This document shows, piece after piece, positions 1 to 27,693 of a DNA stretch of 27,693 nt. The first letter of the stretch is position 1. Each line of letters opens with the position of its first letter. Both the position numbers and the translations under genes were made by a program. The notes beneath the pieces were generated by a model. The model did not search any database. It saw nothing but the letters and a program-made list of their open reading frames with translations, and was not told the DNA's origin. The DNA comes from a virus. The stretch covers positions 1 to 27,693 of the IMG/VR virus record IMGVR_UViG_3300037175_000240, one strand, 5' to 3'.

Positions 1-189
1 ACCCAGGAGGCGGGCAACCGCGAGCTGGCGCACCGGGCCAAGATGGCCGACAGGGACCGGGAGAGCGTGCTGTTCGTGGTGCCGCTCACCGAAAAGGACC
101 AGTACATCCTCGGCCTGCGCAAAACCGTCGACAGCCAGCAGGAGCAGCTGGACAAGCTGGCCACAGCCCTGGCCAAGCGGGGGGCGTGA
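1..189 (+). CDS. Hypothetical protein, 3' fragment
   Basis: An open frame enters from the left edge in frame 1 and ends with TGA at 187-189, giving 62 visible residues. The sequence is highly charged and helical in character; the last ~25 residues (from VDSQQEQLDKL to the stop) look like a short coiled coil. No domain is recognised. The stop codon overlaps the next start as TGATG, so this gene is probably co-translated with the following small genes. The real start and N-terminus are outside the window, so no function can be given. Confidence 0.6.
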   Translation, partial: TQEAGNRELAHRAKMADRDRESVLFVVPLTEKDQYILGLRKTVDSQQEQLDKLATALAKRGA

Positions 190-488
190 TGGCCACCAAG
201 ACCAGCTTGAGCGCTTACGACACCCCGGGCCCGCTGCTGGGCGACCCGCTGCCAGTGGAGGGCGAGGAGCCGCTGACGGCCGAGGAGCTGGCCCACTGCC
301 GCATCCAGGCCGACACCAACGCGCTGATGCAGCTGCACAAGGATGAGTCCAAGCTGTGGCGGGAGGCGTTCAACAACGTGACGGCCAACCTCAAGAAGGT
401 GCTGACCACGTTTGAGCAGAACCAGGCAACCCTGGGCATCCGGCTGGCCAGCCTGGAAAAGCGCCTGGCCAAGAGCAAGCGGCTGTGA
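189..488 (+). CDS. Small hypothetical coiled-coil protein
   Basis: The product is 99 residues. The ATG at 189 sits in a TGATG overlap with the preceding stop; a GTG three bases earlier (186) is in frame but less likely. The N-terminal ~30 residues are Pro/Gly/Glu-rich and probably flexible. From about residue 35 onward the chain is helical with heptad-like leucines (NLKKVLTTFEQNQ, RLASLEKRLAKSKRL) and a basic tail. It overlaps the next gene by 4 nt (GTGA). The size, acidic N-terminus and basic coiled-coil end fit an accessory phage protein that binds a partner, but no family is recognised. Confidence 0.6.
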   Translation: MATKTSLSAYDTPGPLLGDPLPVEGEEPLTAEELAHCRIQADTNALMQLHKDESKLWREAFNNVTANLKKVLTTFEQNQATLGIRLASLEKRLAKSKRL

Positions 489-688
489 GCAGGCGTAAAA
501 AGTCCATGCTGGACGAGATGAGAGAGCGCAACGCAGCCGCCTACCTGGCGTTGACGGCCAAGGGCCCAGCTCCAGCCTGGGCCAAGCAGGAAACCGCACA
601 GATTTTGAGCGAGCTTGCCCAAATAGACAAGGCGGTCACGACAGGGCGGCAGGCAGAAGCCGACCAGGAGGAACACAGTGCTAATTGA
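485..688 (+). CDS. Small hypothetical protein
   Basis: The product is 67 residues from a GTG at 485 that overlaps the previous stop by 4 nt. An in-frame ATG at 506 is an alternative that would remove the basic SRRKKS start. The body is one predicted amphipathic helix region (MLDEMRERNAAAYLALTA), a short Pro/Ala linker and a second helix (ETAQILSELAQIDKAV), ending in an acidic tail. No known domain is visible. Its 3' end overlaps the following HTH gene by 11 nt, and the AGGAGG at 667-672, inside this gene, is the ribosome binding site for that gene. Confidence 0.55.
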   Translation: MSRRKKSMLDEMRERNAAAYLALTAKGPAPAWAKQETAQILSELAQIDKAVTTGRQAEADQEEHSAN

Positions 689-869
689 CCGCGACACCCT
701 GGCCCGCACCCTGCGCCAGAACGGCTGCAGCCTGACCAAGACGGCCCACGACATGGGGGTGAGTCCCCAGCGGGTTTACGAGCTGTGCAAGCAGGTGGGC
801 ATCAAGATCACCAAGGAAGTGGAGTATGTGACACCCGAGGCCAAAACCCTCCTCAACGTGAAGGACTAA
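678..869 (+). CDS. Small Fis-like helix-turn-helix protein
   Basis: The product is 63 residues from a GTG at 678, preceded by a strong AGGAGG. Residues ~7-40 (LARTLRQNGCSLTKTAHDMG, then VSPQRVYELCKQVGI) match the Fis-type (HTH_8) pattern: helix, 'G-x-S/N-x-x-x-A-A-x-x-L/M-G-[VI]-S', recognition helix, then x-x-G-I. The protein is little more than the DNA-binding motif. Possible roles are a small phage transcription factor or a DNA-binding accessory subunit of packaging, given its position upstream of the terminase genes. The HTH assignment is well supported by pattern; the function is inference. Confidence 0.65.
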   Translation: MLIDRDTLARTLRQNGCSLTKTAHDMGVSPQRVYELCKQVGIKITKEVEYVTPEAKTLLNVKD

Positions 870-870
870 A

Positions 871-1392
871 ATGCTCACGTTCACCGTGGCCTGTCTGGCC
901 CTGCTGCTCACGCTCATCAACCTGCTGCGCTCGGCCCGCTGGTCCCGGGCACGCCAACGCGCCGAGGAGATGGAAAAAGCCTTCAAGGCCGAGCGTTACG
1001 CCAAGCTGAGGGATGCCATCAACAGCGGAGCCATCCGGCCCGGCCGGATGCAGGACGACCTGCTGCAGGAGCTGGCCGAGTTCAAGCCAGAGGGCCCGGC
1101 CAAGCACCAGGACACAATGGACGCCATGGCCCTGGCCCACCTGGAGGGCCTGCCACCTAAATTGGGCGCCATGCAGATGGAACACCAAAAAGACGTGCTT
1201 ACCACCATCATCCAGCGCACAGGCTGCAGCTTGGCCGAGGCCGCCGCAGCCCTTCGCCAGGCCAACCACGACCTGGAGCACGCGGTGCGCCTGGCCAGGA
1301 ACACACCCAGCCAGCACGCCCCGGGCTGCCCCCGGAGGCAGTGGGACCGTAAGCCGGAACACAAATGCACCTGTGGGAGAGGGCAGCGATGA
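871..1392 (+). CDS. Membrane-anchored protein with UBA/NAC-like module
   Basis: The product is 173 residues, with ATG one base after the previous stop. Residues 2-20 are a hydrophobic segment (LTFTVACLALLLTLINLL) followed by Arg-rich residues, which suggests an N-in/C-in signal anchor or an uncleaved membrane helix. Residues 22-75 are charged and helical. Residues 107-143 (DVLTTIIQRTGCSLAEAAAA, then LRQANHDLEHAVRLA) fit the three-helix UBA/TS-N/NAC pattern 'hxxhhxxTGxSxxxAxxALxxxxxDhxxAhxxh'. The C-terminal tail has C153, H165, C166 and C168, a possible metal site. The stop overlaps the next ATG (ATGA). No known phage function is recognised; a lysis or host-takeover role cannot be excluded. 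Confidence 0.6.
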   Translation: MLTFTVACLALLLTLINLLRSARWSRARQRAEEMEKAFKAERYAKLRDAINSGAIRPGRMQDDLLQELAEFKPEGPAKHQDTMDAMALAHLEGLPPKLGAMQMEHQKDVLTTIIQRTGCSLAEAAAALRQANHDLEHAVRLARNTPSQHAPGCPRRQWDRKPEHKCTCGRGQR

Positions 1393-1748
1393 CGGACTTC
1401 CAACAGAGCTACAGCCTGGCCGAAATGCTGGTGAGGATGGCCTGGGGAGCGCTCTTTGGGGCCTGGGTCGTTATGGCCTGGCAGGCCTGGGCCAAGCGCC
1501 GGGCCACCAAGCTGCCACCGCACCCGGATGAGCAGGCGGATCGGGCTAGGCGTCAGGAGAAGGTGCTGGCGTCGAGAAGGATGGAGGTTCTGCAGGGCGG
1601 CGTCATCCACGGACCCAAAGGAGCCGGACCGGCGCCGAAGACCCTGGAGATCAGCACGGGAGGTTACAGGCCCGGACCACGGCGCGGGCTACATGATAAC
1701 GGCCCGCCCATGACGCCGGTCCGCCAACACGGCAAACGTAAGGCATGA
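1389..1748 (+). CDS. Single-pass membrane protein, hypothetical
   Basis: The product is 119 residues. I chose ATG 1389 because it forms an ATGA overlap with the preceding stop; an ATG 24 nt upstream (1365) lies deep in the previous gene. Residues ~12-34 (AEMLVRMAWGALFGAWVVMA, then WQAWA) form a transmembrane helix, followed by the basic KRR, so the remainder is probably cytoplasmic. The C-terminal half is Pro/Gly/Arg-rich and likely disordered. It is adjacent to another membrane protein gene, so the two products may work together at the membrane (holin- or spanin-like roles are possible), but there is no family match. Confidence 0.55.
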   Translation: MTDFQQSYSLAEMLVRMAWGALFGAWVVMAWQAWAKRRATKLPPHPDEQADRARRQEKVLASRRMEVLQGGVIHGPKGAGPAPKTLEISTGGYRPGPRRGLHDNGPPMTPVRQHGKRKA

Positions 1749-1942
1749 AGCCCAGGGCCAGCTGGTGGCAGGACCAGCCCCTTCCCATGCCGCCCATGGT
1801 CTTCGAACAGGACGACCATGGCCCGAGGAACCCGATAGGCTTTGACCGCCCCCCAGCCACGAAGATCCAGGTCGTGAAGGCGGTCCCTGAGGCGGAGCTG
1901 CGGGCCTACGCGCAAGCGATCAAGGACAGATTAGGGCTCTGA
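1745..1942 (+). CDS. Small hypothetical protein
   Basis: The product is 65 residues, and its ATG forms an ATGA overlap with the previous stop. The N-terminal half is Pro/Trp-rich (SWWQDQPLPMPPMV), and the C-terminal ~25 residues (VVKAVPEAELRAYAQAIKDR) are a single amphipathic helix. No domain is recognised. It ends the visible run of overlapping small genes before a ~350-nt stretch that holds only a possible tiny basic ORF, a hairpin and the TerS ribosome binding site. Confidence 0.5.
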   Translation: MKPRASWWQDQPLPMPPMVFEQDDHGPRNPIGFDRPPATKIQVVKAVPEAELRAYAQAIKDRLGL

Positions 1943-2062
1943 GCCCACCATCTTGGCCGCCATCCACCCCCCCTCCCGGATGGCGTCCAGGGCCTGGCCC
2001 CGGGGAACTTCTGGACACCAACCCAAACGCTGGCCAACAGAGCTGCTGCTTTAAGGGAGAGC

Positions 2063-2218
2063 GTGGCCAAGGACATGGAGGCAGCTTTCAACCTGGATGC
2101 CGGGCGCATTAAAGAGAGCGAACGCTGGCCTGGTTTGAGGGCCAAAAGCAAGCAAAAGTGGCCCCGCAGGGCCCCGGCCAAGGCCAAAAAGGCCAAAAAA
2201 CACCGCCGCAAAGCCTGA
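2063..2218 (+). CDS. Possible tiny Lys/Arg-rich protein
   Basis: A frame open from 1943 ends with TGA at 2216-2218. The only plausible bacterial start with a purine-rich leader (aagggaga) is GTG 2063, giving 51 residues: a short helical start (VAKDMEAAFNLDAGRIKESE) and a very basic tail with Lys-Ala repeats (KAKKAKKHRRKA). The tail resembles nucleic-acid-binding ends such as histone H1-like tails. The reading frame continues upstream without a good start codon, so either a non-standard start is used or the 5' part is untranslated. Low confidence. Confidence 0.35.
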   Translation: MAKDMEAAFNLDAGRIKESERWPGLRAKSKQKWPRRAPAKAKKAKKHRRKA

Positions 2219-2234
2219 AAATACTAGAATCCTA

Positions 2235-2254
2235 CGGGCCCCTCAAAAGGCCCG
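2235..2254 (+). terminator. Weak hairpin upstream of terS
   Basis: CGGGCC (2235-2240) and GGCCCG (2249-2254) form a perfect 6-bp stem with an 8-nt loop. The following sequence (cagctttgtcg) has no proper T-run, so termination would be weak. It lies between the small-gene cluster and the packaging genes and may be an attenuator or an mRNA end. Confidence 0.35.
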
Positions 2255-2294
2255 CAGCTTTGTCGTTCCTGTCCAATTGCATAGAGGTAAAGCC

Positions 2295-2852
2295 ATGGGA
2301 AGGGAACAAACCCCCGCATTAGACCCCGCACTTGCGCGGGCCGAGAAAAAAGAGGCCAAGCGGCTGCACGCGGCCAAGGTGCTGGACATCACCAACCCGG
2401 AGATTTCGGCCAGGCTGGAGGTGGCGGCCATGGCCCTGGGCCAGGGTAAGAACGCCTGGCGGGCCCTGCAGGAGATGGACATACCGCTGCCCAACGGAGG
2501 CACGGCCAAAAGGCTGAGCCCCAGCCAGGCCGCGGTTTACGTCAAGCGGGCCAAGCTGGACCTGCTGACGGCCATGGCCAAGCCCAGGGCCGAGATGCTG
2601 GCCGAGTGCCTGGGCTACCTGCAGGAGGCCCTGCGCATGGCCGCCAAGAGCGGCAAGGCCAGCGAGCTGGTGGAGGTGGTGGACTACCAGAACCTGGTGC
2701 TGGGCCTGCCCAATCGTTCCACGGCCGCCCGCACCATCCACCTGCCCGTAGGGCCGCCACCCAAGACCAACGTGGGCGAGCTGAGCGATGACCAGCTGGC
2801 GGCAGTGATCCTGGCTGACCGCTCCACCAAAGCCGCGGCAGAAGATGCCTGA
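2295..2852 (+). CDS. terS: Putative terminase small subunit (TerS)
   Basis: The product is 185 residues. ATG 2295 is chosen because AGAGGT lies 7 nt upstream; an in-frame TTG at 2277 precedes the ribosome binding site. TerS recognises phage DNA and stimulates the TerL motor. The N-terminal ~30 residues are basic. Residues ~35-100 contain helices that fit a DNA-binding region (EISARLEVAAMALGQGKNAW, then a segment ending in SQAAVYVKRAKLDL), followed by a long helix (MLAECLGYLQEALRMA) suited to oligomerisation. The tail GELSDDQLAAVI resembles the common C-terminal motif of phage TerS proteins. The gene overlaps terL by 8 nt. The assignment rests mainly on position, size and composition, not on a strong motif. 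Confidence 0.65.
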   Translation: MGREQTPALDPALARAEKKEAKRLHAAKVLDITNPEISARLEVAAMALGQGKNAWRALQEMDIPLPNGGTAKRLSPSQAAVYVKRAKLDLLTAMAKPRAEMLAECLGYLQEALRMAAKSGKASELVEVVDYQNLVLGLPNRSTAARTIHLPVGPPPKTNVGELSDDQLAAVILADRSTKAAAEDA

Positions 2853-5304
2853 GCTGGTGACGGCAGGGATGGCGGCCGAACGGCTACTTGCCCGGCGCCA
2901 GGCGCGCGAGCACTTCCTGCCCTTTATCCAATTCACCAAACCCAACTATCAAGCCAACTGGCACCATGTACTGGCCGCCCGGGCGCTGGAGCGCTTTGAG
3001 CAGGCGGTGCGGGACCGCAAGAGCCCGCGCATGATCCTGCGGATGCCGCCCCGCGGTGGCAAGTCCGAGCAGGTGAGCCGCCGCTTCCCCGGCTGGGTGC
3101 TGGGCCGCAACCCGGAGTGGCAGCTCATCGGCACCAGCTATAATGACAAAATAGCTGCCGACATGGGCTCGGACGCCCGCACCATCATCGAGAGCCCGGA
3201 GTACCAGGAGCTTTTCGACACCCGCATCCGTTCCGACAGCTCAGCCAAGGACAACTGGCGCACGGAGCAGGGCGGCATTTACGTGGCGGCGGGCGTGGGT
3301 GGCGGCATCACGGGCCGCGGCGCACATTGTTTTCCAGCAGGGACGCAAGTCCTGACCGAGCAAGGTTGCATCCCTATCGAAAACTTGAATAATGGTGCCA
3401 CGTCCTGTAAAGTTATGACCTATGAAGAATCCACAGGAAAAACCCAGTTCAAAACAGTCCAAGCTTTCACCCGCCGTCAGGCAGTTGGGCTATACCGGAT
3501 CACCTCTGCCGCTGGCCGAGTGGTCACGGCTACGGGCGACCATCCTATCTGGACAGACCGTGGATATGTCCGAGCGGATTCACTTGCCCCCGGCGATCGT
3601 TTGTTGTGCACGGTGCAAAGCCAAAGTGGTGCGGATGGCGTTCGATGTGAGCAAGCACCTGCGAAGAAAGCTCGGGGATTTTTACTGCTCCAATGCGTGC
3701 TGGGCTGTGGCGCAAAACTTGAAAAAGTATGGCGTGAAAAAGTGCATTCATTGTGGGAGTCCTACGCCCACGGACCGGTGGTATGGAACCGCAAAAAAAA
3801 CATATTGTTCCAGGGAGTGTCTGGAAAATATCAGGCTGGAATTCAAAGCGAAACGCCGGGCGGCGTGGCCGACTATGACGTGTCAGGAGTGCGGATTGAC
3901 CAAGCAGGCCCCCCCAGGGAACAAGCTTCAATTCTGCGGGATGGACTGCAAGAACAGAGCGCACGCCCAAAAAATGACGGGCCGCGCGAATCCCGGATAC
4001 ATTCACGGCCTGTCCCCGTTGCGGACTCAACAGCATGCGGCCCCGGCATTCAGAACGGTGAAACCTCAAATCATCGAACGGGATGGGCACGCCTGCGCGA
4101 TATGTTCCAAAGGCGGGAACCTGCATGTTCACCACTTGGGACTCGACCCAAGAGACAACCGTTGGCAAAACCTGATAACGCTCTGCCCGTCATGCCACTT
4201 CACGCTTCACGGACACCAGAGGGCCAAGAGCCCCTTGAGACAGATTACGTTTCAAGCGTTGACCGCATTGCTGACACAGAAGGCGGGACCACGGTCTACG
4301 ACCTCCAGGTAGAAGGAAATCACAACTTTTTTGCCGATGGCTTTCTGGTCCACAACTGCCTCACCATTGACGACCCGTACAAGGATGCAGCGGACGCCTG
4401 GAGCGCCAACACCCGCAAGCGCATTTGGGACTGGCTAACCACCACGGCCCTCACCCGGCTGATGCCAGGCGGTGGCGTACTCATCTTGCTGACCAGCTGG
4501 CACGATGACGGCTTGGACAACAAGCTCATCCGCACCGCCAAGGAAACGGGTGAGGTGTGGGAGGTGATCGACATTCCTGCCATCATGGAGGCGGGCTACT
4601 CCGGGCGGCACCCGGAGGACTTACGCGGGGCCGGGGAGAGCTTTTGGACCAGCGCCTGGCCAGTGGAGGAGCTGGAAAAGACCCGGCGCCGCATCGGCCC
4701 CAACGCCTGGAGCGCCTTGTACCAACAGCGGGCCATTCCAGATGGCGGCACGATCATTGAGCGCCCCTGGATCAAATTGTGGGAGCGCCAGCCCGAGGGC
4801 CTGCAGGAGCTGATCCTGAGCTGGGACTTGGCGTTCAAGGGTAATCAGGACAGCAGCCGGGTGGCGGGCCACCTGTGGGGGCGCCGGGGCGGGGACTTTT
4901 TCATGCTGGCCCGCGACACCAAGGTGCGCGAGTTCCGCGAAACCCTCAGCGACTTCCTGGCCATGGCCAACAAGTACCCCAGGGCCACGGTCAAGCTGGT
5001 GGAGGACAAGGCCAACGGCCCGGCCCTCCAGTCCATGCTGCAGCACAGCGTGCCCGGCCTCAAGATGGTGCCCGTGGAGAAGGACAAAGAGGGGCGGCTG
5101 CGCGCCGTCAGCCCGGTGTTCGCCAGCGGCAACGTCTACCTGCCCAACCCATCCATCCATCCGTGGGCCGCCGAGGTGATTGAGGAGCTTGTGCGTTTTC
5201 CCAATTCAGAATATAACGATGACACGGACGCCCTGAGCCAGGCCTTGGCTTATTGGATCGTCCCAGGCTACGGGCCGACCCGCTGGAGAAACTGGACGCT
5301 ATGA
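2845..5304 (+). CDS. terL: Terminase large subunit (TerL) precursor with intein
   Basis: The precursor is 819 residues; removing the intein (162-504) leaves a 476-residue TerL, normal for the family. TerL is the ATP-driven packaging motor and the nuclease that cuts concatemers at the portal. The Walker A-type loop is PPRGGKS at residues 68-74, and Walker B (LTIDDP) is at 506-511, with the intein splitting GRGAH from CLTIDD. The RNase H-like nuclease acids are D661 in SWDLAFKG, E720/D721 in VEDKANG, and D792, D793 and D795 in NDDTDA. The ATG at 2845 overlaps terS by 8 nt. Terminase activity requires intein splicing, since the insert separates Walker A from Walker B. The TGA overlaps the portal ATG (ATGA). 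Confidence 0.95.
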   Translation: MPELVTAGMAAERLLARRQAREHFLPFIQFTKPNYQANWHHVLAARALERFEQAVRDRKSPRMILRMPPRGGKSEQVSRRFPGWVLGRNPEWQLIGTSYNDKIAADMGSDARTIIESPEYQELFDTRIRSDSSAKDNWRTEQGGIYVAAGVGGGITGRGAHCFPAGTQVLTEQGCIPIENLNNGATSCKVMTYEESTGKTQFKTVQAFTRRQAVGLYRITSAAGRVVTATGDHPIWTDRGYVRADSLAPGDRLLCTVQSQSGADGVRCEQAPAKKARGFLLLQCVLGCGAKLEKVWREKVHSLWESYAHGPVVWNRKKNILFQGVSGKYQAGIQSETPGGVADYDVSGVRIDQAGPPREQASILRDGLQEQSARPKNDGPRESRIHSRPVPVADSTACGPGIQNGETSNHRTGWARLRDMFQRREPACSPLGTRPKRQPLAKPDNALPVMPLHASRTPEGQEPLETDYVSSVDRIADTEGGTTVYDLQVEGNHNFFADGFLVHNCLTIDDPYKDAADAWSANTRKRIWDWLTTTALTRLMPGGGVLILLTSWHDDGLDNKLIRTAKETGEVWEVIDIPAIMEAGYSGRHPEDLRGAGESFWTSAWPVEELEKTRRRIGPNAWSALYQQRAIPDGGTIIERPWIKLWERQPEGLQELILSWDLAFKGNQDSSRVAGHLWGRRGGDFFMLARDTKVREFRETLSDFLAMANKYPRATVKLVEDKANGPALQSMLQHSVPGLKMVPVEKDKEGRLRAVSPVFASGNVYLPNPSIHPWAAEVIEELVRFPNSEYNDDTDALSQALAYWIVPGYGPTRWRNWTL
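3328..4356 (+). other. Class 1 intein within TerL (343 residues)
   Basis: Splice junctions are visible in the TerL frame. The first residue is C162 in block A (CFPAGTQVLTEQG), block B has T230-G-D-H233 in TATGDHPIWTDRG, block F reads TVYDLQVEGNHNFF, and the end is FLVHN with H503 and N504 followed by C505 as the +1 nucleophile. All four class 1 catalytic positions are present, so protein splicing is expected. The N part (~95 residues) and C part (~40 residues) together have mini-intein size. The ~210 residues between them in this frame look like non-domain filler rich in Pro, Arg, Gly and Ser; the endonuclease occupies this DNA in another frame. Base composition is less GC-rich than the flanking terL sequence, consistent with horizontal acquisition. 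Confidence 0.93.
3566..4312 (+). CDS. HNH homing endonuclease nested in +1 frame of the intein
   Basis: The product is 248 residues from ATG 3566, in the +1 frame relative to terL and ending at TAG 4310-4312. The frame is open from an earlier ATG (3422), but that DNA encodes conserved intein block residues in the other frame, so the later start is preferred; GGACAG lies 9 nt upstream. Three tandem CxxC...CxxxC modules (C14/C17-C41/C45, C60/C63-C81/C85, C106/C109-C124/C128) are probably zinc-binding DNA-recognition modules. The HNH nuclease is at about residues 170-216: C177xxC180, H189-H190, N202 in NLITLC, and C207xxC210-H211 with H215. HNH homing enzymes nick or cut intein-less alleles to spread the element. 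The ends of the gene overlap blocks B and F, exactly where an in-frame endonuclease would sit. Confidence 0.88.
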   Translation: MSERIHLPPAIVCCARCKAKVVRMAFDVSKHLRRKLGDFYCSNACWAVAQNLKKYGVKKCIHCGSPTPTDRWYGTAKKTYCSRECLENIRLEFKAKRRAAWPTMTCQECGLTKQAPPGNKLQFCGMDCKNRAHAQKMTGRANPGYIHGLSPLRTQQHAAPAFRTVKPQIIERDGHACAICSKGGNLHVHHLGLDPRDNRWQNLITLCPSCHFTLHGHQRAKSPLRQITFQALTALLTQKAGPRSTTSR

Positions 5305-6800
5305 GCACACCAAAAAAGGACGTGGCCGGGCCCAAGCCCACGCGGCGCGATAAAGAGCTGGTGCGCGACCTGGCCGTGCTGGTGCAGGATGCGGCCGCGC
5401 GCCACCGCCAGAGTGCCGGGCTCAAGCCCATAGGCGACAGCCAGAGCCAGCGCCACGTGGCTGGGGCCAGCGTGACCCCGGTGAGCGTGCTGGACGGCTG
5501 GAAGAACGTGCTGACGGGCCTGGGCACGCGCGGGGACCGCACCATGCACAACCAGGTGGAGTGGGACCTGAGCCTGCAGGAACAGGAGGCAGAAGATTTG
5601 TACGCGGGCGACCTGAGCGCCAGGCGGGCCGTGGACCTGCTGCCCCACGAGGGCACGCGCGAGGGCATCCAGTGGGAGGACGAAAAAAAGAGCTTGTACC
5701 TGGCCGAGGAGCACAAGCGCCTCAACATCATGCCCATCACCAGGGACGCCAGCATCTTTGCTCGGCTCTACGGCGGCGGGGCTTGGCTGCTCATGGATGG
5801 CGTCACCCCGGTGGACCGCCTGCAGGAGCCCTGGCGCAAGGGCAGCCAAGTGCAGAGCGTGGTGGTGCTCACCCGATGGGAGCTGTGGGCCTACGCCACG
5901 GAACTGCAGCGCGACATCACCAAGCCTGGGTTCGGCCTGCCCGAGCGCTACCGCCTGTTCCCGCGCATGACCTTTGGGCAGACGGCCATCACCGTGCACT
6001 CCAGCCGGATCATTCGCTTTGACGGCCGCCTGCTGCCGCGCCTGGCCTTCATCAAAAACAACTTTTGGCACGACAGCATCCTCACCTCCATGCGCGAGTC
6101 CTTGGGCGACTACAAGATGAGCTTCAAGGCCGTGAGCAACGTGCTGCTGGACTTTCGGATGCTGGTGCACAAAATCGCTGGCCTGAGCGATGCGTTGACC
6201 GCGGGCAACGACCAGTACGTGAAGCAGCGCTTTGAGATCATGAACATGGCCCGCAGCGTGCTGGGCGCCTGGGTCATTGACGCCGAGGACGACAGCCAGT
6301 TCCACAGCGCCAGCCTGGCTGGCGTGGCCGAGCTGGCCGACCTGGTGAAAAAGCGGCTGCAGGCCGAGACGGACACGCCCCACACCGTTTTCTTCAACGA
6401 GGCGCCCGGAGGGGCCCGCAGCATGGGCAGCTCGGGCGACCACGAGGAGCGTAACTGGTACGACAGCGTGCACGCCTGGCAAATGAACTACATTGGCCCC
6501 AAGCTGGAGCAGCTGAACCAAATGCTGCTGGAGCAGCCGGGCGGCCCCGGTGGCCAAGCGGTGGACCACCCCTACGTTTGGAAATCCCTGTGGCAGCAGG
6601 ACGACAAGGAGGCGGCCGAAACCAACTACGCCAACGCCCAGGCTGATGACCTCAACCTGGCCAACGCCCTGCGCACGCCCGAGGCCATCCAGCAGGAGCG
6701 CTGGCCCAAAGAGGCCCGGGAGAAACCCGCCTCGGCCGACTTTGTGGAACCCGAGCCGGAGCCTGCACCCAATGCCCCCAAGCCAGCGCCCAAAGCGTAG
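5301..6800 (+). CDS. Phage portal protein, DUF1073 family
   Basis: The product is 499 residues. ATG 5301 forms an ATGA overlap with the terL stop, so the in-frame extension to 5253 is not needed. The portal is the dodecameric vertex ring through which DNA enters and leaves and onto which TerL docks. The sequence has the features of the DUF1073 (Pfam PF06381) portal group: a helical N-terminus, SARRAVDLLPHEGTREGI, the ASIFARLYGGGAWLLM segment, RIIRFDGRLLPR, and a long helical stem/crown region (KMSFKAVSNVLLDFRMLVHK). NEAPGGARSMGSSGDHEERN matches the conserved 'GL/MgsSgd.e..nyy' region of this family. The C-terminal ~40 residues are Pro/Ala/Glu-rich. Its 3' end overlaps the next gene by 29 nt. 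Confidence 0.9.
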   Translation: MSTPKKDVAGPKPTRRDKELVRDLAVLVQDAAARHRQSAGLKPIGDSQSQRHVAGASVTPVSVLDGWKNVLTGLGTRGDRTMHNQVEWDLSLQEQEAEDLYAGDLSARRAVDLLPHEGTREGIQWEDEKKSLYLAEEHKRLNIMPITRDASIFARLYGGGAWLLMDGVTPVDRLQEPWRKGSQVQSVVVLTRWELWAYATELQRDITKPGFGLPERYRLFPRMTFGQTAITVHSSRIIRFDGRLLPRLAFIKNNFWHDSILTSMRESLGDYKMSFKAVSNVLLDFRMLVHKIAGLSDALTAGNDQYVKQRFEIMNMARSVLGAWVIDAEDDSQFHSASLAGVAELADLVKKRLQAETDTPHTVFFNEAPGGARSMGSSGDHEERNWYDSVHAWQMNYIGPKLEQLNQMLLEQPGGPGGQAVDHPYVWKSLWQQDDKEAAETNYANAQADDLNLANALRTPEAIQQERWPKEAREKPASADFVEPEPEPAPNAPKPAPKA

Positions 6801-7599
6801 GCCGCGCAGGCCCCTGGCGTTCCCCCACGCCCAGGAACAGGCCTACGCGCGCGCGCTCAGCCCTGTGGCCGTGGCCTGTGCCAGGGCCATGGAGCGCATT
6901 GTCATCCCCGGCCTGGCCCAATACCGATTGCCCAGCACCAGGGTGCACCAGGATGCGGCCGTGACCGTCACCCTGGACCCCCTGGGCCGCGAGGCGGCCG
7001 CAGCCGTGGTCACCAGCTTCAACGGCATTAAGCTGCGCCAGCTGCTCAAAGGCCACGCCCAAGATGTGGATCAGTTTGAGCGCCGCCAGATCACCAGGGT
7101 GCTGGCCAGTGCCGTGAGCGTGCAGGGCCTGGAGGGAAACCTGCTGCAGGCCGACAAGGCAGCGGCCCTGGTGGATGGGTTTGTTGAGGAGAATGCAGCA
7201 CTTATCACCAAGCTACCCACAGACTACTTCCTCAGCATCCAGCGCAAGATTGACAAGGCGGTGCAGCAGGGCACGCGCGTGGAGGAGCTGGCCAAGCAGC
7301 TGCGCGCCACCTACGACTTCCCGACCAACCGGGCTAAGCTCATTGCCCGGGACCAGGTGGGCAAGCTGTACGGCCAGCTCAACCAGACTCGCCAGCAGGC
7401 TGTGGGCATCAAAACATACATTTGGCGCACCATGGGGGACGAGGCCGTGCGCGAGGGCCACGCCGACCTTGAGGGCTCGGTGCAGGATTGGGACAACCCG
7501 CCCGATACCGGGGAAGATGAGGGCGCCAACCACCCAGGAGAAGCAATCCAATGCCGATGCACGGCCGAACCGAACCTAGACGAGCTGGGTCTGCCCTAG
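6772..7599 (+). CDS. Head morphogenesis / minor capsid protein, Mu F-like
   Basis: The product is 275 residues. The frame runs further 5', but its earlier translation is Pro/Arg/Thr shadow of the portal gene; ATG 6772, with CCGGAG about 10 nt upstream, gives a normal start. Mu gpF/SPP1 gp7-type proteins sit inside the head near the portal and are needed for infectious particles. The C-terminal half has the family signature: RAKLIARDQVGKLYGQLNQT, then YIWRTMGDEAVREGHADLEG, a WDNPP segment, and the final HPGEAIQCRCTAEP, equivalent to the conserved 'R..H..l.G......PP....NCRC' pattern. The N-terminus is basic. It overlaps the portal by 29 nt and probably the small gene after it by 49 nt. Confidence 0.82.
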   Translation: MPPSQRPKRRPRRPLAFPHAQEQAYARALSPVAVACARAMERIVIPGLAQYRLPSTRVHQDAAVTVTLDPLGREAAAAVVTSFNGIKLRQLLKGHAQDVDQFERRQITRVLASAVSVQGLEGNLLQADKAAALVDGFVEENAALITKLPTDYFLSIQRKIDKAVQQGTRVEELAKQLRATYDFPTNRAKLIARDQVGKLYGQLNQTRQQAVGIKTYIWRTMGDEAVREGHADLEGSVQDWDNPPDTGEDEGANHPGEAIQCRCTAEPNLDELGLP

Positions 7600-7814
7600 A
7601 GCCCTTTCACGTGCTCGCCGCGGCCCACAGCTATGGCTGGGCCATGCACTTGGGCGCGGAGATGGGGCGCTTTGAGGATAGGCGCTGCATGACGGGCGTA
7701 CGGCTGCTGGATGGCCGCACCGAGCAGCGCGTGCAGATGGCCCTGGACAGCGCCTGGCTGGGCCGGGGCAGCTCGGAGCCCGAACAGCTTTTGCAGAACC
7801 CGGTTCAGGAGTAA
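7551..7814 (+). CDS. Small hypothetical protein overlapping the F-like gene
   Basis: The product is 87 residues if the ATG at 7551 is used (7557 is another in-frame ATG, and GTG 7611 would begin after the upstream stop). The first ~16 residues overlap the end of the Mu F-like gene. The rest (EPFHVLAAAHSYGWAMHLGA, then a stretch ending in RVQMALDSAWLGRG) looks like a small alpha/beta protein with no recognisable domain. No clear Shine-Dalgarno is visible before any candidate start. It is the last ORF before the non-coding island. Its continuous frame and reasonable amino-acid mix support coding. Confidence 0.5.
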   Translation: MPMHGRTEPRRAGSALEPFHVLAAAHSYGWAMHLGAEMGRFEDRRCMTGVRLLDGRTEQRVQMALDSAWLGRGSSEPEQLLQNPVQE

Positions 7815-7819
7815 GTAAC

Positions 7820-7848
7820 GGGGCGCACCTAGCCATGGGTTGCGCCCC
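7820..7848 (+). terminator. Hairpin, probable terminator after packaging genes
   Basis: GGGGCGCA (7820-7827) pairs perfectly with TGCGCCCC (7841-7848), an 8-bp GC-rich stem with a 13-nt loop. The trailing sequence aattgttcc is only weakly T-rich. It lies directly after the stop of the preceding ORF and before the AT-rich island. Confidence 0.5.
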
Positions 7849-7852
7849 AATT

Positions 7853-7866
7853 GTTCCACGTGGAGC
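7853..7866. promoter_or_regulatory. parS-like ParB-binding palindrome
   Basis: GTTCCACGTGGAGC differs at one base from the bacterial parS core GTTNCACGTGNAAC (in its GTTCCACGTGGAAC form). The inner TCCACGTGGA is a perfect 10-bp palindrome. Chromosomal parS sites are bound by ParB/Noc-type CTPases. No parA/parB gene is visible here, so a host ParB or a phage ParB outside the window would have to be the partner. A chance match is possible. Confidence 0.45.
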
Positions 7867-7942
7867 TTTTAAGAAATCAACCTTTAAATTTAAAGAAACT
7901 TCTTTATGTCAATAACCTGTTGACTACTGATATGTTATCCAC
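7867..7942 (+). other. AT-rich intergenic island (possible promoter or origin)
   Basis: These 76 bases are strikingly AT-rich in an otherwise GC-rich genome and contain the palindrome TTTAAATTTAAA (7883-7894). No ORF crosses it. A possible -10 TATGTT (7931-7936) has no good -35 at 16-18 bp; TTGACT at 7920-7925 is too close to pair with it. The island may be a late promoter for the capsid genes or, with the adjoining parS-like and DnaA sites, an unwinding region. Confidence 0.5.
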
Positions 7943-7943
7943 A
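7935..7943 (+). promoter_or_regulatory. Perfect DnaA box
   Basis: TTATCCACA matches the high-affinity DnaA box consensus (TTATNCACA) exactly. Its last base is the A of the ATG start at 7943, so bound DnaA would sit on the translation start region and could also affect transcription. It adjoins the AT-rich island and is 69 bp from the parS-like site. Confidence 0.5.
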
Positions 7944-9325
7944 TGAAAACGCTGACCCGCCACCAGGACATCCAGGTTTTTGACACCGCCACGCTCGACT
8001 CCCCGGAGATGAGCCGCGAGGGATTCCTGCGCTGCCCCGTCAACGCTACGCGCAGCGGCATTTTCGTCTACTACGATGAAAAGGGCCAGCCCATCAGGGC
8101 GCTGCGCGATGAGGAGGAGGTTTTTAAACCTGCTTCCATGGCCACCCTCAAGGGCAAGCCCATCACCCGCACCCATCCCAGCAACCTGCTGGACGCGGCA
8201 AGCGCGCGGGGCGCAGTGGTGGGCGCCACCGGGGACGTGGCCGAGCGCGTGGGCGACTTCCTGCGCACCATGGCCAGCCTGTTCGACCAGCCAACCATCG
8301 CTGCGGTGCAGGATGGAAAGCAGCAGGTGAGCTGCGGCTACCTAGCCGATGTGGTGGACGAGCCGGGAGTGCACCCCAAGTATGGCCCTTACGATGTGAG
8401 GCAGACGAACATCCGCTACAACCACCTGGCCGTGGCCATTGATGAAGGCCGCGGCGGGCCCAACGTGAGGATGCTGCTCGACAGCGCCTCCCTTTCTTTC
8501 AAGCAGGAGCACCCGATGACCCCCGCTGAGCAGGCCAAGCTGGACGCCGAGGAAAAGGCCAAGAAGGAAAAAGAGGCCAAGGAAGGCATGACCAAGATCA
8601 CCCTGGGCGATGAGGAGCACGAGGTCACGCCCAAGCTGGCCGAGGCCGTCAAGGGGCACATCGAGCGCATGGCGGGCGAGCATGAGAAGGCCCACAACGA
8701 GCTGGCCAAGCAGATCAAGGGCCTAAGCGGCAAGAAGAAGGCCGAGGACGATGAGATGGAGGGCCTGGCCGAGGCCAACGAGGGCGAGGGGGCGCAGGAC
8801 GCTGCCAAGGCCGCTGCCAAGATGGACAGCCTGACCATCGCCAGCCCCATCGCCACCCGCTACCGCAAGCTGCTCGGCAAGCTCCAGGGCACCATCCAGG
8901 GCCTGCGCACCCAGGTGGCGACCAAGATGGATGCGGCCAGCCCCAAGGCCATCGCGGACGCGGCCAAGACCCAGGCAAAGTTGGTGGCCGTGGTCGTGGC
9001 CCTGAGCAAAGAGCACAAGAACAAGGCCAGCGAGCTGTTCCTGATGGACGCGGCCGACCTCAAAAAGCTGGCCATCAAGGCGCGCGACCCCAAGGCGGTG
9101 CTGGACGGCAAGAGCGCCGACTACGTGGACGGCCAGTACGAGGCCGTGGCCGCGGGCGTGCAGATCAACGTGGGCCTGACCCTGGGCGATGCCCTGCTGG
9201 GCAACGCGGATGCGGCCATCGCTGAGCAGGCCGCCATCAAGGACAAGAACACCACCAAGAAGTGGATGGCCCCGCCGCTCACCGCCAACAAGCCCGGTGC
9301 CTTCCCGGCCGCCGACAAAAAGTAA
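7943..9325 (+). CDS. Prohead protease/scaffold fusion, DUF2213 family
   Basis: The product is 460 residues. Residues ~10-185 are a DUF2213 domain: GFLRCPVNATRSGIFVYYDE, EVFKPASMATLKGKPITRTH, VSCGYLADV and TNIRYNHLAVAIDEGRGG. By analogy with HK97/herpes-type assembly proteases, H78, S130 and H161 are candidate Ser-His-His catalytic residues; this is inference. Residues ~190-275 are a Lys/Glu/Ala-rich coiled coil, and the remainder is Ala-rich and helical, as expected of a scaffold processed during head maturation. It precedes the cement and major capsid genes. No Shine-Dalgarno precedes the ATG (the region is the AT-rich island and DnaA box), unlike almost all neighbouring genes, so a leaderless or unusual start is possible. 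Confidence 0.85.
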   Translation: MKTLTRHQDIQVFDTATLDSPEMSREGFLRCPVNATRSGIFVYYDEKGQPIRALRDEEEVFKPASMATLKGKPITRTHPSNLLDAASARGAVVGATGDVAERVGDFLRTMASLFDQPTIAAVQDGKQQVSCGYLADVVDEPGVHPKYGPYDVRQTNIRYNHLAVAIDEGRGGPNVRMLLDSASLSFKQEHPMTPAEQAKLDAEEKAKKEKEAKEGMTKITLGDEEHEVTPKLAEAVKGHIERMAGEHEKAHNELAKQIKGLSGKKKAEDDEMEGLAEANEGEGAQDAAKAAAKMDSLTIASPIATRYRKLLGKLQGTIQGLRTQVATKMDAASPKAIADAAKTQAKLVAVVVALSKEHKNKASELFLMDAADLKKLAIKARDPKAVLDGKSADYVDGQYEAVAAGVQINVGLTLGDALLGNADAAIAEQAAIKDKNTTKKWMAPPLTANKPGAFPAADKK

Positions 9326-9329
9326 CCCT

Positions 9330-9342
9330 GGGCCTCCGGCCC
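9330..9342 (+). other. Small hairpin before the cement gene
   Basis: GGGCC-tcc-GGCCC is a 5-bp perfect stem with a 3-nt loop in the 34-nt gap between the protease and cement genes, without a T-run. It could stabilise the downstream mRNA or stall the polymerase weakly; chance is possible in GC-rich DNA. Confidence 0.25.
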
Positions 9343-9359
9343 GCATCCAGGAGTAGCCC

Positions 9360-9956
9360 ATGAGCGCCAACCCGTTCCCCACGCCCTACCCGGTCACCAC
9401 CGCGCAGCTGGCGTACAGCAACAACTTCAACCTGCCCCTGCCCGGCTCCATGAGCGACCTGATGGGCGGCGAGGATTACGTCACGGGCATCATGCCCGCT
9501 GGCAACGCGGTGTTCGGCACCATCATGGTGAACGACCCGACCGTGGCGCTGGGCTCCAGCATCGGCGGCATGGGCGTGGATGGCCAGGGCGTCAAGTACG
9601 CCACGAGCCAGGGCGATGTGACCGCGGGCGTGGCGGGCCTGGTGGTGCGCACCGGGGCCCTGGAAACCCGGCGTGACACGCTGCCCCCCAGCTACGGCAT
9701 CGCCGTCCCCATCAACCTGTGCCGCAGGGGCCGCCCCTGGACCGCCAGCGAGGTGGCCGTCACCAAGCACGACCCGGTATACGTGCGTATCACCGCCAAC
9801 GGCGCCCTGAACACCCTGGGCGCGCTCCGCAACGATGCGGATGGGGGCAACGCCATCCTGGTGCCCGGCGTCAAGTGGTACGACACGCAGCCCACGGCCT
9901 TGGCCAACGGCCTGGGCTACCCGGCCCGCGTTGAACTCGCTCTGACCGCGCAGTAA
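9360..9956 (+). CDS. Capsid cement/decoration protein (Gp24-like)
   Basis: The product is 198 residues from ATG 9360, with AGGAG 7 nt upstream. Proteins of this size directly before a DUF2184 capsid gene are structural cement proteins (BPP-1 gp24-like family) that bind the capsid surface and stabilise it. The sequence is rich in beta residues, Gly and short hydrophobic strands: GNAVFGTIMVNDPTVALGSS, AGVAGLVVRTGALETRRDTL, SYGIAVPINLCRRGRPWTAS and DPVYVRITANGALNTLG, a pattern common in this family. There is no signal peptide or membrane segment. It shares the likely promoter and transcript of the protease and the major capsid protein. Confidence 0.7.
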   Translation: MSANPFPTPYPVTTAQLAYSNNFNLPLPGSMSDLMGGEDYVTGIMPAGNAVFGTIMVNDPTVALGSSIGGMGVDGQGVKYATSQGDVTAGVAGLVVRTGALETRRDTLPPSYGIAVPINLCRRGRPWTASEVAVTKHDPVYVRITANGALNTLGALRNDADGGNAILVPGVKWYDTQPTALANGLGYPARVELALTAQ

Positions 9957-10012
9957 GCACAGCAGCACTTAACCCTGGCTGCGCTTAGCCGCCGCCTCAG
10001 AAGGAGCACGCC

Positions 10013-11002
10013 ATGCCCATCATGCAGTACTTCGACAGCCGCCCGGTGTTCGACAGCGGCACCAAGCTGGCCGGGGGCTCGCACAAAATCCTCGACAGCA
10101 ACGAGAGCACCGCGTTCCTGCGACAGCTGGAGCACATCAAGACCCAGGTGCAGGAGATCGAGTACACGGACCTGATGGCCCGCAAGCTGCTGCCCGTGAG
10201 CAACGAGGCGGGTGCGGGCGCCGAGTACATCACCTGGCGCCAGTTCGACAAGGTGGGCTTGGCCCGCATCATCCGGGACTACTCGGACGACCTGCCCCGC
10301 GTGGACGTGCTCGGCACCGAGTTCTACCAGAACCCCGTGGTGGGCATCGGCGCGGCCTACGGCTACAACGTGCAGGAAGTCCGGGCCAGCCAGATGGTGG
10401 GAGGCAAGCCTTTGGACCAGCGCCGGGCCGCGGCCGCTGACGAGGCCATCCGGCGCGCCGAGGACGACCTGGCGTGGTTCGGTGACCCCCGCACCAAGCT
10501 CATCGGCTTCATCAACGCCCCCAACAGCACCGCGGTGGTGCTGGCGAACGATGGCGCTGGCAACAGCGTGCTGTTCTCCACCAAGACGGCCGACCAGCAG
10601 CTGCGCGACCTCAACCTGGTGGTGAACACCATCGTTGAGAGCACCAAGATGGTGGAGAAGCCGGACACGCTGCTGCTGCCGCTCAACGTGTTCAACCTGA
10701 TTTCCACCAAGCGCATCGGCTTCGACAGCCCGATGACCGTGCTTGAATTTTTCCTCAAGACACAGCCATACATCAAGGCTGTGGAGCCCTTGGTGAAGCT
10801 GACGGGCGCGGGCGCCAACGGCACCAACCGCATGATCGCCTACAAGCGCGACAGCATGAAGCTGACCATGGAGGTGCCGCTGGACATCACCAGCCACGAG
10901 CCCGAGAAGGAAGGGCTGGAGTACGAGGTGGCGATGGAAAGCCGCTACGGCGGCATCCTGATCTACAAGCCCATGAGCATCGCCTACGCGGACGGCATCT
11001 AA
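10013..11002 (+). CDS. Major capsid protein, DUF2184/encapsulin-like
   Basis: The product is 329 residues from ATG 10013, with AAGGAG 8 nt upstream. It forms the icosahedral shell (HK97 fold). Family features: LARKLLPVSNEAG-like segment, AEYITWRQFDKVGLARIIRD, FYQNPVVGIGAAYGYNVQEV, QRRAAAADEAIRRAEDDLAW, 'FGDPRTKLIGFINAP' and a C-terminal core strand KEGLEYEVAMESRYGGILIY ending in KPMSIAYADG. This 'GF.N.p', 'R.GG..iy.P.a' pattern is typical of DUF2184. There is no obvious N-terminal delta domain, consistent with a separate scaffold/protease. It is followed directly by a strong terminator, as expected for the most abundant structural protein. Confidence 0.9.
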   Translation: MPIMQYFDSRPVFDSGTKLAGGSHKILDSNESTAFLRQLEHIKTQVQEIEYTDLMARKLLPVSNEAGAGAEYITWRQFDKVGLARIIRDYSDDLPRVDVLGTEFYQNPVVGIGAAYGYNVQEVRASQMVGGKPLDQRRAAAADEAIRRAEDDLAWFGDPRTKLIGFINAPNSTAVVLANDGAGNSVLFSTKTADQQLRDLNLVVNTIVESTKMVEKPDTLLLPLNVFNLISTKRIGFDSPMTVLEFFLKTQPYIKAVEPLVKLTGAGANGTNRMIAYKRDSMKLTMEVPLDITSHEPEKEGLEYEVAMESRYGGILIYKPMSIAYADGI

Positions 11003-11028
11003 GTAGGCGCGCAACGCGATGGCATCAC

Positions 11029-11065
11029 CCCGGCGCCTGATCGAAAGGTTGGGCGCCGGGTTTTT
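11029..11065 (+). terminator. Strong intrinsic terminator after the capsid gene
   Basis: CCCGGCGCC (11029-11037) pairs perfectly with GGCGCCGGG (11052-11060), a 9-bp GC-rich stem with a 14-nt loop, followed immediately by TTTTT (11061-11065). This is a textbook rho-independent terminator between the head genes and the next gene. Partial read-through would let the tail genes be expressed at a lower level than the capsid gene. Confidence 0.9.
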
Positions 11066-11092
11066 GAAACCAACTGCCTGGAGGAGGCATCC

Positions 11093-11707
11093 ATGAACGC
11101 ACCTGCACAGACCACGCAAGCTCAACCCCCCAAGCCAGGGGCCCCGGCTCCTGCCGCCGCGCCCAAGCCGCAGCGCGTGCTGCCTGCCGCCGTGATGATC
11201 AACTACAAGGCTCAGCGCCTGCTGGTGGTGCACAGCAAGTCGGCGGGCGAGCTGATGAGCAAGCTGAGCGCCCCGGACGCCGTGCTCAATGCCGAGGAGG
11301 TGGAGGCGCTGGGCAACGTGGGCAAGCCCATCCACATCATCCCCGGCCTGCACCAGTACCCCGGCATCGTGTGGGACTCCATCAAGGACCACCCCTCCAT
11401 CCAAGCGCTCATCCGTGACGAGGAGCTGGTGCTGGTGACCAAGGCCGACCTGGGCCAGGCGCTCAAGCCCGGCGAGACGGCCGAGACTGAGGCGGCGGCC
11501 CTGCCCAAGAGCTTGGCGGGCGTGGCCACGGGCAACGCCCGCGAGGTGGTGGACGGCGTGCAGGATTTGAAGCTGCTGCTCGCCTGGCAGGAGGACGAGA
11601 AGGTGAACGGCAAGCGCCAAAGCGTGCTGGACGCCCTGTTCCTCCAGATCAGCAAGGTGCGCGAGTCGGACGCCCGGTTTGAGGCGGCCGCCAAGTCCAA
11701 GCAGTAA
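11093..11707 (+). CDS. Hypothetical head-region protein with Pro/Ala N-terminus
   Basis: The product is 204 residues from ATG 11093, with GGAGG 7 nt upstream. Residues 2-28 are a Pro/Ala/Gln-rich flexible tail. Residues ~30-125 look folded (VMINYKAQRLLVVHSKSAGE, HIIPGLHQYPGIVWDSIKDH, SIQALIRDEELVLV), and the C-terminal ~70 residues are helical and charged. I do not recognise a family. Its place between the capsid and head-completion genes, behind the strong terminator, suggests a minor head or neck component, possibly exposed through the flexible tail. No membrane segment is visible. Confidence 0.6.
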   Translation: MNAPAQTTQAQPPKPGAPAPAAAPKPQRVLPAAVMINYKAQRLLVVHSKSAGELMSKLSAPDAVLNAEEVEALGNVGKPIHIIPGLHQYPGIVWDSIKDHPSIQALIRDEELVLVTKADLGQALKPGETAETEAAALPKSLAGVATGNAREVVDGVQDLKLLLAWQEDEKVNGKRQSVLDALFLQISKVRESDARFEAAAKSKQ

Positions 11708-11719
11708 ACGGAGCCCGTT

Positions 11720-12139
11720 GTGAGCATCCCCGCGGTGGACTACACCTATTTTAGCTCCATCTTCCCGGAGCTGGCCGCCATCCCTTCCACCGTGGTGGAT
11801 GCGCTCAACCCTGTGGGCCTCAATTATGTGAGCGAGGCCACTTACGGAACCTCAAGCCAATACGCGCTGGCCCTGGCCATTGCCCACCTCTATGCCCTCG
11901 GTTTCAGCAAGGGCGCGGGCCAGATCACCGGGGACCGCGTGGGCGACATCAGCCAGCAGAACGTGGCCCTGGAGCAAAAGAAGGGCAGCATGGGCATGAC
12001 CACCTACGGCCTGCGCCTGCGCGAGCTGGGCCGGATGCTCAAGCCGGGCGGCATCTTTGTCGGCGGCGGCCCGCCTCAGCAGCTACCGCCTCCCTTTGGC
12101 GGCTTCCAACCCACCTGGCAGCGCGGCGGCTGGTTCTAG
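11720..12139 (+). CDS. Head-tail connector, DUF4054-like
   Basis: The product is 139 residues from GTG 11720. DUF4054 proteins are adaptor-type head completion proteins that bind below the portal. Visible hallmarks: an N-terminal FSSIFPELAAIPSTVVDALN stretch, a central helix QYALALAIAHLYALGFSKGA, the 'GDRVGDISQQNVALEQKKGS' linker, TTYGLRLRELGRM, and a C-terminal Gly/Pro-rich tail. The 'AhLyal...G...G.v.s...G..s' arrangement is typical of gp6/gp15-type adaptors. Size and position (capsid, unknown, this gene, then a gp10-like protein) also agree. Confidence 0.72.
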   Translation: MSIPAVDYTYFSSIFPELAAIPSTVVDALNPVGLNYVSEATYGTSSQYALALAIAHLYALGFSKGAGQITGDRVGDISQQNVALEQKKGSMGMTTYGLRLRELGRMLKPGGIFVGGGPPQQLPPPFGGFQPTWQRGGWF

Positions 12140-12142
12140 GCC

Positions 12143-12667
12143 ATGGGTGGGGCCAAGACCACCAGCAGGCTGACCCCCGCGGGTGCCAAGCTGATGGGGA
12201 CGCTGCAGGCCCTCAAGAGCAAGCCAGCGGTCAAGGTTGGGGTGCTCAGCCGGGACTTCAACCAGCCCAAGGCCACCGAGGGCGTGGGCCGCAACGCCAA
12301 GCCCACGCAGTTCGGCAAGAGCGCCAGCCTGGGCGAGGTGGCCATCTACAACGAGTTCGGCACCGAGCACACGCCCGAGCGCAGTTTCATCCGGGCCTGC
12401 GTGGATGAGAACCAGGCCAAGTGGCGCAAGTTCGCGGACGAGCTGCGGAAGAAGATCATCTTTGAGGGCTGGAGCACGGACCGGGCCCTGGGCGTGATGG
12501 GCCTGCGCATCCAGCGCGACATCCAAGCCAAGATGCGCAGCGACATCGGGCCGCCCAACGCGCCAAGCACCCTGGCAGCCAAGGCGCCCAAGACCAAGAC
12601 GCTGATAAATACGGGGCAACTGGTGAACAGCATTGCCTGGGAATTGATGCGAGCGCACGCAGCTTAG
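12143..12667 (+). CDS. Tail completion / neck protein, HK97 gp10 / Mu gpG-like
   Basis: The product is 174 residues from ATG 12143, three nt after the previous stop. Features fit the virion-morphogenesis/gp10-like group: an early VKVGVLS strand, 'LGEVAIYNEFGTEHTPERSF' (equivalent to the conserved 'a.i.EfGt....PaRPFlr'), helical RIQRDIQAKMRSDIG, and a C-terminal LINTGQLVNSIAW (equivalent to 'L.dTG.L..Si.~'). These proteins plug or complete the neck or tail end. The stop TAG is part of the next gene's Shine-Dalgarno (TAGGAG). Confidence 0.75.
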   Translation: MGGAKTTSRLTPAGAKLMGTLQALKSKPAVKVGVLSRDFNQPKATEGVGRNAKPTQFGKSASLGEVAIYNEFGTEHTPERSFIRACVDENQAKWRKFADELRKKIIFEGWSTDRALGVMGLRIQRDIQAKMRSDIGPPNAPSTLAAKAPKTKTLINTGQLVNSIAWELMRAHAA

Positions 12668-12676
12668 GAGCCTCAC

Positions 12677-14044
12677 ATGGCACAGTTCAACGTCCAAAAC
12701 CAGTTCAGTTTTTACCCCAGCGTCACCCAGCCTGTGGGCCCGGTGCTGCTTGCCAACGCCAACCGCAAATTCCTGCAGATCGTCAACAACGGCAGCAGCG
12801 GCAACATCCGTTTCAAGTTCGACACCAACTTCAACGTGCCCGCCAGCGAAGTGGAGACGCTGACCCTCAACGGCACGCCCAACAGCGGCACGTTCACCGT
12901 TCAGGACTGGCTGGGCAACACCACGGCGGCCCTGGCCTGGAACGCGAGCGCGGCCACCGTGCAGACGGCGCTCAACGCGCTGCCTGCCATCGCTGCCAGC
13001 TATGGCAACCCGCAGACCCCCGGCTCTGTCACCGTGAGCGGCGGCAGCGGGGCCTCGCCTTATGTGGTGACGTTCGGCGGCGGCCTGGCCTATACGGCCA
13101 TCCCCGCGCCAAAGCTGCAGGTGGTGAGCCTGCTGCAGAACACCACGGCCCAGCAGAGCGCCATCCAGCTCATCAGTTGGAGCGCCGCACCCACAGCCGG
13201 GCAGTACAAGCTGCAGAACAGCCTGGGCAACCAGACCACGACCCTCAATTGGAACGACAACGGCGCCACCGTGGCGGCCGCGCTCAACGCGCTGCCCGCC
13301 ATCAACGGTGGTGTGGCCAGCGTGACGGTGGGAGCCAGCTCCATCAGCATCACCTTCGGCGCGCCGCTCGCCAACCAGCCCCTGGCCACCGTGCTGGTGG
13401 CCGCCAACACCCTAACGAACAACGGGGTGCTGACCAGCAACGTGCAGAGCCTTTACTTTGAGCCCCTGCCTGCCCAGGGCACCTTTGAGCTGATGTTCGG
13501 CGGGCAGACCACCGCGCCGCTGCAGTACAACGCCACGGCCGGGCAAATCCAGACGGTTTTCCAGGCCCTGAGCAGCGTGGGCGCAGGCAATTGCATCGTC
13601 AGCGGCTCGATGGCCACCGGATTCAGCTTTGCTTTCACCGGGGCCTTGGCCAACGCTCCGCAGCCCACCATCCAGGTGCTGGACGGGCCGCCGAGCCAGT
13701 GGGGCGCCGTCAACGGCGGCACCTCGCGCCTGCAATCCATCGCGGACCCGACCAACGACACGCAAAAGTTCATCCCCAACGACATCGTGTCCCGCGTGCT
13801 GCAGGCCATCCCTGGCGTGGGCCCGGCCTTAGTGACGCCGGCCTACACCAACAGCCAGGTGGGCATCGCACCGCTCAACACCACGGCTGCCTGGGCCACC
13901 ACCACGCCGGGCGTGACGCAGGCAATGGATGGGGTGACGGTGCAGGCCGGACAGGAAAAGCTCTACGACGCGATGACCCCGCTGGGCGCGCTCTACGTCA
14001 TCAGCGACACGGCCAACGAGCCCGTGCAAATCCTGGAGGGATAG
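12677..14044 (+). CDS. Structural protein with three tandem beta-repeats
   Basis: The product is 455 residues from ATG 12677, with TAGGAG upstream. Residues 1-58 (FLQIVNNGSSGNIRFKFDTN and so on) and ~345-455, ending LGALYVISDTANEPVQILEG, look like the two halves of a small virion protein. Between them are three divergent copies of an ~80-residue module (about 60-151, 160-243, 258-336): 'G.f.l...g..T..L.yna.aatvq.alnaLp.i', then 'g..sVtv.....s..itFgg.La..p.p.l.vv'. Such modules recur in phage and surface proteins and probably form exposed Ig-like beta domains. Position suggests a head/neck decoration or whisker-like protein; the exact role is unknown. Confidence 0.65.
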   Translation: MAQFNVQNQFSFYPSVTQPVGPVLLANANRKFLQIVNNGSSGNIRFKFDTNFNVPASEVETLTLNGTPNSGTFTVQDWLGNTTAALAWNASAATVQTALNALPAIAASYGNPQTPGSVTVSGGSGASPYVVTFGGGLAYTAIPAPKLQVVSLLQNTTAQQSAIQLISWSAAPTAGQYKLQNSLGNQTTTLNWNDNGATVAAALNALPAINGGVASVTVGASSISITFGAPLANQPLATVLVAANTLTNNGVLTSNVQSLYFEPLPAQGTFELMFGGQTTAPLQYNATAGQIQTVFQALSSVGAGNCIVSGSMATGFSFAFTGALANAPQPTIQVLDGPPSQWGAVNGGTSRLQSIADPTNDTQKFIPNDIVSRVLQAIPGVGPALVTPAYTNSQVGIAPLNTTAAWATTTPGVTQAMDGVTVQAGQEKLYDAMTPLGALYVISDTANEPVQILEG

Positions 14045-14425
14045 GTGAGCCTCGGGCCGCTCCAGCGGCACGGCCTGATCTATCCCTTCATCAGGTTTGA
14101 GCCGCCCAGCATCGCCAACGGCCAGGGAGTGCGCCGGGTTCAAATCCCCAACGATCCGGCCACAGGGAAACCATGGTCCATGCTGGCCAGCATCCAGCCG
14201 CTCGGGGCCTTTGCCACGCTCATGCTGCCGGACGCGCTGCGCAACCGGGCCACCGTGCGGGTCTACACGCAGACGCTGCTGCAGCTGGATGACGAAACAA
14301 AAAAGCTATACGGTGACCGCTTCACCTGGAACAGCTACATTTATGAGATCACCGCAAGGGACGATTGGAGCGCCAGCGACATGGATTACTACAAGTTCCT
14401 GGCCTCCAAAATTCCGAACCAGTAG
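14045..14425 (+). CDS. Neck / head-closure protein
   Basis: The product is 126 residues from a GTG immediately after the preceding TAG (14042-14044). The compact beta-rich sequence contains YPFIRFEPPSIANGQGVRRV, SMLASIQPLGAFATLMLPDA, a region with VRVYTQT, and RFTWNSYIYEITARDDW followed by YYKFLASKI. This matches the small proteins found before the neck terminator in AP22/Pam3-like myoviruses, where 'G..y.V....w....y.....' resembles head-tail stopper folds. The family assignment is by layout and sequence feel rather than a named motif. The stop codon lies in the next gene's TAGGAG. Confidence 0.55.
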   Translation: MSLGPLQRHGLIYPFIRFEPPSIANGQGVRRVQIPNDPATGKPWSMLASIQPLGAFATLMLPDALRNRATVRVYTQTLLQLDDETKKLYGDRFTWNSYIYEITARDDWSASDMDYYKFLASKIPNQ

Positions 14426-14434
14426 GAGCAAGCG

Positions 14435-15481
14435 GTGCAGCTCACGGCCACCACGACAGGCAGCGGCAGCATCCGGCTCACGTGGGACCCCACGCAGATG
14501 CCCAGCTCCAGGTTCACCGTCTACCGCGGGCCTGACAGCACCTTTGCCCACGCAGCCGCCATCGGCAGCGGGGCCCTGCCAGTGGGCACGCCGTGGTTCA
14601 ACGACTACACGGCCAGCCAGAGCACCACGTATTTTTACTGGCTGCAGGATCAGAACGCGGTGCAGGCGGGCCCGGCCAGCGCCACCACGGCGGCGCGCTG
14701 GACAAACCAGGAGGCGCTGGACGAGCCGCAGATGAATGCCCTGGCGGCCTGGGCGGCAAGCGTGTGGAGCTGGCTTTACCCGGTGCTCTGGCGCTACCAG
14801 CCAGTCCCGGCCCTGCGGCCGCCGCGCATCACCCTCAACCCCATTGTGGTGAACGACCCGGGGGAGGATGACGGGCTAGACAACTACGGCGAGGCTTTGG
14901 TGGGCGCCAGGGTTGCCACCATCAGCGTGCAGGTGGTGACGGACCCTGCCCCGGCAGACAGGGGCCAGGTGAGCGCTGCCAGCCTAGGAGCAGGCACCTA
15001 CACCCTGACGCTTAACAGCCAGCCCCTTGCCGCAGTGTTCGGAAGCGCACCAGCCAATGGTACGGCCGTCACCACGGCGCTGCAGGCCCTGGTGGATGCA
15101 GCAGGCGGGTTTTCCACCGGCCTCTACGGCTCGGACCCGAACAATCAGGCGCTGCTGGTGGAGAACGCGGACCCGACCATGAACCTGGCCCTGGGCGTGA
15201 GCGGGAACCTGGTGGGCACCGTGAGCACCGCACCCAAAGCCATGACGATTGCACAGCGGTTGCACGCCAGCCTGGGGGACAACGCGCAGCGGGATGCCCT
15301 TTTTGCCGCGGGCATCGGGGTGGGGAAGCGCAACGCGGTGCAGGATGTTTCGGCCATGCTCGAAACGCAGGCCCAACTCATCGCGCAGTTCGATTTCTTC
15401 GTCAACCTGGCCGAGGTTTACCCGGTGAGCGACCCGCTCATTGACACGGTGCAGACGCCAACGGGCACTTTCAACAGCTGA
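14435..15481 (+). CDS. Neck terminator-like (gp12) protein with FN3-type N-terminus
   Basis: The product is 348 residues from GTG 14435, preceded by TAGGAG. Residues 1-85 resemble a fibronectin type III domain (SGSIRLTWDPTQMPSSRFTV, YRG..., TTYFYWLQDQNAVQAGPAS). Residues ~96-170 and ~264-348 resemble the phage neck terminator gp12-like domain (WLYPVLWRYQPVPALRPPRI and a terminal AQFDFFVNLAEVYP region), which joins neck and tail. Residues ~178-260 (SLGAGTYTLTLNSQPLAAVF and so on) are an inserted beta-module similar in outline to one in the sheath protein. The N-terminal FN3 and the insertion make the protein longer than a simple neck terminator. The 3' end is followed by TGAGGAG, the sheath ribosome binding site. 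Confidence 0.62.
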   Translation: MQLTATTTGSGSIRLTWDPTQMPSSRFTVYRGPDSTFAHAAAIGSGALPVGTPWFNDYTASQSTTYFYWLQDQNAVQAGPASATTAARWTNQEALDEPQMNALAAWAASVWSWLYPVLWRYQPVPALRPPRITLNPIVVNDPGEDDGLDNYGEALVGARVATISVQVVTDPAPADRGQVSAASLGAGTYTLTLNSQPLAAVFGSAPANGTAVTTALQALVDAAGGFSTGLYGSDPNNQALLVENADPTMNLALGVSGNLVGTVSTAPKAMTIAQRLHASLGDNAQRDALFAAGIGVGKRNAVQDVSAMLETQAQLIAQFDFFVNLAEVYPVSDPLIDTVQTPTGTFNS

Positions 15482-15491
15482 GGAGCACGCC

Positions 15492-16859
15492 ATGGGAACC
15501 ACTCTCCCCTCCATCTTCAACATCACCATCAGCCTGGGCACCGTGAGCGCCAGCACCAAGGGCTTCGGCCGCGGGCTGATCCTGGGCAGCTCCAACAAGT
15601 TCGGCGGGGGCACGCTCTGGCAGATTTACACCAGCGCGGCCGCCATGCTGGTGAGCGGCGGTGGTGTGTTCGCCAACACCGACCCGGAGTACCTGGCGGC
15701 CGTGGCGTATTTCAGCCAGAACCCGGCCCCCTTGGACGTGATGGTGGGCTACGCCACCGCGGATGTGGCCCAGGTGGAAACCATCACCCCCACGGCCGTG
15801 GACCTGGCCACCTACGCCGTGACCATCAACGGCGTGGTCAGCAGCTTCACCGCTGGAGCGGGCACCACGGCCGCCCTGATCGTCACGGGCCTCAAGGCCG
15901 CCATCGCTGCGCAGAGCCCCGGCCTGCCCGTGGTCACCAGCGGCAGCACCACCCTCATCCTCACCGCGGCCGCCGCTGGCGAGGCCTTCACCTGCGCGGT
16001 TGGAGCCAACCTGGTCAAGGTGGACACCACGCCGGACGCCGGGCCGGACACCGCCCTCAGCGCCATTGTGGCGGCTGGCGGCACCAACTGGTACTGCCTG
16101 GTGCTCACCAGCCGGGTGGACCAGGACATCCTGGACGCGGCCGCTTGGATCGAGGCCAACGGCAACAGCGGCCTCTACATCTTCATCGCCTGCAACAGCG
16201 AGGCCGCGGTGCTCACCAATGTGAGCACCGACATCGCCAGCCTGCTCCAGGCCAAGGCTTACGTGCGCACCATGTACCTGTGGAGCGATGGCCAAGCGGG
16301 CTATCCTGATGCCGCCCTGGCCGCCATCATGCTGGCCGCCACCCCGGGCAGCGCCACGGCCGCCTGGAAAACCTTGGCGGGCATCACGCCCACCGCCTTG
16401 TCTGTGCTCACGGGCACGGCCGTGGCCCAGCTCACGGCCAAGAACGCCAACTACTACTGCACCATCGCCGGGGTCAAAGTGACCCAGCCGGGCAGCCAGG
16501 TGGGTGGCCAGTGGCTGGATGTGGTGATCGGGCGCGACTGGATCGTGGCCAACGCCCAAACCGCCGCGTTCAACACCCTCATCCAACTGCCCAAAGTGCC
16601 CTACACCGACCCGGGCATTGGGCTGTTCGCCAACGCGGTGCGCGGTGTGCTCAAGCAGGCCGTGCAAATGGGCATCCTGGCCACGGGCACGGCCAGCAAC
16701 GGCCTGCAGTTCCCCCAGGGCTACACCGTGACCCCGCCGCTGGCCTCCAGCATCAGCGGCAGCCAGAAACAGACCCGCATCCTGCCGCCCATTCCCTTTG
16801 CCGGGCTGCTGGCCGGGGCCGTCAACGGGGGCCCCTTTACTGGAGTCCTCACCAACTAG
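15492..16859 (+). CDS. Contractile tail sheath protein, DUF3383
   Basis: The product is 455 residues from ATG 15492, with GAGGAG upstream; in-frame codons from 15441 belong to the preceding gene's shadow. The sheath surrounds the tube and contracts to drive it through the envelope. The sequence matches DUF3383: ISLGTVSASTKGFGRGLILG, VAYFSQNPAP, GTNWYCLVLTSRVDQDILDA, AAWIEANGNSGLYIFIACNS, NAVRGVLKQAVQMGILATGT and the C-terminal RILPPIPFAGLLAGAVNG. Residues ~103-175 (YAVTINGVVSSFTAGAGTTA and so on) are an inserted beta-domain, probably on the sheath surface. This gene establishes the myovirus morphology. Confidence 0.9.
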   Translation: MGTTLPSIFNITISLGTVSASTKGFGRGLILGSSNKFGGGTLWQIYTSAAAMLVSGGGVFANTDPEYLAAVAYFSQNPAPLDVMVGYATADVAQVETITPTAVDLATYAVTINGVVSSFTAGAGTTAALIVTGLKAAIAAQSPGLPVVTSGSTTLILTAAAAGEAFTCAVGANLVKVDTTPDAGPDTALSAIVAAGGTNWYCLVLTSRVDQDILDAAAWIEANGNSGLYIFIACNSEAAVLTNVSTDIASLLQAKAYVRTMYLWSDGQAGYPDAALAAIMLAATPGSATAAWKTLAGITPTALSVLTGTAVAQLTAKNANYYCTIAGVKVTQPGSQVGGQWLDVVIGRDWIVANAQTAAFNTLIQLPKVPYTDPGIGLFANAVRGVLKQAVQMGILATGTASNGLQFPQGYTVTPPLASSISGSQKQTRILPPIPFAGLLAGAVNGGPFTGVLTN

Positions 16860-16868
16860 GAGTAAGCC

Positions 16869-17318
16869 ATGCCGCAGCAACCCTTTCACAGCTACGACCC
16901 CAAGAAGGTGCTCCTGAGCTGGGGCCCGCTCACGGATGTGATCACGGGCTTTGCCGAGGGCACCTTCATCAAGGTGGGACGCAAAGAAGACGGCTGGAAG
17001 TCCAAGGGCGGCGCCGATGGCGAAACCACCCGCATCCAGAACCGCAACCGCCAGGGCCGCATCACCATCGTGCTCAAGCAGGGCAGCCGGGCCAACGCCA
17101 TCCTCAGCGCCATTGCCCAGGCCGATGAGAACAGCGGCGCTGGCGTGGGCCCCATCACCATCATGGACATGAGCGGCGCCACCCCGCAAACCGCGGCCGC
17201 GGCCGTGAACGCCTGGATCGTGAAAATCCCCGAGGCTGGCTTTGCCGGGCAGGACGAGGAGACGCGCACCTGGGAGTTCGACACCGACACTCTGGAAATC
17301 TTCATCGGGGGCAACTAG
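16869..17318 (+). CDS. Tail tube protein, DUF3277
   Basis: The product is 149 residues from ATG 16869, with TAGGAG formed by the sheath stop. DUF3277 (KPP10-type) proteins form the inner tube hexamers. Family-like features: an N-terminal HSYDPKKVLLSWGPL, 'ITGFAEGTFIKVGRKEDGWK', a central RQGRITIVLKQGSRANAILS, and the C-terminal RTWEFDTDTLEIFIGG. Its stop TAG overlaps the GTG start of the next gene by one base. Together with the sheath it defines a contractile tail. Confidence 0.88.
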   Translation: MPQQPFHSYDPKKVLLSWGPLTDVITGFAEGTFIKVGRKEDGWKSKGGADGETTRIQNRNRQGRITIVLKQGSRANAILSAIAQADENSGAGVGPITIMDMSGATPQTAAAAVNAWIVKIPEAGFAGQDEETRTWEFDTDTLEIFIGGN

Positions 17319-17782
17319 TGGCACGCGAGCTGCAGACCCATACCATCGCCGGGGAAGCCTACACCTTTGGCTTTCTGCCCACCTCGGTGGCCACCGAAAC
17401 CTTCACCGAGCTGGCCCAGCTCGGCGTCCCCACCATCATGGGAGCCATGCAGAACCTGCGCGGCAAAGAGGATATGCAGGTGGAGGAAGCGGTCAAGGGC
17501 ATGGACTTTGTGGCCCTGGGCCAGGCCCTGGGCCAGGCCCTGCAGCCCAAGGTGGTTAGCCGCCTGATGAAAGTGCTGTGCTCGGTGGCTATGGCCCCGG
17601 GCAGCGCGCAGCGCTTGGAGAACGAGTTCTACGAGGACCACTTTGCCGGACGGCCAAGCCTGGCGCTGCAGGTGGCCGCCCGGGCCGCGGAGGTCAACGG
17701 GGCACGCGATTTTTTCGCCAGCGCCGTAAGCCTCGGTGGGATCGTGAAAAAGGCGGCTTTGACCCAGGCCCCACGAGCGTAA
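17318..17782 (+). CDS. Tail assembly chaperone, short (G-like) product
   Basis: The product is 154 residues from GTG 17318, overlapping the tube stop by one base. Its position between tube and tape measure, its size and its mostly helical sequence (ATETFTELAQLGVPTIMGAM, GKEDMQVEEAVKGMDFVALG, KVVSRLMKVLCSVAM, FYEDHFAGRPSLALQVAARA) are those of the first tail assembly chaperone (lambda G / DUF6848-type role), which binds the tape measure while the tube polymerises. A second frame (-1) overlaps its 3' end and continues beyond its stop, indicating a frameshifted longer product. Confidence 0.75.
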   Translation: MARELQTHTIAGEAYTFGFLPTSVATETFTELAQLGVPTIMGAMQNLRGKEDMQVEEAVKGMDFVALGQALGQALQPKVVSRLMKVLCSVAMAPGSAQRLENEFYEDHFAGRPSLALQVAARAAEVNGARDFFASAVSLGGIVKKAALTQAPRA

Positions 17783-17943
17783 ATTTCTTCATGTGGCGCC
17801 CCGTCATCCACGGGCTGGCCACCTACGCAGAGGTGGATGGGCAGTGGACCATCCCAATTTTGCTTGAGGCCCACGAGCTGATGGATATTCAGCTGGAGCG
17901 GGACCAGTACTACAGGAAACATCCAGCGCCCGGAGGAGGGTGA
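17318..17943 (+). CDS. Tail assembly chaperone, predicted -1 frameshift (GT-like) product
   Basis: If ribosomes slip -1 near the end of the short ORF, translation continues in the frame open to 17943, giving a 208-residue fusion. The extension reads SVNFFMWRPVIHGLATYAEV then DGQWTIPILLEAHELMDIQL and ends with a Gly-rich tail; it is a sensible domain with no Shine-Dalgarno before its only ATG (17791), so separate initiation is unlikely. Lambda GT and many myovirus chaperones use this arrangement to make a tape-measure-binding long form at a fixed low ratio. Candidate slip sites are TTTTTTC at 17710-17716 and GAAAAAG at 17746-17752. Confidence 0.65.
17710..17716 (+). promoter_or_regulatory. Candidate -1 slippery heptamer TTTTTTC
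   Basis: In the short chaperone frame this reads (ga)T TTT TTC, a canonical X XXY YYZ heptamer, and both tRNAs can re-pair after a -1 step. A second candidate, G AAA AAG at 17746-17752, is closer to the stop and in the right phase, but its first base does not allow full re-pairing of the P-site tRNA. Sequence alone does not tell which one is used. Confidence 0.5.
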
Positions 17944-17947
17944 GCAA

Positions 17948-19246
17948 ATGACCGTCCGCGAGCTTATCACCACCTGGGGTTTCGACATCGACACCAAGCC
18001 TCTGGCCGAGCTGGAGGAGCGGGTGCGCGGGGTGCGTGAGACGGTGATGCACCTGGGCGAATTGATTTTGGGCGAAGGCGCGAGCCTGTTTGGTTTGGCA
18101 GAGTCCACGGCTGAGGCCGGGGTTGGTTTCAAACGCACGGCAGAGGAAGTCGGCACCACCACCAAGCGCCTGCAAGAACTGAACTACGTGGCCAAGCAAT
18201 GGGATGTGAAGGATGGCGTGATCGAGTCCGGTATGCGCCACCTTGCCCGCGTCACCATGCAAGCGGCCCAGGGCTCCACCGAGGCCATCCGCTCGCTGAG
18301 CATGGCGGGCGTGAAGGACTTCCGGGACGGCCAGGGGCATATGCTGCGCACCGACCAGCTGCTGAGCCAGGTAGCCAGCAAATTCAAGACCATGCGCACG
18401 GATGCCGAAAAGTCCGGCCTGGCCATGGAGGTGTTCGGCCGGAGCGGCACGCAGATGATGCCGATTTTGAATCGTTGGGGCAAAGAGTTTGAGGCCACGG
18501 CCAAAGAGGGCCGGGACCTGGGCTACGTGATGGGGGACGAGGCCATTGAGGCCAGCGAGCGCTTCAAGGCCAGCACCAACGAGGTGCGGGCCATGCTTAC
18601 GGGCCTGCGCAACCAGCTGGGCGTGGCCCTCATGCCTGCCATCGAGGGCATGGTAAAAGAGGTCATCGCTTGGTACAACGCCAACCGCAAGGTCATCAGC
18701 GGGCAGATTGTGGAGTTCGCGCAAAAGCTGGGCGAGGTGGTGCACGGCGCCTTTGAGATGGTGGTCATGCTATCAAATGGAACGATGTGGCTTGCTGACC
18801 ATCTTGGCGGCCTTGGCAACGTGCTCAAAATCGTAACCGCTGGGTTCATCGCCTGGACAGCGCTCAACATCGTTGTGCTGCTAGGCAGCGCCACCGAGGC
18901 GGTCATCACCCTCTCCACCGCCATGGGCACGCTTGCCTCCATGGAGGCCCTGGCCACGGGTGGCCTCAGCGCCGTGCTGGGGATAGCCGCGGCCCTGGGC
19001 GTGGGAGCTTACGCCTACCACGTAATGCACGGGGGCGTGGTGGACAACAGCCGCGCACGCCGCACCATGGCCCCTGGAGCCGCTGGCCACCACACCACCA
19101 TCCACCAAAGCCACACCTGGCACGTGCAGCTGCCCCCGGGCACCACCGCACAACAGGCTGCCGAGCTGGGCAAGGCCATGGACCAGCACGTGGACGCCCG
19201 CCTGCGCACCTTTGCCTTTGCTGCCTCAAGCCCTCAGAGCCACTGA
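17948..19246 (+). CDS. Tape measure protein
   Basis: The product is 432 residues from ATG 17948, with GGAGG 11 nt upstream. The tape measure sets tail length and is ejected with the DNA. Residues ~15-250 are long amphipathic helices (LAELEERVRGVRETVMHLGE, ARVTMQAAQGSTEAIRSLSM, ASERFKASTNEVRAMLTGLR). Residues ~285-360 hold two or three hydrophobic stretches (VLKIVTAGFIAWTALNIVVL, SAVLGIAAALGVGAYAY) that could insert in the host membrane. The C-terminus is His-rich and helical (HHTTIHQSHTWHVQL). It is short for a myovirus tape measure. By the usual ~0.15 nm per residue it predicts a tail of roughly 65 nm. The stop overlaps the next ATG (TGATG). Confidence 0.85.
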   Translation: MTVRELITTWGFDIDTKPLAELEERVRGVRETVMHLGELILGEGASLFGLAESTAEAGVGFKRTAEEVGTTTKRLQELNYVAKQWDVKDGVIESGMRHLARVTMQAAQGSTEAIRSLSMAGVKDFRDGQGHMLRTDQLLSQVASKFKTMRTDAEKSGLAMEVFGRSGTQMMPILNRWGKEFEATAKEGRDLGYVMGDEAIEASERFKASTNEVRAMLTGLRNQLGVALMPAIEGMVKEVIAWYNANRKVISGQIVEFAQKLGEVVHGAFEMVVMLSNGTMWLADHLGGLGNVLKIVTAGFIAWTALNIVVLLGSATEAVITLSTAMGTLASMEALATGGLSAVLGIAAALGVGAYAYHVMHGGVVDNSRARRTMAPGAAGHHTTIHQSHTWHVQLPPGTTAQQAAELGKAMDQHVDARLRTFAFAASSPQSH

Positions 19247-19962
19247 TGAGCGTCTACACCATCTTCCCCAAGCGTGGCATCGTGGACCCCTCGGACTCGC
19301 TGATTTCACTGGGCGGGGCCAGCGGGCCTGTGCAGGACACCGTTTACCTGCCGTTTGATGTGACGAGCCTGGAGGCGCCGGAGTACTCGGCCACGCCCAC
19401 GCAGAGCCTGGTGGAGAGCAGCAAAACCATCTCCGACCACATTGTGGTGAAGCCGCTGCGCCTGAAACTGGAGGGCGTCATCAGCGACACCCCGCTCTCG
19501 GGCACGCCCTTTGGCTCGCTGGTGAACGGGGCCGTGAGCGCTTTTAGCGGCTCCTCGCCCTCAAAAAAAGCCTTCGATTACATCGAAAACCTTTTCAAAA
19601 CGGCCGCCATCTTTGACTTTGTGGGCGGCTTCAAGATTTATCAAAATATGTGCATCACCGAGTTCAGGCCCACGCGCACCGCCGAAACAGGCTCGGCCCT
19701 GGAGTTTGTGATGGAGCTGCAGCAGCTCAACCTGGTGAACTCGCTGGTGCTGGTGAAGCCGGGCTTCCCTGGCGCTGGCGCAAAGGGCAGCCACGGCGGG
19801 CAGCCCATGGCCTCGGCCAACCAGCAGGACGTGGCCACCGCAGGCAGCGCGGCCAGCCAGCCCGCCAACTACTACCTGGACCAGTACCCAACCAGCGCGC
19901 AGGCCAACAGCGGCGGCTTTGGAAACGGTATGGCCGCGGTTTACGCTTGGCTTTACAAATGA
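19246..19962 (+). CDS. Dit-like baseplate protein
   Basis: The product is 238 residues; ATG 19246 overlaps the tape measure stop as TGATG. The first ~160 residues are beta-rich (VQDTVYLPFDVTSLEAPEYS, KTISDHIVVKPLRLKLEGVI, FDFVGGFKIYQNMCITEFRP, SALEFVMELQQLNLVNSLVL), resembling Dit-like N-terminal domains at the tube/baseplate junction: 'd.i...p..l.l.G.ls', 'y..m.i......r....g..l.f.l...q'. The C-terminal ~60 residues are Gly/Ser/Gln-rich, probably a flexible tail ending NGMAAVYAWLYK. The following gene starts with an ATGA overlap. Confidence 0.7.
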   Translation: MSVYTIFPKRGIVDPSDSLISLGGASGPVQDTVYLPFDVTSLEAPEYSATPTQSLVESSKTISDHIVVKPLRLKLEGVISDTPLSGTPFGSLVNGAVSAFSGSSPSKKAFDYIENLFKTAAIFDFVGGFKIYQNMCITEFRPTRTAETGSALEFVMELQQLNLVNSLVLVKPGFPGAGAKGSHGGQPMASANQQDVATAGSAASQPANYYLDQYPTSAQANSGGFGNGMAAVYAWLYK

Positions 19963-20279
19963 GCGCCGTCACCGACTACTACTTTACGCAGCGCACCGTC
20001 ATCGGCGCAGCCGCCTACATCCTGACGGTGCGTTACAACGCCCGCATGGACCGCTACATCATGGACATCGCGGACGCCAGCAACACGCCCATCATCCAGG
20101 GCCTTCCCATCCTCTCCAACACCAACATCTATGGGCTGTACGTCAACAAGCTGCCTGTGTCGCTGCCCAACGGCTCGCTGCTGGTGGTGGACATGAGCGG
20201 CCTGGGTGCGGACCCGCAGCTGGGCACGCTGGGCGGCACCGTAGTGGTGGGCGCCAGCAGCGTGGCGGTGACGCGATGA
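19959..20279 (+). CDS. Baseplate plug-type protein (Pam3 gp18-like)
   Basis: The product is 106 residues; ATG 19959 forms an ATGA overlap with the previous stop. The whole sequence is a small beta-barrel type: DYYFTQRTVIGAAAYILTVR, YNARMDRYIMDIADASNTPI, IIQGLPILSNTNIYGLYVNK, GSLLVVDMSGLGADPQ and a final GTVVVGASSVAVTR. This fits the 'phage baseplate plug' family found between Dit-like and hub genes in Pam3-like myoviruses, where it fills the tube end above the spike. The assignment rests on the strand pattern and the synteny. Confidence 0.68.
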   Translation: MSAVTDYYFTQRTVIGAAAYILTVRYNARMDRYIMDIADASNTPIIQGLPILSNTNIYGLYVNKLPVSLPNGSLLVVDMSGLGADPQLGTLGGTVVVGASSVAVTR

Positions 20280-21172
20280 TGGACTTTAACCGCACGGCCT
20301 CGCTGGTGATAGGAACCGAGGTGTTGAACCTGCGGGTGATCTTTGATATTGAAAAGGAAATGACGGCCAACGGGGCAAGCAAATGCGAGATAAAAATTTA
20401 CAACCTGAGCCCTGAGCACCTGGCGCAGATCGAGGTGGGCACACAAAAGCAGCAGCTGACCCTCTCCGCTGGTTATAACGGCGCGAACAAGATGCTTTAC
20501 TCTGGACCGATTTTTTACGCCCACACCGACCAGGTTGGGCCGGACAAAATCACAACCTGCCAGATGCTTCCCGGGGCCATCGCGTTGAGCGCGGTGTTTG
20601 TGAAAATCTCCGGCGCCAGCTCTGCGTGGGAGGTCTATCAAGCGGTGCTCAACGCCTTTTTGACTTTTGGAGTTTCAAAGGGCCACCTCTCCACCACCGT
20701 CTCACCTGGTGCTGCGCCGGGCACAAAGCCCGTGCGCACCATCCTGCAGGGCCTCAAATACAGAGCCAAATACTCGAACATGGACACCGCGGCCGGGTTT
20801 ATGAACGAGATTACGCGCTGGGCCAAGCTGCGCTGGAACATCGAAAACAACCAGCTCAATGTTTTTGCGGATGGAGAGTACCAGGATGCCGAAATCATCC
20901 AACTAGATGAGAGCAGCGGGATGCTGGGCATACCCAGCAAAACGCAAGAAGGCAACTACAAAGTGAAGGCTCTGCTGGACGGAGATTTGAACCCGGGCAG
21001 GCGCATCCGCGTGGTGAGCAAAACCTTCCCGGTCAACGGCGACCTGCGCATCATCAAAACCACCTACGCTGGCGACACGCACCCGCTGGACCCCGGGGCT
21101 GACTGGTACGCAGAGGTGGAGGGCTCCAACATCGGCACGGCTCCAGGCTTCTCCATTGGGCAGGCAGCATGA
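20276..21172 (+). CDS. Baseplate hub protein (gpD/gp27-like)
   Basis: The product is 298 residues; ATG 20276 gives an ATGA overlap (a second ATG follows at 20279). Features of a hub protein: an N-terminal beta-domain (RTASLVIGTEVLNLRVIFDI, ASKCEIKIYNLSPEHLAQI), a middle domain with QQLTLSAGYNGANKMLYSGP and IFYAHTDQVGPDKITTCQML, helical SAWEVYQAVLNAFLTFGVSK, and a late NVFADGEYQDAEIIQLDESS segment before LGIPSKTQEGNYKVKALLDG, then a section starting LNPGRRIRVVSKTFPVNGDL. This 'G.l.g.P....g....v.slL.p.l..G..i.l.s' pattern is common in phage hubs. It holds the spike at the tube end. Confidence 0.75.
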   Translation: MMDFNRTASLVIGTEVLNLRVIFDIEKEMTANGASKCEIKIYNLSPEHLAQIEVGTQKQQLTLSAGYNGANKMLYSGPIFYAHTDQVGPDKITTCQMLPGAIALSAVFVKISGASSAWEVYQAVLNAFLTFGVSKGHLSTTVSPGAAPGTKPVRTILQGLKYRAKYSNMDTAAGFMNEITRWAKLRWNIENNQLNVFADGEYQDAEIIQLDESSGMLGIPSKTQEGNYKVKALLDGDLNPGRRIRVVSKTFPVNGDLRIIKTTYAGDTHPLDPGADWYAEVEGSNIGTAPGFSIGQAA

Positions 21173-21825
21173 GCACACCCAATTCAAATACGCCAGGCCT
21201 ATATGAAGGCACGGGCCTGGCCTTGGACCAGGGCCTAGCCAATGTGCACACCTGCACCCCGGCCTACGTGGTGAGCTATGACGAGAGCACGCAGACGGCC
21301 ACGGTGCAGCCCACCCTACAGCGGGTCTATGTCGGACAGGCCCCCGTGGACCTGCCGCAAATCCTACAGGTGCCCGTGGTGTTCCCCAGGGTGGCCAACG
21401 CCTGGCTGCGGCTGCCAATCGCCAAGGGCGACCTGGTGGAGCTGCGGTTCTCAGAGCGAAGCCTGGACGCCTGGAGCCAATCGGACGGCGCCACCCCACT
21501 GGACCCAGGGATACCGCACCGCTTTCACCTCTCGGATGCCATCGCCACGCCGGGCCTCTACCCGCAAGGGCAAGCCATCCAAGCCCTGGGTGCACAGACC
21601 AGCGTGGAGTTGAGCAACGCTGGGGCCTGGCTGGAGATCACCAGCGCGGGCAAGTTCAAGTTGGCCAACGGCACAGCCGAACTTTTCCAGACCCTGCAGA
21701 GCCTGGTGAACCACTTAATCGGCCTCACCAGCATTAACTGCGTGGTGGGCGCTCCGGTGACGCTCAACCCGGCCACCATCGCCCAGCTGCAGGACGACCT
21801 GACCAACCTTGAGGCGCTGTCGTGA
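21169..21825 (+). CDS. Baseplate spike protein, Gp138-type OB fold
   Basis: The product is 218 residues; ATG 21169 is an ATGA overlap. Residues ~20-150 look like the Gp138 N-terminal OB-fold domain of membrane-piercing spikes: VHTCTPAYVVSYDESTQTAT, VQPTLQR, PQILQVPVVFPRVANAWLRL, KGDLVELRFSERSLDAWS and DPGIPHRFHLSDAIATPGLY. The C-terminal part (VELSNAGAWLEITSAGKFKL, ANGTAELFQTLQSLVNHLIG) fits the short beta-helical tip and trailing helix typical of Mu gp45/phi92 gp138 relatives. No lysozyme domain is visible, so this is a simple piercing spike. Confidence 0.78.
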   Translation: MSTPNSNTPGLYEGTGLALDQGLANVHTCTPAYVVSYDESTQTATVQPTLQRVYVGQAPVDLPQILQVPVVFPRVANAWLRLPIAKGDLVELRFSERSLDAWSQSDGATPLDPGIPHRFHLSDAIATPGLYPQGQAIQALGAQTSVELSNAGAWLEITSAGKFKLANGTAELFQTLQSLVNHLIGLTSINCVVGAPVTLNPATIAQLQDDLTNLEALS

Positions 21826-22220
21826 TCTTCCTCTGCCAAGCCAACGGCGATTTCGCCATCGTGAACAACCAGCTGTGGCTGACGGACAACTCCGTGAGCG
21901 CCGTGCCTGCGGTTGCCGCGGTGGCGCCCAACACGGGCCAGGAGACGCTGCAGCTGATCCTCAACAACCTGCGCATGGGCCAGGGCGAGGAGCGGCTGGA
22001 CCTGGCCATGGGCGTGCCCTACATCCAGCAAATCCTCGGCAAGGGTGCGCCGCTCGAAACCATCCAGGCCATCCTCTACGATGTCATTTTAAATACCCCT
22101 GGCGTCCTGGCCGTGATAAATTTTGTGCTCACGCTAAACAAGTCCACGCGCCAGCTGGCCCTCGCCTTCACCGCGCAGACCAGCACGGGCCCCGTGTCCT
22201 CCACTTTGAGCTTCCCATGA
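21822..22220 (+). CDS. Baseplate wedge protein (gp25/gpW-like)
   Basis: The product is 132 residues from GTG 21822, overlapping the spike stop by 4 nt. Sequence features: an N-terminal beta-hairpin (DFAIVNNQLWLTDNSVSAVP), helix ETLQLILNNLRMGQGEERLD, the 'MGVPYIQQILGKGAPLETIQ' segment, and a beta-rich C-terminus (VLAVINFVLTLNKSTRQLAL, AFTAQTSTG). The 'l...lge...d...G.py...l......' core is typical of Mu gp46/gp25-type wedge proteins encoded between spike and J-type wedge genes. It anchors the sheath base and starts sheath assembly. Confidence 0.72.
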   Translation: MIFLCQANGDFAIVNNQLWLTDNSVSAVPAVAAVAPNTGQETLQLILNNLRMGQGEERLDLAMGVPYIQQILGKGAPLETIQAILYDVILNTPGVLAVINFVLTLNKSTRQLALAFTAQTSTGPVSSTLSFP

Positions 22221-23431
22221 TCGGCAGCTTTGGCGTCCTCAACACGGGCCTGGCCGTCAAGAGGATCAGCGACATCACCAGCCAGATGCAGGCCAACCTA
22301 CAGAGCGCCCTGGGCGCCGAGTTCACCCTGCTCAGCCAAACCCCCGAGGGCCAGCTGGTGCTGCGCGCGGCCGAGCAGATGGCCGACCTGTGGGAATTCG
22401 GAGAACAGGTTTACAACAGCGCCAGCCCCATCACCGCCAGCGGCCCGGCCTTGGATGCAGCCTTTTCCTTGGTGAACCAGTTCCGCATCCCCGCTACTGC
22501 CAGCGTGCTCAACGGCGTAATCCTCACGGGCACGCCCGGCACGCCAATCCCCTCCACCGCGCAGGCCAGCGTGGCAGGCAACCCCTCTGCCATTTTTCAG
22601 ATCACCGAGGCCACCACCATTGGGGGCGGTGGCAGCGTGGCCGCCACGTTTGTGTGCACGCAGACGGGGCCCACGGATTGCCCGCTGAGCACCGGGCCCA
22701 CTGTGGGCTTGACCAATATTGTGACCCCTGTGAGTGGGTGGACCGGAATCTCAAACCCAACCGCGGCTCAAATCGGCACCCCGCCTGAAACGGACTCGGC
22801 GTTCCGGCAGCGAGCCATCCAGCAGCTCAACAGCTTTGGCACGGGCACCTTCTCCGGCCTGCTCCAGGCCATCCAAGCCGTCACCAACGTGAGCGCCGTG
22901 TACCTGTTCACCAACGACACGGACGCCACCGTGAATGGGCTGCTGCCCCACTCGGTGCTGGCCATTGTGGTGGGCGGCGCCGACCAGGACATTGCCAACA
23001 CCATCTTCGCGGGCAAGCCCGCTGGCATTGATACCAACGGCACGACCACGGACACGGTGATTGACAGCCAAGGGGTGAGCCACAACGTGAGCTTTAGCCG
23101 CCTGGTGGATGTGCCCATTTACATGGACGTGACCATCGTGCCCAACACCAACCCGAGCGCGGGCCCGGTGTTCCCCTCCAACGGACTCTCCCTTATCCAG
23201 GCGGCCATCATCAACTACGGAGCGGCCTACGTGCCCGGGCAGACCGTGGTGGAGACAGGGTTCTTCACGCCCATCAACAGCGTGGCCGGCGTGCTCAGCG
23301 CCGTGATCCTATTGGGAACCGCATACCCAGCGGCCAGTTCGGCCAACATCCCCATGAGCCCGGCTCAGCTTGCCCAGTTCCTGGCAGGCGTGGACGGCTC
23401 CAGCCACACCTACATCAACGTGCACCAGTGA
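22217..23431 (+). CDS. Baseplate J-like protein
   Basis: The product is 404 residues; ATG 22217 is an ATGA overlap. It is a wedge component (P2 gpJ/Mu gp47-type) linking the hub to the periphery. Hallmarks: helix RAAEQMADLWEFGEQVYNSA, 'ASGPALDAAFSLVNQFRIPA', variable beta region with 'PTVGLTNIVTPVSGWTGISN', the conserved ETDSAFRQRAIQQLNSFGTG, 'LLQAIQAVTNVSAVYLFTND', 'PHSVLAIVVGGADQDIANTI' and 'VDVPIYMDVTIVPNTN'. The 'E.D..fR.R....l' and 'l....gV..v.v..n' motifs are diagnostic of the family. The stop overlaps the next GTG. Confidence 0.85.
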   Translation: MIGSFGVLNTGLAVKRISDITSQMQANLQSALGAEFTLLSQTPEGQLVLRAAEQMADLWEFGEQVYNSASPITASGPALDAAFSLVNQFRIPATASVLNGVILTGTPGTPIPSTAQASVAGNPSAIFQITEATTIGGGGSVAATFVCTQTGPTDCPLSTGPTVGLTNIVTPVSGWTGISNPTAAQIGTPPETDSAFRQRAIQQLNSFGTGTFSGLLQAIQAVTNVSAVYLFTNDTDATVNGLLPHSVLAIVVGGADQDIANTIFAGKPAGIDTNGTTTDTVIDSQGVSHNVSFSRLVDVPIYMDVTIVPNTNPSAGPVFPSNGLSLIQAAIINYGAAYVPGQTVVETGFFTPINSVAGVLSAVILLGTAYPAASSANIPMSPAQLAQFLAGVDGSSHTYINVHQ

Positions 23432-23988
23432 GTTACACCCCGGTGAACCACCTGGCCGCAATGAGGGCCAACCTGATCAGCCAGTTCACCGGGCTGCCCA
23501 ACCTGGACGCCTTCATGGTGGCCGTTGGAAACCAGCTCAACGACCTGGACGAGTTCTTTGGCCAGCTGTTCACCAACCTGACCCTGCAAAACGCGGTAGG
23601 CGCTCAGCTGGACAACCTTGGGGCCATACTGGGCCAGGCCCGTACCGGCCTATCCGATGACGCCTACAGGACTCTGCTGCAGGCAACAATTTCAGCGTAC
23701 CAAAGCAACGGCAGCGTTGAGGCTCTAATCCAAATCATGCTGTCGCTGGGGGGTGTCTCTGGCGCCCAGGTGGTAGAAGGCAACACCGCCATCCTGGCCA
23801 CGGTAGTCACGCCAGTGGTAAACGTGAGCGCGTCGGTGTTGGAAACGGCAGTATTACAGGCCAAACCAGCTGGCGTGCTGCTCAACCTCAACGGAGCTAA
23901 CAACCCGATCTTTGCGTTTGATAGTGCTGGACCAAACGGGCTCGGGGCGGGATTTGACCAGGGCCATTTTGCTGGCCCACTCATCTAG
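23428..23988 (+). CDS. Baseplate/tail protein, DUF2612 (gpI-like)
   Basis: The product is 186 residues from GTG 23428, a GTGA overlap with the J-like stop. DUF2612 proteins follow the J-like protein and connect the wedge to tail fibres, as gpI does in P2. Characteristic features: DEFFGQLFTNLTLQNAVGAQ, LDNLGAILGQARTGLSDDAY, RTLLQATISAYQSNGSVEAL, IQIMLSLGG and the C-terminal AKPAGVLLNLNG followed by FAFDSAGPNGLGAGFD. The 'LD..G.ilg..R.g..d..Y...l..qi....s.Gt.e' pattern is clear. The TAG stop forms the fibre gene's TAGGAG. Confidence 0.85.
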   Translation: MSYTPVNHLAAMRANLISQFTGLPNLDAFMVAVGNQLNDLDEFFGQLFTNLTLQNAVGAQLDNLGAILGQARTGLSDDAYRTLLQATISAYQSNGSVEALIQIMLSLGGVSGAQVVEGNTAILATVVTPVVNVSASVLETAVLQAKPAGVLLNLNGANNPIFAFDSAGPNGLGAGFDQGHFAGPLI

Positions 23989-23997
23989 GAGCACGAC

Positions 23998-25359
23998 ATG
24001 GCCGAACCAGTTAAGCCAACAGATTCGCCCTCGTGGGACACAACGCAGGCCAATTACTTGGTGCCCGATGGCACGCACCAGGCTGATGGTTGCGCGACCA
24101 ATGAGTTCCCGCCATCGAACCAGTTCAACGGGTGGATGAACATCATCTATCGGTTCGTGAATTGGCTCGCCGCTGGCGCGCTCATCATCCCAGGCGGACA
24201 GGCTCCCACGGACCTGCCTATCACCGCCAATCAGATCATCCCTACAGCAGGCTCCCACGGCTTCACAGCCAGCGGCACGGTCAACGCCGTCTCGACCGTC
24301 AACCACAACCCTGGCCGACTCATCAGGCTCCATGGAAAGATCGGCCAAGCTGTCCTGCTGGCAAACAATACGGGCGGCGGCGGCGCATACCTTCCCATCA
24401 CTACCGCTGACGGGGACAGCATCACGCTCAATACTGAGCAGGACATCGTGGAGCTGAGTCAAAACGCGGCCGGGACTTTTTGGCGAGAGACATTCCGCTC
24501 GGCCTCCATTTCCGGAGGCGGCCTTGGCAACACCCAGCGATTTGATGCGCGCCTCACGGCCGTCACGGGCACGCCGATGCCAACCACGGATCAACTGGCC
24601 GTCACCACGCTGTACCTGACGGCCTACAAGGGCAACAGCATCGGGCTCTACGATGGCGTCTCGTGGCAGAACACGCAGCTCGGAGCCGATGTTTCCCTGG
24701 CGGTCCCCGCTTCCACCACGAAGATGTATGACGTTTTTGCGTACCTGCTCGCTGGTGTGCTCACGCTGGAGGCGGTGGCCTGGACCAACGACACGACCAG
24801 GGCCACAGCGTTGGTGAAGCAGAACGGGGTTTACGTCAAGAGCGGCGCCACGGGCCACCGCTATGTGGGGAGTTTTAGGACGACTGGCTCAAGTGGGAAG
24901 ACCGAAGACTCCGCAGCCAATCGCTTCCTATGGAACTATTATCACCGAGTCCAGCGGTTTTTGAATTGCACGATGCCAGGAGCAAGTTGGAACTACACCA
25001 CCGGGGCGTGGCGCCAAGCAAACGCCAGCAGCGCCTACCAGCTCAATTTTGTGGTTGGGGTGGTTGAAGACGTGGTGAAGGCTGACCTTACAGCTATCCA
25101 TTACGCGTCCTCTTCCACGGCTATAGGGTATGTGGGGATTGGGATCAATTCGACCACGGTCCCCAACGCTGTGGCCTACGACGCAACGGCTAGTACGGGC
25201 CCTATTCGCCAAATTAGCTCCATGGTGAGTGGAATGCCAATCGCTGGGTACAACTATGTGGCATGGTTAGAATATGGCACAGCCAATGCCGCTTTTGAGG
25301 ATAGCGGTGGATCTTCACCTGTCATCCCGGCTATCTTAGAAGGTGTCATCGCTGCTTAG
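23998..25359 (+). CDS. Tail fibre protein
   Basis: The product is 453 residues from ATG 23998, with TAGGAG upstream. The N-terminal ~60 residues (MAEPVKPTDSPSWDTTQANY, PPSNQFNGWMNIIYRFVNWL) match the baseplate-attachment region found in many phage fibres ('P...d.f......... P...k..G'). The middle (~70-180) has beta-rich repeats (QIIPTAGSHGFTASGTVNAV, LIRLHGKIGQAVLLANNTGG). The rest is a distal receptor-binding type: GLYDGVSWQNTQLGADVSLA, RYVGSFRTTGSSGKTEDSAA, NRFLWNYYHRVQRFL. The 'r.vG......s.g...ds...r.lwN.ynrv.r' segment recurs in viral fibre/C1q-like tails. There is no signal peptide, in contrast with the two genes downstream. Confidence 0.78.
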   Translation: MAEPVKPTDSPSWDTTQANYLVPDGTHQADGCATNEFPPSNQFNGWMNIIYRFVNWLAAGALIIPGGQAPTDLPITANQIIPTAGSHGFTASGTVNAVSTVNHNPGRLIRLHGKIGQAVLLANNTGGGGAYLPITTADGDSITLNTEQDIVELSQNAAGTFWRETFRSASISGGGLGNTQRFDARLTAVTGTPMPTTDQLAVTTLYLTAYKGNSIGLYDGVSWQNTQLGADVSLAVPASTTKMYDVFAYLLAGVLTLEAVAWTNDTTRATALVKQNGVYVKSGATGHRYVGSFRTTGSSGKTEDSAANRFLWNYYHRVQRFLNCTMPGASWNYTTGAWRQANASSAYQLNFVVGVVEDVVKADLTAIHYASSSTAIGYVGIGINSTTVPNAVAYDATASTGPIRQISSMVSGMPIAGYNYVAWLEYGTANAAFEDSGGSSPVIPAILEGVIAA

Positions 25360-25374
25360 GCTTTGATGATTTAC

Positions 25375-25393
25375 CCACACCCTTTGGGCGTGG
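25375..25393 (+). terminator. Imperfect hairpin after the fibre gene
   Basis: CCAC-A-CCC pairs with GGG-C-GTGG around a TTT loop (one mismatch), in the 61-nt gap between the tail fibre and the first signal-peptide gene. There is no T-run, so it is at most a weak terminator or an mRNA structure. Confidence 0.3.
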
Positions 25394-25420
25394 TAGCGTT
25401 TGAAACACTTGGAGGCTCAG

Positions 25421-26899
25421 ATGAAACGGATTCTTACCCTGGTGCTGGCCCTGCTGGGCCTCACGGTGGCGGCCCAGGCCCTGCCGACCTACGACAATTC
25501 GGCGGCCGCCGACAATGTGACCAGCGTGGCCTTCACCACCGGAGGCACATCACAGACCATGCTGGTGGTGGGTGTCTACACGGACGGCTCGGTGATCGGG
25601 AGCCCGGCCGTGGCGTCCTTCAACGGCACGCTGATGAACGAAGCCGTGGCCGATGGTGGGGCAAACAGGACCATCTACTGGTTTTACCAAGCAAACCCGG
25701 TGAGCTACAACGCGGCCGTGCAGGTGAGATTTTCGTCCACGCCCACGGATTTCCATATCGTAGTGGGCTCCTACGATGTGGTGGGCGGCATTGGAAACAC
25801 GGCCAGCTCAGTGCCAGCGCCGAACACGGGCATGAATTTTGGTGGCATCACCAGCGGCAGCTTGGGTGTTTATTTGGCCGGGAACCAAGGCACCGCGCCG
25901 TCCATTACTAGCACCTCGGCAGTGACCCAGCGCCAGGGCCTTACCTACACGGCAACGGTCTACAGCATGGCTGATACCACGGTGACGGCCAGCATCCCAT
26001 GGAGCGGCACCGACCCTGTTTCCAACCTGATGATCGGCGCCATGCTGGAGCTGCAGCCTTACGCAACGGCCACGCCGACCTTCACCAACACCTTCACGGC
26101 CAGCCCGACCCCCACGGCCACGGCTACGCCCACGGCTACCGCGACCGCCACCAGGACCGTGAGCCAGAGCCCCACGTTCACGATCACAAACACGTTCACC
26201 GCCAGCCCAACGGCCACGGCTACGGGGACGCCGACCAGCACGGCCACCAGGACTTCCACGGCCACGCCTACCTTCACGGCCAGCCCTACGTCCACCTGGA
26301 CGGCCTCAAATACGCCCACCAATACGGTCACCCCGGGAAAACTTCCGTTTGAAGGCTACGGCAAGAAGGTGCTCATCGTGGACCCGAACGGGACGCCTGT
26401 TCCCAATGGAACCTCAGGGAGCCCCAGCAACGTATTTGTGGCCAATGCCACGCCCATTCCGGTCACTCGCACGGGCGTTCCGGCAGGCACTTCATCAGAT
26501 CCGCTCTACGTCAGCAACCCGGCAGCCGCTACCGCCGCCAACCAAGTCACCGCCAACACTGCTCTTGCTTCCATCAGCACCAATGCCGCTACCTCTGCCT
26601 TACAGGCGGCTCCAGCTTCGGGTCCGTATTTTCTGACGATGACAGGCTCCACAGCCTGGACCTTTGCCTACTTGACGGCCACGGCAGGCGGCAACAATTC
26701 CGTCATGCTTTTCAATCAGTCGCCATCCGATCCGTTGCTGTGGTATCTGGACTACAGCAGCAGCGTCCCACCCTTCAACGGAATCAGCCTTACGGCTGGA
26801 ACGAATCCGGTGATTCTCCCCATCACCAACGGCCAGGTCTTGCATTGGCACTACCCGTCTGCCTCTGATAACGGGTACTCCATCAACTTTGCGAAGTAG
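25421..26899 (+). CDS. Signal-peptide protein with Thr/Pro linker, tail-associated
   Basis: The product is 492 residues. ATG 25421 has GGAGG 5 nt upstream; the in-frame TTG at 25400 is ignored. Residues 1-20 ([20 protein letters not shown]) are a typical Sec signal peptide with an AQA cleavage site. Residues ~21-215 are a beta-sandwich-like domain ([41 protein letters not shown]). Residues 218-306 are a Thr/Pro/Ala/Ser linker, probably glycosylatable. Residues ~310-492 contain phage-structural-like sequence ([47 protein letters not shown]) and a C-terminal beta-domain. This is unusual for a virion protein: either an exported surface protein of the lysogen or infected cell, or a fibre that acquired a signal peptide. 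Confidence 0.72.
26072..26338 (+). repeat. Thr/Pro/Ala-rich low-complexity repeat linker
   Basis: The DNA encodes residues 218-306 of the signal-peptide protein with recurring units [38 protein letters not shown] and [11 protein letters not shown]. At DNA level the unit ttcac(g/c)gccagccc recurs at 26093, 26195 and 26273. Such linkers act as extended stalks on exported proteins and tend to change length by recombination. Confidence 0.85.
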
Positions 26900-26901
26900 C
26901 T

Positions 26902-27693
26902 ATGAAGCGCCTTGGATTGATCCTTGGGCTTGTGCTGGGGTTGGTGCCCCAGCTTTCGGCCATCACTGTGCAGGCGCTGGTGGTGGCTGGCGGCGGTGGA
27001 GGTGGTTATAACTGGGGCGGCGGTGGTGGTGGTGGCGATGTAGAACTTTCCACAATCCAAGTTGTCGCCGGTGCTGCCTATTCGATAACGGTTGGTGCCG
27101 GTGGTGCCGGTTGCACTGAGTGCGGAGCCTCCAATCAAAATGGTGGCAACTCTATTTTTTCGTCGATCACAGCATTGGGCGGCGGCAAGGGCGCTGGATC
27201 TGTTTCATCGTCAAATTTTGTGGCTGTGGCTGGCGGTTCGGGTGGCGGCGGCGGCTTGGTAGGGAACCCTGGGCCTGGTTCGGGGGGGGCAGCAAGCGGT
27301 ACAAACGCAAACATCGGGGCGTCTACTACTGTCACGACCGGCACCGGCGGCGGCGGCGGTGCCAGCCTTTCAGGGACGTGCAGGGTAGATTTTGGTGGCG
27401 GATTTGGCGGAAACGGCTTTACAAGCACCATCACAGGTGCAGCCTTAGTTTATGGCGGCGGCGGCGGCGGCGGCTGTGCTGATTATGGGGTTAGCCCAGG
27501 CACTGGAGGCACCGGCGGCGGAGGCACCGGCGGGTGGGGCGCGGTAGCTGTGACAGGTACGGCAAACACTGGCGGCGGCGGCGGCGGCGGCGGTTGCAAT
27601 GGGTGTGGAGACAAAAGCTGGGGCGCTCCTGGTGGTTCAGGCATAGTGGTAATTCGCTACATCACGAGCGCGGATGGTGATGGATCAGGTGGC
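26902..27693 (+). CDS. Gly-rich adhesin-like protein with signal peptide, partial
   Basis: An ATG two bases after the previous stop opens a frame that reaches the right edge (264 residues visible, no stop). Residues 1-20 (MKRLGLILGLVLGLVPQLSA) are a Sec signal peptide similar to that of the gene before. The rest is a Gly-rich domain of the kind in phage adhesins and fibre tips (Gly_rich_2 / T-even gp38-like): ITVQALVVAGGGGGG, AAYSITVGAGGAG, poly-Gly runs separated by variable loops, and GGSGIVVIRYITSA. In such proteins Gly runs form polyglycine-II helices that present receptor-binding loops. Cys pairs (CTEC, CNGC) may bridge loops. The upstream stop does not overlap and no clear Shine-Dalgarno is visible. 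Completeness beyond 27693 is unknown. Confidence 0.75.
   Translation, partial: MKRLGLILGLVLGLVPQLSAITVQALVVAGGGGGGYNWGGGGGGGDVELSTIQVVAGAAYSITVGAGGAGCTECGASNQNGGNSIFSSITALGGGKGAGSVSSSNFVAVAGGSGGGGGLVGNPGPGSGGAASGTNANIGASTTVTTGTGGGGGASLSGTCRVDFGGGFGGNGFTSTITGAALVYGGGGGGGCADYGVSPGTGGTGGGGTGGWGAVAVTGTANTGGGGGGGGCNGCGDKSWGAPGGSGIVVIRYITSADGDGSGG
27454..27474 (+). repeat. (GGC)7 triplet tract
   Basis: Seven perfect GGC codons give a poly-Gly run in the adhesin-like gene. Slippage would change the number of glycines without a frameshift. Confidence 0.85.
27571..27594 (+). repeat. (GGC)7-GGT triplet tract
   Basis: Seven GGC codons followed by GGT encode eight glycines before CNGC in the adhesin-like gene. 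This is a second, similar length-variable tract, 97 bp after the end of the first. Confidence 0.85.

What the first reader, a model, noticed from the sequence alone, without database searches (positions are those of the whole stretch)
3328..4356. Intein whose homing endonuclease is encoded out of frame
In the TerL frame there is a complete class 1 intein (C162, T230/H233, H503-N504, C505), but its central ~210 residues show no domain. The same DNA read in the +1 frame encodes a 248-residue protein with three CxxC...CxxxC modules and a full HNH motif. Its boundaries fall at blocks B and F, exactly where in-frame endonucleases sit. Thus a splicing element and its mobility enzyme are overprinted: splicing needs one frame, homing the other, and both stay open. 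At ordinary base composition, ~250 codons without a stop in a non-selected frame would be improbable (my rough estimate is well below one in a thousand), so the intein frame is probably under selection. It may be a new intein arrangement; I know of no characterised example.
Basis: partly seen in the sequence, partly recalled or inferred. Interest (0 to 1): 0.92.

Follow-up and report, generated by a model that had tools for sequence, protein, structure and literature searches.

The report
Intein with overprinted homing endonuclease gene
Inside a phage DNA-packaging gene sits a self-splicing protein insert whose DNA, read one base further on, also encodes the DNA-cutting enzyme that probably spreads it; dozens of unrelated phages keep both readings open by avoiding certain codons, an arrangement I could not find described for any intein.

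Summary
The TerL gene (2845-5304) holds a complete class 1 intein (3328-4356) just before Walker B. The +1 frame (ORF 3422-4312, likely start 3566) encodes a zinc-ribbon HNH nuclease over the intein's non-splicing middle.

Relatives in two isolated phages (Gordonia phage Clown, Synechococcus phage S-EIV1) and about 40 viral and bacterial contigs have the same frame relation at about 30-50% identity. In 42 non-redundant cases synonymous shuffling predicts 366 stops in the intein frame; there are none. Free-standing relatives show no depletion.

In the overlap only the HNH protein is conserved; the intein frame is kept open. The +1 relation is the only sense frame that synonymous choice can always keep open; the rule is no codon ending in T before AA/AG/GA, seen 0 of 2097 times.

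An HNH-independent survey of this site found 45 full-length inteins, all with the +1 HNH, plus mini-inteins, some with HNH relics, and no in-frame endonuclease. Clean empty sites exist at 98-99% TerL identity. Splicing, translation and cutting are inferred.

Closest prior art: the out-of-frame HNH in a phage methylase (ShiLan, 2025), without intein. One actinophage-intein preprint could not be read.

The parts
2845..5304 (+). Terminase large subunit (TerL) gene interrupted by the intein; one open frame
   Evidence: Terminase_6C 3.7e-10, TIGR01630 3.6e-18
2845..3327 (+). TerL N-extein, Walker A to just before Walker B (ends ...GGGITGRGAH)
   Evidence: collinear with intein-free TerLs L242 and L243
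3328..4356 (+). Class 1 intein, 343 aa (C1, T69xxH72, H342-N343; +1 Cys at 4357)
   Evidence: Intein_splicing; residues invariant in 33 sequences; Hint fold, pLDDT about 95
3328..3600 (+). N-terminal splicing half (blocks A and B)
   Evidence: TIGR01445 5.8e-9; AF2 pLDDT mostly above 90
3601..4224 (+). Overlap: intein frame has no recognisable domain and is largely low confidence; +1 frame encodes the HNH nuclease
4225..4356 (+). C-terminal splicing half (blocks F and G)
   Evidence: TIGR01443 5.2e-10
3422..4312 (+). Longest +1-frame ORF holding the HNH gene (296 aa)
3566..4312 (+). HNH homing endonuclease gene from the likely start ATG (inside TAT-GTC of the intein motif GYV), 248 aa; no good Shine-Dalgarno
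   Evidence: an ATG at the same offset occurs in Clown, L029, L030, L117 and L120
3605..3955 (+). Zinc-ribbon modules of the HNH protein (C14/C17, C41/C45, C60/C63, C81/C85, C106/C109, C124/C128)
   Evidence: cysteines invariant or nearly so in 35 sequences
4094..4213 (+). HNH catalytic core (C177xxC180, H189-H190, N198, N202, C207xxCH, H215)
4357..5304 (+). TerL C-extein, Walker B (CLTIDDPYKD) and nuclease domain

Best explanation
This is a mobile class 1 intein in the Walker B site of phage TerL. Its homing endonuclease is a separate gene overprinted in the +1 frame on the stretch between the N and C splicing halves. Ribosomes reading the TerL frame make a TerL-intein precursor whose middle is a mostly unstructured by-product; the Hint halves fold around it and splice TerL. 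Ribosomes initiating internally in the +1 frame make a free zinc-ribbon HNH nuclease, which cuts intein-free TerL alleles at the same site during co-infection, so that repair copies the element in. Selection acts on the HNH protein and on openness of the intein frame. Openness costs no amino acids: a stop can arise only where an HNH codon ending in T precedes AA, AG or GA, and every amino acid has a codon not ending in T. After invasion the HNH can be lost by deletion, leaving a mini-intein; two low-GC relatives instead have the gene broken into a split intein flanking the HNH. Shown computationally: the arrangement, its conservation, stop depletion, HNH constraint, empty alleles, relics. Inferred: splicing, HNH translation, cleavage and homing.
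For: Same frame relation in Clown and S-EIV1 and in over 40 non-redundant loci, none in frame. 0 stops against 366 expected in 42 loci, while the third frame has 440 against 384. Control: 42 free-standing HNH relatives carry 470 stops against 507 expected in the same companion frame. Substitutions between close pairs fall at HNH codon position 3 (for example 9, 6, 38), and intein-frame identity equals third-frame identity. T-ending codons before AA/AG/GA: 0 of 2097, against 26.5% elsewhere and 27.5% in free HNHs; this is the only sense frame with no forced stop. All splicing residues invariant. AF2: Hint halves about 95 pLDDT, middle mostly below 50; the HNH frame folds at mean 83.6. HNH-independent survey: 45 full-length inteins all with +1 HNH, 5 with partial HNH, 12 mini-inteins, some with relics. 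Empty sites in TerLs 98-99% identical, exact to the base. HNH distance follows Hint, not TerL (partial correlations 0.31 and 0.06).
Against: No expression, splicing or cleavage data. The start codon is not conserved across the family, and the window copy lacks a good Shine-Dalgarno. The HNH core is only inferred to be a homing enzyme; its target is unknown. The 42 loci were chosen for an open intein ORF, though the only alternative found was two split loci. The survey query was built from overprinted members, so a distant intein with an in-frame endonuclease at this site could have been missed.
Confidence: 0.85

Rival explanations
1. The HNH is made as an N-intein fusion by programmed +1 ribosomal frameshifting rather than by internal initiation.
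For: No conserved start codon or strong Shine-Dalgarno in the window; in many members the +1 ORF is open well upstream of block B.
Against: In L014 and L030 the +1 ORF opens only after block B (offsets +49 and +7), while others (L009, L010, L020, L091) have ATG plus a Shine-Dalgarno-like sequence. No slippery site was looked for systematically.
Confidence: 0.12
2. Sequencing or assembly indels put an ordinary in-frame HNH intein out of frame.
Against: Same frame relation in two isolate genomes and over 40 loci across 31-69% GC; no stop in the intein frame in any.
Confidence: 0.01
3. The insert is not spliced but tolerated in TerL, as proposed for the ShiLan insertion in a methylase.
For: ShiLan-like elements carry out-of-frame HNHs without an intein (PMC11855218); overprinted HNHs in methylases without detected intein blocks were also seen here (L140, L142, L160).
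Against: All class 1 splicing residues are invariant in 33 sequences, the Hint fold is confident, and the site is TerL's ATPase Walker B. Other TerL inteins splice experimentally, one of them at Walker B though class 3 (PMC5050341).
Confidence: 0.04
4. The HNH acts in DNA packaging with terminase, as terminase-adjacent HNH proteins do, not in homing.
For: It overlaps terL, and HNH proteins assist terminases in many phages (Kala 2014, listed in the references of PMC10448857).
Against: It lies in an intein at one exact site, is absent from mini-intein and empty-site relatives, and carries many zinc ribbons.
Confidence: 0.06

Closest known systems
[quoted passage not shown]
   Same: HNH with zinc fingers hidden in another frame of an insert that stays open in the host frame; patchy distribution
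   Different: No intein or intron blocks there, insert thought to be retained; host is a methylase. Here a complete class 1 intein is overprinted, in TerL
Inteins with in-frame homing endonuclease (for example mycobacteriophage TerL inteins, PMC5050341)
   Same: Hint halves with the nuclease stretch between blocks B and F; TerL Walker B was already a known site (TerL1-e, which is class 3)
   Different: Nuclease is in the +1 frame and presumably made separately; no in-frame endonuclease found at this site in this family
Fractured genes: split inteins flanking a homing endonuclease gene (Dassa 2009; known from its citation, text not held)
   Same: Endonuclease as its own gene between intein halves; L017 and L018 relatives match this layout
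   Different: In the window the intein is contiguous and presumably cis-splicing, with overlapping rather than separate frames
Mini-inteins lacking an endonuclease
   Same: Same splicing halves and same TerL site (12 found)
   Different: They lack the HNH; several still show HNH relics in the +1 frame
Group I intron-encoded HNH homing endonucleases (I-HmuI type)
   Same: Endonuclease ORF inside a self-removing element, separately translated
   Different: Here removal is at protein level, so the host frame must stay open through the endonuclease gene

Membership tests
Class 1 intein | Cys/Ser1, block B TxxH, penultimate His-Asn, +1 Cys/Ser/Thr | tested here: met
   C1, T69xxH72, H342-N343, +1 Cys; invariant in 33 sequences
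Class 1 intein | Hint fold | tested here: met
   Pfam 8e-16; AF2 pLDDT about 95; Foldseek to DnaX and RecA mini-inteins
Class 1 intein | Precise insertion in a conserved host motif with empty alleles | tested here: met
Class 1 intein | Self-splicing activity | not testable with these tools
   Needs a splicing assay
Intein with in-frame homing endonuclease | Endonuclease domain fused in the intein reading frame | tested here: not met
   No domain in frame; HNH in +1 frame in all 45 full-length members
HNH homing endonuclease | HNH core and DNA-binding modules | tested here: met
   Invariant H189, H190, N202, H211; HNH_3 in 19 of 35 members; zinc ribbons
HNH homing endonuclease | Cuts the allele lacking the element at the insertion site | not testable with these tools
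   Only presence/absence polymorphism seen
ShiLan-type out-of-frame HNH insertion | HNH in another frame than the open host frame | tested here: met
ShiLan-type out-of-frame HNH insertion | No splicing domain in the insert | tested here: not met
   Complete intein present
Fractured gene with split intein | Host gene in two ORFs, endonuclease gene between | tested here: not met
   Window TerL is one ORF; met in L017 and L018

The most novel reading that the evidence does not exclude
Overprinted inteins are a distinct, widespread class of mobile intein: in this TerL Walker B family the endonuclease is always a separate +1-frame gene, held open at no amino-acid cost by a simple codon rule. They feed two other intein types, mini-inteins by deletion of the HNH and split inteins by breakage of the intein frame.
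Probability: 0.7. Interest if true: 0.9.

Novelty: new variant of a known kind. Interest (0 to 1): 0.84.

Why it matters
Inteins are taught as one polypeptide with the endonuclease in frame. Here the endonuclease is a separate overlapping gene, so its dose, start and decay are uncoupled from the host protein, and annotation misses it (Clown and S-EIV1 list only a terminase). It gives a clean natural case of overlapping genes in which one frame is selected only to stay open, with an explicit codon rule that explains why one frame is used. It also suggests a testable route from mobile inteins to mini-inteins and split inteins.

Tried and rejected
In-frame domain in the intein middle: none by Pfam, NCBIfam or AF2. 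A single-protein scan of viral contigs with the window HNH found nothing; alignments were needed. A 17-sequence HNH alignment was too diverse to search with. A universal start codon or Shine-Dalgarno for the HNH: not found; an ATG 56 bases before the block B His occurs in a subset only. Foldseek of the HNH model against PDB gave no hit below 0.001, only weak HNH-domain matches (McrA, DotN, Cap5). Close relatives of the window TerL: only two at 30-36% identity, both intein-free, so recent mobility could not be shown for this copy. Plasmids held only HNH relatives in Streptomyces annotated as HNH endonucleases. The preprint by Gosselin and others on non-canonical actinophage inteins (10.1101/2025.01.02.630785) is not held; it may already mention the Clown intein.

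Full report
WHAT IS THERE. The window is the packaging and structural module of a contractile-tailed phage: TerL, portal, head morphogenesis, protease, major head protein, tail sheath, tape measure and baseplate. The TerL gene 2845-5304 is one open frame. Residues 162-504 (3328-4356) are a class 1 intein placed directly before Walker B (GGGITGRGAH / CLTIDDPYKD). The +1 frame over the same DNA holds an ORF 3422-4312 that encodes, from ATG 3566, a 248-residue protein with zinc ribbons and an HNH core.

IT IS A FAMILY. tblastn of the two frames separately against phage genomes hit the same place in Gordonia phage Clown and Synechococcus phage S-EIV1; in both, the HNH ORF is +1 to the TerL-intein frame, and both records annotate only a terminase. 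Alignment-based scans of viral and bacterial contigs, scored with HMMs for HNH and for the N and C intein halves, gave over 40 non-redundant loci with the HNH nested +1 inside an open intein ORF, from low to high GC (33-66% in the tested overlaps), and none with the HNH in frame. Bacterial carriers include contigs assigned to Fictibacillus, Armatimonadetes, Polaromonas and Bacteroidetes. All 40 with both intein ends resolved are TerL insertions at Walker B.

NOT CHANCE. For 42 loci I held the HNH protein fixed and shuffled synonymous codons in the part of the HNH that overlaps neither splicing half. Expected stops in the intein frame: 366; observed: 0. Third frame: 440 observed, 384 expected. 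For the window alone P = 0.0007. Free-standing relatives of the same HNH family, the natural control, show 470 stops against 507 expected in the same companion frame, and the two split loci 60 against 58.7. The 42 were selected as having an open intein ORF, but the only HNHs flanked by intein blocks without one were the two split loci.

WHAT IS SELECTED. Between close pairs, differences fall at HNH codon position 3 (L110/L111: 9, 6, 38), and in every identity band the intein-frame amino-acid identity in the overlap is about that of the untranslated third frame. So the HNH protein is conserved, while the intein frame there is merely kept open. AlphaFold2 agrees: the intein frame has confident Hint halves and a largely low-confidence middle, while the HNH frame folds with mean pLDDT 83.6.

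WHY THIS FRAME. Enumeration shows that of the five possible companion frames only the used sense frame and antisense phase 0 can always be kept stop-free by synonymous choice. The other sense frame is forced to stop at Met followed by Ile, Met, Thr, Asn or Lys, and only 8 of 40 of these HNH proteins could use it. In the used frame a stop needs an HNH codon ending in T before AA, AG or GA. Overprinted genes have 0 of 2097 such cases, against 26.5% T-ending codons elsewhere and 27.5% at such positions in free-standing relatives.

LIFE CYCLE. A survey based on the intein C end plus TerL, not on the HNH, gave 62 non-redundant complete inteins at this site: 45 full-length (315-460 aa), all with the +1 HNH; 5 with a partial HNH still in +1; 12 mini-inteins (117-158 aa), several with recognisable relics (L203, L228, L182). 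The query was built from overprinted members, so very distant inteins may be missed. In S-EIV1-like phages, TerLs 98-99% identical to an intein-bearing one have an exactly empty site (SKRSHL / CIIDD), among 53 empty relatives. HNH distances follow Hint distances rather than TerL (partial 0.31 and 0.06). This is the pattern expected of a homing element that decays after fixation. L017 and L018 (30-32% GC) carry the alternative solution: TerL-N-intein with a stop, a separate HNH ORF, then a C-intein-TerL ORF with its own ATG, a fractured gene.

EXPRESSION. How the HNH is made is the weakest step. Candidate starts differ between subfamilies: a group has an ATG with a Shine-Dalgarno-like sequence 56 bases before the block B His; the window, Clown, L029, L030, L117 and L120 share an ATG 25 bases after it, without a strong Shine-Dalgarno in the window. 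Internal initiation is favoured; frameshifting is not excluded.

PRIOR ART. Full-text searches found one close paper: the ShiLan insertion, an out-of-frame HNH in a phage methylase with no intein or intron detected (PMC11855218). TerL Walker B inteins were known in mycobacteriophages (TerL1-e), as splicing-competent class 3 inteins related to DnaB-b inteins (PMC5050341). No description of an intein with an overprinted endonuclease was found, but a preprint on non-canonical actinophage inteins could not be read and might cover Clown.

VERDICT. Confirmed and larger than claimed: a conserved family of inteins whose homing endonuclease is an overlapping gene. New variant of a known kind.

Noticed in passing
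L017 1-2286, L018 1020-3638: Split TerL genes: N-intein ends at a stop, an HNH ORF of the same family follows, then an ATG-started C-intein with TerL C-part; probable trans-splicing fractured genes.
   Followed up: partly
L004 (Escherichia phage BUCT618) 2164-2835 minus strand: A NUMOD4-HNH gene lies antisense inside a TerL intein near the same site; intein frame stays open. A second, unrelated way of overprinting.
   Followed up: partly
L156 3545-4231 in ORF 2208-4412: TerL intein at a different site, after the nuclease domain, with an HNH_3 gene in the other sense frame.
   Followed up: partly
L026 3337-6909: N6/N4 DNA methylase with two overprinted HNH genes in +1; the first insert has intein-like ends (CLSEDT...GNS), the second looks ShiLan-like.
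   Followed up: partly
L140, L142, L160, L032, L159: HNH genes overprinted in +1 within methylase or related ORFs without detected intein blocks, like the published ShiLan element.
   Followed up: no
L013 2827-5730 and L009 3124-5253: TerLs with a second intein: a mini-intein at Walker A (L013) and an intein start at TRWH/C (L009).
   Followed up: no
L022/L244/L247 against L245/L246/L248/L249/L250: S-EIV1-like TerLs with and without the intein at 98-99% identity; L245/L246 are 100% identical over about 300 bases upstream but 90-98% downstream, suggesting a conversion tract.
   Followed up: partly
window 2277-2852: ORF before TerL in the small-terminase position; no Pfam match.
   Followed up: no
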